Virus record (IMG/VR): IMGVR_UViG_3300046692_000589 | Location: 1 to 42,256 of that record | Reading direction: 5' to 3' (one strand) | Origin: a virus | Length of the DNA stretch: 42,256 nucleotides | Shown: positions 1 through 42,256 of the stretch, piece by piece | Layout of the letters: each line of letters opens with the position of its first letter | Position numbering within the stretch: the stretch's first letter is position 1 | Program-made: the position numbers and the translations under genes | Notes under the pieces: generated by a model | Seen by the model: only the letters and a program-made list of their open reading frames with translations | Databases searched by the model: none | Told to the model about the DNA's origin: nothing

Positions 1-864
1 TCACTCAATTTCCGCCAGAAGATCAATAAATGCATTGATTGAAGGTAGCACTTTGGATGATTTCGACACACTAGCGAATGTGTGGTGATGCATATGACTG
101 TCCATCATGGTCTTGTAAAATTTGAGCTTCGCTTGATAAGTTGGATCAGTGTTACTCAAGCCTATATTTTGACGGAACCGCCACCACTGATAATCAATCC
201 ATCCGTGAAGCCTCCAGAATCGCGTGTTGAATATATTAACCCTCGGCATCCCCATATCAATGTCAGCAGACATACCGCTCCATCTTCCATGGAGATAGTT
301 GTGTAATCCAGTTTGTGGATCGCTGCTCCGCCCAGTTGGATCTGTTGGCGTTGGCCGCATGTTCGTTTGGATGAACAACCCAAACTCATCATCTCCGGAG
401 AATGAATCATGATTAGACTCAATACGAGCTATTGCCGCAAGCATTGCACTACATATCAGCTTGCTCTTTGGATGGCACTCCCTATCTGGCTCTGGATCAG
501 GAACTGAGACTGGATCAAGCAAAGATAGGTATTCTGTTGGCGGAGTGTGCCATCCTCGAAAGTAATGGAAGTGATTGGGAAAGTTCTCCAGCATCAATTC
601 AATCATCGCTCGATGCATGAATAAGAAGTCTTCGCCGTTGCCTTCCTCACCTTCTTGGATCTCTGGGCGTTTCCACCCTTTTGATGCAGCTTCTTCAAAT
701 TTCGCACGGATCCACTCCTTATAATCTGCCGGAGTGTTTGGATTCAGCTGAAGATCACCCCAGTAATCCCATCGACGCTCAAAATGCCATTGATCGTGAT
801 GCTCTCCCCAGCCACGCTCAACCATCCATGAGGCGACTTCCTCCGGTATCTTAATGTCTGACAT
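1..864 (-). CDS. Tyrosinase-like di-copper domain protein (phage cargo)
   Basis: A 287-residue protein with no signal peptide, probably cytoplasmic. The second half carries a pattern close to the CuB site of tyrosinases and hemocyanins: H188-N-x-x-H192, then 28 residues on H220 followed by G-W-I-D, with an aromatic stretch around it. The first half has F-L-F-M-H84-R, resembling the last CuA histidine in its F-L-x-W-H-R context, but the two earlier CuA histidines are not in a clear pattern (H22, H23 and H27 are candidates). If both coppers bind, a phenol oxidase or oxygen-binding activity would be expected. The start has a good AAGGAG site 7 bases upstream. It is the last gene of a three-gene leftward cargo group beyond the spanin genes. 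The family call is from motif reading; the function is unproven. Confidence 0.5.
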   Translation of the reverse strand: MSDIKIPEEVASWMVERGWGEHHDQWHFERRWDYWGDLQLNPNTPADYKEWIRAKFEEAASKGWKRPEIQEGEEGNGEDFLFMHRAMIELMLENFPNHFHYFRGWHTPPTEYLSLLDPVSVPDPEPDRECHPKSKLICSAMLAAIARIESNHDSFSGDDEFGLFIQTNMRPTPTDPTGRSSDPQTGLHNYLHGRWSGMSADIDMGMPRVNIFNTRFWRLHGWIDYQWWRFRQNIGLSNTDPTYQAKLKFYKTMMDSHMHHHTFASVSKSSKVLPSINAFIDLLAEIE

Positions 865-891
865 TGTTATTCTCTCCTTGTGGTTGTACGA

Positions 892-1089
892 CTAACTATA
901 AATAGACACCGACTCGTGCATAGCTTCCCGGCAGGGTTTGATGGATAAGGTTTTGAGACACTCGATTGACTGCTCTTCGGCCTCGTCTCCAAGCAGCGAT
1001 TGCTTATGATGGCTCTCGTGTTCATAGGAGCGAATCAAGTGATCATCGTCATGCCCGAACCGTTTGTTCCAAAATCTCCCCTCCTCCAT
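892..1089 (-). CDS. Possible small acidic protein, weakly supported
   Basis: A 65-codon frame in the 329-base gap between the tyrosinase-like and lipoprotein genes. The product would be rich in Glu, Asp and His. The ATG lacks a convincing ribosome site and I recognise no family. It may be chance; apart from it I see nothing in this gap. Confidence 0.2.
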   Translation of the reverse strand: MEEGRFWNKRFGHDDDHLIRSYEHESHHKQSLLGDEAEEQSIECLKTLSIKPCREAMHESVSIYS

Positions 1090-1193
1090 CGACCACTTAC
1101 GGCATACGCTTCAAGAAAAAAATGAGGACAGCGAGAACAGATATATTTCTTGTACGTATTACGCAGAAAAATAAATCCGCCCTCTATTCCTTG

Positions 1194-2171
1194 TTACTCT
1201 TCGCAACCCAGGGACTCGATATCTGGTTGGTTCCCTGTTTTAATGGCGGCCATGCAATTTTTCACCTTTTGCTCCCGAAGCGCTAATTGTACCTCTTGAG
1301 TTAGCGCTTCCGCCTTTTTCTGATCAGCAGTTTTAAAACTATCAAAAATCCTCCCAACAGCTCCGAAGTACGCTCCGATAATGTCAGCTGGAAGTTTAAA
1401 GAGCGCCACCAACTCTCCATCTGTGGTTTGATCATATTTATTTGGAATTCCGTCGACAAATCCAAAATCCGCTTTATTATCCGAAAAAAACGTACCCGAT
1501 ACCGGCATAAAATATGTCGGAGAACCGGAAGGAGAAAACACAATCGCCGATTTACTTATAGCGCCACCAGTTACCGTAACCTGATATGGGATATTTTGTT
1601 TGTAAAAGACCCCTGAAACTTTTTCACCCTTGTTTTTACCAGTCCCCTGGCCATCGGACACACTCAAGCGTTCTATTTTAACAGGCATCCCGCAGGCTTT
1701 CGGAGGGTTTGCATTATCAGGATGATAAATAAAACTATGCTCACCAATACTGCATACCGGAGCAGCTCCTAGAGGTGCAAGGTAGCCCAATGTTTCCGCC
1801 AAATTAATAAAAGCCTGATTCACACTACTTGTTGTTATGGACTTAGTAGACTGAAGCAATCCGTTCAATCCCACTCCAACATTCAACTCATTTTTCCCAA
1901 GCAAGTTATTTTGATGCTTAAGGACAAACTTTTCCGACAGATCCGGATATGCGGCAGTCTCCGAAATATCTATTCTATCGACCTCTATAACTTTACCCTC
2001 ACCTTCACCTTTTTCAGCTACATTAACCACCACCAAAATATCTTTCTTAGGCATATAATATATTAAGCCATCCATATCTTTTTCTTCTGGCTGCTTTATT
2101 GACTTAACACTAGAGCACGAAAGCTGGAGAAGAAGCGGTATAAATATAATCACAGCAATTCCATTTTTCAT
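1194..2171 (-). CDS. Putative lipoprotein of unknown function (phage cargo)
   Basis: A 325-residue protein starting at the ATG at 2171, which has AGAGG 6 bases upstream; the frame is open 29 codons further but without a better site. The N-terminus is Lys-Asn then a hydrophobic stretch ending in Q-L-S-C19, a lipobox-like cleavage site (the -3 residue is Gln, slightly off consensus), followed by a serine/lysine-rich linker. This predicts a membrane-anchored, periplasm-facing lipoprotein. The C-terminus has a Cys pair about 16 residues apart. I recognise no domain. It sits between the subtilase and tyrosinase-like genes, with roughly 300-base AT-rich gaps on both sides, so each cargo gene may have its own promoter. 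Lipoproteins encoded by prophages often alter the cell surface or block superinfection; that role is only an inference here. Confidence 0.7.
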   Translation of the reverse strand: MKNGIAVIIFIPLLLQLSCSSVKSIKQPEEKDMDGLIYYMPKKDILVVVNVAEKGEGEGKVIEVDRIDISETAAYPDLSEKFVLKHQNNLLGKNELNVGVGLNGLLQSTKSITTSSVNQAFINLAETLGYLAPLGAAPVCSIGEHSFIYHPDNANPPKACGMPVKIERLSVSDGQGTGKNKGEKVSGVFYKQNIPYQVTVTGGAISKSAIVFSPSGSPTYFMPVSGTFFSDNKADFGFVDGIPNKYDQTTDGELVALFKLPADIIGAYFGAVGRIFDSFKTADQKKAEALTQEVQLALREQKVKNCMAAIKTGNQPDIESLGCEE

Positions 2172-2461
2172 TGCATGCCTCTCTGATTGTTTTCCATTCA
2201 GTACTTCAACACAGCCAGTCGCTTGCAGCCAGTGAGATGTATTGCTGTAAACTACCACGCTCCGCCCAGAAATCGCAGAGCGAAAAATGTACTACTCAGT
2301 GCACACCCCTATCAAACATTGCCAAAGCACTAAAAACATGACAGCCTCTAAATAACCTCACTACCTCTACAACTCTTCATATACCCCAACAAGACATGAA
2401 AGCAAACTCAACCGCCCCAATGAGACAAAGCCCTATCAATAGCAACAATTTCACTACAGAC

Positions 2462-3553
2462 TTATGCCGCCCCAAGTTTCACATATCGATCTAGAGCAAC
2501 AAGCGACTCGAATGCATTGACCCGTGGATACTTGCGCTGCGTATGCTTCACATTATCGGCCTCATCGTCGCCATCAACTATCCATGTCGAGGTGGATCGC
2601 AGCACTTCCTGCAGCAGAGTTACAGGTGGGAGTTCACCAACCAGCCTTTGGTAGTGTTGCTGCAGCAAGAGGATGATCCCAGCCACAGTTGGAGCGGCTT
2701 GGCTGGTGCCGTCTTGAATTGAAGTGGCGTGATCATCTTCAGCGCCTGCCGATGTAGCGGCGCCCCCCGCGGAAAAAACATCGGTATAGCACTCAGGGCT
2801 CGTTTCTTTAGATAGTCTCTGGGTATATGGAGTAATTTGATCAGCATGAGTCGTAAAAGCGACAGCACCGCTCTCATAAGATCGCTCGCCAACCGAAGAG
2901 TCATATACAGCGCCAACCGATATTGCCTCTCGAAAAATAGCTGGAATGCTCATACCCTCAATTTCAAACTCTTTGAAGTCGTTCCCTGCTGCAAAAACGA
3001 CCGCGATACGTTTGGCATGAAGGGACTTTAGTACTTTATGTAGCTCAGGAAATTGGATTCTTGCTGTCTCATCGTTCTCAAGGTTGATACCAGGGACACC
3101 TAACGACAAGTTGACAACTGATATACTAAGTCGCTCAGCATTATCATCAACCCATTTAAAGGCATCCAAGACTGGATCAATTGTCATCGCCGGAAAAACC
3201 TTGAGGGGTATTATCGAGGCCATAGGGGCGATGCCTCGACGCTCATCGTTTGTACCTGCTGCAATGAGTCCAGTGACGTTGGTTCCGTGCCCATTGTAAT
3301 CTGTAACCTTCGACGGATCAGAATCATCATCCCTAGTAAAATTACGCCCCTCGACAACACGACCAGCAAAGCACTCATGTGTAACTCGAAGGCCTGTATC
3401 CAAGACAGCCACGGCCAAACCATTTCCGTCAACCTGAAAACTTTTTCGTGCTAGGGGTACGCCTAACAATGCATCAATCCCGATATCGAAGGGTGTGAAA
3501 AGAGATGGTTTGACTGTACGAGGAATTGCTGGCGCAGGAATAAAAAAATCCAT
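2462..3553 (-). CDS. Subtilisin-family (S8) serine peptidase (phage cargo)
   Basis: A 363-residue protease with a complete S8 triad in order: D52 in A-V-L-D-T-G, H89 in N-G-H-G-T-N-V, oxyanion N191 in A-A-G-N-D, and S284 in D-G-T-S-Q-A-A-P. There is no signal peptide or obvious propeptide: the N-terminus is a short Pro-rich stretch leading straight into the catalytic domain, so it may act in the cytoplasm or leave by lysis. The start has AGGAG 6 bases upstream. The final 60 or so residues beyond the Ser motif complete the subtilase fold and no other domain is visible. It is the first of three leftward cargo genes beyond the lysis cassette. Its substrate is unknown; host takeover, exclusion of other phages or a secreted role are all possible. 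Confidence 0.9.
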   Translation of the reverse strand: MDFFIPAPAIPRTVKPSLFTPFDIGIDALLGVPLARKSFQVDGNGLAVAVLDTGLRVTHECFAGRVVEGRNFTRDDDSDPSKVTDYNGHGTNVTGLIAAGTNDERRGIAPMASIIPLKVFPAMTIDPVLDAFKWVDDNAERLSISVVNLSLGVPGINLENDETARIQFPELHKVLKSLHAKRIAVVFAAGNDFKEFEIEGMSIPAIFREAISVGAVYDSSVGERSYESGAVAFTTHADQITPYTQRLSKETSPECYTDVFSAGGAATSAGAEDDHATSIQDGTSQAAPTVAGIILLLQQHYQRLVGELPPVTLLQEVLRSTSTWIVDGDDEADNVKHTQRKYPRVNAFESLVALDRYVKLGAA

Positions 3554-4068
3554 CTAGTGCTCCTAACATCATTGGAATTATGAAAAATACTTACCCTTAT
3601 TTAGTAACAGGACACTTTATTCCAACCCAGACAATATATCTTCAACAGAAAATAACATCTTCCGGCCAAACCATATAGACCAACAAAACAATTCATCAAC
3701 AAGCATTTAAATTAATCATCACTTAAACCTTACACTGCGACTCTTCCTAATTTATTATTTTTCCTCTCATGAAAAGCTAGCTGAGTCTTCTAGAAATGCA
3801 ACTGAGCGCCAAACTTTTTTTAATTTCTGCAAATTTATTAAGACTTAAAGGGTTACGCCGCCGACGAACCCCGCAAAACCACCTCCACTCCTCTTTTCAT
3901 CTCTGACAGAGTCGAAGTCATGGTCAACAGGAAACCGCACGAAACCACGTCGTAGCGCTCTCAGGGCAAGCGATGCAACGATAAGCCTCCAACTTTCACT
4001 CACCGCTCATGCCCGCCTTTCCTTGTCTCTGATTAGGTGGGCTGTATCGAATCTTTACTATCTCGTAG
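3554..4068. other. Non-coding gap between spanin genes and cargo genes
   Basis: About 515 bases, AT-rich in the left two thirds and GC-richer near 3850-4060, with no supportable gene. It should hold the end of the late transcript and the start signals for the leftward protease gene, but I could not pick out a clear terminator or promoter. The composition change fits a boundary between phage backbone and acquired cargo. Confidence 0.6.
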
Positions 4069-4731
4069 CTAAATCCGACGAAGATGCACCCCGCGTTGTG
4101 CTCGGAGCACGAGCCTTGGCTGGACTTGCAGGGACAATCTGCAGGGACGGCGGCCAGGTTGGATGTTGACTACCCGGCCGCTCTTTTTCACTTCGGCGTC
4201 GATATTTCTTTGGCGTAGGCCTGACAGGGCAGCCAAGGCGATCAATCCTTGGTCGCCGGCATCGGTGATGCCGATAATTCGTTGAGCATGCGCTGGGTCA
4301 AGTTGGGCTCTTGTGGGGTCATGAACCATGCCGCCGGTTGGGGTGGCGGCTGACACTGTGTCGCCACTGACTGCATCGGCGGCGTCGAGTAGGACTGACA
4401 GCCGCAGATCAGCAGTGGCAAGGCGATCACGCAGGCGAGCCTGGTTGGTTTGAGCATCGCTCAGTTCCTTGTAGTGGGTTTGTTCACTGGCCGACAGCCG
4501 CAGCTCCAGTGCCAGGCGCTTGTCCTGTGCCGTGCGCACCTGGTCAGCGGCGGCGTTGCTGATAGCGATCAGATCGTCCTTGTGCAGGTTGGCCTGTTCG
4601 GCGAGTTGCTGGCCGTAGCGCCAGTCCTGAACCTTCCAGGCCGACGCGGCAGATCCGCCGACCAATGCGGTCAGCAGCACGCCAACGGCTAACAACCGGT
4701 ACGGCGCGGGGATCAGGTCGACGACACGCAT
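4069..4731 (-). CDS. Rz: Rz-like inner-membrane spanin, C-terminus apparently frameshifted
   Basis: The i-spanin that, with Rz1, fuses inner and outer membranes in the last step of lysis. The ATG at 4731 (GAGG upstream) gives a short cytoplasmic N-terminus, one membrane segment at about residues 12-32, and a long Ala/Gln/Leu-rich periplasmic helix, typical of Rz. It overlaps the endolysin gene by 19 bases and contains Rz1 in another frame. The last 50 or so residues are Arg-rich and not Rz-like. Removing one base of the G triplet at 4227-4229 (CCC on the coding strand) would give a more usual ending, C-Q-A-Y-A-K-E-I-S-T-P-K, with a stop at 4188-4190. A one-base insertion, in the cell or in sequencing, is the simplest explanation. 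Confidence 0.8.
   Translation of the reverse strand: MRVVDLIPAPYRLLAVGVLLTALVGGSAASAWKVQDWRYGQQLAEQANLHKDDLIAISNAAADQVRTAQDKRLALELRLSASEQTHYKELSDAQTNQARLRDRLATADLRLSVLLDAADAVSGDTVSAATPTGGMVHDPTRAQLDPAHAQRIIGITDAGDQGLIALAALSGLRQRNIDAEVKKSGRVVNIQPGRRPCRLSLQVQPRLVLRAQRGVHLRRI
4242..4457 (-). CDS. Rz1: Rz1-like outer-membrane spanin lipoprotein nested in Rz
   Basis: A 71-residue frame lying wholly inside Rz in a different reading frame, as in lambda. It has a signal peptide ending in a lipobox (L-I-C-G-C20), and a short proline-rich mature part (T-P-P-M, Q-P-P-P-Q-P) as expected for an o-spanin. The mature protein would be about 52 residues, anchored in the outer membrane, reaching across the periplasm to bind the Rz C-terminus. 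It ends 13 bases before the suspected frameshift in Rz, so its own sequence is not affected; its partner's C-terminus, however, is. Confidence 0.85.
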   Translation of the reverse strand: MLKPTRLACVIALPLLICGCQSYSTPPMQSVATQCQPPPQPAAWFMTPQEPNLTQRMLNELSASPMPATKD

Positions 4732-5276
4732 AGCACTGCCCTCGCCCGAGCCCACAACTGCAGCCGATCCCGCAGGCCGTTGAGTCCACCGTTGATTTGG
4801 CGGGTGATCGCATTGAATTCATCCCGATCCGCCAAGGCGTTCAGCTCGCGTCCCCACCAGAACCACGCGGCGGACTCGGCCGCCCATTGCGGCTGCTCGA
4901 GCAGCTCAGGGGTGCGCAGCAAACGTTCGTCGCCGAACAGCGCCAAGCTGCAGCGCAGGTAGTTGCTATGGCCGGTCACCTGGATCAGGCCGCGACCGCG
5001 AAAGCGCTGTCCATCGCCATCCGGCTCCGGGGTGTTGCCCAGTTTCACGGCCAGAGTGCCGGTGTCGTACTTGCTCAGGTACTGATCGCCACCCAACTCA
5101 CGGACGTACTGCAGCTGGCCCGACTCATGACCAACTTGGGCCAGGAACGCCGCCTGACGTTTCGACGTATTGATTTGCCGATGCGCCATGGCCGCGTTTA
5201 GGGCGGATACAAAAACGCCCGCTTGGCGGCGGGCGTTAGGCATGATGCGTTGTAGCTGTTGCTCCGTAATGGACAT
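4713..5276 (-). CDS. GH19-family endolysin
   Basis: A 187-residue chitinase-class (glycoside hydrolase 19) muramidase that cuts the peptidoglycan sugar backbone during lysis. The fold is marked by A-F-L-A-Q-V-G-H-E51-S with the likely catalytic glutamate, a second acidic residue E60, and the G-R-G-L-I-Q-V-T-G-H-x-N-Y segment typical of the family. No signal peptide or membrane anchor is present, so export depends on the holin, which here lies far away at 27222-27566. The start at 5276 is chosen over 5291 because AGGAG sits 5 bases upstream. It overlaps the Rz start by 19 bases. Confidence 0.92.
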   Translation of the reverse strand: MSITEQQLQRIMPNARRQAGVFVSALNAAMAHRQINTSKRQAAFLAQVGHESGQLQYVRELGGDQYLSKYDTGTLAVKLGNTPEPDGDGQRFRGRGLIQVTGHSNYLRCSLALFGDERLLRTPELLEQPQWAAESAAWFWWGRELNALADRDEFNAITRQINGGLNGLRDRLQLWARARAVLCVSST

Positions 5277-5324
5277 ACACACTCCTGACATAAAAAAACC
5301 GCACTCAGGCGGCGATGGGATGCG

Positions 5325-6371
5325 TTATTGCTTCTCGACGCTCACAACCTTGAGCGGTGCCGCTGTCTTCTTTTTCTTGCCTTTGGATTTGCCTTGTTTG
5401 CCCGCATTGCACTCGACCGTGGTCGACCAGCCGGATTGGGTAAACACCTGCTCCACCGAATCCGCCAGGTACTCGCCATCGAGCCCGACCTTGAAGCCCT
5501 GGGCGTTAATCGGGCGCTCGGCAAAGATGTCGGTCCGACCGGGCATCTCGAACCGCACGTCAGCGGTTGAGCGATTGAACGCGGCCAAACGCGCCTTGGC
5601 AGCCGACTCGGCGGCGGTCTTGTTCGGGTAGATATGCCGATCGGTATGCACCGCCGGCAAGCCATCCGGGGCGTCGTCGTTATCCACTGAGACGGTGGCG
5701 AGCTTGCCGGTCTTCTTGTCTTGGTGCTTGGTCGCCATGGCCTTGTGAGAGTTGCGATCGCCCAGGCTGAACTGCCAGCGACTGACGTCGCTACGCGTCA
5801 GGGTGATCGCGCCGAACGCCTTGCCGCTGGCGGTCTGGCCACCTTGCCGCGGCATCACTATCAGTTTGCCGTCAGCCACCTTGGCCGTGCAGTCGTATTG
5901 CTTTGCCAGCCGCGTGATGAAATTAAAATCAGACTCGTTGAGCTGATCGACCCGGGCGACTTTCGTCGATACCGGGCACACCGGCTGCCAGCCATTGCGC
6001 GCTGCGATGTCGGCCACGATCGTCGACAACGGCACGTCTTCCCAGCTGCCGCTGCGAATGGTCTTGCCACTGCCGCGCATGTCGCTGGCCTTGCCCTTGA
6101 TCACGATCGAGTCCGGCGGACCCGACACCTCGACCGTGTCCACCGCGTAACGCCCCAGGCGCACCAAGGAGGTTTCGGCATAACCCAGATAGATCTCGAT
6201 CGAGCTGCCACGCCGAGGCAGCAGCACCTGGCCGTCACGGTCATCAATGCGCAACTCAAACTCGTCGGACTCCATCCCGGGTTTGTCAGAGGTGCGCAGC
6301 AACAACAACCGATCATTGATCTTAGCCGTTACATCGGCGCCATCGGCCACGATTCGAAACATGGGGGTCAT
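5325..6371 (-). CDS. D: Baseplate hub protein, P2 gpD family
   Basis: A 348-residue late control/gpD-type protein, the hub that joins the tail tube to the spike. The N-terminus (F-R-I-V-A-D-G-x-D-V-T) and the later E-S-D-F-N-F-I-T-R-L-A segment are hallmarks of the P2 D and T4 gp27-like family. The C-terminus is a Lys/Gly-rich tail of about 20 residues. It follows the X gene after a gap of 83 bases that contains a T-tracted hairpin (6391-6407). The first ATG is used here; a second one three codons on is possible. Confidence 0.93.
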   Translation of the reverse strand: MTPMFRIVADGADVTAKINDRLLLLRTSDKPGMESDEFELRIDDRDGQVLLPRRGSSIEIYLGYAETSLVRLGRYAVDTVEVSGPPDSIVIKGKASDMRGSGKTIRSGSWEDVPLSTIVADIAARNGWQPVCPVSTKVARVDQLNESDFNFITRLAKQYDCTAKVADGKLIVMPRQGGQTASGKAFGAITLTRSDVSRWQFSLGDRNSHKAMATKHQDKKTGKLATVSVDNDDAPDGLPAVHTDRHIYPNKTAAESAAKARLAAFNRSTADVRFEMPGRTDIFAERPINAQGFKVGLDGEYLADSVEQVFTQSGWSTTVECNAGKQGKSKGKKKKTAAPLKVVSVEKQ

Positions 6372-6390
6372 GGATTTTACTCAAAAAAAA

Positions 6391-6407
6391 ACCCGCACAA
6401 GGCGGGT
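6391..6407 (-). terminator. Hairpin with T-tract between X and D
   Basis: Stem ACCCGC / GCGGGT with a 5-base loop; on the leftward strand it is followed by nine T residues. This is an intrinsic-terminator shape inside the late operon just before D, one of a family of similar hairpins at gene junctions here. Confidence 0.6.
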
Positions 6408-6454
6408 AAAAAAAGAAAGGAGCTTGAGGAATCAAGCGACGCGAGTGTAGACCA

Positions 6455-6661
6455 TCAATCCCACAAGCTCACCCCCTCCCTGGTCGGGCTGGGCAGATCC
6501 GGCAGATAGATCACTACGCCGGTACGGTAAGGCTGGGGTTCATCCGCCAACCCCTGATTGGCATCCAGCACCGCTTCGGTGCTGCCGTTCAGATGCCCAT
6601 AAACGTTATGGCAAATGACATCGAGCATGTCCCCATCAGACGTTCTGCATGTCGTCGCCAT
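6455..6661 (-). CDS. X: Tail protein X, LysM-like
   Basis: A 68-residue protein matching P2 gpX: short, beginning M-A-T-T-C-R-T-S-D-G-D-M-L-D, with Y-R-T-G-V-V-I-Y-L-P-D-L near the end, a small LysM-like fold thought to help tail completion. The ATG at 6661 lies inside the end of U (26-base overlap), implying coupled translation. The upstream-extended frame is not used because its N-terminus belongs to the U sequence and has no family resemblance. Confidence 0.88.
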   Translation of the reverse strand: MATTCRTSDGDMLDVICHNVYGHLNGSTEAVLDANQGLADEPQPYRTGVVIYLPDLPSPTREGVSLWD

Positions 6662-7481
6662 AGCGCCCAAACTCCAGAGTGAACCCTTGTTTACGCGGAA
6701 TCCCGCCGTGCAAAAACGCGCTTTGTTCATCGCCGATGGTCTTCAGGCACCACGTCCCCATCACGTCGCCATAGCCCGTGGTCAGGGTCAGCGGCTGAAG
6801 CCTGGCCCCAATGCTGCGCAACGTGTCGAGCTGCTTGAGCCCACCCTTGAAGCCCGGGTAAATCGTGCCTTTGAGCGTAAGCTTTTCCTCTCCCATCCCA
6901 ATGCCCTGCTGCGCCGGGCGGCGCGACAGGCGTTCCTGGGAAGCCCAGCGGAATTCGGTCGAGCGGCTGAGCTCGTCGAAGGCCGCCGTGTCCAGATTGA
7001 AGAAGTACGGCTGAAGCTTCGGGTCACGGGGCTGAATGATCAGCAGGTGTGGGAACGGCTTCACCGCTTCCGGCGCCGGCGTAGCATCCACGGCAAAGGA
7101 ACTGGTGGGCACGATGTTGGCCAACGACGGGCTGACCTTGCCGGCAATGTTGTTGATCGCCGTCGCCGCCTTGCCCGCCTGCTCCTTCAGCGTCCCCATG
7201 CGCTCCTGCACTTCGGCGGCCGCCCGCGTCGCCCGGCCGTACACCGCCACCACTTGGCCGACCTTGGCCTGGGCCGCGTCGACGCCGCGCATCACCCGCT
7301 GAAGCTTGGCGCCGATCGCCGGCCCCACGAACGGGATGTTTTCCAGCTCGGACGCCGCGCCCGTAATTTCACTGATCGCGCCGTTGACCGGGCCCAGCAT
7401 GCCGTCCGCACTGCGGCGCCCCGCCTCCCCGGCCTCGACCAAGTACTTGAGCCCCGCTTGCAACTGTTCCATATACGCCAT
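6636..7481 (-). CDS. U: Tail protein U with N-terminal helical extension
   Basis: A 281-residue protein whose C-terminal half, from about residue 135 (P-H-L-L-I-I-Q-P-R) to the end, fits the P2 gpU tail-completion family. The N-terminal 120 or so residues are Ala/Gly/Val-rich and helical, resembling tape-measure-like sequence, and make it much longer than P2 gpU (about 160). The start has GGAGG four bases upstream. It lies 9 bases after the tape measure gene, so a joining of U to a piece of tape-measure-type sequence is plausible. Confidence 0.88.
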   Translation of the reverse strand: MAYMEQLQAGLKYLVEAGEAGRRSADGMLGPVNGAISEITGAASELENIPFVGPAIGAKLQRVMRGVDAAQAKVGQVVAVYGRATRAAAEVQERMGTLKEQAGKAATAINNIAGKVSPSLANIVPTSSFAVDATPAPEAVKPFPHLLIIQPRDPKLQPYFFNLDTAAFDELSRSTEFRWASQERLSRRPAQQGIGMGEEKLTLKGTIYPGFKGGLKQLDTLRSIGARLQPLTLTTGYGDVMGTWCLKTIGDEQSAFLHGGIPRKQGFTLEFGRYGDDMQNV

Positions 7482-7490
7482 GCGGCCTCC

Positions 7491-10328
7491 TTACAGGTGG
7501 GGTTCGTCATACAGCTTCGCTGCGTTCTGCTTCGCCGCGTCTGCCATCATTAGCCGCATGTGCGGCATCAAGTCCTGAGCCAAGCGTTGCGGGTCTTTGA
7601 CATCCCCTTGCACCGTGACCGGCATGCTCAGCGAGTACTGGAACTGCTGATCCACTTTGGTCGGTGCCGGCTTCTCCGCCTCCTTGGGCTGAATGGCCAC
7701 GGCTGCCGGCTTGGCCGGCGCCTGCACGGCCATAGCGCGGGCGACGTCGCCCAGCGCCGGCCCTTGTGGGGTTGCCCCCGAGGCCATCAGCAACGCACCG
7801 GAACCCTTCGCGCCATTGAACGATTGGCCCATGCTGGCCAAGCTGGGAATAGCCGGTCCCGGGCGTGGCGCCATCAACAACGGCGTGGCCGGTGGGGCGG
7901 GGTTTTCCTCTTCGCCACCAAACACCGACTTGCCCACGGCGCCGCCCAACATCTGGCCGCCCTGACTGCCGAGGTAGGCACCAATCAAGCCACCAATGGC
8001 GGTCCCGATAATCGGCACCACCGAGCCAATGGCCGCGCCGGCCGCCGCGCCGGCCATGGTGCCCGCCAACGAACCGGCAGCCGCGCCGTAACCCTCGGCC
8101 TTTTCGCCCTGGGTCTTGGCATTCTCATAGGTGTCGAAGGCCATGGCGCCGGCCTCCATCAGCGAGCCGCCGGGAATCATCTTGGCGGCTTTGCCGATCT
8201 TGCCGACTGCCTGCACCACCCCGCCCAGCCGGGCCATCGACCCGGCTGGAACCGATACCGGTGGAATCGGCGGACGCGGCACAGGGACCGGCGAGCGCGA
8301 AGAACTACCCGGCCGAGGCAACGGCCGTCGGCGCGAAGCATTGCGCCTTGACCCGCGTCCACGTCGGCGCGTTTCCCCAGGACCTTCAGCGCCGCCGCCC
8401 AGGGCTCCCGCGTTGACCACGAAAACCTTTTTAACGCCGTCGTCAGCCGATCCCGACTCGCCGCCCCCATCGCCGCTTGAGGCGACGTCTTTCGCCATCG
8501 AAACCACTTTGAGGCCGGTCGCGATCACATCGAATTTACCGGGCTTTTTGTCGTCCTGGCCGCTCGCTTCATCGTCGGCGCCCTTGCCCGTGAAAGCCGC
8601 CACCGCCTTGAGCCCGGTTTCCACCAGCGACAGCGCTTTGCCGGTCTTGCCCTTAGCTCCAGCGCCATCAGCGCCGTCCTCGGGGTTGGTGACAAAGACC
8701 TTTTGCACCGCGCCGGCCTTGCCGCCACCCAGCGAGCCGCGCGCCAGGTTGAACAGCCCTTTACCCATCTTGAACGAACTGAACAGGCCCGTGAGCGTGA
8801 CCAATCCACCACCGACCAATGCGATCCCCGTCACCACCCCGGGCGCGCTGTCAGACATTGAGGTAATGCTTTTGGTGACCTTCGTCAGCGCCTCGGCCAC
8901 CGTGTCCGTGACCGGGCGCAGGGCGTCCCCCACGCTGCGCATGGCGTCATCCATCGACTGAGCCATTTCGGCCCACTTCTGCGACGACGCCTCACGCCGC
9001 TCGCTGAGGTTTTTGTCGAGGATGCCGGTGGCATCGCGCGAATCGTTTTTAAGCTGGCTGTACAGCGCCTTGTTCTGCATGAACGCCGACAGCGCGGCCT
9101 TGACCTGCATGTCAGCGAACAGGTCGCCGGTTTTCAGGGATTCTTCCAGCGAGGCCATCATGGCCTTTGCCTTCTCCGGATCGGCTTGCTGGCTGATCTT
9201 GGACGTCGCTTCAGCCATCGCCGCCGCGCGCTTCGGATCGGTGGCTTGGATGTATTTCTGAGCCAACGCCATGCTGGTTTCCAGCGTCGACATGCCGTTT
9301 TGCAAACCGGTTTGCATCGAGCCCTTGTAGTCGATACCGGCCTTTTCATACGCCTTGACGGTGTCGCCTGAGCCGATTTTGCCCATCCAGTTTTTGAGGT
9401 TGTTGGCCGCCTCATCGGCGCCGCCGGCCGACTTCATCTGCACTTGCAGCATGGCACCCAACTGCGTCACCGCGTCCATGCCGGTGATGCCCAGGCTGCC
9501 CATGTTGGCCAACAGCTCAGGGAACCACTTGGCCATGTCGGCCGCTTCAAAGCTGCCCGCCTGCCCTTGATAGGCAATCGCTTCCAGCGCTTGCTGCATC
9601 TGCTTGGGATCGGTGATCTTGGCGTTTTGCCCCAGGGCGTTGATCATCTTCGCCGTGTCGACACCGCTGGACCCCTGCCCCACGACAAACTTGGCCGCGA
9701 CCGGCGCATATTCCAGGGCCTTGCTCAACTCCATACCGGCGCCAACCAACTGGTTGACCACGTCGGCCACGTCGTTGCGCGCCATGCCGGTGTCGCGCGA
9801 GGTATCAATGATCTTGCGCGACATCTCCTGTTCTTGCGGCTTGTTGGCAATGCCGGCCTTGATCGCGATGTCACGCACAATGGCCCCGAAGTCCGCGCTG
9901 ACCTTCGTCGGTACCGCCAGAGCTCCAATACCGACGACAGCGGCGCCGACCGCGCTTTTCATACCGGCCTTGCCGGCATCCAGCTGCTGATGCCCCTTGG
10001 CCTTCAGCTCGGCTTTGTTGGCCGCCTGTCCCATGGACCGATAGGCCTTCTCCAGCCGACCGACCTCGACGCCCTGTTTCTTCAAGCTATCGAGGTTGGA
10101 GTTCAACCGGTTGAGCAATTTGGATGCCCCGGCGGCGCCGCTGTCGTGGGCCTTCTTCCACTCATCACGCAGGCGAATGGTGTCGCCAATCGTGCGCTGC
10201 AGCACGCGCGCCTTGTTGCCTTCTGCCTCGAGGCGCTTGATGCGTCCCGTCACGTCTTTGAATGCAGCACCGACCGTCGAACTGACGGCGCCGCCGATGA
10301 CCAGCCCGAGGGCGAGTTTGTTCGCCAT
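7491..10328 (-). CDS. T: Tail tape measure protein, P2 gpT family
   Basis: A 945-residue tape measure that sets tail length and is threaded through the tube. It has N-terminal coiled regions, a conserved phage-tail tape measure domain at about residues 130-400 (A-D-F-G-A-I-V-R-D-I-A-I-K-A-G and following), hydrophobic segments near 490-515 (A-L-V-G-G-G-L-V-T-L), a low-complexity Arg/Pro/Ser-rich linker near 650-690, and a Gly/Ala-rich hydrophobic segment near 760-815. The C-terminus ends P-H-M-R-L-M-M-A-D-A-A. It directly follows the E/E' chaperone genes, the standard order. Confidence 0.95.
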   Translation of the reverse strand: MANKLALGLVIGGAVSSTVGAAFKDVTGRIKRLEAEGNKARVLQRTIGDTIRLRDEWKKAHDSGAAGASKLLNRLNSNLDSLKKQGVEVGRLEKAYRSMGQAANKAELKAKGHQQLDAGKAGMKSAVGAAVVGIGALAVPTKVSADFGAIVRDIAIKAGIANKPQEQEMSRKIIDTSRDTGMARNDVADVVNQLVGAGMELSKALEYAPVAAKFVVGQGSSGVDTAKMINALGQNAKITDPKQMQQALEAIAYQGQAGSFEAADMAKWFPELLANMGSLGITGMDAVTQLGAMLQVQMKSAGGADEAANNLKNWMGKIGSGDTVKAYEKAGIDYKGSMQTGLQNGMSTLETSMALAQKYIQATDPKRAAAMAEATSKISQQADPEKAKAMMASLEESLKTGDLFADMQVKAALSAFMQNKALYSQLKNDSRDATGILDKNLSERREASSQKWAEMAQSMDDAMRSVGDALRPVTDTVAEALTKVTKSITSMSDSAPGVVTGIALVGGGLVTLTGLFSSFKMGKGLFNLARGSLGGGKAGAVQKVFVTNPEDGADGAGAKGKTGKALSLVETGLKAVAAFTGKGADDEASGQDDKKPGKFDVIATGLKVVSMAKDVASSGDGGGESGSADDGVKKVFVVNAGALGGGAEGPGETRRRGRGSRRNASRRRPLPRPGSSSRSPVPVPRPPIPPVSVPAGSMARLGGVVQAVGKIGKAAKMIPGGSLMEAGAMAFDTYENAKTQGEKAEGYGAAAGSLAGTMAGAAAGAAIGSVVPIIGTAIGGLIGAYLGSQGGQMLGGAVGKSVFGGEEENPAPPATPLLMAPRPGPAIPSLASMGQSFNGAKGSGALLMASGATPQGPALGDVARAMAVQAPAKPAAVAIQPKEAEKPAPTKVDQQFQYSLSMPVTVQGDVKDPQRLAQDLMPHMRLMMADAAKQNAAKLYDEPHL

Positions 10329-10366
10329 GTCATGGCCCCCATTTGCACAGCCTTACCGAAGGCGGC

Positions 10367-10462
10367 TCAATCCGTGAGCCACCACACCATCTCAGCAAAC
10401 GGCATCGACAGAATCTCAGCGGCGGAAAATCCGGTTTCCGCCGCCAAACGTTTCGCGGCCAT
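10367..10462 (-). CDS. E': Tail assembly chaperone extension E' (probably made by frameshift)
   Basis: A 31-codon stretch after the in-frame stop of E, in the +1 (equivalently -2) frame. It reads M-A-A-K-R-L-A-A-E-T-G-F-S-A-A and ends M-V-W-W-L-T-D, resembling the Trp-rich ends of E' proteins in P2-like phages. The frame is open upstream across the end of E, so an E-E' fusion is possible by shifting near GGGGTTT at about 10475-10484, where the sequence GGGGTTTAACCCC is a perfect palindrome. The ATG at 10462 has no good ribosome site, which favours the frameshift. Confidence 0.6.
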   Translation of the reverse strand: MAAKRLAAETGFSAAEILSMPFAEMVWWLTD

Positions 10463-10478
10463 TTTTATGACGCCGGGG

Positions 10479-11075
10479 TTAAACCCCGTGGTCTTGGTCC
10501 ATACGAAAATAGCCGGCCTGCAGGCGGTTGAAATCCACCAGCTTCAGGCCCTCCAGATCCGTAACAGGCGCACCGGCCAACGCGGCAAACAACACCAGCT
10601 CGCGCTGCTCGTCATCGCCGCCCGCCTCACGACTCGCCGCCCGAACGTCGCGCACGGTCGGGGAACGCAGGGCCAACTTATCGACCGTGACGCCGTTGAT
10701 TTCGCTCGGGCACGACAGCGTGACCAGCACGTTATCGGTGGTGATCGACAACCACGCCGGCATCGACGTCGAGTAATCGGTATCAGGCGCCAGGTGCGAA
10801 TAGGCCGCCTGTACACGGCGATAGTCCACCAGCTTGAGGCCTTCCAGATCCTTGAGGCCGACCTCGGCCAAGCCCGCGAACAACATCAGCTCGCGCTGTT
10901 CCTCGTCCCCGTTAGAGGCACGGTCGGCCGCCCGCACCTCGCGCACGATCGGAGCGCGCAGGGTCAACGTCTCGACCTTGACCCCGTTGGCGTCGCTGGG
11001 ACGTGTGAGGGTCACGACAGCGGCGATCGCGCTGACCGCCAGCCAGACCGGCAGTGCTTTATCAGTTGCTTTCAT
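10479..11075 (-). CDS. E: Tail assembly chaperone E with tandem internal duplication
   Basis: A 198-residue tail assembly protein made of two gap-free copies of one domain: residues 9-98 and 106-195, period 97. Shared features include P-x-W-L, N-G-V-x-V-x-x-L-x-L-R-x-P-x-V-R-x-V-R-A-A, D-E-Q-R-E-L-x-L-F-A-x-L-A and D-L-E-G-L-K-L-V-D. P2-type E proteins are usually one such unit of about 90-100 residues. The role is to coat the tape measure before tube polymerisation. It lies between FII and T; its 3' end overlaps the likely frameshift into E'. Confidence 0.85.
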   Translation of the reverse strand: MKATDKALPVWLAVSAIAAVVTLTRPSDANGVKVETLTLRAPIVREVRAADRASNGDEEQRELMLFAGLAEVGLKDLEGLKLVDYRRVQAAYSHLAPDTDYSTSMPAWLSITTDNVLVTLSCPSEINGVTVDKLALRSPTVRDVRAASREAGGDDEQRELVLFAALAGAPVTDLEGLKLVDFNRLQAGYFRMDQDHGV

Positions 11076-11089
11076 CTGGATCTATTCCC

Positions 11090-11593
11090 TTAGAGGCCGA
11101 GCGCGGTGCGCACTTCGGCGAGCTGGTCTTTGCCGTCGATCACCTGAATACCGGCGACCATGTCGATTTCGTACATCAGGCGTCCGTCGATTTCGAGCTT
11201 GTAGTAGGCGACGGCGATGGCGTGTTTGATCTCGGCCGGGTCACCGGCCTTCCAGTCGCCCAGGTCGACCTCTTTGAGCCGGCCGCGCAAGGTGGCGACC
11301 ACCGCCGTCACGGCGCCCTTGTGCCCCTTGAAGGCACCACGGAAAGTCGCATTGAAGGCCGTGCCATCGGCCAGACCGAAGTACTTCAACGACTCACGGC
11401 GCACGCCCTTGGTGACAAAGGACGCCTCCATTTTTTCCAGCCCCTGATCCATTTCGATGGCACCGGCCATGCCACCACCGCGATACTCGTCGGTCTTGCT
11501 GGTCAGCTTGGGCAGCGTCAGGCTCGGCACGTCGCCGGAGAAGTTCACGCCGTCAACGAACAGGTTCGTGTTAAACAAAGTTTGAGGAATCAT
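11090..11593 (-). CDS. FII: Major tail tube protein
   Basis: A 167-residue tail tube subunit of the P2 FII family: M-I-P-Q-T-L-F-N-T-N-L-F-V-D-G at the N-terminus, E-Y-R-G-G-G-M in the middle, and a long strand-rich C-terminus ending A-L-G-L. It polymerises into the inner tube through which DNA passes. AAGGGG lies 8 bases before the ATG. It follows the sheath gene by 12 bases. Confidence 0.95.
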   Translation of the reverse strand: MIPQTLFNTNLFVDGVNFSGDVPSLTLPKLTSKTDEYRGGGMAGAIEMDQGLEKMEASFVTKGVRRESLKYFGLADGTAFNATFRGAFKGHKGAVTAVVATLRGRLKEVDLGDWKAGDPAEIKHAIAVAYYKLEIDGRLMYEIDMVAGIQVIDGKDQLAEVRTALGL

Positions 11594-11605
11594 TGACTAG
11601 GCCCC

Positions 11606-12772
11606 TTAGGCTGCTTCAAGAACTTCGGTCATCCACTGATCGGTGACTTCGAAAAGGAAATTCGGGTTTTCGGCCGGCGGCACGTCGGTGAAGCGAATGC
11701 GCCAATACACTTTGCCTTGGGCAATTTGGCTGGCGGTGTTCAACTCGGTGTCCGGGTACACCTCGAAGTTGATGATTGCGCCCTGGGCTCTCAGGTCGCG
11801 CATGAACGCTTCCAGGCCGTCGGTCACGTCCTTGACGTAGGTCTTGGTGATCGAACGGTCAACGGCCCATTTGTGGCCGGCCTGCACGGCATCCATAAGG
11901 ATGAACAGCGTGCGCACGCGGGTGACGAACGCCCATTTCGGATCGCTCGACAGCGTGCGGTTGCCCCACAGGCGATAACCGTCATCACGGATGATCGTCG
12001 TGATGTTGGCGTTGTTGAGCAGGTTGGCCCGGCACGTCTCGTCGCCGTCCAGGTACTCGACCGATCGGGTCGTGCCGGTGATGCCGACAAACTCCTTGTT
12101 CGACGGCGACGCCCAGAAGCCGTATTCCGCATCGGTCCAGGCAAACAAGCCCGCCGCCCAGGCCGAACCCGGGGCATCGACCGTCTGGCTTAGGCCGGTG
12201 TCCCAGTACTGCACGCCCGGGTCAACCATGAACAGGTTGCGACTGCCGAAGTTATCGGCGTAGGCCATGGCGGCCTCATCCGTGGTGCCCGGCCCGTCGA
12301 TAATGCCGATGGCGCGCAGCTTCTGCGCCAAGCCATCGAGCGCCGTGGCCACCGCTTGAGTGGCCGTGTGCCTCGGCGCGATCAACAACCGCGGCTGAGC
12401 GTTAAACAGGCTTTTGCCATCGAGCAAGGCCTGTAGGCCGGTGCGCTTACCGGAAGCCAGCACCCCGCCAATGATCGCCGAGGTTTGCAGCGCCGCGTCT
12501 TCCAGCTTCGGCACACCGATGGCGACGATCACCGCCTTGGCCTTGGTGTAGATCGCCTGACAGGCCTTGGTGAGCGCCGAATCGGCGCCGAAGGCGGCAA
12601 TGGCTTCGCGCTCGGTGGTGATCAACTTCAGCTCGCCGGCCAGCGCCGTACCGCCGCCGAGGACGCCCGGGGTGAAGGTGTCGCACAGGCCGATGATCGA
12701 CGACGACGGCAAGGAAATGGTGCGCGCGCCGGTCTTGATATCGGTGGTCGTAACGCCGTGAAAGAAACTCAT
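11606..12772 (-). CDS. FI: Tail sheath protein
   Basis: A 388-residue contractile sheath subunit of the P2 FI family: the N-terminus M-S-F-F-H-G-V-T and the C-terminal G-K-V-Y-W-R-I-R-F-T-D-V-P-P-A-E-N-P followed by F-L-F-E-V-T-D-Q-W are characteristic. The ATG at 12772 is chosen; the frame continues upstream only to a TTG. GGAG lies 10 bases before the ATG. The gene shows this phage has a contractile (myovirus-type) tail. Confidence 0.95.
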   Translation of the reverse strand: MSFFHGVTTTDIKTGARTISLPSSSIIGLCDTFTPGVLGGGTALAGELKLITTEREAIAAFGADSALTKACQAIYTKAKAVIVAIGVPKLEDAALQTSAIIGGVLASGKRTGLQALLDGKSLFNAQPRLLIAPRHTATQAVATALDGLAQKLRAIGIIDGPGTTDEAAMAYADNFGSRNLFMVDPGVQYWDTGLSQTVDAPGSAWAAGLFAWTDAEYGFWASPSNKEFVGITGTTRSVEYLDGDETCRANLLNNANITTIIRDDGYRLWGNRTLSSDPKWAFVTRVRTLFILMDAVQAGHKWAVDRSITKTYVKDVTDGLEAFMRDLRAQGAIINFEVYPDTELNTASQIAQGKVYWRIRFTDVPPAENPNFLFEVTDQWMTEVLEAA

Positions 12773-12852
12773 AAAGCTCAATCTCCAGAAACGAAAAAAC
12801 CCCGCATACGCGAGGCTGTGAGGGATGTTCGTGTTACGCGTAACGGAAAAGA

Positions 12853-12878
12853 AAACGCCCCGTCAGTACGGGGCGTTT
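12853..12878. terminator. Strong hairpin at end of the fibre assembly gene
   Basis: An 11-bp perfect stem (AAACGCCCCGT and its complement, 4-base loop) touching the stop codon of the fibre assembly gene. Leftward it is followed by a T-rich run (TTTTCTTTT). It can end or attenuate transcription before the sheath gene. A weaker hairpin with six T residues lies just beyond, at 12800-12815. Confidence 0.65.
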
Positions 12879-13308
12879 ATTGCAGCGAACCGGTCAACCA
12901 GGGCGGCGCCACCGGACGGTGCTCAATCAACGGGAACTCGCCCGCTTCCGGCCAGTTGCGCAATAACTGGCGGTACGCCTGCAACTCGCTGTACTGAACC
13001 TGCGTGAGTGTGGTGTCGACCCCGCCTTCCAGCTCGTCGCGATGCCGCGACACGACGCCATCGGTGGCCAGCAAACGCTCATCACGCCATTGCCGTTCAA
13101 TGGCGGCCAACACCTCAGCCGAGGTCGGAGCCGGATCGATTAACACCGGACCATCGTCAGGACTGAAGTCGATCAACTTACCTTCGGACTGCCCCGTTAA
13201 CAGCTCATTTCGTCGCTCTAACGTGATGGGGATCGCGTCGTCAGGAAATACCCCACCAAGAGAAACGTCATAAAACCCACTCAAAGACTTACTTGAGAAC
13301 AGACCCAT
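12877..13308 (-). CDS. Tail fibre assembly-type protein
   Basis: A 143-residue protein following the tail fibre gene by 33 bases, the usual place for a fibre chaperone. It has an Asp/Pro-rich middle (P-V-L-I-D-P-A-P), then a helical part with R-Q-W-R-D-E-R-L-L-A-T-D and Y-R-Q-L-L-R-N-W-P. This W-R-D-x-x-L-x-x-x-D pattern and the Y-R-x-x-L-R arrangement are common in phage tail assembly chaperone or fibre assembly proteins. A GGTGG site lies 4 bases before the ATG. The C-terminus P-W-L-T-G-S-L-Q overlaps a strong hairpin. Confidence 0.7.
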   Translation of the reverse strand: MGLFSSKSLSGFYDVSLGGVFPDDAIPITLERRNELLTGQSEGKLIDFSPDDGPVLIDPAPTSAEVLAAIERQWRDERLLATDGVVSRHRDELEGGVDTTLTQVQYSELQAYRQLLRNWPEAGEFPLIEHRPVAPPWLTGSLQ

Positions 13309-13341
13309 ATACCACCTAACTAAATTAGTTTAATTGCCGCC

Positions 13342-15300
13342 CTAGTTGCCGACTGCGAACCAAGAGACATGAATGGTTGACGACGTGTAATAGGAACGCA
13401 GGGAGAACGTGGACAAGCTCAGCGGCAACAATGTTGCAATGGGATATGACCCCACGTTAGCGACGTTATCCGTGATCGTCGTATAACCATGAAAGAAGTT
13501 ATTAGGGAAGGCGGCCGGAAGCGCGAGCGTATTGGTTGAGTTGATGCCGCACTGAAACGAACCCCACTGAATGATCAACCCGCTAGGAAACTTCTGTTGA
13601 CCATTAACACCCAAGGACGAGCCAAAGAGCGGGGACGTTCTCAAACATTCAAGGCTTGCATGGGCTCGCCAAAGAGCACCGTCCGATATCAGCAACAGGT
13701 CTGATCCGTTCGACATCGCGTAAGGCGCTACCACTGACACGTTATTGATGGCGAGCGAGTCCCCCGCCTGCAATGCCAGATTGACTGATCCCGCTATGCT
13801 GGACGTAGTAATCAGGATCGATGAACCCGCAGGCACTAGAGTGGATTTAGGCAGCGTGAGGGTGCCCGCCCCCGACATTTCAATCCGCGTACCTATATGG
13901 GCGGCGGTCAGTGTTACAGCACCTCCTGCAATCGCAATACTGGAAGAGAAGCTACCCAGTGATCTTTTCACAAACTCTGTAGTTGAATACGATTTATCGT
14001 TGGCGAACTGCGCCGGCGTGATCCAGTTTGGGCCAGACATCACGGCGGCATATTTGAGCGCAATAGAGCCGCCTCGCAAGCGCCAGGTGCCCGACACTTT
14101 CACGAACTCAGCGTTATCCCCCATGCCCAAGACGACGGGTATCACTCCGGCGACCTGAGACGCCAGCACGTCCAGCCCGGCCGCCAGAACAGTCACCGCA
14201 CCGGCCCCAGCGCTCACCACCGCGACCGACGCCCCCTCAGGAACCCCGGCGGTCGGCGGCAACGTAATGTTGATCGGTGTAGCGGATGCGGCGGAAACAA
14301 TCCCGCCAATGCTTGACGCGCCCAGCGCGGTGCTGGCGGTAAGCGGGGCGAAGCCCGAATACTCAACGCCCATCCGCTTGGCGAAGGCGGTATTCGCCAG
14401 CCTGAGCGAACTGTCGAACTGGGGCGGGGTTAGTGCCGTTGGAGCGCCCAGCAAAGCCGGGGAGTTAATCGGCGCATAGCCTTGAGTCACGTCCTGAAAC
14501 GTCAGCGGCGTGGTGCCCAGGACAATCACCCCATCCGTGACCAGTTGCCAACGAGAGTCAGCCAGCGTAGCGCCTTGCTCGACGGAGACCAGCAGCGCCG
14601 AGGTCACTTCGGCATTGGTGTCGGCATCCGTCGCCCGCGTCCAGACCGGTGCAGCGGCGATCCAAATGCCATTGTCCTTGGCCACGGTCTGGTTTTTCAC
14701 CAGCACCCGATCGCCTGCCACCAGGGCGACCGTGTCGATAGTCTGAAGTCCGGCCAGTGCAATGTTGGCCGTGGTGGCCACCCGTACCGACTGCTTGTTG
14801 TCGAGCTTGTACAGCTCTTCCAGAATTTTCGTATCGACGTATTCGCGAGTCGCCAGCACCACCGACGGGTCAATCTTGAGCGTGATGTTGCCGGTGCTGG
14901 CAACGATGAAATTCATCCGCACCACTTGCGTGCGGCCGGACCCCTGCGACAGCACCGGCTTGAAGCTCGGCGCGCAGTTGGCCACCGCCACCAGATCCCC
15001 GTCCGCGTCATACAGCCCGATTTCGCGAATCCAGTGCCCACCCTCGTCGGCCGGAATAATCTGCTCGGCGATAATCACCGCCGGGTTCACCGGATCAACC
15101 CGCACCTGATTCAGCGGACGGCGGCGCCATTCGTTGATCAGGTGGATTTGTGTCGCACTGGGAATCGGGTCGGTGTTGTTGGCATCGCCCACGCCCATTT
15201 CGGTGAACTTCCAGGGAAGACCGAGCGCGTCGGCGTTGGCCTGCTTGGCCATCCCCACGTTCGTGAGGATCGCGAAAAACTGCGAATTCGCATCAATCAT
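13342..15300 (-). CDS. H: Tail fibre protein (gpH-like)
   Basis: A 652-residue fibre that recognises the host surface. The N-terminal 160 or so residues are the P2-type tail-collar attachment domain (F-F-A-I-L-T-N-V-G and later G-H-W-I-R-E-I-G-L-Y-D-A-D-G-D-L). The middle has repeated strand-rich and F-A-N-D-K-S-Y-type fibre segments (A-Q-F-A-N-D-K-S-Y-S-T-T-E-F-V at about 430). The C-terminus (G-L-I-I-Q-W-G-S-F) is the receptor-binding tip often seen in Pseudomonas phages. Its ATG overlaps the end of I by 8 bases. Confidence 0.9.
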   Translation of the reverse strand: MIDANSQFFAILTNVGMAKQANADALGLPWKFTEMGVGDANNTDPIPSATQIHLINEWRRRPLNQVRVDPVNPAVIIAEQIIPADEGGHWIREIGLYDADGDLVAVANCAPSFKPVLSQGSGRTQVVRMNFIVASTGNITLKIDPSVVLATREYVDTKILEELYKLDNKQSVRVATTANIALAGLQTIDTVALVAGDRVLVKNQTVAKDNGIWIAAAPVWTRATDADTNAEVTSALLVSVEQGATLADSRWQLVTDGVIVLGTTPLTFQDVTQGYAPINSPALLGAPTALTPPQFDSSLRLANTAFAKRMGVEYSGFAPLTASTALGASSIGGIVSAASATPINITLPPTAGVPEGASVAVVSAGAGAVTVLAAGLDVLASQVAGVIPVVLGMGDNAEFVKVSGTWRLRGGSIALKYAAVMSGPNWITPAQFANDKSYSTTEFVKRSLGSFSSSIAIAGGAVTLTAAHIGTRIEMSGAGTLTLPKSTLVPAGSSILITTSSIAGSVNLALQAGDSLAINNVSVVAPYAMSNGSDLLLISDGALWRAHASLECLRTSPLFGSSLGVNGQQKFPSGLIIQWGSFQCGINSTNTLALPAAFPNNFFHGYTTITDNVANVGSYPIATLLPLSLSTFSLRSYYTSSTIHVSWFAVGN

Positions 15301-15901
15301 AATAAACGTCCAGGGTGTCTATGGAGTGTTCGCGCCCGACCACGCCGATGGACCCGGTGACCTCGATGTCACGCATGACCGGCGGGTAAACGTCGATTTC
15401 GTCGCCTTCGTACAGGGCAACACTGATGTTCAAAAGGCCTTGGCTTTCGAGGCTGATCGCCAGCCCCGTCAGGTGCCGGCTGACCGGCTTGGCGTCGTCG
15501 ATCAGGCGCTCCAGCTCCTGATACATTTCCTCGGTGATCCCGGTGTCCAGAACGCCGACCTTCAGCGCAAAGGTGCCCGGCACGCCCTCAGGCACGGTGT
15601 TGAACCACTCGATAATTTCGATCAGGTAGCCCAGGGGCTCGACCACCCGACGCAACGCGCCGATGGTCCCTTTGTGGGCATGGATGTAGTAAGAGGCCTT
15701 GATGGCGGCGCGCTTGGTAGCCTCGGTCCATCGGTAGTCCCAGCGATCCACCGACCACGCCCACGCCAGATGCGGCAGCAGATGCACCGGACAGGTATCG
15801 GCGTTGTAGAGGTCGCGCAGCGGGACAATCGTTTTCTCGAAAAACGTCGCCTCCATGGCCCGTTCCAGTTGCGTGCTGTTGATCGGCAGTAGGCTTTTCA
15901 T
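15293..15901 (-). CDS. I: Baseplate wedge protein I
   Basis: A 202-residue P2 gpI-type protein. Conserved segments are L-L-P-I-N-S-T-x-L-E-R-A near the start, L-P-H-L-A-W-A-W-S-V-D-R-W-D-Y-R-W, and K-G-T-I-G-A-L-R-R-V-V-E-P-L-G-Y. It links the baseplate to the tail fibres. It starts one base after the stop of J and overlaps the fibre gene by 8 bases. Confidence 0.95.
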   Translation of the reverse strand: MKSLLPINSTQLERAMEATFFEKTIVPLRDLYNADTCPVHLLPHLAWAWSVDRWDYRWTEATKRAAIKASYYIHAHKGTIGALRRVVEPLGYLIEIIEWFNTVPEGVPGTFALKVGVLDTGITEEMYQELERLIDDAKPVSRHLTGLAISLESQGLLNISVALYEGDEIDVYPPVMRDIEVTGSIGVVGREHSIDTLDVYYD

Positions 15902-15902
15902 A

Positions 15903-16784
15903 TCAGCCCGCCAGCGTCACGGTGTAGCCCGTACAGAACGCCGCCTGAGCCTTGGTCGGGGCCAAGTCCTGCCAGCCGACCAGTTCCACCCGGGAAACGC
16001 CGGCAACGTGCAACTGAGCGTCGACGCCGGAGCGCGCGACCTCGATGCCCAGCCGCTTGCGCGGATTGATCCAGGCCGCCAATCGGCTTTTTGCTTCGGC
16101 CAAACTGGCATCCGCTTCGGGGCCGGCGCTGGCCATGTGCAGAATCGCGTTAATTTGGTAGGGGATCACCTGAGCGCTCTGCACCGTCACCCGATCCCCC
16201 ACCGGCCGCACGTCGTCGTCATTCAGTGCGATGGCCACCGTGGCCAGCAGCTCCGGCGGCGCCACGCCCTGCCCGTCCAAACCCAGCACCGTAACCGTAA
16301 CGTAACAAGGCGCCGGGCTTTCGGCCGTGGCATCCGCCACCAACCCCGAGGCGTTGCGCGCGTGCAGGATGTAGCTGTTACGCGGGCCGGCCGTGGTCAA
16401 CCCCTCATAGGCCAACTGGATACGCTCGCGAAACGGGTCGTCTTCCTCCTTGACCTCCGGCACCGGCGGCACCGCCAGCAGATCCTCGGCCTGAATGACC
16501 AAGCGCTTTAGATTGACGTTGGCCCCCAAGTGATCGAGGTCGCCGCGTATGGCATGCGCCAGCAATACCGCCTTGCCGGCGTCATTGACCCGGGCGCGGT
16601 TGCCGACCTTGATATAAGCACCGACCTCCAGCACCTTAACCACCGGGTCGCTTTCCAGCGCGGCGGTCCAGTTGCCGCCCATGTACCCGCGAAAAACCCC
16701 CAGCCCTTCCTGATAAACCTCTTCGAAGTCCAGAGGCTCCAACACAGTCGGCGCCGGCAAAGACGACAGATCCACGATACTCAT
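15903..16784 (-). CDS. J: Baseplate wedge protein J
   Basis: A 293-residue baseplate J-like (T4 gp6/P2 J) protein. The start M-S-I-V-D-L-S-S-L-P-A-P at 16784 has AGGT 6 bases upstream and overlaps the W stop as ATGA; the frame extends further upstream only into W sequence. Family marks include A-N-V-N-L-K-R-L-V and L-A-Y-E-G-L-T-T-A-G-P, and the C-terminal V-E-L-V-G-W-Q-D-L-A. Confidence 0.95.
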   Translation of the reverse strand: MSIVDLSSLPAPTVLEPLDFEEVYQEGLGVFRGYMGGNWTAALESDPVVKVLEVGAYIKVGNRARVNDAGKAVLLAHAIRGDLDHLGANVNLKRLVIQAEDLLAVPPVPEVKEEDDPFRERIQLAYEGLTTAGPRNSYILHARNASGLVADATAESPAPCYVTVTVLGLDGQGVAPPELLATVAIALNDDDVRPVGDRVTVQSAQVIPYQINAILHMASAGPEADASLAEAKSRLAAWINPRKRLGIEVARSGVDAQLHVAGVSRVELVGWQDLAPTKAQAAFCTGYTVTLAG

Positions 16785-17107
16785 ACGGCTACCTCCAACG
16801 TGACGCCGTCGCCCAGGTACTCGCCGACAATCTTCAGGTTGATTTGCCCGCCAATAACGGAAATGACGCGCACCTGATCCAGTTTCAAACGCGGCTCCCA
16901 ACGCCCAAGGGCGCGGGCGACCTCAGCCTGTACGGCGCTTTTCCAGCCCTCATTAACGGGCAAGTCAACAAACCGCCGGAGCTTGCTGCCGTACTCCGGC
17001 CGATGCCGGCGGCTGCCCAACGGCGTGCCCAAAATGTCTGGAACGGATTGGCGCAAGTGCGCGATGCCGGAAATGGGTTGGCCGGTGTGGCGGTCCATTC
17101 CGATCAT
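16781..17107 (-). CDS. W: Baseplate protein W, gp25-like
   Basis: A 108-residue gpW/T4 gp25-type baseplate protein with the family's R-Q-S-V-P-D-I-L-x-T-P-L-G-S-R-x-x-R-P-E-Y-G pattern. It initiates sheath assembly on the baseplate. Its stop overlaps the start of J by four bases (ATGA). Confidence 0.95.
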   Translation of the reverse strand: MIGMDRHTGQPISGIAHLRQSVPDILGTPLGSRRHRPEYGSKLRRFVDLPVNEGWKSAVQAEVARALGRWEPRLKLDQVRVISVIGGQINLKIVGEYLGDGVTLEVAV

Positions 17108-17111
17108 TTGA

Positions 17112-17390
17112 TCACTCCGGCAATTGCTGCAGATCTGGGTGCGCCTTCAAAAACGCATATTGATCATCACCACATGCGGTGACGCGACCAGCAACAACAG
17201 GAAGCGTACCGCCGCCGGGTAGGATCAATGTGCGCGAGGTGAAAATCTTGTCGCGAAAAACGCGTGGTGATCCGATGGACTCAACCGCGGCAGCAGTCGC
17301 AGAAAAACCCGGCGATGCCGGTTTCAATCCCGGAACTGCAATGGCTTCGGATACCCCGGCGGAATCGCCATCAGTTCTAGACTTACTCAT
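17112..17390 (-). CDS. Small protein between V and W, unknown
   Basis: A 92-residue protein with a low-complexity Ala/Gly/Ser/Pro N-terminus and a more ordered C-terminal half: F-T-S-R-T-L-I-L-P-G-G-G-T, then F-L-K-A-H-P-D-L. A small gene of this sort between V and W is common in P2-like Pseudomonas phages. It lies 4 bases before the W start. I know no function; a baseplate accessory role is inferred from position. Confidence 0.65.
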   Translation of the reverse strand: MSKSRTDGDSAGVSEAIAVPGLKPASPGFSATAAAVESIGSPRVFRDKIFTSRTLILPGGGTLPVVAGRVTACGDDQYAFLKAHPDLQQLPE

Positions 17391-17415
17391 AAGGCAGACT
17401 CCAGATGTGAAAAAA

Positions 17416-17430
17416 CCCGCACTGGGCGGG
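17416..17430 (-). terminator. Short hairpin with T-tract between V and the small gene
   Basis: Stem CCCGC / GCGGG with a 5-base loop, followed leftward by six T residues. Same type as the hairpins at 6391 and 20521. Confidence 0.5.
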
Positions 17431-17446
17431 CTGTGGTGAGTTGAAA

Positions 17447-18013
17447 TTAATGCGTGTGGTGGTTGCTGTTGCCGCCGGCATCGATGATCGCGCCGGCACT
17501 GGTGATGCCCTTCGTGACGTGTAACGCGCCGTCGATGGTCACCGCCGCTTTCAGGTTGATGTTGCCGGTGGTCACGTTCACAGCGCTGTCCGTTACGACC
17601 ACCTCCGTGCTGGCGACTTTGATGGTCACCGTACCGCTCGGCAGAGTGATGCTGTAGCTCTTGGCCTGCCAGTCGTAGATCAACGAGCCGCCATCATCAA
17701 ACCGCCAGACTTCCACATGATCGCGGTTGTCCGGCGGTGGGCCGGCATTACCGTACAAGCCCGGGATGAACGTGCCTTGTGCCACGTCTCCGCTGGCGCT
17801 GATCAGCGTCCCCTGTTCGTACATGGAAGGTGCCCGCCAGTGCTTGGCCTTGCCGGCCGCGATGCTGTGCCAGCGTACCCAGGCGCTGATCCACTCACCG
17901 TCCGACACGCGGCAAACCGGCGGCGAGGCGGTCAGATCGACAGCCACCACATAACAATCCTTGACCACGCCCGCGATCATGCGGTCGTGTTGGGCGGTTG
18001 CGTAGCCACTCAT
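17447..18013 (-). CDS. V: Baseplate spike protein V
   Basis: A 188-residue P2 gpV-type membrane-piercing spike. It has an N-terminal OB-fold part (C-Y-V-V-A-V-D-L and A-G-K-A-K-H-W-R-A-P-S-M-Y-E-Q-G), then strand-rich helix-forming repeats (V-T-I-K-V-A, I-N-L-K-A-A-V-T-I-D-G), and ends N-S-N-H-H-T-H. The terminal His cluster, with an H-x-H pair, matches the iron-binding tip of P2 gpV. It overlaps the upstream gene by ATGA. Confidence 0.95.
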   Translation of the reverse strand: MSGYATAQHDRMIAGVVKDCYVVAVDLTASPPVCRVSDGEWISAWVRWHSIAAGKAKHWRAPSMYEQGTLISASGDVAQGTFIPGLYGNAGPPPDNRDHVEVWRFDDGGSLIYDWQAKSYSITLPSGTVTIKVASTEVVVTDSAVNVTTGNINLKAAVTIDGALHVTKGITSAGAIIDAGGNSNHHTH

Positions 18014-18525
18014 AAATCCGCTGCCGGGCCAAAATCCTCTTTGACGTCGTCGTTAAAGCCGAACAATAGCGAGCCCGGCGGCTCATCCGGCCAAGGCCAT
18101 TGCTCGGTACCGAGGTAAATCTGTTGATTCCACTCCACCAGCCACACGGTGTAACCGTCCAGCTCGGGCCGGGTCCAGTCCTGCAGCGCTTGTACGAACT
18201 CCGCCGGTTCAACCTCAAGGCCCCAGGTCTGAGCACGCAACACTACAGCGAGCTGGGTGGCCAGCTGCACCGCCTGCTGGTGATGGTGGGGCTTAATTGG
18301 GTCGACGATGATTCGCACCTCGAACTTGCAGACCAACGATGTTTCGCCCGTGCCGATGTCGGTACCTGGCTCCATCTCCGCCAGCTCCAAAAACACAGCT
18401 GGAAGCGCAACGCGATCTGAAATTTTCGGCCAGGCCGTCACCGCCTGGACGCCGGGCAAATTGATCACCAGATGTTGCTCAATCGCCCGATAGAGCTTGG
18501 CGAGGCTGAAGGGTTCATCAGACAT
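18010..18525 (-). CDS. Putative tail completion/terminator protein
   Basis: A 171-residue protein between the gpZ-like gene and V. It reads like small head-tail or tail-terminator proteins: a helical N-terminus with L-Y-R-A-I-E-Q-H-L, a central strand run (V-C-K-F-E-V-R-I-I-V-D), and V-Q-L-A-T-Q-L-A-V-V-L. Position and the overlaps with both neighbours support a morphogenetic role, but I cannot name the family with certainty. Confidence 0.6.
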   Translation of the reverse strand: MSDEPFSLAKLYRAIEQHLVINLPGVQAVTAWPKISDRVALPAVFLELAEMEPGTDIGTGETSLVCKFEVRIIVDPIKPHHHQQAVQLATQLAVVLRAQTWGLEVEPAEFVQALQDWTRPELDGYTVWLVEWNQQIYLGTEQWPWPDEPPGSLLFGFNDDVKEDFGPAADL

Positions 18526-19183
18526 TGCCTATCCTCTTGAGGTACTTCTGCAGCTCAAAGTTGAGTTCTTGTTTCAGGATCTCCAGCAGGCGCTTATCCG
18601 CCTTTTGTACCCAGCTATCGAAGTGTGGCCGCGCCTGCTCCAGCGAGACTTTGGCCTTGGCCAACGGAAAGCGACTGCCATTTTCGGCCACCCACCCAGA
18701 GCTCGGCCCGCGACCCGGTGACACTGTGCTGTCGGGGTAGTCGTCCGCGTTGAAGTGCTTGCTCGCCGTGCGAATCCAGATGTCGGGCTTGTTGCCGTAG
18801 ACCTTCTTGATGAACGCGCCCTGGTACCTCCGTCCGGCTACCGACACGCCGCTGCCGGTCTGGCGCGCGCGGCCGATCCGGCTGGACTCGATGGCATTGA
18901 GTCCAAACCACAGCTTGCCGCTGGTGGCTGAACCGGAGACCGGGTAACTGCGTAAGCGCTGACGCACCGCCGCGACCGCGATTCGCTCCTGCCGGCTGAC
19001 CGCCCGGGCAATGTGCGTGCGCAGCCAACCCAGCGTCTTGTTAATGGCGCGACGCTGAGCCACGGCCGCCGCTTTGGGAACGGCCTTGGCAAACTCCTGA
19101 AACGCTTGTAGATCGGCGGCCGAGGACTGGATCGAGATCATCCCGCCGCCGGCCGAGGGTTTGAAATAGCTACCGACACTCAT
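18518..19183 (-). CDS. Minor tail protein Z-like
   Basis: A 221-residue protein fitting the lambda gpZ-type family found at head-tail junctions: N-terminal helical part with R-R-A-I-N-K-T-L-G-W-L-R-T, then a central segment around K-L-W-F-G-L-N-A-I, and W-I-R-T at about 140-145. It follows the head-tail attachment gene with an ATGA overlap and precedes the putative terminator gene, with an 8-base overlap. Role: tail attachment or head-tail connection. Confidence 0.8.
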   Translation of the reverse strand: MSVGSYFKPSAGGGMISIQSSAADLQAFQEFAKAVPKAAAVAQRRAINKTLGWLRTHIARAVSRQERIAVAAVRQRLRSYPVSGSATSGKLWFGLNAIESSRIGRARQTGSGVSVAGRRYQGAFIKKVYGNKPDIWIRTASKHFNADDYPDSTVSPGRGPSSGWVAENGSRFPLAKAKVSLEQARPHFDSWVQKADKRLLEILKQELNFELQKYLKRIGNV

Positions 19184-19500
19184 GGGCGCATCCTCAGGAT
19201 CAAGGCGACCAGACCGTCGCCGCTCGGCTCCAGTTGCAGCAGGTCGTACTCCCCACCGCCATCCAATTCCGGCAGATCGACGGTAACCAGCAAACCCTGC
19301 TCCAGTCCGTGGGAATCACTGACGCGAATCTCAAAGCGCGGCTCCCGCAGGCCGGTGTTGAGCTTGCCGAACTTCGGCTGCAACCAGGGCGCTGCAAACA
19401 TACCAAACACCGGCTCCTCGCGACCCTCGATCCGCGCGGTGTCGCCCAGCGTTTCGAACACTACCGCATCGACCTCGGCGATCAGATCGCGAAATCCCAT
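19180..19500 (-). CDS. Head-tail attachment protein, lambda FII-like
   Basis: A 106-residue protein starting at M-G-F-R-D-L-I-A-E-V-D (ATG at 19500, two bases after the capsid stop). It is rich in beta strands in the second half (L-L-V-T-V-D-L-P-E-L). Size and position after the capsid fit lambda FII-type attachment proteins; the sequence match is not strong by eye. Confidence 0.65.
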   Translation of the reverse strand: MGFRDLIAEVDAVVFETLGDTARIEGREEPVFGMFAAPWLQPKFGKLNTGLREPRFEIRVSDSHGLEQGLLVTVDLPELDGGGEYDLLQLEPSGDGLVALILRMRP

Positions 19501-19502
19501 GG

Positions 19503-20498
19503 TCAGAGCTCCAGCAGGATCTGGGCGCGAGGTCGGGTGCACAGGTGCAGCGGGTTGGACTGGGCTTCACCGGCCATGCCTTTGTTGAACGGCAGCGGCT
19601 CGATCATGCTGTAGTAAGGGATTCCCTGAGTGTTGACCGTTTCCATGTAGTCCGCAGGAGCGAACACCGAGATGTACAGATCAGGTACTCCCTCAGGGAC
19701 CAACAACGCCTTGTCGTCATGGACGAACGACACACCGGCCACCTTGCCACGGTAGCGCTCCCAGATAATGCCACCGAATTCGAAGCTCTCCCGAGCGTCA
19801 CCACGCAAGGCTGCCGCTTGCTGGCTGTTGAGGTAGGTTTCCTTGACCGACTTGTGAACGATCAGCTTGTTCCAGAAGTTCTTGCCGCAGAAGGCGCGGG
19901 AACTGGTGCTAGTCACACTACCCAGCGCGTCCTCTTGCATATCCAGTGCTTCGCCGCACTTAACCCGCAGCTCGGTGCTCGGGTCTGCCAAGCCCATGGG
20001 TAGCTTCTGACGCTGCACACCGAAACGGTCATACAGATCCAACAGTACCGTCGAGCCATCGGCATCGAGGATCAGGCCATTCAGTGCGCCCATGCGCTGG
20101 AACTCGTGCGTGGCATCCAGCTGGCGACGGGCTTTGGCCAGGCGGGCATTGACCACGTCCTGCACCGCTTGCAGCTCGGTACGGGTACCGAAGGCGCGAA
20201 TGCCCTGAATTTCGTCGGCCTTGATGGTGAAGCGCTCCGGCAGGTGCACAGTGTTGAACGGAATCAGGTTGCGCTTGCTGGCCCCGACCACCAGGCCCGA
20301 ACTGCCCCGTTCGCCGGCCGGCACCAACGCCAGGGTGTCGCCGTCCTTTTCAATCTGCACGGTCAGGGTGGTGATGCCTTCTTCACGAAACAAGCCCAGG
20401 GCGCTGATGCGCCCCGGCAGATAGGGTTGCTCATTGATTGCGGCAGTGAGCGTGGTGACGGTAAATGCTTCGTCGTCAAAAATGGCGATTTCGGCCAT
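19503..20498 (-). CDS. Major capsid protein, lambda gpE family
   Basis: A 331-residue capsid protein of the lambda E family: M-A-E-I-A-I-F-D-D-E-A-F at the start, Y-L-P-G-R-I-S-A-L-G-L-F near 30, and G-I-P-Y-Y-S-M-I-E-P-L-P and R-P-R-A-Q-I-L-L-E-L at the end. The ATG at 20498 has GGAGAG upstream and is preferred to the one 11 codons earlier. It assembles the icosahedral shell with the decoration protein encoded just upstream. Confidence 0.95.
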   Translation of the reverse strand: MAEIAIFDDEAFTVTTLTAAINEQPYLPGRISALGLFREEGITTLTVQIEKDGDTLALVPAGERGSSGLVVGASKRNLIPFNTVHLPERFTIKADEIQGIRAFGTRTELQAVQDVVNARLAKARRQLDATHEFQRMGALNGLILDADGSTVLLDLYDRFGVQRQKLPMGLADPSTELRVKCGEALDMQEDALGSVTSTSSRAFCGKNFWNKLIVHKSVKETYLNSQQAAALRGDARESFEFGGIIWERYRGKVAGVSFVHDDKALLVPEGVPDLYISVFAPADYMETVNTQGIPYYSMIEPLPFNKGMAGEAQSNPLHLCTRPRAQILLEL

Positions 20499-20520
20499 GG
20501 GGACTCTCCAGAAATGAAAA

Positions 20521-20539
20521 ACCCCGCTCAAGGCGGGGT
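20521..20539 (-). terminator. Hairpin with T-tract between decoration and capsid genes
   Basis: A 7-bp perfect stem, ACCCCGC / GCGGGGT, 5-base loop, followed leftward by five T residues. It lies about 20 bases before the capsid start and could adjust the ratio of the two transcripts. Confidence 0.55.
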
Positions 20540-20560
20540 GCTTAACGTGGGCTGATGGTC

Positions 20561-20902
20561 TTAACGGACGATCAGGAAGTGGCTGGCCAGTGCGTTCTCG
20601 GCGTCAGGATCCAGCCCGGTCAGGTGCGCTTCGATGATTTCCGCCAAGCGCACCACGGCGCGGCCGCGACGCACAATATCCGACTCGCCCAGCGGACCGA
20701 AGAGCACCGCGACGGCCGTCTCGCTGCCGTCTTCCGCTGCCGGGTCATATGCCGCGAACTCATCGCTGGCCGTCACCCGACCGAGGATCTGCCCGGCTAA
20801 CAGCGCAGGCCCAGCAGCCACGTTGATGGTTTCGCGGGAGATGTTTCCCGCGCCTTCCGACAGCAGGAACTCACCGGCGTGAATCGATTCTTTTTTGATC
20901 AT
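20561..20902 (-). CDS. Head decoration protein, lambda gpD family
   Basis: A 113-residue decoration protein: H-A-G-E-F-L-L-S-E-G-A-G-N-I-S-R-E near the start and A-V-V-R-L-A-E-I-I at the end fit the family. It stabilises the expanded capsid. The ATG at 20902 overlaps the protease stop (ATGA). Confidence 0.9.
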   Translation of the reverse strand: MIKKESIHAGEFLLSEGAGNISRETINVAAGPALLAGQILGRVTASDEFAAYDPAAEDGSETAVAVLFGPLGESDIVRRGRAVVRLAEIIEAHLTGLDPDAENALASHFLIVR

Positions 20903-22059
20903 GGTCTTGCTCCTTTCGCGCCGCGCGCAGTGCCAGATTGAGCCGCTTGTCGCGAGGCCCAAATCGAGGTGGGATCAGGTTGTTTGGCCAGCACCTTGGG
21001 CGCCGGGTCGTTGTCCAGCGGCAGGCTGTTGTCGATTTCAAAGCCCTTGCCGCTGGTGACAATCTTGTCGAACAGACGCGCCCGAACCGCCGCAGCATCC
21101 AGCCCCGCTGACACGTATTCGGCACTGAACTCCGGCAAACGCGCCGCCACGCACAGGTCATTCACCGCCTTGGCACGGACCAAGCCAGCCAGGACGATCT
21201 CTTCGCTTTCGAGCTGGGTCGAGCTAAGCAGCGGCTCGACCAAGTTGCTGATGCCCGCGGCCGTGCAACGCTGGGTAATCATCAATGCCAATTTGGCCGA
21301 ATCGACTACCGGCGGCACCAATGGTGGATCGACCGGATCCAGCTCCAAATCCGGATCCGCTTCGGGTGGCTCGTCGAGCTGAGCCAACAACTCAGCAGGA
21401 GCGTGCTGGTAACGCTGTAGCACCGCGCCTTGACCGAGGCAGGCTTTGACCTTGACGCCGTCACCGACTTCATCGGCCAGCCCCAATGCCACCGCTTCGT
21501 TGGCGGTCAGCCAGGTTTCAGCCGCCACCAGACGCCGCAGCTCGTCCTCGTCGATGTCCGGCGCTTTGGCCTTGTACGCCGCGATAATCGCTTCCATGGT
21601 CTGGTCGAGGACCTCGGCCACCTTGCGGAAGTCTTCCGCATCACCGGCGGCGTAGGTCCATGGGTTGTGGATCATCAACATCGCATTGGAAGCGATGACC
21701 ACTCGATGTGCACCGCACACGGCAACACTGGCCGCACTGGCTGCCAGTGCATCGATCCGACCGGTGCAGCGCTCGCCCAGCCGCGACAGCGCGTTGTGCA
21801 TAGCCAGCCCGTCGAACAGGTCACCACCGATGCTGTTGAACGCGGCGACCACCGGTGACACACCGTCGTCCATGGCGCGCAGATCCTGCACAAACTGATT
21901 GGCGGTGATGCCCCACGCGCCGATCTCGCCATAGACGAACACTTCGATCACTCGCTCGGTCGCCTCGCCGCTGGCATGCACGGCGTACCAGGTCTTGTCC
22001 AATACCTCGACGCGTTTGCCTGCGCGGTTGTAAATGCGGGGTCGCGCTTGCTTGCTCAT
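20899..22059 (-). CDS. ClpP-like (S14/S49-type) prohead protease with scaffold-like C-terminus
   Basis: A 386-residue head maturation protease. The N-terminal 200 residues are ClpP-like: F-N-S-I-G-G-D near 75-80, the nucleophile region A-A-S108-A-A-S, and H131 in M-L-M-I-H-N-P-W. The C-terminal 170 residues are Pro/Asp/Leu-rich and helical, probably acting as the internal scaffold, a combination known in lambda-like gpC/Nu3 proteins. It overlaps the portal and decoration genes by ATGA. Confidence 0.93.
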   Translation of the reverse strand: MSKQARPRIYNRAGKRVEVLDKTWYAVHASGEATERVIEVFVYGEIGAWGITANQFVQDLRAMDDGVSPVVAAFNSIGGDLFDGLAMHNALSRLGERCTGRIDALAASAASVAVCGAHRVVIASNAMLMIHNPWTYAAGDAEDFRKVAEVLDQTMEAIIAAYKAKAPDIDEDELRRLVAAETWLTANEAVALGLADEVGDGVKVKACLGQGAVLQRYQHAPAELLAQLDEPPEADPDLELDPVDPPLVPPVVDSAKLALMITQRCTAAGISNLVEPLLSSTQLESEEIVLAGLVRAKAVNDLCVAARLPEFSAEYVSAGLDAAAVRARLFDKIVTSGKGFEIDNSLPLDNDPAPKVLAKQPDPTSIWASRQAAQSGTARGAKGARP

Positions 22060-23537
22060 GGTTGCTCCTTGTCGTCGTTGGTTTCGACGGCATCTAGGGT
22101 GTTGTAGTTGAGGCCCAGTGCTGTGGCCCGCGCCAGATCGGCGGCGTTTTCCAGGTCGACCGTTTCAGCGTCGTAACCGGTGCGCAGGACCATCTCGCTG
22201 CGCGAGGCAAAGCCGGCCTGCACTTCCATTCGACGTGCCTGAACGTCCTGTACTGGCTGGATGTAGGCCCAACCTTGCGGCACCCAGCGGGTACGCAGGT
22301 AGTTGCGGCGCTTCTGCGCGTAATCGTCCAGCACCAGGACACCGGACAACACGGCCATGTCCATCCAGGCCGCCCGCACTGGGCGGCAGAGCTGGTGAAC
22401 ATAAACACCGAATTGCAGTTGTTCCAGGCGGCGCCGAAACTCGTTGAGCACTACGCGTAGCGCCCGGTCGTTGATCCCGCGCATGTCGCCGGTGAGGATC
22501 TCGTAAGGCGTGCCGGACCCAGCGGCTGCGGCCATCAGTTGCTGCCGCATGAAGTCCGGATAGTTATTGCCCGCATCTGGCGGTTTGGAAAACTCGACCT
22601 CCTCTCCTGGCCCCAGCTCCTGCATGGTGCCGGGCTCCAGCGCGACCATCGGCGTGAAGCCGTCGCGGTCGAGATCCAAAAGTTGGCCGGTGACCGGGTC
22701 TCGGGGTGTCTGCCCTGAGTCCGGAGCTGGACGACTGATGAAGCCGGCAAACAGGTTCGCCACCTCCTGGCGAAACAACACCGCATCGTCGTAGTTGTCG
22801 AGACTGCGCAGGCGTTTCAGTACCGGCGACAATCGGGGCACCCCACGCAATTGACCCGGCTCGACCGGTTCAAAGATGTGCAGCACTTGGGCAGCCGGCA
22901 CGCGGACTAACTGGTTGTAGCCGGCGTTCAGCGATGCCGCATCGCGTGGATGCGACAGATACATCCAATACGCCACCCGCTTGCCGCCCGGGTTGAACTC
23001 GATCCCGGCGCGGATAACGTTGCCGGTTTTAGTGCTCTCGAACTTGTCATGCGGGACAAACTCCGGCGCCAGAATCTGGAGCTGCAGTGGAACCGCCAAG
23101 CCCTCGTCCAGGCTACGCGGTCGCAGCCGCACAAAGCACTCACCCGAGGTTTCTACCGTGCGCGCCGCCAAGGCCTGCTGGCCGTAGAAATCGGTACGCT
23201 CATCCGCATCCGACTCATCGACCCAATCGCCCCACAGCTCCTGCAGCAGCTTGCGTAAAGCATCATCGTCGGTCGTTGGCCGAGGGGTGATGCCCGTACC
23301 GATCAGGTTACTGACGCGCTTGTCGATGACGTTGAAGGCATACGGGTCATTGCGAACCGCTGCCCGGGAGCGCGACCGCAGGTTGCGCAGTGCCGGGGTG
23401 TTGATGCTGTTGATCCCATTGTCGGGAGCGTCCCAGCCAGCGGAGCGGCGCCCTTCTCCGGCGCCTTCGTAACTGGCCTTGATGTTCGACGGCAGCACAA
23501 ATCCGTTACGGGTCAGCGTCGGAAACTGGCGGGCCAT
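22056..23537 (-). CDS. Portal protein, lambda gpB family
   Basis: A 493-residue portal that forms the DNA entry ring. Conserved segments include N-D-P-Y-A-F-N-V-I-D-K-R-V-S-N-L-I-G-T-G near 63-82, H-I-F-E-P-V-E-P-G-Q-L-R-G-V near 220, and L-T-G-D-M-R-G-I-N-D-R-A-L-R-V near 355. It starts within the TAATG that ends the gpW-like gene and overlaps the protease gene by ATGA. Confidence 0.95.
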   Translation of the reverse strand: MARQFPTLTRNGFVLPSNIKASYEGAGEGRRSAGWDAPDNGINSINTPALRNLRSRSRAAVRNDPYAFNVIDKRVSNLIGTGITPRPTTDDDALRKLLQELWGDWVDESDADERTDFYGQQALAARTVETSGECFVRLRPRSLDEGLAVPLQLQILAPEFVPHDKFESTKTGNVIRAGIEFNPGGKRVAYWMYLSHPRDAASLNAGYNQLVRVPAAQVLHIFEPVEPGQLRGVPRLSPVLKRLRSLDNYDDAVLFRQEVANLFAGFISRPAPDSGQTPRDPVTGQLLDLDRDGFTPMVALEPGTMQELGPGEEVEFSKPPDAGNNYPDFMRQQLMAAAAGSGTPYEILTGDMRGINDRALRVVLNEFRRRLEQLQFGVYVHQLCRPVRAAWMDMAVLSGVLVLDDYAQKRRNYLRTRWVPQGWAYIQPVQDVQARRMEVQAGFASRSEMVLRTGYDAETVDLENAADLARATALGLNYNTLDAVETNDDKEQP

Positions 23538-23743
23538 TAGACTCCCTTACCCCCGTGGTACAGCCGGACTACGCGCGAACGTGGACCGGCGGCGCTGATC
23601 AGCGACGAGCGTATTTCTTCGCGAGCCTTGAGCAGCTCATCGACCGTGCGGTACTCCACGGTGCGGTCGGTGTAGCGCACAACTTTCTCACCGCGAGCAA
23701 TGGCCGCCTCAACCGCGTCGAGGTGCTTCTGGGTAAAAGACAT
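23537..23743 (-). CDS. Head-tail joining protein, lambda gpW-like
   Basis: A 68-residue protein of the lambda gpW type: K-H-L-D-A-V-E-A-A-I-A-R-G, then V-E-Y-R-T-V-D-E-L-L-K-A-R-E-E-I. It closes the portal after packaging. It shares a TAATG junction with the portal gene. Confidence 0.92.
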   Translation of the reverse strand: MSFTQKHLDAVEAAIARGEKVVRYTDRTVEYRTVDELLKAREEIRSSLISAAGPRSRVVRLYHGGKGV

Positions 23744-23788
23744 GAGTGTTTGCTCTAGCGGAGGAATGACGGTGTGATGTAAAAACCT

Positions 23789-24040
23789 TCAGACGAAGTT
23801 TTGGTTTCGCGACAGGATCTCTTGCCGAAAGCTGCCACCCGCCAGGACATGGGTCAGTGCGTCAGCCAGTTCCTCCAGTGGAATATCCAGCAAACGAGTG
23901 CGCCAGTAGGTGCGTGCGCGGACCCAGTCCATTCGTCCTGTTAACTGATCAGCCACTACCCGTCGAAGTTCGTGCTGGAGTTCGGCGGCGGCTTTTACTT
24001 TTTGCACTTGTTGTGCTTTTTCTTCGGAGTTCTGTGACAT
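23789..24040 (-). CDS. Small helical protein of unknown function
   Basis: An 83-residue, mostly helical, charged protein (Gln/Lys/Glu-rich N-terminus, then M-D-W-V-R-A-R-T-Y-W-R-T-R-L-L). The ATG at 24040 has GGAG 6 bases upstream. Its start codon overlaps the start codon of the opposite-strand gene (24039) in a shared CATG. It may be a head gene or part of the inserted cargo; I recognise no family. Confidence 0.6.
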   Translation of the reverse strand: MSQNSEEKAQQVQKVKAAAELQHELRRVVADQLTGRMDWVRARTYWRTRLLDIPLEELADALTHVLAGGSFRQEILSRNQNFV

Positions 24041-24479
24041 GGCTGTCTCCAACATTGAAAAATTCGACGACATTACCGGCAAGATATTTGCCGAGCTTTA
24101 CCAGAGTTTTCCCCTACCCCAAACACTGATGGCCGAAGCCATCGTCGAAACCGCTCTGTATTTCGACGAAGAGCATCAAATGGATGTGCCGACAGAAGAC
24201 GCTGAATTTTTCATCGCCACAGCCAACTGGCTGATGCAAGCAGGTTATTTAACTTGCGAGCCCTACCCGTACATGCGTATCGACAATGCCGTTCTAACCG
24301 CGAAAGGGCTTGAGGTATTAAAAGCCGTGCCCGACAGCGTGAACTCAAAAACCTCCATCGGTGAAGAGCTAACAAACACTGCCAAGGAAGGAGGCAAAGA
24401 AGTTGCTCGCGGCCTTGTGTCCCAAGCACTTGGGCTTGGCGCGCGGATCATAAGTCCAATGATTGGCCTGCCTTCTTGA
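24039..24479 (+). CDS. Rightward inserted gene (moron), unknown function
   Basis: A 146-residue protein encoded against the direction of every neighbouring late gene, wedged between the terminase large subunit and the gpW-like gene. It has GGAG 9 bases upstream of its ATG. Residues 1-50 are helical and acidic; 55-100 look like a winged-helix or small alpha/beta segment (A-N-W-L-M-Q-A-G-Y-L, then N-A-V-L-T-A-K-G-L-E-V-L); the last 30 residues form a Gly-rich amphipathic or hydrophobic stretch (G-L-V-S-Q-A-L-G-L-G-A-R-I-I) that could associate with membrane. It starts inside the neighbouring gene's start codon and stops one base before the terminase stop. Opposite orientation suggests expression in the lysogen, as for exclusion or host-modifying genes; this is inference. 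Confidence 0.8.
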   Translation: MAVSNIEKFDDITGKIFAELYQSFPLPQTLMAEAIVETALYFDEEHQMDVPTEDAEFFIATANWLMQAGYLTCEPYPYMRIDNAVLTAKGLEVLKAVPDSVNSKTSIGEELTNTAKEGGKEVARGLVSQALGLGARIISPMIGLPS

Positions 24480-24480
24480 G

Positions 24481-26496
24481 TTAACGCCTCTTCAAATAGC
24501 CGCTGCTAGAGCTGCGGCGCTGAGGTGGCGGAGCGGCAGGTCGCGATTGCGCGGCTGGAGCAGTGGGTTGCGAGGCCAGTTGTGGTGCGGCAACTGATGT
24601 TGCTTGTCCGGTGTTACTAACCCGCTCGCCTTGAACCGGCTTGATGCCTGACGCTTCGTCGAACAAACGAGACTGCACCAGGGACTGACGCACCCGCTCC
24701 CAGTCGTGTTCCTTGTAGCGGTTGAGGCCCAGGTAATGCGCCATGGCCAGGCAGTACACCATCAGGTCGAGCGCTTCGTTGCGCTCGGCCTTGCCTTTGA
24801 CCCACTCAATGCGTTTGTGTCCCCGCACGTAGCGCGCGACCTTGCGCTCGGCCACACACTGAGTGAAAAAGTCATCCGGCAAGTCGTTGGCAAAGTGCAG
24901 TGCGCCCGGTCCAGATTCGAACGGGTAGCGGTTGTAGATCCAGTCCTTGGCCGTGTCGGTACCGACAAACCACAGCTCGGCACCGTTGCGTTCGGTCTGG
25001 CCTTTCCAGGTTACGTCGACCATCGACGGGCGCTGGGCAATCACCGGTTTACCAGGCTTACTCGCCCCCTTGATGGCGAACACATTTCGCCAGCGGCGAA
25101 CGCGGCAGAACTGGTAGACCTCATCGGTGTGGTGGCCGCCGGAATCGACGGCTACGGCAAGAATGCCCAAGCTGACCCCGCACGGATGGTGGTACTTAGC
25201 CTTGAGCAATTCGTCCAGCGCCGCCCAGGTGCGTTCGTCTGCGGGATCGCCCGAGACCACTTGGTAGTCAACAACCCAGCGCTCCATGCCGACGCCCCAG
25301 CCCATGGCCATGAACTCCAGGCGATTAGCTTGAACGTCGACGGAGCCGGTGATCATCATCACCGCGGCCGATAGCGAGCCGAGGGTAAAGTCCTCCAGCC
25401 GCGCCCGCATCCTCAGCGTATCAGCCTTGGTTTGCTCCTGCGCGCTGTCCCAGACCTTCGCCAGACGGGTGTTGTAGAACACCTGCATGGGCTCAAGATC
25501 GCCTTTGGCCTGGGCCTTCTTGGCCTTTTCGAATTGCTTGGCCAGTAACTTCCAGTCCGTCCAGCCCGGCGGCGAATACAGCGCATTGAGGTGGAAGCCC
25601 ACCGTCTCGCCATCGCCCTCGGCATGCGCGCGCCATTCGCCTTTGGCGAGCATCTCGCCCTTGTGGTGTTCCTCGATCAGCACGTCACACTCAGAGCCGG
25701 CGCACTGGTAATGCGCGACGCTGTAGTCCTTCGAGTAGTGCAGTCGTTCCCACTCCAGGGTTTGCATGTGCCCGCATGTCGGGCACGGTACGTAGTAATA
25801 ACGCTGATCGCTGCCCTCGAACAGGTCGGCAATCCGCGAGGCGCCCTTGATCGTCGGCGAACTGGAGAAATAAAACTTCGCGTTGCGGCCAAAGGTACTG
25901 GCTCGGGTTTCCGCCAGCTCGATGGGGTCGCCCTCTTCACCTATGTCCACTTCCCAGCGGTCGATCTCGTCGCCGTAAACGTAACGCGCCGACAGCTCCG
26001 ATAGGTTAGCCGCAGAGCCAGCGGTGGTGACGTACAGAGAACCACCCTCGAACTCTTTAGTGTCCATGGTGTTGATCGCCCCGCTCCCGGTCGCCACGCG
26101 CTCACGAAGCACGGGCGTGGCCTTGATGGTCTTGCTGATCCGCGACGACACCCGCTTGGCCAGGCCAAGGCTCGGCAGCAGAGTCAGGATGTTGGACGGT
26201 GCCATATGGATCAGGCCGCCGATCCAGTTCAAGGCAATCTGCGTCTTCATGAGCTGCGAGGCGACCATGGTGATCACGCGCTTACACCGATGCGAAGGAG
26301 ACAAGCATTGCATTGGCTCGCGAGCATAGGGCGTGCGCGACGTACGGTATTTACCGGGTTCCGCCGCGCCGGTGTCGCGCGGGATCCGCATGTACTCGTC
26401 GGCCCACTCATCGACCCAGAGAGCAGGCTCTGGACGCAGCCCACGGTAATACCCTTCGCGGTACACCTTTGCGCCGTTGGAATATTCAGCAGGCAT
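24481..26496 (-). CDS. Terminase large subunit, lambda gpA family
   Basis: A 671-residue packaging motor. The ATPase domain has a variant Walker A (A-S-Q-L-M-K-T-Q near 79-86) and Walker B (Y-V-Y-G-D-E-I-D near 172-179), as in lambda gpA. C238, C241, C265 and C270 form a zinc-binding pattern in P-C-P-T-C and C-A-G-S-E-C. The nuclease part follows, with acidic residues in T-G-S-V-D-V-Q and A-V-A-V-D-S-G-G-H-H. The C-terminus is a Ser/Pro/Ala-rich low-complexity tail. It starts five bases after the small subunit stop. Confidence 0.95.
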   Translation of the reverse strand: MPAEYSNGAKVYREGYYRGLRPEPALWVDEWADEYMRIPRDTGAAEPGKYRTSRTPYAREPMQCLSPSHRCKRVITMVASQLMKTQIALNWIGGLIHMAPSNILTLLPSLGLAKRVSSRISKTIKATPVLRERVATGSGAINTMDTKEFEGGSLYVTTAGSAANLSELSARYVYGDEIDRWEVDIGEEGDPIELAETRASTFGRNAKFYFSSSPTIKGASRIADLFEGSDQRYYYVPCPTCGHMQTLEWERLHYSKDYSVAHYQCAGSECDVLIEEHHKGEMLAKGEWRAHAEGDGETVGFHLNALYSPPGWTDWKLLAKQFEKAKKAQAKGDLEPMQVFYNTRLAKVWDSAQEQTKADTLRMRARLEDFTLGSLSAAVMMITGSVDVQANRLEFMAMGWGVGMERWVVDYQVVSGDPADERTWAALDELLKAKYHHPCGVSLGILAVAVDSGGHHTDEVYQFCRVRRWRNVFAIKGASKPGKPVIAQRPSMVDVTWKGQTERNGAELWFVGTDTAKDWIYNRYPFESGPGALHFANDLPDDFFTQCVAERKVARYVRGHKRIEWVKGKAERNEALDLMVYCLAMAHYLGLNRYKEHDWERVRQSLVQSRLFDEASGIKPVQGERVSNTGQATSVAAPQLASQPTAPAAQSRPAAPPPQRRSSSSGYLKRR

Positions 26497-26500
26497 AGGT

Positions 26501-27064
26501 TTAGCTCGTGGCCGTTACGGCGTGAATAAAGTCTTCTGTGGAAATGCGCTCAGCATCCTCAAGCGCTCTACGGATCTCTTTCGTCAGGTGCTTTTCTATA
26601 TCCCAGGGATCAGTCATTGCCGAAAGTTCTGGGGCGAGCTTGGGCGGCAGCGCCAGCAGAAGATCGCGAACCATCCGGCCCGACGCGAAAGAAGCCTCAT
26701 CAACTACTGATCGCTCCACCAACTCACCGTTCGCTTTGAGCACTTCGCCCTCCGCCTTTTCAGCCTGGGCGAGCGCAAGCCGGGTTCGTGCTTTTTGATA
26801 GTCCGGCGCAGCCGTGGGAATCGCGCCCAACGATGCATTCGGAAACGCTGGCTCTCGCTCTTGATGACCGAGGACCAGTGGAACTTTGCCGAGGGAGTTA
26901 CTGCGTGAAGGGTCGCTGGTCATCGCGAGGTATTGCTCGCTTGCCTCAACGTCTACTTTGTTGTCCAGCGTCATGACTAGGCGCCCTTGCTTGACCAACT
27001 TACCAACGTACTGGCGGGACCAGCCTTTACTAGCCGCATACTCCACACGGCTCAAAATGATCAT
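26501..27064 (-). CDS. Terminase small subunit, Nu1-like
   Basis: A 187-residue DNA-recognition subunit with an N-terminal winged-helix type domain (V-E-Y-A-A-S-K-G-W-S-R-Q-Y-V-G-K-L-V-K-Q-G-R, shown here as separated residues) matching the Nu1 pattern, a linker, and a helical C-terminal part that contacts gpA. AGGAGG sits 5 bases before the ATG. Just upstream lie phased repeats that could be its binding sites. It should bind the cos region and guide DNA cutting. Confidence 0.9.
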   Translation of the reverse strand: MIILSRVEYAASKGWSRQYVGKLVKQGRLVMTLDNKVDVEASEQYLAMTSDPSRSNSLGKVPLVLGHQEREPAFPNASLGAIPTAAPDYQKARTRLALAQAEKAEGEVLKANGELVERSVVDEASFASGRMVRDLLLALPPKLAPELSAMTDPWDIEKHLTKEIRRALEDAERISTEDFIHAVTATS

Positions 27065-27073
27065 GTAAACCTC

Positions 27074-27116
27074 CTGTCAACCTAGGACTGTCAACCACCG
27101 TCAACCTCTGTCAACC
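27074..27116. repeat. Four direct repeats CTGTCAACC, last three at 10-bp spacing
   Basis: Copies at 27074-27082, 27088-27096, 27098-27106 (CCGTCAACC) and 27108-27116. The last three start exactly 10 bp apart, one helical turn; the first is 14 bp from the second. They lie directly upstream of the terminase small subunit start, where lambda has its Nu1-binding R sites (cosB). The first copy abuts the ribosome site, so a repressor role on terminase is another option. Confidence 0.75.
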
Positions 27117-27221
27117 AACGTGGAAAACCCAGCCGCTATCACTTTCCCGCGGGTTTCCGACCCCGTACCCCTCGGATAACCCCAGGGTCCCCGGCAGTTT
27201 TCGGCGCCCCAAACCGGTGCA
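27117..27221. other. Non-coding GC-rich stretch, candidate cos region
   Basis: About 105 bases between the holin stop and the phased repeats. It holds the palindrome CCCGCGGG (27146-27153) and several G/C runs. The order holin, this stretch, repeats, small terminase matches lambda's cosN-cosB-Nu1 order. No cut site can be read from sequence alone. Confidence 0.35.
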
Positions 27222-27566
27222 TCACCCCTGCTCATCGCCTGCGGGTGGCACTTCGCAAACGCCCAACCGTTTAGCGGCCCAGCGTTCGTACAACCCGATG
27301 GCAACATCGGCACCCGCCATTGCGGTCAGGCAACCCAAGCTGCCCGCCGTCCAGATCGTCATGCCCGCGCCGATCATCAGCATCATCGCTGACACTCCGC
27401 AGACAATGCAGGCACCGGACCGAAGCGCGAGTCGTCGCAACAACGCCCAGCCCCGCGCCCCGTCCTTGTCGGCGCGCCACATCTCTCCCGACACGCCACC
27501 GACCAAGGCCAGGACGATCACTAACCAGATTGGCATCTCTGCCAGCGCTTGCTGCTCGTTCGTCAT
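27222..27566 (-). CDS. Holin-like membrane protein (LydA/superfamily III type)
   Basis: A 114-residue protein with three hydrophobic segments: about residues 11-27 (P-I-W-L-V-I-V-L-A-L), 50-65 (G-A-C-I-V-C-G-V-S) and 66-90 (M-L-M-I-G-A-G-M), then A-D-V-A-I-G-L-Y-E-R-W-A-A-K-R, which is typical of LydA-type phage holins. It should open the inner membrane at the lysis time. It is far from the endolysin (4713-5276) but first in the late operon, as is common in Pseudomonas P2-like phages. The ATG at 27566 follows a GGGG-rich site. Confidence 0.75.
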   Translation of the reverse strand: MTNEQQALAEMPIWLVIVLALVGGVSGEMWRADKDGARGWALLRRLALRSGACIVCGVSAMMLMIGAGMTIWTAGSLGCLTAMAGADVAIGLYERWAAKRLGVCEVPPAGDEQG

Positions 27567-27587
27567 CGCCCTACCCCATAAACGCAA

Positions 27588-27611
27588 AAACCCGGCGCAA
27601 GGGCCGGGTTT
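27588..27611 (-). terminator. Intrinsic terminator before the holin
   Basis: A 9-bp perfect stem AAACCCGGC / GCCGGGTTT with a 6-base loop, continuing leftward into five T residues. It lies between the Q-like gene with its leader and the holin, the same position as lambda tR', and would block late transcription until antitermination. Confidence 0.75.
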
Positions 27612-27612
27612 G

Positions 27613-28092
27613 GTGTGTAGTGCCTGCCGCTCTCTGCGGTCGCACCTATCGAAGATGTGTACTTTTTACAGGTGGAGTTTCCTGGCAGCAAGCACCTTTT
27701 AATGCCACCGAACAATATGGGTATGACATGGGTGTCATACGGGTGCAACGTGGGTGCCATACACCAATACGGCCATCTGTTGCTCTTGAGGCGTCCCAAA
27801 TGTCCCGCCTTTCAAAATCGAAGTGGGACGTCTGAGAGCGCCTAAATTCGGGGCTTTGCCCCACCGTCTTACTATTTATCTTCTTTCTTGTGTAGAGGGA
27901 GAAATTGAATAACACGCGTGCGCGCAACAGGCGCGTACTGGTGCCCGCTCCGCTCACACGGGCGAGACGCTTCATAAAGTGGGACGGCTGGACAGCCCAA
28001 CAAAGACGCGGCCCGCGCGTGTCCCACTGCGTCAAAACGCGGTTGGACAAGGTGGGCCGGTAGGCCAACAAGAGCCGGAGCAATGCTTGGGG
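27613..28092. promoter_or_regulatory. Leader region between Q-like gene and late operon, candidate late promoter
   Basis: About 480 bases with no convincing gene. It contains an 8-bp perfect inverted repeat GTATGACA / TGTCATAC (27721-27740, 4-base loop), a short GGGGC / GCCCC hairpin at 27850-27862, and several copies of GTCCCA or its complement, including two exact AAGTGGGACG copies (27821, 27977). By position it should hold the late promoter and the Q-binding site; I could not fix the promoter elements. Confidence 0.45.
27721..27740. promoter_or_regulatory. Inverted repeat in the late leader
   Basis: A perfect 8-bp dyad GTATGACA / TGTCATAC around TGGG. It is followed by near-repeats of GGGTGTCATAC (GGGTGCCATAC at 27752-27762), suggesting a protein-binding site; the binder is unknown. 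Confidence 0.4.
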
Positions 28093-28455
28093 TCACGCAG
28101 CTTTTCCTATCAACATGCCAGAGATGTATTCGTGAGCTTCATGCAAGCGCTCGTAATAGGTTTTACGGCTGCAGCCGCAATGCATGATCTTCTGCGACAG
28201 GAAGCTTTCGTGATTGCAGTAGTGCTCACACACGATCACCGACAATTGCGGCGGCAGGTGTTTGTTCACGATCAGCTCAATGTCCGCCGACTCATCCAGC
28301 AGCACCCGGCTGCCACGAGTCCCGCGAATCAGCTCCCCTTTGCATTCCATCAGCATGGCGATCATGTTGCCGCCCGATCCACCAAAGGACGTGGCCATCG
28401 GGGAATGAAGATCCTCGGCCCACAGCTTGAGCATTTCATCGATTCGTTTAATCAC
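28093..28455 (-). CDS. Putative late antiterminator, Q-like
   Basis: About 120 residues. The second half (I-V-N-K-H-L-P-P-Q-L-S-V-I-V-C-E-H-Y, then S-R-K-T-Y-Y-E-R-L-H-E-A-H) has the sigma region 4-like helix-turn-helix arrangement of phage Q-type regulators. The GTG at 28455 is chosen (GAGGAG upstream, overlap with the primase stop); a TTG at 28473 and an ATG at 28434 are alternatives. It ends just before a leader and terminator preceding the late genes, as expected for Q. The family call rests on pattern and context. Confidence 0.6.
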   Translation of the reverse strand: MIKRIDEMLKLWAEDLHSPMATSFGGSGGNMIAMLMECKGELIRGTRGSRVLLDESADIELIVNKHLPPQLSVIVCEHYCNHESFLSQKIMHCGCSRKTYYERLHEAHEYISGMLIGKAA

Positions 28456-30667
28456 CGAAGCAAGGCTCCTCAAATGCGACCTGCTTCAGCGCACCAGCAC
28501 CGCCCCATCCCTCTGGCTTTTTGTACGCCCAAGGTCGCTGACGGCTCTTGGTCAATGCCCCTAGGCGGAAACGACGCCACCCTAGTCGATGCATGATCGC
28601 ACCGACCCGCATCTGCTCGGGCTTGCTCCAGTGCCCAACATCCAGCTTCAGCGCCTGGCTGAAGATGTCGGCACCGGTGGTGGTTTCACCGATCTGTGAC
28701 TCTTCCAGCCAGGTCAGGATCGGGCCTTCCCATTCGTCCACTACGAAGCGATCATCCTGTGCCTCGGCGAACATCGGGGCTTCATCAGGTGTCACCCACC
28801 AAATGTCGCCGGCCTCATAACAAAACATGGCCTCGGCCCAAAGCTGATCGCGGATCTCACGCAGCTGCGGCAGGTCGACCTGGGTACAAGCCACTGGCCA
28901 GTAACGTCGGTTACCAGTGGCGTCCTTCAGGTATTCGTCCTGGTTGGTGGTCCCCACAAACACACACTGACGTGGCACGTCGTTTGTTCTGCGGCCGTAG
29001 CTCTCGCGGTAGGTGTCGGTCGACGCCGAAAAGAACTGTTTGGCCTTGGTACTTTCCGCCTTGTTGAAGCTGTCCAACTCCCCCAGCTCGACGATCCATT
29101 TTCCGCGGATTGCCTGAAACCCATCCTTGTCGCCCAGGGCAAAAGGCGTGTCCATGAACCACTCTCCGCCGAGAATACCCATCGCCGTCGACTTACCCGC
29201 GCCTTGCGCGCCTTCCAGAATCATCACCGAGTCCGCCTTGCAACCAGGCTTCATCACCCGCGCCACGGCCGAGAGCATCCAGCGCTTGCCGACCTTGGCC
29301 GAGTAATCGCTGGCCTGTACACCCATGACATCGGTGAGCCAGCGCTCGAGTCGCGGGACTCGATCCCACTCAAGCTTTTGCAGATACTGGCGTACCGGAT
29401 GAAACGCATGGTCATGAGCGACAACGCTCACCGCCTCGATCACTTGAGTCGACTTCACCCGCAGGTTGTACTGCTGCGCGAGCCACTTCATCACCCGCAT
29501 ATCGTCAATGTCGGCCCAGTCGCCCGTGCCCCCACCGTAAGGGGCAGACCGCAGCTTGACGAGTTTCGAGCTGAAGGCACTGTAACTGATCACCCCAGCC
29601 CAGCGTTCGTCGTTACCGAGGATCAGCTCGATGTTCTGCATGTGCGCAATCAGAGCGCCATTTTCAGTACGGGCCAACTGGTCTTTCCAACCACCCGCTG
29701 CCGGTGGCCTGACCACCGCCAGCACCTGGCGACGCACTGTCTCCAAGCCTTCGGCAACGTGCAGGTCATTGAAGTCCGTCCATTTGTCTTCCCGCTCACC
29801 GGAGAAGACCGGCGCAACCACCTGACCGCCGACGATCAAGGCAGCGTTGTTGGCCTTTTCTTCACCAGGATTCCAGGGATCGCCATTCAGCCGCTTCGTC
29901 TTCCAGTCGTCATCCCGACACACGATGATCGGGCACCCGGCGAATTGCTCACGCATGGCCTTAGCCACCGCCAACAAATTGCCGGCATCAAAGGCAATGG
30001 CCACGGCGAGCGAAGTCGCCATGTGCAGGCTGGCGCCGGTGGCGTACCCCTCACATACCAGCACAGGCTCGCCGGGCTCAGGGTGCGGACCGATAAGGTG
30101 AAAGGCGCCCTCTTTCGACATGCCGTAAGGCCAGTAGGACTTATCCCGACCGGTGTCGTCTTGCCTTGCCGGGAAGATCACCTGCAGGCCGACGATTTGG
30201 TCACGCACGTTTGTCATTGGCACCAAAAACGCGCCTGAGCGCGGTGCGTAACGAACGCGAAAACCGACGATCTGCTTTCGATCCAGGTAGGCACTTTTAC
30301 CCTTGTCGGGCATGCGTTCGAACAGAGCCGCCGCCCGGTTCGCCGCTCGACGTGCGGCGTTGGCCGCGATCTCAGCGGCGCGGCGTTTAGCGTCTTCCTG
30401 CCGAGCACGCATGACCTCGCGCTCTTCTGGTGACATCCGCCCAGCCTTGACCTTGATCTTCTGCGAGTCTCCCGAACGCCAATCACCGAAGCTGCCGAAG
30501 ATCAGCGTTTCGTTTTTCTCGGTCCGATGCTCGTGGACGACATACCAACCGTTTTTTTCCTTGCCCTTGTCCTGTGTCGTCTTGCAGCGAGTTAGCTTGC
30601 CGAAAATCAGCGGCTGCGCGGGCTCAAGACCATAATCGGCGAATTGACCCAACACCTCATCGAGCAT
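28448..30667 (-). CDS. Primase-helicase with toprim and VapE-like ATPase domains
   Basis: A 739-residue replication protein. The N-terminal part is a primase of the toprim type (V-C-E-G-Y-A-T-G-A-S near 204-213, acidic D-D-D near 252-254), after a charged Arg/Ala-rich linker. The C-terminal part is a virulence-associated E (VapE)-type helicase: Walker A E-G-A-Q-G-A-G-K-S-T near 485-494, then W-I-V-E-L-G-E-L-D and T-G-N-R-R-Y-W-P-V. It should prime and unwind DNA at the phage origin. The ATG at 30667 has GGGAG upstream; it overlaps the zinc-finger gene by 11 bases. Confidence 0.92.
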   Translation of the reverse strand: MLDEVLGQFADYGLEPAQPLIFGKLTRCKTTQDKGKEKNGWYVVHEHRTEKNETLIFGSFGDWRSGDSQKIKVKAGRMSPEEREVMRARQEDAKRRAAEIAANAARRAANRAAALFERMPDKGKSAYLDRKQIVGFRVRYAPRSGAFLVPMTNVRDQIVGLQVIFPARQDDTGRDKSYWPYGMSKEGAFHLIGPHPEPGEPVLVCEGYATGASLHMATSLAVAIAFDAGNLLAVAKAMREQFAGCPIIVCRDDDWKTKRLNGDPWNPGEEKANNAALIVGGQVVAPVFSGEREDKWTDFNDLHVAEGLETVRRQVLAVVRPPAAGGWKDQLARTENGALIAHMQNIELILGNDERWAGVISYSAFSSKLVKLRSAPYGGGTGDWADIDDMRVMKWLAQQYNLRVKSTQVIEAVSVVAHDHAFHPVRQYLQKLEWDRVPRLERWLTDVMGVQASDYSAKVGKRWMLSAVARVMKPGCKADSVMILEGAQGAGKSTAMGILGGEWFMDTPFALGDKDGFQAIRGKWIVELGELDSFNKAESTKAKQFFSASTDTYRESYGRRTNDVPRQCVFVGTTNQDEYLKDATGNRRYWPVACTQVDLPQLREIRDQLWAEAMFCYEAGDIWWVTPDEAPMFAEAQDDRFVVDEWEGPILTWLEESQIGETTTGADIFSQALKLDVGHWSKPEQMRVGAIMHRLGWRRFRLGALTKSRQRPWAYKKPEGWGGAGALKQVAFEEPCFGD

Positions 30668-30884
30668 GATGGGACTCCCGCGATTCATCGACAGACCGGC
30701 AATTTACACATTGTGTGCAACCCGACATAGCAAGCCGACGAGCTTCGGGGATGGGATCGTCGCAACCTTCACAGAACAAAAATGAATGCGCCGCCGAAGC
30801 AGGCTTGGCGGCGTTACGAGCGGCGAGTGCCTGGTCAAGACGTTCCTGCACCAGGTCATTAGCAAAGTCAGCTGTATCAGCCAC
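30657..30884 (-). CDS. TraR/DksA-type zinc finger protein
   Basis: A 75-residue protein beginning at a GTG (30884) as V/M-A-D-T-A-D-F-A-N-D-L-V-Q-E-R-L, preceded by GGGGTG. It has a C4 zinc finger, C-E-G-C ... C-V-N-C (C-x2-C, 17 residues, C-x2-C), with P-I-P-E-A-R-R between, as in TraR. Such proteins bind the RNA polymerase secondary channel and change transcription. It overlaps both neighbours, so translation is probably coupled. Confidence 0.88.
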   Translation of the reverse strand: MADTADFANDLVQERLDQALAARNAAKPASAAHSFLFCEGCDDPIPEARRLAMSGCTQCVNCRSVDESRESHHAR

Positions 30885-31395
30885 GGTCGGCACCCCGCGC
30901 TGTCTTGTTGACGTGAGTGGCACGGTTGAACATTCCGAGCAATCCTTGAATACCACGGAACACCCGAAGGCGAATCTCGGCCAGTTCGTGGTCGGTCACC
31001 ACGCCGTCGCCGATGCTCTTGGCCCACGTGTCGGCCAGATCAGCGACCTGCCGAAAATAAGCAGCAATGCCGACGGTCAAGGTTTCAGGCATGTCGCTGG
31101 AGTAAGCCTCGGCCAGCTCCTGCCAAGTCGTATCCCCTACCAACGCGTGTACCGCGTCGAGAATGCGACGATCCTTGGTCAGCTCCAGAATCTCGCTAAA
31201 TTCCTGAATGTTGACTATGTGACTGGGATGGGTGGGAGACAGTTTGTGTTGCAGCGTGGTGGGATTGCGGCCGGTGGTGGCGGCAATTGCGGCGGCGCCA
31301 CCGGGATAATCCCGCGCAGCATGGTAAAGCGCTAAATCGAGCGGCAGGATTTCCCGCTGCGCCCGTTCTACACAACTCAGAGCGATTCGGCTCAT
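30877..31395 (-). CDS. CII-like phage regulatory protein
   Basis: A 172-residue helical regulator with A-L-Y-H-A-A-R-D-Y-P-G-G-A-A-A-I-A near 22-38 and L-Q-H-K-L-S-P, the pattern of the phage regulatory CII family in P2-like and Pseudomonas phages. It lies second after Cro in the leftward early transcript, where lambda has cII, and may favour lysogeny. AAGG lies upstream of the ATG. Confidence 0.8.
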   Translation of the reverse strand: MSRIALSCVERAQREILPLDLALYHAARDYPGGAAAIAATTGRNPTTLQHKLSPTHPSHIVNIQEFSEILELTKDRRILDAVHALVGDTTWQELAEAYSSDMPETLTVGIAAYFRQVADLADTWAKSIGDGVVTDHELAEIRLRVFRGIQGLLGMFNRATHVNKTARGADRG

Positions 31396-31748
31396 GGCAT
31401 TAATCCTTGAAGGTTGCCAGTGCCACGCGACGTGCAGTGGTGCTACGATTGCCGCGTGGCTTGAAGTGGCCCAAACGCCGGTCCAGATCCTAGGATCGAC
31501 ACCGGCACCGTGCTAGGGCGAACTATCCGTTGTTCACCCTGGCACAACAGCTGCTCTATCTGTGGTGGAGAAGGCAGCAACGCCAAGGCATCCGTGCCTT
31601 GGAAAGCGCGGTATAGATCGACGGTTAGCATGTGGTGTGCCCGCCTATCTTTATCGCGACCCGACAGCGCTGTGGTGGTGCCTGTCGGGAGAAACTGGGC
31701 GGCCTTTGGCCGCCTTTTTTCTAAGTCTGGATTGAGTTGGCCCCGCCG
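31396..31748 (+). ncRNA. Gap between cII and cro with candidate rightward structured RNA
   Basis: A 353-base region without a firm gene. Its right part has two consecutive stem-loops on the rightward strand: CCCGACAG / CTGTCGGG (31660-31689) and a terminator at 31698-31720. This is the usual 3' end shape of a small RNA. One rightward frame from about 31516 (N-Y-P-L-F-T-L-A-Q-Q-L-L-Y-L-W-W) looks protein-like but has no good start and stops at about 31613. The 5' end and promoter are not visible. Confidence 0.35.
31698..31720 (+). terminator. Rightward intrinsic terminator between cII and cro
   Basis: Stem GGCGGCC / GGCCGCC, 3-base loop TTT, then six T residues on the rightward strand. It would stop transcription running toward cro and cI, opposite to the cro-cII transcript. 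Confidence 0.75.
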
Positions 31749-32021
31749 CTATGCGGCATGCGTCGCGACACGGAGGTACGGGTTAGGAAAAATATCAGGA
31801 AGGTCTGGACGAAGCTCATAGGGCTGAACCTTACCCCCGGACGCACGAGAAACAGCATGAACACGCTCAGTAGGGACTCGACCTGCTTTAAGCCACTTCC
31901 AAACATGGGGTTGCTTAACGCTACAACGGCGAGCTAGTTCAGACTGATTATTGCCACATGCTGAAAGGGCTTGTTCTAGCGCTTCTCGGCATTGAACGAC
32001 CTCTGTTGGTGTGGTTGTCAT
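31749..32021 (-). CDS. Cro-like helix-turn-helix regulator
   Basis: A 90-residue protein with a helix-turn-helix of the Cro/YdaS type: E-A-L-E-Q-A-L-S-A-C-G-N-N-Q-S-E-L-A and V-K-Q-P-H-V-W-K-W-L-K-A-G. The ATG at 32021 is chosen; the longer frame begins at a TTG. It is divergent from cI and first in the leftward early operon, so it should repress cI after induction. The leader is only about 25 bases. Confidence 0.85.
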   Translation of the reverse strand: MTTTPTEVVQCREALEQALSACGNNQSELARRCSVKQPHVWKWLKAGRVPTERVHAVSRASGGKVQPYELRPDLPDIFPNPYLRVATHAA

Positions 32022-32052
32022 CGGACTCTCTGGGACAGTGATTTCGACTGAC

Positions 32053-32082
32053 AATCTACAACCTTTGTAATAAGCAGGTCAA
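32053..32082 (-). promoter_or_regulatory. Leftward early promoter (pR-like) for cro
   Basis: TTGACC (32077-32082) and TAGATT (32053-32058) on the leftward strand, 18 bp apart. An operator-like dyad, TACAA / TTGTA, lies between them, so repressor binding would block polymerase. The start would lie about 25 bases before the cro ATG. Confidence 0.65.
32058..32071. promoter_or_regulatory. Operator-like site O1
   Basis: ACAACCTTTGTAAT, within the dyad TACAA-CCT-TTGTA, located between the -35 and -10 of the cro promoter. One of four related sites around cI. Confidence 0.6.
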
Positions 32083-32094
32083 CACCCAATGTTT

Positions 32095-32124
32095 TAAGAC
32101 GAGCTACAACCAAGGTCGTAGAAT
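32095..32124 (+). promoter_or_regulatory. Rightward cI promoter (pRM-like)
   Basis: TAAGAC (32095-32100) and TAGAAT (32119-32124), 18 bp apart. A start 6-7 bases downstream would fall on the A of the cI ATG (32131), giving a leaderless message, which fits the absence of a ribosome site there. Confidence 0.45.
32106..32119. promoter_or_regulatory. Operator-like site O2
   Basis: ACAACCAAGGTCGT within CTACAACCAAGGTCGTAG, a dyad with one mismatch pair, lying inside the cI promoter spacer. Confidence 0.55.
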
Positions 32125-32130
32125 TAACTC

Positions 32131-32928
32131 ATGAAATATCTACCTTCAGAATTTTTGCCCACTCTCGCCGACCGGCTAAAGTACGCCATGGAACAGCTCG
32201 ACATGAGCCAACCAGACGTAGCTAAACTCGCCGGCTGTTCGCAGACAACAATATTTAAGATTCTTGCTGGGCTCACGAGAGAAAGTCGCAAGACTGGCTC
32301 GATTGCCAGAGGATTGAATATTTCGGTCGCGTGGCTTGAGAACGGAGACATGCCCGCGACGGTCACCCCTATAACGCCCGACCAACCGATCTTCAAACAA
32401 CGGTCCGCGTTAGACCTTGCACCTATCACTGCCTGGGATAGCTCCACCCCGCTTGACGATGGAGCGGTAGAAATCCCTCTATTCAAACAGGTAGAGATCT
32501 CGGCAGGTAGCGGGCGAACAGCAGTTCAAGGTGAATGGGGTCGAATAATTCGATTCCCTGAAGCCACCCTACGAGAATGTGGTGTTGAGGCAGCAAACGC
32601 TATGTGTGCCTCCGTTACAGGTAAGAGCCAAGAGCCTTTGATACTGCACGGGGCAATAGTCGGTATCGACCGCGGGATGACCAAAATCATCCCGGATCAT
32701 TTGTATGCTATTGAGCAGGAAGGCTCGCTCCGAGTGAAATTTTTGGAACGATTGGATGGCGGCGGACTTCGGCTCATCAGCTACAATCGGGGAGATTTCC
32801 CAGACGAAACATATTCGTTTGACCAATTTATGGAACAACAAATGAAGGTCCTTGGACGCATTTTTTGGTGGTCCACTATTCGCCCAGTAAACGCGTACCC
32901 ACTACCGCATTGTCCGTATAATGGCTAA
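32131..32928 (+). CDS. CI-like repressor with S24 autocleavage domain
   Basis: A 265-residue repressor. Residues 12-50 hold a helix-turn-helix (M-S-Q-P-D-V-A-K-L-A-G-C-S-Q-T-T-I-F-K-I-L). The C-terminal domain is LexA/CI-type S24: cleavage site at A125-G126, nucleophile S166 in G-K-S-Q-E-P, and K203 in L-R-V-K-F. These indicate RecA-stimulated self-cleavage and SOS induction. It maintains lysogeny by binding the operator sites on both sides of its gene. There is no clear ribosome site, consistent with a leaderless message. Confidence 0.92.
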   Translation: MKYLPSEFLPTLADRLKYAMEQLDMSQPDVAKLAGCSQTTIFKILAGLTRESRKTGSIARGLNISVAWLENGDMPATVTPITPDQPIFKQRSALDLAPITAWDSSTPLDDGAVEIPLFKQVEISAGSGRTAVQGEWGRIIRFPEATLRECGVEAANAMCASVTGKSQEPLILHGAIVGIDRGMTKIIPDHLYAIEQEGSLRVKFLERLDGGGLRLISYNRGDFPDETYSFDQFMEQQMKVLGRIFWWSTIRPVNAYPLPHCPYNG

Positions 32929-32931
32929 CCT

Positions 32932-32945
32932 ACAACCTTAGTTGT
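32932..32945. promoter_or_regulatory. Operator-like site O3 after cI
   Basis: ACAACCTTAGTTGT, perfect ACAAC / GTTGT dyad, 4 bases after the cI stop and upstream of the rightward early operon; lambda oL analogue. Confidence 0.6.
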
Positions 32946-32956
32946 TGCTAAAACCT

Positions 32957-32970
32957 AAAACCTAAGTTAT
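32957..32970. promoter_or_regulatory. Operator-like site O4 upstream of the early operon
   Basis: AAAACCTAAGTTAT, related to O3, with an extra half-site AAAACCT just before it (32950-32956). A weak promoter (TTGTTG, then AGTTAT 17 bp on) overlaps O3 and O4 and could drive the rightward operon. Confidence 0.5.
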
Positions 32971-33008
32971 TTTTGCCTCACTCTCCCACCACAGAGCGAG
33001 GCAACACC

Positions 33009-33188
33009 ATGCACACCACAGCCACCCTGCACGTCCATCCGGCGTGCACCAGCAATCGGAAACTGATCGAGCAGCTGCAATCCACCACCGGCTGCCTGAT
33101 CGTCATCCACAACAACAAACCTAAACTTGTCGCTAAAAGCTACCAGCCCACCCCCTTCGATCCGAATGGCGGAGGGCACGCAGCATGA
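33009..33188 (+). CDS. Small early protein, unknown
   Basis: A 59-residue protein, first gene of the rightward early operon. GAGG sits 7 bases before the ATG at 33009. It has H-T-T-A-T-L-H-V-H-P-A-C and C-L-I-V-I-H-N-N-K-P-K-L-V-A-K. Small proteins of this type occur in Pseudomonas prophages; function not known. It overlaps the next gene by ATGA. Confidence 0.7.
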   Translation: MHTTATLHVHPACTSNRKLIEQLQSTTGCLIVIHNNKPKLVAKSYQPTPFDPNGGGHAA

Positions 33189-33775
33189 TCAAGTTCAAAA
33201 TCGACAACCGCACACTGCAGTTGCTCAACGCCCAGGTAAACCTGACAGAGACCTTTAAGCATGCCCTAAGGTCCACACCCAAGCGTGAAGCCTTGGCATT
33301 TCGTTTGAAGGTCGAACGCGGCGCCACCGACACCCTCTTTGTCGTCGAACTGGGCAGCGAACGCCACACGCTGACCTTGAAAAACGAGAAGAAGATGCAC
33401 CTTAAGCTGGCCGACTTCATTGAAGAAATCGCCAACGGTCCATTCGACCCCACCAACACAGTCGACCTGTCGGACCTCCCACACTCCTACCGCCAATACG
33501 CCCGCTTCGATGCTGAGCATAAGCAGCGAGTTTTTGAGCTCGTCCGTACGGGCGGTTCGCTGTGTCTCGACATGGGCTTTGAGCAACCGATTAACTTGGC
33601 CATCCACCGCACCCAAACGCGCCCCGGCGTCACCACCATCATGAGCATCGGCGTAAGACGCCCACGCACTAAGAGTTTCTCGGTGTGCGGTACCGACGAG
33701 CAGATCTACGAAAAAATCGCCGAATCCATCAACCACTTGGCTGCCGTGGCGACGCCCGCCGCGCATGCAGCATAG
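33185..33775 (+). CDS. Early protein, unknown
   Basis: A 196-residue, mixed alpha/beta protein without recognised motifs; I see no membrane segment. The middle includes L-T-L-K-N-E-K-K-M-H-L-K-L-A-D-F and a polar stretch around D-L-P-H-S-Y-R-Q-Y-A-R-F-D-A-E-H. ATGA overlap with the gene before it places it firmly in the operon. Confidence 0.7.
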   Translation: MIKFKIDNRTLQLLNAQVNLTETFKHALRSTPKREALAFRLKVERGATDTLFVVELGSERHTLTLKNEKKMHLKLADFIEEIANGPFDPTNTVDLSDLPHSYRQYARFDAEHKQRVFELVRTGGSLCLDMGFEQPINLAIHRTQTRPGVTTIMSIGVRRPRTKSFSVCGTDEQIYEKIAESINHLAAVATPAAHAA

Positions 33776-33784
33776 GAGGTTGAA

Positions 33785-34069
33785 ATGGAACGTAGCCTGG
33801 AAAAAGCCGCCAAGTACTTCGGCCTCACCCGACCCAAGCTGATCGCGCTCATGCGCGAGAAAGGCCTGCTCAACGACCGCAACCTGCCGGCATTCCCAGT
33901 CCGCGACCGCGAGTACCTGCGGATCAAGGACGGTACCTGGTATCACGAAACCGCCGGTATGCAATACAGCCAGTCGACCAAGGTCCGGCAAGCCGGCATG
34001 CGCTGGCTGGCCGAGCAACTGGGCCTCGAACTGCCCGCCATACCGGCCGACAACCGTGACGTGGCCTAG
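33785..34069 (+). CDS. KilAC-type domain protein, possible antirepressor
   Basis: A 94-residue protein matching the C-terminal DNA-binding domain of phage antirepressors (KilA-C): S-L-E-K-A-A-K-Y-F-G-L at the start, L-M-R-E-K-G-L-L-N-D-R-N-L-P, G-T-W-Y-H-E, and S-T-K-V-R-Q-A-G-M-R-W-L. The usual N-terminal domain is absent, so it is a standalone module. AGGAGG sits 5 bases before the ATG. Confidence 0.8.
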   Translation: MERSLEKAAKYFGLTRPKLIALMREKGLLNDRNLPAFPVRDREYLRIKDGTWYHETAGMQYSQSTKVRQAGMRWLAEQLGLELPAIPADNRDVA

Positions 34070-34229
34070 GGAATACGCCCGCCAGATCGTCGCCATGCGC
34101 ACACGCGAGGAGCGCAACGCCGCGCTCCTCGAAGTGCCCGAGCATCTGCGGGAGCTAACCAAGACCCACTGCCTGAACGCATGGAATCACCCCAAAAGGA
34201 AAAAACCACATGAACAGCAACCTGCTTGA
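34056..34229 (+). CDS. Small early protein starting at GTG
   Basis: A 57-residue frame starting at GTG inside the end of the KilAC-type gene and overlapping the next gene by 20 bases. It reads V/M-T-W-P-R-E-Y-A-R-Q-I-V-A-M, R-E-E-R-N-A-A-L-L-E-V-P-E-H-L-R-E-L, a pattern I recognise from many small Pseudomonas prophage proteins. Function unknown. The lack of a strong ribosome site fits coupling to the preceding gene. Confidence 0.6.
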   Translation: MTWPREYARQIVAMRTREERNAALLEVPEHLRELTKTHCLNAWNHPKRKKPHEQQPA

Positions 34230-34575
34230 TCAACACCTCATCGATCTGCTGCGCATTCCTGCGGAGCAACGGACCCAAGCAAACATCGCCGAGGCTATCA
34301 ACCAGATCCGCGCCGCCGCCCAGCTCGATACGACGCCACTGAATATGGCTCATCAGGAACATAGCAAACTGGCGGCTATTGTCGAGTTTCTGGCGGTGGA
34401 GCTGGACATGAAGGCACACAACACCACTCTCGACATCCGCGAATCCCACCCGTACACGCTCAGCGCAATAATGAGGGTCAATAATGACGGCCTGTACTTG
34501 ATGGGATTCGGTCAGACCGCAGAAGAGGCACTTAAGGATCTTCACCCAGTAAAAGCGAACAAGGACGCGGCATGA
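34210..34575 (+). CDS. Early protein, unknown
   Basis: A 121-residue protein. N-terminal half helical (L-L-D-Q-H-L-I-D-L-L-R-I-P), C-terminal half with I-M-R-V-N-N-D-G-L-Y-L-M-G-F-G-Q-T-A-E-E-A-L, resembling a small dsRNA-binding-like or single-domain alpha/beta fold; no family assigned. AGGA upstream of the ATG; ATGA overlap with the PrtN-like gene. Confidence 0.65.
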   Translation: MNSNLLDQHLIDLLRIPAEQRTQANIAEAINQIRAAAQLDTTPLNMAHQEHSKLAAIVEFLAVELDMKAHNTTLDIRESHPYTLSAIMRVNNDGLYLMGFGQTAEEALKDLHPVKANKDAA

Positions 34576-34892
34576 AGGACTTCAATCAAGCACCGCTACG
34601 ACTACTTCCCGCACCGGATAGCTCCACCGTCGAGATGCTGCACCACCTCTTCGGCGACGTGCTCATCCCCCTCGAAAAGCTGCGCGTGCACTACTTCAAA
34701 AACCTCAATGAAAAGACGTTCACGGAGGCGATCAACAGCGGGCGGATTCAACTCCCGGTAACCACCATCGACGAAAGCGTGAAAGCGTTGAGGTATGCCC
34801 ATATCAAGCACGTTGCCGCCTTGATCGACATCCGTGCCTACAAGGCAGACGAAGACATGCCGCGACCATCAACCGATAAACCGGAGGCGTGA
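34572..34892 (+). CDS. PrtN-like pyocin activator family protein
   Basis: A 106-residue protein of the PrtN family: L-I-P-L-E-K-L-R-V-H-Y-F-K-N-L-N, then G-R-I-Q-L-P-V-T-T-I-D-E-S-V-K-A-L-R and A-A-L-I-D-I-R. In P. aeruginosa PrtN activates pyocin genes. Members are common in Pseudomonas prophage early regions. The small winged-helix-like fold also resembles excisionases, so a role in control of the integrase is possible. Confidence 0.82.
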   Translation: MKDFNQAPLRLLPAPDSSTVEMLHHLFGDVLIPLEKLRVHYFKNLNEKTFTEAINSGRIQLPVTTIDESVKALRYAHIKHVAALIDIRAYKADEDMPRPSTDKPEA

Positions 34893-34893
34893 C

Positions 34894-35091
34894 ATGTCAC
34901 TTTTCAACCGATGCAGGCATTGCCGAACGACTCTGTCAGCCAAGGAAACGCCCGACCGTCTTTGCGGTGAGTGCTGCTAATTTGCGGCCGATTACCGACG
35001 CTACGACGCCCTGCGTGAAGAAGGTTGCAGGCCGTACTAGGCCAAGCTGATGTGCGGGCTGGTCGATCCTTCCGATCCAGAAGACGAATAA
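34894..35091 (+). pseudogene. Zinc-ribbon gene broken by two in-frame stops
   Basis: From ATG 34894 the frame reads 28 codons with C-x2-C (C-R-H-C) and C-x2-C (C-G-E-C), then TAA at 34978, 19 more sensible codons (F-A-A-D-Y-R-R-Y-D-A-L-R-E-E-G), TAG at 35038, then A-K-L-M-C-G-L-V-D-P-S-D-P-E-D-E and a final TAA at 35089-35091. All three parts look like one small phage protein of about 65 residues. Both internal stops differ from a Gln codon by one C-to-T change. The first 28 residues alone may still be a functional mini zinc ribbon. Confidence 0.6.
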
Positions 35092-35134
35092 CCATCCATA
35101 AACTCGGCGCCACCACCAGCAAGGAATTAACACC

Positions 35135-35440
35135 ATGAAAGCTGAACCATCAAAAGACCTTTTATCGGTAGGGATCGAAGGCGAGCACCTTGTAATTCGC
35201 ATTGGCGTCGCATGCCTCACCAGCACAATCCCATTGGCTGACACCTGGCCAGTCAACGACGAGGGCGAGCCCTACAAGATCGTGAACACCCAGCAGTTTC
35301 TGCAGGATCTGATCAGGGAGCTGGGACGCGAGAACGAGCAAGGCGCGACCCTCTTACATCTAGCGCTTGATCAGGCAGCGACTGAGGTTACTGAGCAAGG
35401 CTATGACAGCGTAGAGCGGCCAGACGGAAACTCCGACTGA
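35135..35440 (+). CDS. Early protein, unknown
   Basis: A 101-residue acidic protein: D-L-L-S-V-G-I-E-G-E-H-L-V-I-R-I-G-V near the start, then helices rich in Gln and Glu. Proteins with this start occur in Pseudomonas phages; function unknown. AAGGA lies upstream of the ATG. Confidence 0.65.
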   Translation: MKAEPSKDLLSVGIEGEHLVIRIGVACLTSTIPLADTWPVNDEGEPYKIVNTQQFLQDLIRELGRENEQGATLLHLALDQAATEVTEQGYDSVERPDGNSD

Positions 35441-35499
35441 TCCGACATCGCCCCCAACTGCTGCCACCACCAGCATCAAAACCACCAGGAGCACACCAC

Positions 35500-36042
35500 A
35501 TGACCACAATACAAATCTGCGCATTGATCGTTCTGACCGTACTCGTCGGCCTTACCTATTGGGCAGGCTATCGCGGCGGTCTGATCGATGGCCGTATTGA
35601 AGGCATTGACGAAGGCAAGGCCATTCAACAGGCAGACAACTCTGAATCGATTGGGGGACTGCAACTTCTTGTTGATCAATGGCACGGCCATTACGAATCA
35701 ATCTACGCATGCTACACGCGCGCCTTAGAGGCTTCCAAACTTGGAGAGACAGAACGTCAAACTCTGCTGGAAATCGCAGAAAAACTGCGAATCGCGGCTG
35801 AGACATTCAGTGCCTTCCGTACGGGCAAGAAACTCGAACGTGACACCATTGTGCTACGCGATCAAGCACTCGCCATGGCAGCCCTGCTGGATCCAGCAAC
35901 ACAACTGGATTTATCCAAGGAGGGCGAATCTGGCGACGGAAGCATCCATATAAGTTTCGAGGACGTAAAAAAGGCATCGCTGTTTTTTCAGCAGCTTCAC
36001 CTGAAAAACCAACCCCGAAAAATGGTCGGAGGTGAAGCATGA
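35500..36042 (+). CDS. Early protein with one N-terminal membrane segment
   Basis: A 180-residue protein with a single membrane segment at about residues 5-22 (I-C-A-L-I-V-L-T-V-L-V-G), then G-Y-R-G-G and a long polar helical part. It is probably anchored in the inner membrane with the bulk on one side. CAGGAG lies 8 bases before the ATG; ATGA overlap with the next gene. Function unknown. Confidence 0.7.
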   Translation: MTTIQICALIVLTVLVGLTYWAGYRGGLIDGRIEGIDEGKAIQQADNSESIGGLQLLVDQWHGHYESIYACYTRALEASKLGETERQTLLEIAEKLRIAAETFSAFRTGKKLERDTIVLRDQALAMAALLDPATQLDLSKEGESGDGSIHISFEDVKKASLFFQQLHLKNQPRKMVGGEA

Positions 36043-36260
36043 GTCGTCCTATCTCAACGCTGCGCCTCACCCCCGAGGCTGCCGGCAAGTTACAGCAGCA
36101 ATGCACTAAAGCCACCACCGAGCTGCAGGAGCTGACGCGCTTTCGCAAAGAGTTCGACCGGCAGCTGGCCGGGTTGATTGGCAATGACAAGCTGCGCAAA
36201 CTCCACAGGGACACCAAGAACGCGCTGCTACTGGCGGACCTAGTCAAGGAGGCTGCATGA
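36039..36260 (+). CDS. Small helical early protein, unknown
   Basis: A 73-residue, highly helical, charged protein (T-E-L-Q-E-L-T-R-F-R-K-E-F-D-R-Q-L). GGAGG lies 6 bases before the ATG; it overlaps both neighbours by ATGA. Function unknown. Confidence 0.68.
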   Translation: MSRPISTLRLTPEAAGKLQQQCTKATTELQELTRFRKEFDRQLAGLIGNDKLRKLHRDTKNALLLADLVKEAA

Positions 36261-36799
36261 GCCAGATTCTGACCGTCACCGGCAAGCGCTTTGGATTGTT
36301 TGAGTCCGACGCGGACATGATCGATCCACGGGACATCTCGCACTCGTTGGCGCACCCGTGCCGCTTCAACGGCCACACCCGCGACTTCTATAGCGTGGCC
36401 CAACATAGCTGCATCGTGCCCGATCTGGTGCCGGATGAACATAAACTCGCCGCCTTACTACACGACGCCACAGAGGCTTATCTGGGCGACATGACCCGGC
36501 CACTCAAGCAGTGGATTCGTGCGTATCAAGACTTCGAGGACCTAGTCTGGTGGCGCGTTTGCGAACGCTTTGACATTGCTCCGGAACTCCCCGACTGCGT
36601 TCAACACGCCGACATGATTGCGCTGGCCACCGAACGCCGCGACCTCATGCCCGCCGATCCGACCACCTGGGATTGTTTGGTCGGCATCGAACCCATGGCC
36701 GAAACGATCCGCCCATGGACCGCCACCGAAGCACGGCTCACGTTTCACCAACGCCTGATGGACCAACTCACTATCGAACACCGGAGGAAAGCGGCATGA
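36257..36799 (+). CDS. HD-domain phosphohydrolase
   Basis: A 180-residue HD-type hydrolase: H50 in S-V-A-Q-H-S, the H69-D70 pair in L-L-H-D-A-T-E-A-Y-L-G-D, and D119 in Q-H-A-D-M-I-A-L-A. This is the YfbR/5'-nucleotidase-like class, which removes phosphate from deoxynucleotides. In a phage it may adjust the dNTP pool or modified-base supply. ATGA overlaps on both sides. Confidence 0.88.
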   Translation: MSQILTVTGKRFGLFESDADMIDPRDISHSLAHPCRFNGHTRDFYSVAQHSCIVPDLVPDEHKLAALLHDATEAYLGDMTRPLKQWIRAYQDFEDLVWWRVCERFDIAPELPDCVQHADMIALATERRDLMPADPTTWDCLVGIEPMAETIRPWTATEARLTFHQRLMDQLTIEHRRKAA

Positions 36800-37098
36800 A
36801 GATGGACCTGCATACCACTCAAGCATCGACCGCTTTGCTCCGCACTGCCAATCGTGTCGACACGCTAGAAACAAACAGTCTCTGCTGCGCAGCAGCAGGC
36901 ATTATTGCCCCTCTCCGCGCCACTGCCGAGGCACTTATACCCCACGAAAAGCTGCGCGAGGCAGCCCCACCTGATGCAACGCTAATCGCTCAGAATCGCC
37001 CGCCCGCGCAGCCTGTCGTGGGGTATACGTCCCCTTCTAAAATCGCGAACGCCATGCCTGCGGCGCTGGTAGGCCGGTGTGAGGGGGATAAGTCATGA
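36796..37098 (+). CDS. Small early protein, unknown
   Basis: A 100-residue protein starting at the ATG inside the HD gene's stop (ATGA). Ala/Thr-rich, with two Cys (C-C-A-A-A-G) and a Pro-rich C-terminus. No recognised domain. ATGA overlap with the methyltransferase gene. Confidence 0.6.
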   Translation: MKMDLHTTQASTALLRTANRVDTLETNSLCCAAAGIIAPLRATAEALIPHEKLREAAPPDATLIAQNRPPAQPVVGYTSPSKIANAMPAALVGRCEGDKS

Positions 37099-38843
37099 CA
37101 TCGATCTTCACCCCCACTCTAATCGTCATCGCCGTGACCACCCAGTTCGGCCTCGATCTTGCCGGCGAGATCCGCGTCGACCTATTCGCAGGCGGTGGCG
37201 GCGCGACCATGGGTCAGGAAATGGCAACAGGCAAGACGGTCGACATCGCGATTAACCACAACCCCAAAGCCATCAGCATGCACAAGCGCAACCACCCGAG
37301 CGCAGAGCACTACATCACCGACGTCTATGAAGTCTGCCCACGCAAGGCCACGCGCACCCGCCCTGTAGCACATCTACATGCCAGCCCCGAATGCACCCAC
37401 CATAGCCTTGCAGCAGGAGGTCAGGCGCGTAGCAGCACCAGCCGCTCGCTGTCTTGGGTAATCGTTAAATGGGCAGGACAGGTAAAGCCGCGCATGATCA
37501 CTATGGAGAATGTCTGGCAGATCCTGCAATGGGGGCCGCTGATAGCCAAAAGATGCAAAGTGACAGGGCGCGTGGTCCGCCGCGATGGAAGCGTGGCTGT
37601 CGCAGGCGAACGTGTTCCGGTGCAGGACCAGTACTTGGTGCCCGATCCGAAGCGCAAGGGTCAGACCTGGCGCCGCTTCTTGCGGATCCTCAAAGGCATG
37701 GGTTACGACCTGATGCACGGAAAACTCAAGGCTTGTGATTTCGGGGCCGCGACCACCCGTGAACGGCTGTACATGATCGCTCGATGCGACGGCACGCCAC
37801 TTCGCTGGCCAGAGCCGACCCACTTTAAGACCCCGACCAAGAGCCAGAAGGGCTGGCGGACCGCCGCCAGTTGCATAGACTGGTCAATCCCCTGCCCGAG
37901 CATCTTTCTCAGTAAAGAAGAAGGCCGTGCTGTAGGTGTACGTCGTCCGCTGGTGAGTAAGACCATGGAACGTGTGCGCAAAGGAGCACGCCGCTACGTC
38001 ATCGAACACGCCGATCCGTTCATCGTCAGCGTCAACCATTCAGGCAAGGATTTGGCACGCCGCCAGTCCGTTCTACACCCGACCAAGACCATTACTGGCT
38101 CACACGGCTTCGCTGTGGTAACGCCTCAACTGGCCCCGTTCCTCACCGAACACGCCAATGCAACCACTCAGCGCAATATGTCAGCCGACGCACCACTAGG
38201 CACCATTTGCGCCCAGGTCAAAGGCGGGCACTTCGCGCTGGCGGTGGCTTACATCGCGCAGCACAACGGAGGCTTCAACGAAACACTGGGCCGACACCCC
38301 GAACAGCCTCTGACCGCCATCACTACCACTGGCAGCCAACAGCAGCTGGTGACCGCGAACCTGCTCACCCTACGCAAGAACTGTGTGGGCAGTGCGATGA
38401 ACGAGCCGGTATCAACCATTTTTGCCGGCGCCGAGCACCACGCACTGATCGAGTATGGACTCGCACCGCAAGTCGAAGAAAGCGCTCTGCGCGTGGCCGC
38501 GTTCCTGAAGGGCTACTACGGCAGCGACAACATCTATGACCTGCGCGACCCGGCCGCCACGATCACCACACGGGATCGGCTGGCTCTGGTGACCGTGGTG
38601 ATCCAAGGCACGCCATACGTGATCGTCGACATCGGCATGCGCATGCTCACGCCTCGGGAGCTATACCGCGCCCAAGGCTTCCCTGATAACTACGTAATCG
38701 ACCACGGGCACGACGGCATTAAATTCAGCAAGAAGGACCAAGTGTTGATGGTCGGCAACTCAGTATCGCCGTGGCCCATGATGGCACTAATCAACGCTAA
38801 CGCAGATCAAGACGAAGACAGCCTGATTGAGGTGGCCGCATGA
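37095..38843 (+). CDS. DNA cytosine-5 methyltransferase (orphan)
   Basis: A 582-residue C5 methyltransferase. Motif I is V-D-L-F-A-G-G-G-G-A near 28-37 (SAM binding); the catalytic Cys is C100 in A-S-P-E-C-T-H-H-S, a phage variant of the usual P-P-C; motif VI is E-N-V (138-140); motif VIII is T-T-R-E-R-L; the end holds G-N-S-V-S-P-W-P. The target-recognition region (about 345-520) contains repeated P-x-x-T-I-x type units. No restriction endonuclease is nearby, so it likely protects phage DNA from host restriction. Confidence 0.9.
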   Translation: MTSIFTPTLIVIAVTTQFGLDLAGEIRVDLFAGGGGATMGQEMATGKTVDIAINHNPKAISMHKRNHPSAEHYITDVYEVCPRKATRTRPVAHLHASPECTHHSLAAGGQARSSTSRSLSWVIVKWAGQVKPRMITMENVWQILQWGPLIAKRCKVTGRVVRRDGSVAVAGERVPVQDQYLVPDPKRKGQTWRRFLRILKGMGYDLMHGKLKACDFGAATTRERLYMIARCDGTPLRWPEPTHFKTPTKSQKGWRTAASCIDWSIPCPSIFLSKEEGRAVGVRRPLVSKTMERVRKGARRYVIEHADPFIVSVNHSGKDLARRQSVLHPTKTITGSHGFAVVTPQLAPFLTEHANATTQRNMSADAPLGTICAQVKGGHFALAVAYIAQHNGGFNETLGRHPEQPLTAITTTGSQQQLVTANLLTLRKNCVGSAMNEPVSTIFAGAEHHALIEYGLAPQVEESALRVAAFLKGYYGSDNIYDLRDPAATITTRDRLALVTVVIQGTPYVIVDIGMRMLTPRELYRAQGFPDNYVIDHGHDGIKFSKKDQVLMVGNSVSPWPMMALINANADQDEDSLIEVAA

Positions 38844-39112
38844 AAAACGCAGTACCGAATCCAACAATCAATGGGGCATGCATGAAGGCCACAGTTAGCA
38901 CAGGCTTCACCGTCACCAGTCCCGACGGAAAGCCGGCTCGTATGGCGATCGTAGACGAAAATGGCAATATCTTAGCCGTGGGCGACGACGTCTCATGGGC
39001 GGCCTGGCGCGTCTGCGTGGAGGCGCAGGAAAACTTCTGGGAAGGCCAGGGCCATCTGGTGGTACACACCAGTGCGCCCTGTCAGGGCCACAGTAAAAAA
39101 CTCGCCGCGTGA
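38840..39112 (+). CDS. Last early-operon protein, unknown
   Basis: A 90-residue protein with ATGA overlap with the methyltransferase. A start at 38882 (M-K-A-T-V-S-T-G-F) is also possible. It has a strand-rich N-terminal part (V-T-S-P-D-G-K-P-A-R-M-A-I-V-D-E-N-G-N-I-L-A-V) and a helical part. Its stop meets the integrase stop head to head. Function unknown. Confidence 0.6.
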   Translation: MKNAVPNPTINGACMKATVSTGFTVTSPDGKPARMAIVDENGNILAVGDDVSWAAWRVCVEAQENFWEGQGHLVVHTSAPCQGHSKKLAA

Positions 39113-40729
39113 TCAAAAAGGGCGGTCAGCTCCGGCCGCCCATACACCTGTTCGCCGCTCGATCCGCATCCAACGCCGCTGGCCAGACTTGGCGATGAGC
39201 AGGACATCGATGTACTTACGCCCTTCAGGCACGACTCCGCGAATATAGATGACGATCCTTTCGAAGGTATCCATCACCAACTGCCGCACCTTTTCCCTCG
39301 CCCCCACCTCCTGATTGTCGACTCCCTCCGTCAGATCCGACCAGAGCCTGGCATCCGCTGGCACCTGACGCGCTGCGACGCTGAGAAGCTCCCGCTCAGC
39401 CTGCTGAACTTTGGCTTTCGCGACTTGGTGCTGCTCTTCCAGCTCCCGGGCTTTACGGACAAATATCATTGGCGTAACGCCGTCGCTCTCTCCCGCCAGC
39501 AACGCTTCGGTCACCCTCGATAATTGACGTTCTAGGTCATCGACTACCTTTCGAGAATCCAGCAATTGAACCCGTAGATCCTGCCCATCATGTGCTGGCT
39601 CTTGCAAACGTTGGAGACTGATTTGATCCGAGCAATATGCCATCAACGCCCTCTCGACTGGCACGATGGTAACGCTTCCGACGGTACAGCCAGCCGCGTT
39701 CATGTTCGATACGCAAATCAGTCGGCGATTGCAGTCCCGCAATTTTCCGTCTGCCTTAACCTTCACCATCTGGTTTACACCGGTCATTGCTGTCCCGCAG
39801 TACCCGCACCAAGTAATTCCAATGCCTGTTATCACACCCGGTATAGCCCCCTTAGGCCGGCGACGACTACGCTGCGTAGTCAGCAGTTGAAGTTCATCGA
39901 ACTCAAGATCGGACATCAGCCGTGGATAGTAGTCGGGGAGTTCGTAATCCTCACCATCCACAGATAGCCGCTTCGCGCCCTTCAATGCAGGTAGCTTGAT
40001 CAGGCGATAAAGCTGCTGGGCGTTCCCCCCCAAAGCGCTGAGGTTGTAACCGCGTTCAAGCATCAGCTTATGTGTTCGGTCCGCACCCAACCCTTCCCGG
40101 TACTTGGAAAGTGCAAATCTAACGATCTCGACGCGCTCCGGAATCAACTCCCAGGCCGTGCCGTTCCAGCTCACCCAGCGAGGGTCACCACCATTGCGTA
40201 TAACCCCTCGGTAGGTACCGGAGATCCAGCCTTCGCACTGCCGGCGGATGGCAGCCTTTACCCGTTTACTTTTGGTATCGCTTTCTTCGTGTGCACGAAT
40301 CATCACAAGCAGGCTGTACACCAAGTCCATGGGCTGGGCCTTGAGCTTCTCCCTGTTGTACTCTCGCCCATCGCTGGCAGTCACCACAGTGATGCCGGCA
40401 TTGATGATTTGCGCCAATTGCGCCTGGGCTTGGATAGGCTCCGCACGACTCAGCCGATCCAGCCCTTCGACAATCAACACCGAGCCGGTGGGAATTCGCG
40501 CCTCATCAACAGCGACAAGGAACACACCTAGCGCGCCCTGTTTGACGTGCTTCTGATGAAAGGCAGACAATCCTTCGTCCTTCATCGACAAAGTGTCATC
40601 CAGGACTAGGTCGTGCTCTGCGGCCCACGCCTTTGCGTATTGCAGTTGACGATCAGCGCTATGGCCCAGGGCCTGTTTCGGATCTGAGAAACGCGTATAG
40701 CTATAGACTTTCGCCCCATTCATCGACAT
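39113..40729 (-). CDS. Large serine recombinase (phage integrase)
   Basis: A 538-residue serine integrase. The catalytic Ser is S15 in Y-T-R-F-S; the N-terminal domain also has V-E-G-L-D-R-L-S-R. A recombinase domain follows, then a zinc ribbon (W-C-G-Y-C, later C-V-S-N-M-N-A-A-G-C), coiled segments (V-D-D-L-E-R-Q-L and R-E-L-E-E-Q-H-Q) and a basic C-terminus. It joins attP and attB by double-strand cuts and 180-degree rotation. The start is placed at 40729 (another at 40723) since the open frame further up runs into host DNA. It lies at the right phage end. Confidence 0.93.
   Translation of the reverse strand: MSMNGAKVYSYTRFSDPKQALGHSADRQLQYAKAWAAEHDLVLDDTLSMKDEGLSAFHQKHVKQGALGVFLVAVDEARIPTGSVLIVEGLDRLSRAEPIQAQAQLAQIINAGITVVTASDGREYNREKLKAQPMDLVYSLLVMIRAHEESDTKSKRVKAAIRRQCEGWISGTYRGVIRNGGDPRWVSWNGTAWELIPERVEIVRFALSKYREGLGADRTHKLMLERGYNLSALGGNAQQLYRLIKLPALKGAKRLSVDGEDYELPDYYPRLMSDLEFDELQLLTTQRSRRRPKGAIPGVITGIGITWCGYCGTAMTGVNQMVKVKADGKLRDCNRRLICVSNMNAAGCTVGSVTIVPVERALMAYCSDQISLQRLQEPAHDGQDLRVQLLDSRKVVDDLERQLSRVTEALLAGESDGVTPMIFVRKARELEEQHQVAKAKVQQAERELLSVAARQVPADARLWSDLTEGVDNQEVGAREKVRQLVMDTFERIVIYIRGVVPEGRKYIDVLLIAKSGQRRWMRIERRTGVWAAGADRPF
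39116..39141 (-). terminator. Terminator overlapping the integrase stop
   Basis: GGGCGG / CCGCCC stem (39120-39125 with 39136-39141, 10-base loop), followed leftward by five T residues that include the end of the integrase reading frame (stop at 39113-39115). It would end integrase transcription where it meets the early operon. Confidence 0.6.
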
Positions 40730-40764
40730 GCAGCGGCACCAGGTGAGCATGGAAAACGAAAGTA

Positions 40765-40790
40765 TACATTGACCATCACATGGCAATCCG
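40765..40790. other. Right phage-host junction (att site)
   Basis: The LysE/RhtB reading frame resumes at about 40782 (G-N-P-K-A-I-L). Phage DNA lies to the left, with the integrase start about 50 bases away. The crossover should be near GGCAATCC or a few bases left of it. The exact core cannot be fixed without the left junction. Confidence 0.55.
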
Positions 40791-41042
40791 AAAGCGATCC
40801 TGATCTTCACCGCGTTTCTGCCCCAGTTCGTCGACTCGACCCAAGCCGTATCGCCGCAATTCGCCGTGTTGGGCGCGTTGTTCCTGGTGCTGGAATGGAT
40901 CGCCATCGGTGCCTATGCCTACATGGGCCTGCACATGCGCCGCTGGTTCGCCGAACCCCGGGGCAAGCGGATATTCAATCGTTGCTGCGCGGGATTGTTG
41001 TCGGCGGCGGCTTCGGTGTTGCTGATGGCGCGCCGTGCCTGA
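40782..41042 (+). pseudogene. 3' part of a LysE/RhtB family exporter gene, split by the prophage
   Basis: An 86-codon remnant that begins inside the family signature G-N-P-K-A-I-L-I-F-T-A-F-L-P-Q-F-V-D and runs to the natural stop. It holds the last two or three membrane segments (F-A-V-L-G-A-L-F-L-V-L-E-W and L-L-S-A-A-A-S-V-L-L). Full-length members are about 200-210 residues and export amino acids such as homoserine or threonine. The 5' part should lie beyond the left phage end. An in-frame TGA just upstream prevents read-in from phage DNA. Confidence 0.85.
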
Positions 41043-41056
41043 ACTCCATCTCTAAA

Positions 41057-41149
41057 CTGTGGGAGCGAGCCTGCTCGCGATAGCGGTCTGTAGAGTCAAC
41101 ATCATTATCGAATGTTAAGCCGCTATCGCGAGCAGGCTCGCTCCCACAG
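41057..41149. repeat. REP pair (REPIN)
   Basis: Two inverted copies of a 30-base REP sequence (41057-41086 and 41120-41149), starting CTGTGGGAGCGAGCCTGCTC, with a 33-base spacer. Palindromic REPs with a GTGGGAGC(G) head are widespread between genes in fluorescent Pseudomonas. It lies right after the LysE remnant and may also fold into a hairpin that stabilises or ends its transcript. Confidence 0.9.
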
Positions 41150-41215
41150 TAGACTGTTGTTGGACACGAAGTTTGTGCAGTACTTGGCCACTCCCCAACT
41201 CACCACAGGCCCTCA

Positions 41216-42256
41216 ATGAACCTGAACATCGTCTACGCCCTTGGCGCTGCCGCTCTTTTTGGCGCGAGTACGCCATTGGCCAAGTTGCTGGGCCTGAACC
41301 TTTCGCCGATCCTTTTGGCCGGGTTGTTGTACCTCGGCAGTGGTCTGGGCCTGACGCTCGTCAGACTGTTGCGCGACCGAGGCTGGCAGCCCAGCGGCCT
41401 GAAATCGTCGGAGTGGCCATGGCTGATCGGTACCATCGCTTTTGGCGGCGTGCTCGGGCCTGTGGCGCTGATGTTCGGTTTGACCCTGACCTCTGGCGCC
41501 ACGGCCTCGTTGATGCTCAATCTCGAATCGGTATTGACCGCCGTGCTGGCCTGGGTGGTGTTCAAGGAGAACGCTGACCGGCGCATCGTCGCCGGAATGC
41601 TGGCAATCGTCGCCGGTGGCTTGCTGCTGGCCTGGCCCCAGAACCCGGCGCAGTCACAGGGCTGGATCGGACCGTTGGCGGTAGCGCTGGCCTGCGTCTG
41701 CTGGGCGATCGACAACAACCTGACGCGCAAGGTGTCGGCCTCGGATGCGCTGTTTATTGCCGGCATCAAGGGGTTGGTCGCCGGGGCGGTGAACTGTTCT
41801 CTGGCGCTGTTGCTCGGCGCAAAACTGCCGCACATGACGGTGCTGGGGCCTACGTTGATCGTCGGTTTCCTGGGGTATGGCATCAGCCTGGTGTTGTTCG
41901 TTCTGGCACTTCGAGGCCTGGGCACTGCGCGTACCGGCGCCTACTTTTCCACGGCACCTTTCCTCGGCGCGGCGATTGCCATCTTGCTGCTGAATGAACC
42001 CGTCACGCTGACGTTTTGGGCCGCTTCGCTGTTGATGGGCCTTGGGGTTTGGATTCACCTCAAGGAACGTCATGCCCATGAGCATCAACATGAGGCGCTC
42101 AAACATGCTCATCGCCACGTGCATGACGAGCATCATCAACATGAGCATTCGTTCCAGTGGGACGGGACCGAACCCCACAGCCACGAACATGAACACACGC
42201 CGATGCGCCACAGTCATCCACATTTTCCGGACATCCATCACCGACATAGGCACTAG
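41216..42256 (+). CDS. EamA/DMT family transporter with histidine-rich tail
   Basis: A 346-residue inner-membrane protein with about ten membrane segments in two EamA repeats (residues 1-140 and 150-280). From residue 283 the tail is cytoplasmic-like and hydrophilic: 23 of the last 64 residues are His, often as H-x-H or H-H. Such tails bind Zn, Ni, Co or Cu ions in metal transporters and chaperones. This suggests metal or metal-complex export or a metal-sensing tail, but the transported substrate is unknown. It ends exactly at the window end with a TAG stop. Confidence 0.88.
   Translation: MNLNIVYALGAAALFGASTPLAKLLGLNLSPILLAGLLYLGSGLGLTLVRLLRDRGWQPSGLKSSEWPWLIGTIAFGGVLGPVALMFGLTLTSGATASLMLNLESVLTAVLAWVVFKENADRRIVAGMLAIVAGGLLLAWPQNPAQSQGWIGPLAVALACVCWAIDNNLTRKVSASDALFIAGIKGLVAGAVNCSLALLLGAKLPHMTVLGPTLIVGFLGYGISLVLFVLALRGLGTARTGAYFSTAPFLGAAIAILLLNEPVTLTFWAASLLMGLGVWIHLKERHAHEHQHEALKHAHRHVHDEHHQHEHSFQWDGTEPHSHEHEHTPMRHSHPHFPDIHHRHRH

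Follow-up and report, generated by a model that had tools for sequence, protein, structure and literature searches.

The sequence analysed here is the whole 42,256-bp virus record IMGVR_UViG_3300046692_000589 (hereafter the window), and all coordinates are window positions. The phage is temperate and of the Pseudomonas type. The genes and control features around its cI repressor gene are listed in Table 1. In the cI product, the peptidase and helix-turn-helix domains were recognized with E values of 3e-16 and 2e-5, respectively; the product matched phrog_4 (transcriptional repressor, E 2e-36), and the N-terminus resembles the structures of 434 Cro and 434 repressor. Relatives of this CI were found in viral contigs and in the genomes of Pseudomonas caspiana and P. 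aylmerensis. The divergent gene at the cro position encodes a product matching PF15943 (E 8e-17) and phrog_35 (transcriptional repressor, E 1e-19), and in the same operon the CII-like gene is followed by a VapE-type replication gene. Downstream of cI and on the same strand, an early operon of small genes of unknown function starts at 33009. The product of its first gene matched phrog_13491 and phrog_35204, both families of unknown function, while the Pfam search of this product gave no match and no N-like family was matched. The gene order (cII-type gene, cro-position gene, cI, pL operon) is that of lambda.

Table 1 Genes, promoters, operators and inverted repeat around cI (window positions)
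Feature	Position	Strand	Details
CII-like regulator gene, cro operon	30877..31395	-	PF06892 (Phage_CP76), E 1e-21; phrog_101, CII-like
cro-position gene	31749..32021	-	YdaS-family HTH protein; ATG at 32021, divergent from cI
pR (cro promoter)	32053..32082	-	-35 TTGACC (32082-32077), 18 bp, -10 TAGATT (32058-32053)
Operator OR1	32057..32072	.	TACAACCTTTGTAATA; centre -66.5 from cI ATG, within pR spacer
Operator OR2	32081..32096	.	AACACCCAATGTTTTA; centre -42.5 from cI ATG, overlaps pR -35 box
Operator OR3	32105..32120	.	TACAACCAAGGTCGTA; centre -18.5 from cI ATG
pRM, -10 box and predicted start	32119..32131	+	-10 TAGAAT (32119-32124); predicted +1 at A of cI ATG
cI repressor gene	32131..32928	+	265 aa; HTH (PF01381) and Peptidase_S24 (PF00717)
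Operator OL2	32931..32946	.	TACAACCTTAGTTGTT; downstream of cI stop
pL (early operon promoter)	32945..32980	+	-35 TTGCTA (32945-32950), 17 bp, -10 TATTTT (32968-32973); predicted +1 at A 32980
Operator OL1	32956..32971	.	TAAAACCTAAGTTATT; in pL spacer and -10 box
Inverted repeat / predicted RNA hairpin	32973..33004	+	TTGCCTCACTCT-loop-AGAGCGAGGCAA; directly after pL -10 box
First gene of early (pL) operon	33009..33188	+	59 aa; function not assigned

Operator sites on both sides of cI

On the two sides of cI lie five related dyad sites of 16 bp, three in OR and two in OL (numbered as in lambda, site 1 being nearest the early genes). They are symmetric, evenly spaced and conserved: the centres are separated by exactly 24 and 24 bp in OR and by 25 bp in OL. 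The first-pass annotation had listed four sites, in the cro promoter spacer, in the cI promoter and twice after cI, and all four were found in these places; its count of two sites in OR has to be raised to three, since it overlooked OR2, a weaker site lying midway between OR1 and OR3 that gives the exact 24-bp spacing. OR1 is enclosed by pR, OR3 covers the 3' part of the pRM spacer and reaches two bases into the pRM -10 box, and the centre of OL1 is at -16.5 from the predicted pL start.

A matrix built only from the sites of four relatives (L003, L005, L009 and L010) ranked the five window sites first to fifth in the 42 kb, with 17.4-21.8 bits as against 9.9 bits for the next-best match; as all four relatives are homologous to the window, this gauges how well the sites are conserved and how specific they are, and does not amount to discovering them independently. 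When similarity and symmetry were scored together, the five-site comb exceeded 400 out of 400 null sequences matched in local composition, the spacings being fixed to those observed. A search of the whole window with the loose consensus ACAACCNNNGTTGT, allowing up to three mismatches, showed no enrichment (58 found, about 90 expected). Thus, the evidence for operators lies in spacing and conservation, not in the pattern count. Near pL no third OL site could be observed, only two sites exceeding 10 bits with the relatives-only matrix. In relatives whose CI is 72-76% identical, the positions of the five sites, the pR boxes and the 6-nt spacing from the pRM -10 box to the cI ATG are kept, and the sequence around operators and boxes varies. 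The pR boxes are kept throughout L003-L011.

Further comparison was made across 80 viral loci that share the first early gene and carry several sequence-distinct CIs; the operator analysis covered loci in which the repressor gene directly precedes pL. The best match between OR and OL averaged about 13 of 16 positions within a CI type and 11 across types, and when the OR and OL regions of five CI types (A-E) were paired in all ways, the true pairing was the best of 120 permutations. A motif derived from OL alone located OR sites at -66.5/-42.5 (or -43.5)/-18.5 in type A, to which the window belongs, at -63/-42/-19 in eight out of nine loci of type B (MNTL/METL), and at -57.5/-32.5 in type C (MIDKE). 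In types C and D, no more than one or two OR sites were clear, their positions differed, and the pRM -10 boxes were poor; in types C-E no third OR site was clearly placed by the OL-derived motif. The motifs of OR and OL change together between CI types, as they should if a single repressor recognizes both regions, and this joint change is the strongest indication that it does so. The comparison across CI types also offers natural matched sets of repressors and operators.

Promoters and the cI message

The boxes of pL are weak in the window (TTGCTA/TATTTT), and other CI types have stronger boxes at the same position. For pRM, no good -35 box was found in the window, and OR2 sits at the activator position; a poor -35 region is expected of a promoter that is activated by a repressor bound at -42.

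The pRM -10 box is followed by 6 nt and the ATG of cI, and standard prediction puts the transcription start on the A. The same arrangement is found in lambda (NC_001416), where TAGATT is separated by 6 nt from the ATG, and in relatives with this CI, in which TAGAAT or TAAAAT, 6 nt and ATG are kept. The earlier proposal that this box sets the cI start on the ATG as in lambda is therefore borne out as far as spacing and its conservation can tell. The prediction of a leaderless cI message appears well founded; the pRM transcript would begin with the A of the AUG and be translated without a leader. In 23 cI genes, which represent seven N-terminal types, the hexamer most like a -10 box ended 5-7 nt before the ATG. 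These are raw matches counted without a null, and some of those outside type A agree in only three of six positions, so that a -10 box just before the ATG is suggestive beyond type A. A Shine-Dalgarno (SD) sequence at a usable distance was not found for cI, the only candidate being AAGG about 15 nt upstream of the ATG, a weak anti-SD match which lies before the predicted start and is probably too far away to act as a usual SD. The cI of lambda is the classical leaderless message (PMC4965119), and in prophage CP-933P a leaderless start has been mapped for the CI analogue PaaR2, which faces a YdaS-type Cro analogue (PMC8630535). In the open-access literature, we found no report of a mapped leaderless cI message in Pseudomonas phages.

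It should be considered that cI might be read in the lysogen from a longer message, started further upstream or at a CII-dependent promoter. During establishment, a leadered cI message is also produced in lambda, from pRE, and the CII homologue encoded here, like the AAGG upstream of the ATG, would fit such a message. On the other hand, the -10 box, the 6-nt spacing and the ATG are kept together throughout this CI type, the best hexamers of other CI types end at a similar distance from the ATG, and the SD signal of cI genes is weak (median -2.8 kcal/mol) compared with that of the first early ORF (-7.5). We consider a leadered message in the lysogen unlikely.

The switch compared with lambda and CP-933P

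Measured in the lambda genome (NC_001416), the centres of OR3, OR2 and OR1 lie at -19, -42 and -66 from the A of the cI ATG, which is closely matched in the window (Table 1). The region very probably represents a complete lambda-type immunity region, in which CI bound at OR and OL would shut off the early operons and cI would be expressed as a leaderless message from pRM. It comprises a CI with HTH and S24 domains, a divergent HTH gene with a cII-type gene behind it, three OR sites about 24 bp apart, and the same type of operator at a second early promoter after cI. Three OL sites were not found here; they are a detail of lambda and not required of the lambdoid class. The lambda-like oR/oL layout described in the first-pass annotation thus stands in its geometry, with two OL sites in place of the three of lambda.

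On this basis, we suggest that CI dimers, probably acting cooperatively, would occupy OR1 and OR2 on the cro side and OL1 and OL2 at pL and turn both early operons off. From OR2, whose position is like that of lambda OR2, CI would activate the -35-poor pRM. OR3, which lies over the pRM -10 box, might serve negative autoregulation or be used by the YdaS-type Cro.

The region shares with lambda the divergent arrangement of cI and cro, the three OR sites and their spacing, the distance from the pRM -10 box to the cI ATG, the (here predicted) leaderless cI message, a pL promoter that follows cI and points in the same direction, and a CII-type gene in the cro operon. It differs in that the sites are 16 bp long and have another sequence, two of them instead of three form OL, a YdaS-family protein is encoded at the cro position, a hairpin leader is present at pL, and cI abuts pL without rex genes. 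The geometry of the lambda switch (-66/-42/-19, with a predicted leaderless cI) recurs here with other operator sequences and a YdaS-type Cro, and these phages thus offer a new set in which to test both leaderless translation and activation from OR2.

A YdaS-type switch is not without precedent. For the PaaR2/YdaS/YdaT switch of CP-933P in E. coli O157:H7, the transcription start has been mapped and footprints have been made (PMC8630535), and YdaS, although named a toxin in Pfam, has been argued to be a Cro analogue (PMC8630535, PMC5917428). As in the window, a CI analogue faces a YdaS Cro analogue there, and operators are present at pRM, pR and pL (PMC8630535); CP-933P differs in that its intergenic region holds four inverted repeats of 18 bp and its CI operon carries a toxin-antitoxin pair. 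The kind of switch is already known; our analysis adds a third site in OR, a geometry like that of lambda, operators that change jointly in OR and OL from one CI type to another, and a probable read-through lock at pL.

The same system raises the question of which protein reads the sites, because the CI analogue and YdaS of CP-933P give footprints in one intergenic region with overlapping repeats (PMC8630535), and the identity of a binding protein cannot be read from sequence alone. The five sites could then be read mainly by the YdaS-type protein or another regulator, with CI using other DNA. However, they are found beside pL as well as pR, change with the type of CI and occupy the positions of the CI sites in lambda, and we regard this alternative as improbable. 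Still more remote is the idea that the two sites after cI belong to a cI terminator: each is a short inverted repeat, and a run of T (32970-32974) is close by, but their stems are A+T-rich, the same motif recurs in OR with fixed spacing, and a scan of 32928-33009 found no terminator-like site, so this reading was dropped in favour of putative CI operators.

The inverted repeat at pL

The 3' arm of the inverted repeat contains the SD sequence (GAGG) of the first early ORF (33009), and its outer 5' arm overlaps the discriminator of pL and lies upstream of the predicted pL start. As transcription from pL would begin just after the outer arm, only RNA that reads through from cI should be able to fold and hide the ribosome site. 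The predicted folds agree with this: the cI read-through RNA reaches -16 kcal/mol (z -5.7), while RNA started at A32980 reaches -4.4 and has no such stem. In 61 distinct leaders, the medians of the predicted folding energies were -14.1 for read-through RNA and -4.4 for pL-started RNA. At least three-fourths of the scored SD bases were paired with the 5' arm in the predicted folds of 84 out of 86 distinct leaders, of which about a dozen were scored at an inner AGAG instead of GAGG, their folds pairing GAGG too.

The exact core of the hairpin is present in at least 119 viral contigs. Among the viral-contig matches listed, 105 of 115 exact hairpins had the predicted start of their best promoter on the base that immediately follows the outer arm GCCTC; an equivalent start was predicted for 64 of 72 distinct leaders of the first gene, a set that overlaps with the former. 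The 59-aa first early gene accompanies the hairpin across many CI types.

These folds and start positions suggest a model that we moderately favour, namely that the hairpin forms on read-through RNA only. In RNA reading through from cI, the fold would make the ribosome site of the first early gene inaccessible; RNA begun at pL, lacking the outer 5' arm, would allow this gene to be translated. By a slightly narrower judgement, we would extend this to the large group of related temperate phages (hosts, where known, Pseudomonas), in which the hairpin may insulate the pL operon from the cI message whatever the type of repressor. If so, it would constitute a second, translational lock on lysogeny beside repression by CI, and would explain how leaky early expression is avoided although cI runs into the early operon without a detectable terminator.

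A comparable device is known from T4, where a hairpin hides the ribosome site of I-TevI, segB and similar genes on RNA reading through from upstream, and a promoter is so located that transcripts begun there are unable to fold in this way (PMC2988022). The arrangement proposed at pL, where the hairpin rests on predicted folding, is the same as that of I-TevI. The two differ in use: the T4 device delays homing endonucleases to late times, and that at pL would insulate an early operon from the cI message. We found no report in the open-access literature of a promoter-excluded hairpin at the pL of a temperate phage, and an Rfam scan of 31500-33600, up to an E value of 1, revealed no known RNA family.

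Conservation of the repeat may also be read at the level of DNA, as a site for another dimeric regulator or simply as an initially transcribed region that is conserved. Sequence conservation extends over most of the repeat, and a formal covariation count was not above that of column shuffles, which leaves this alternative a reasonable, if less probable, one. It accounts less well for the location of the SD in the 3' arm, for the tolerance of G-U pairs and for four divergent leaders (L062, L078, L085 and L276), in which pairing is kept through two-sided changes. We thus lean towards a hairpin acting in read-through RNA.

Several leaders depart from the common form. Two distant ones (L291 and L292, upstream of 1501) carry a wholly unlike stem, CGCGTAC/GTACGCG, ahead of a gene of the same family; RNA begun at their predicted pL start would retain most of the 5' arm, which speaks against the model. 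In L258-L266, a CCTC between the GAGG SD and the ATG could form an alternative small stem over the ribosome site. In L089, L095 and L269, the usual pL promoter and the 5' arm of the hairpin are replaced by other sequence, as though recombination had joined two sequences in the leader.
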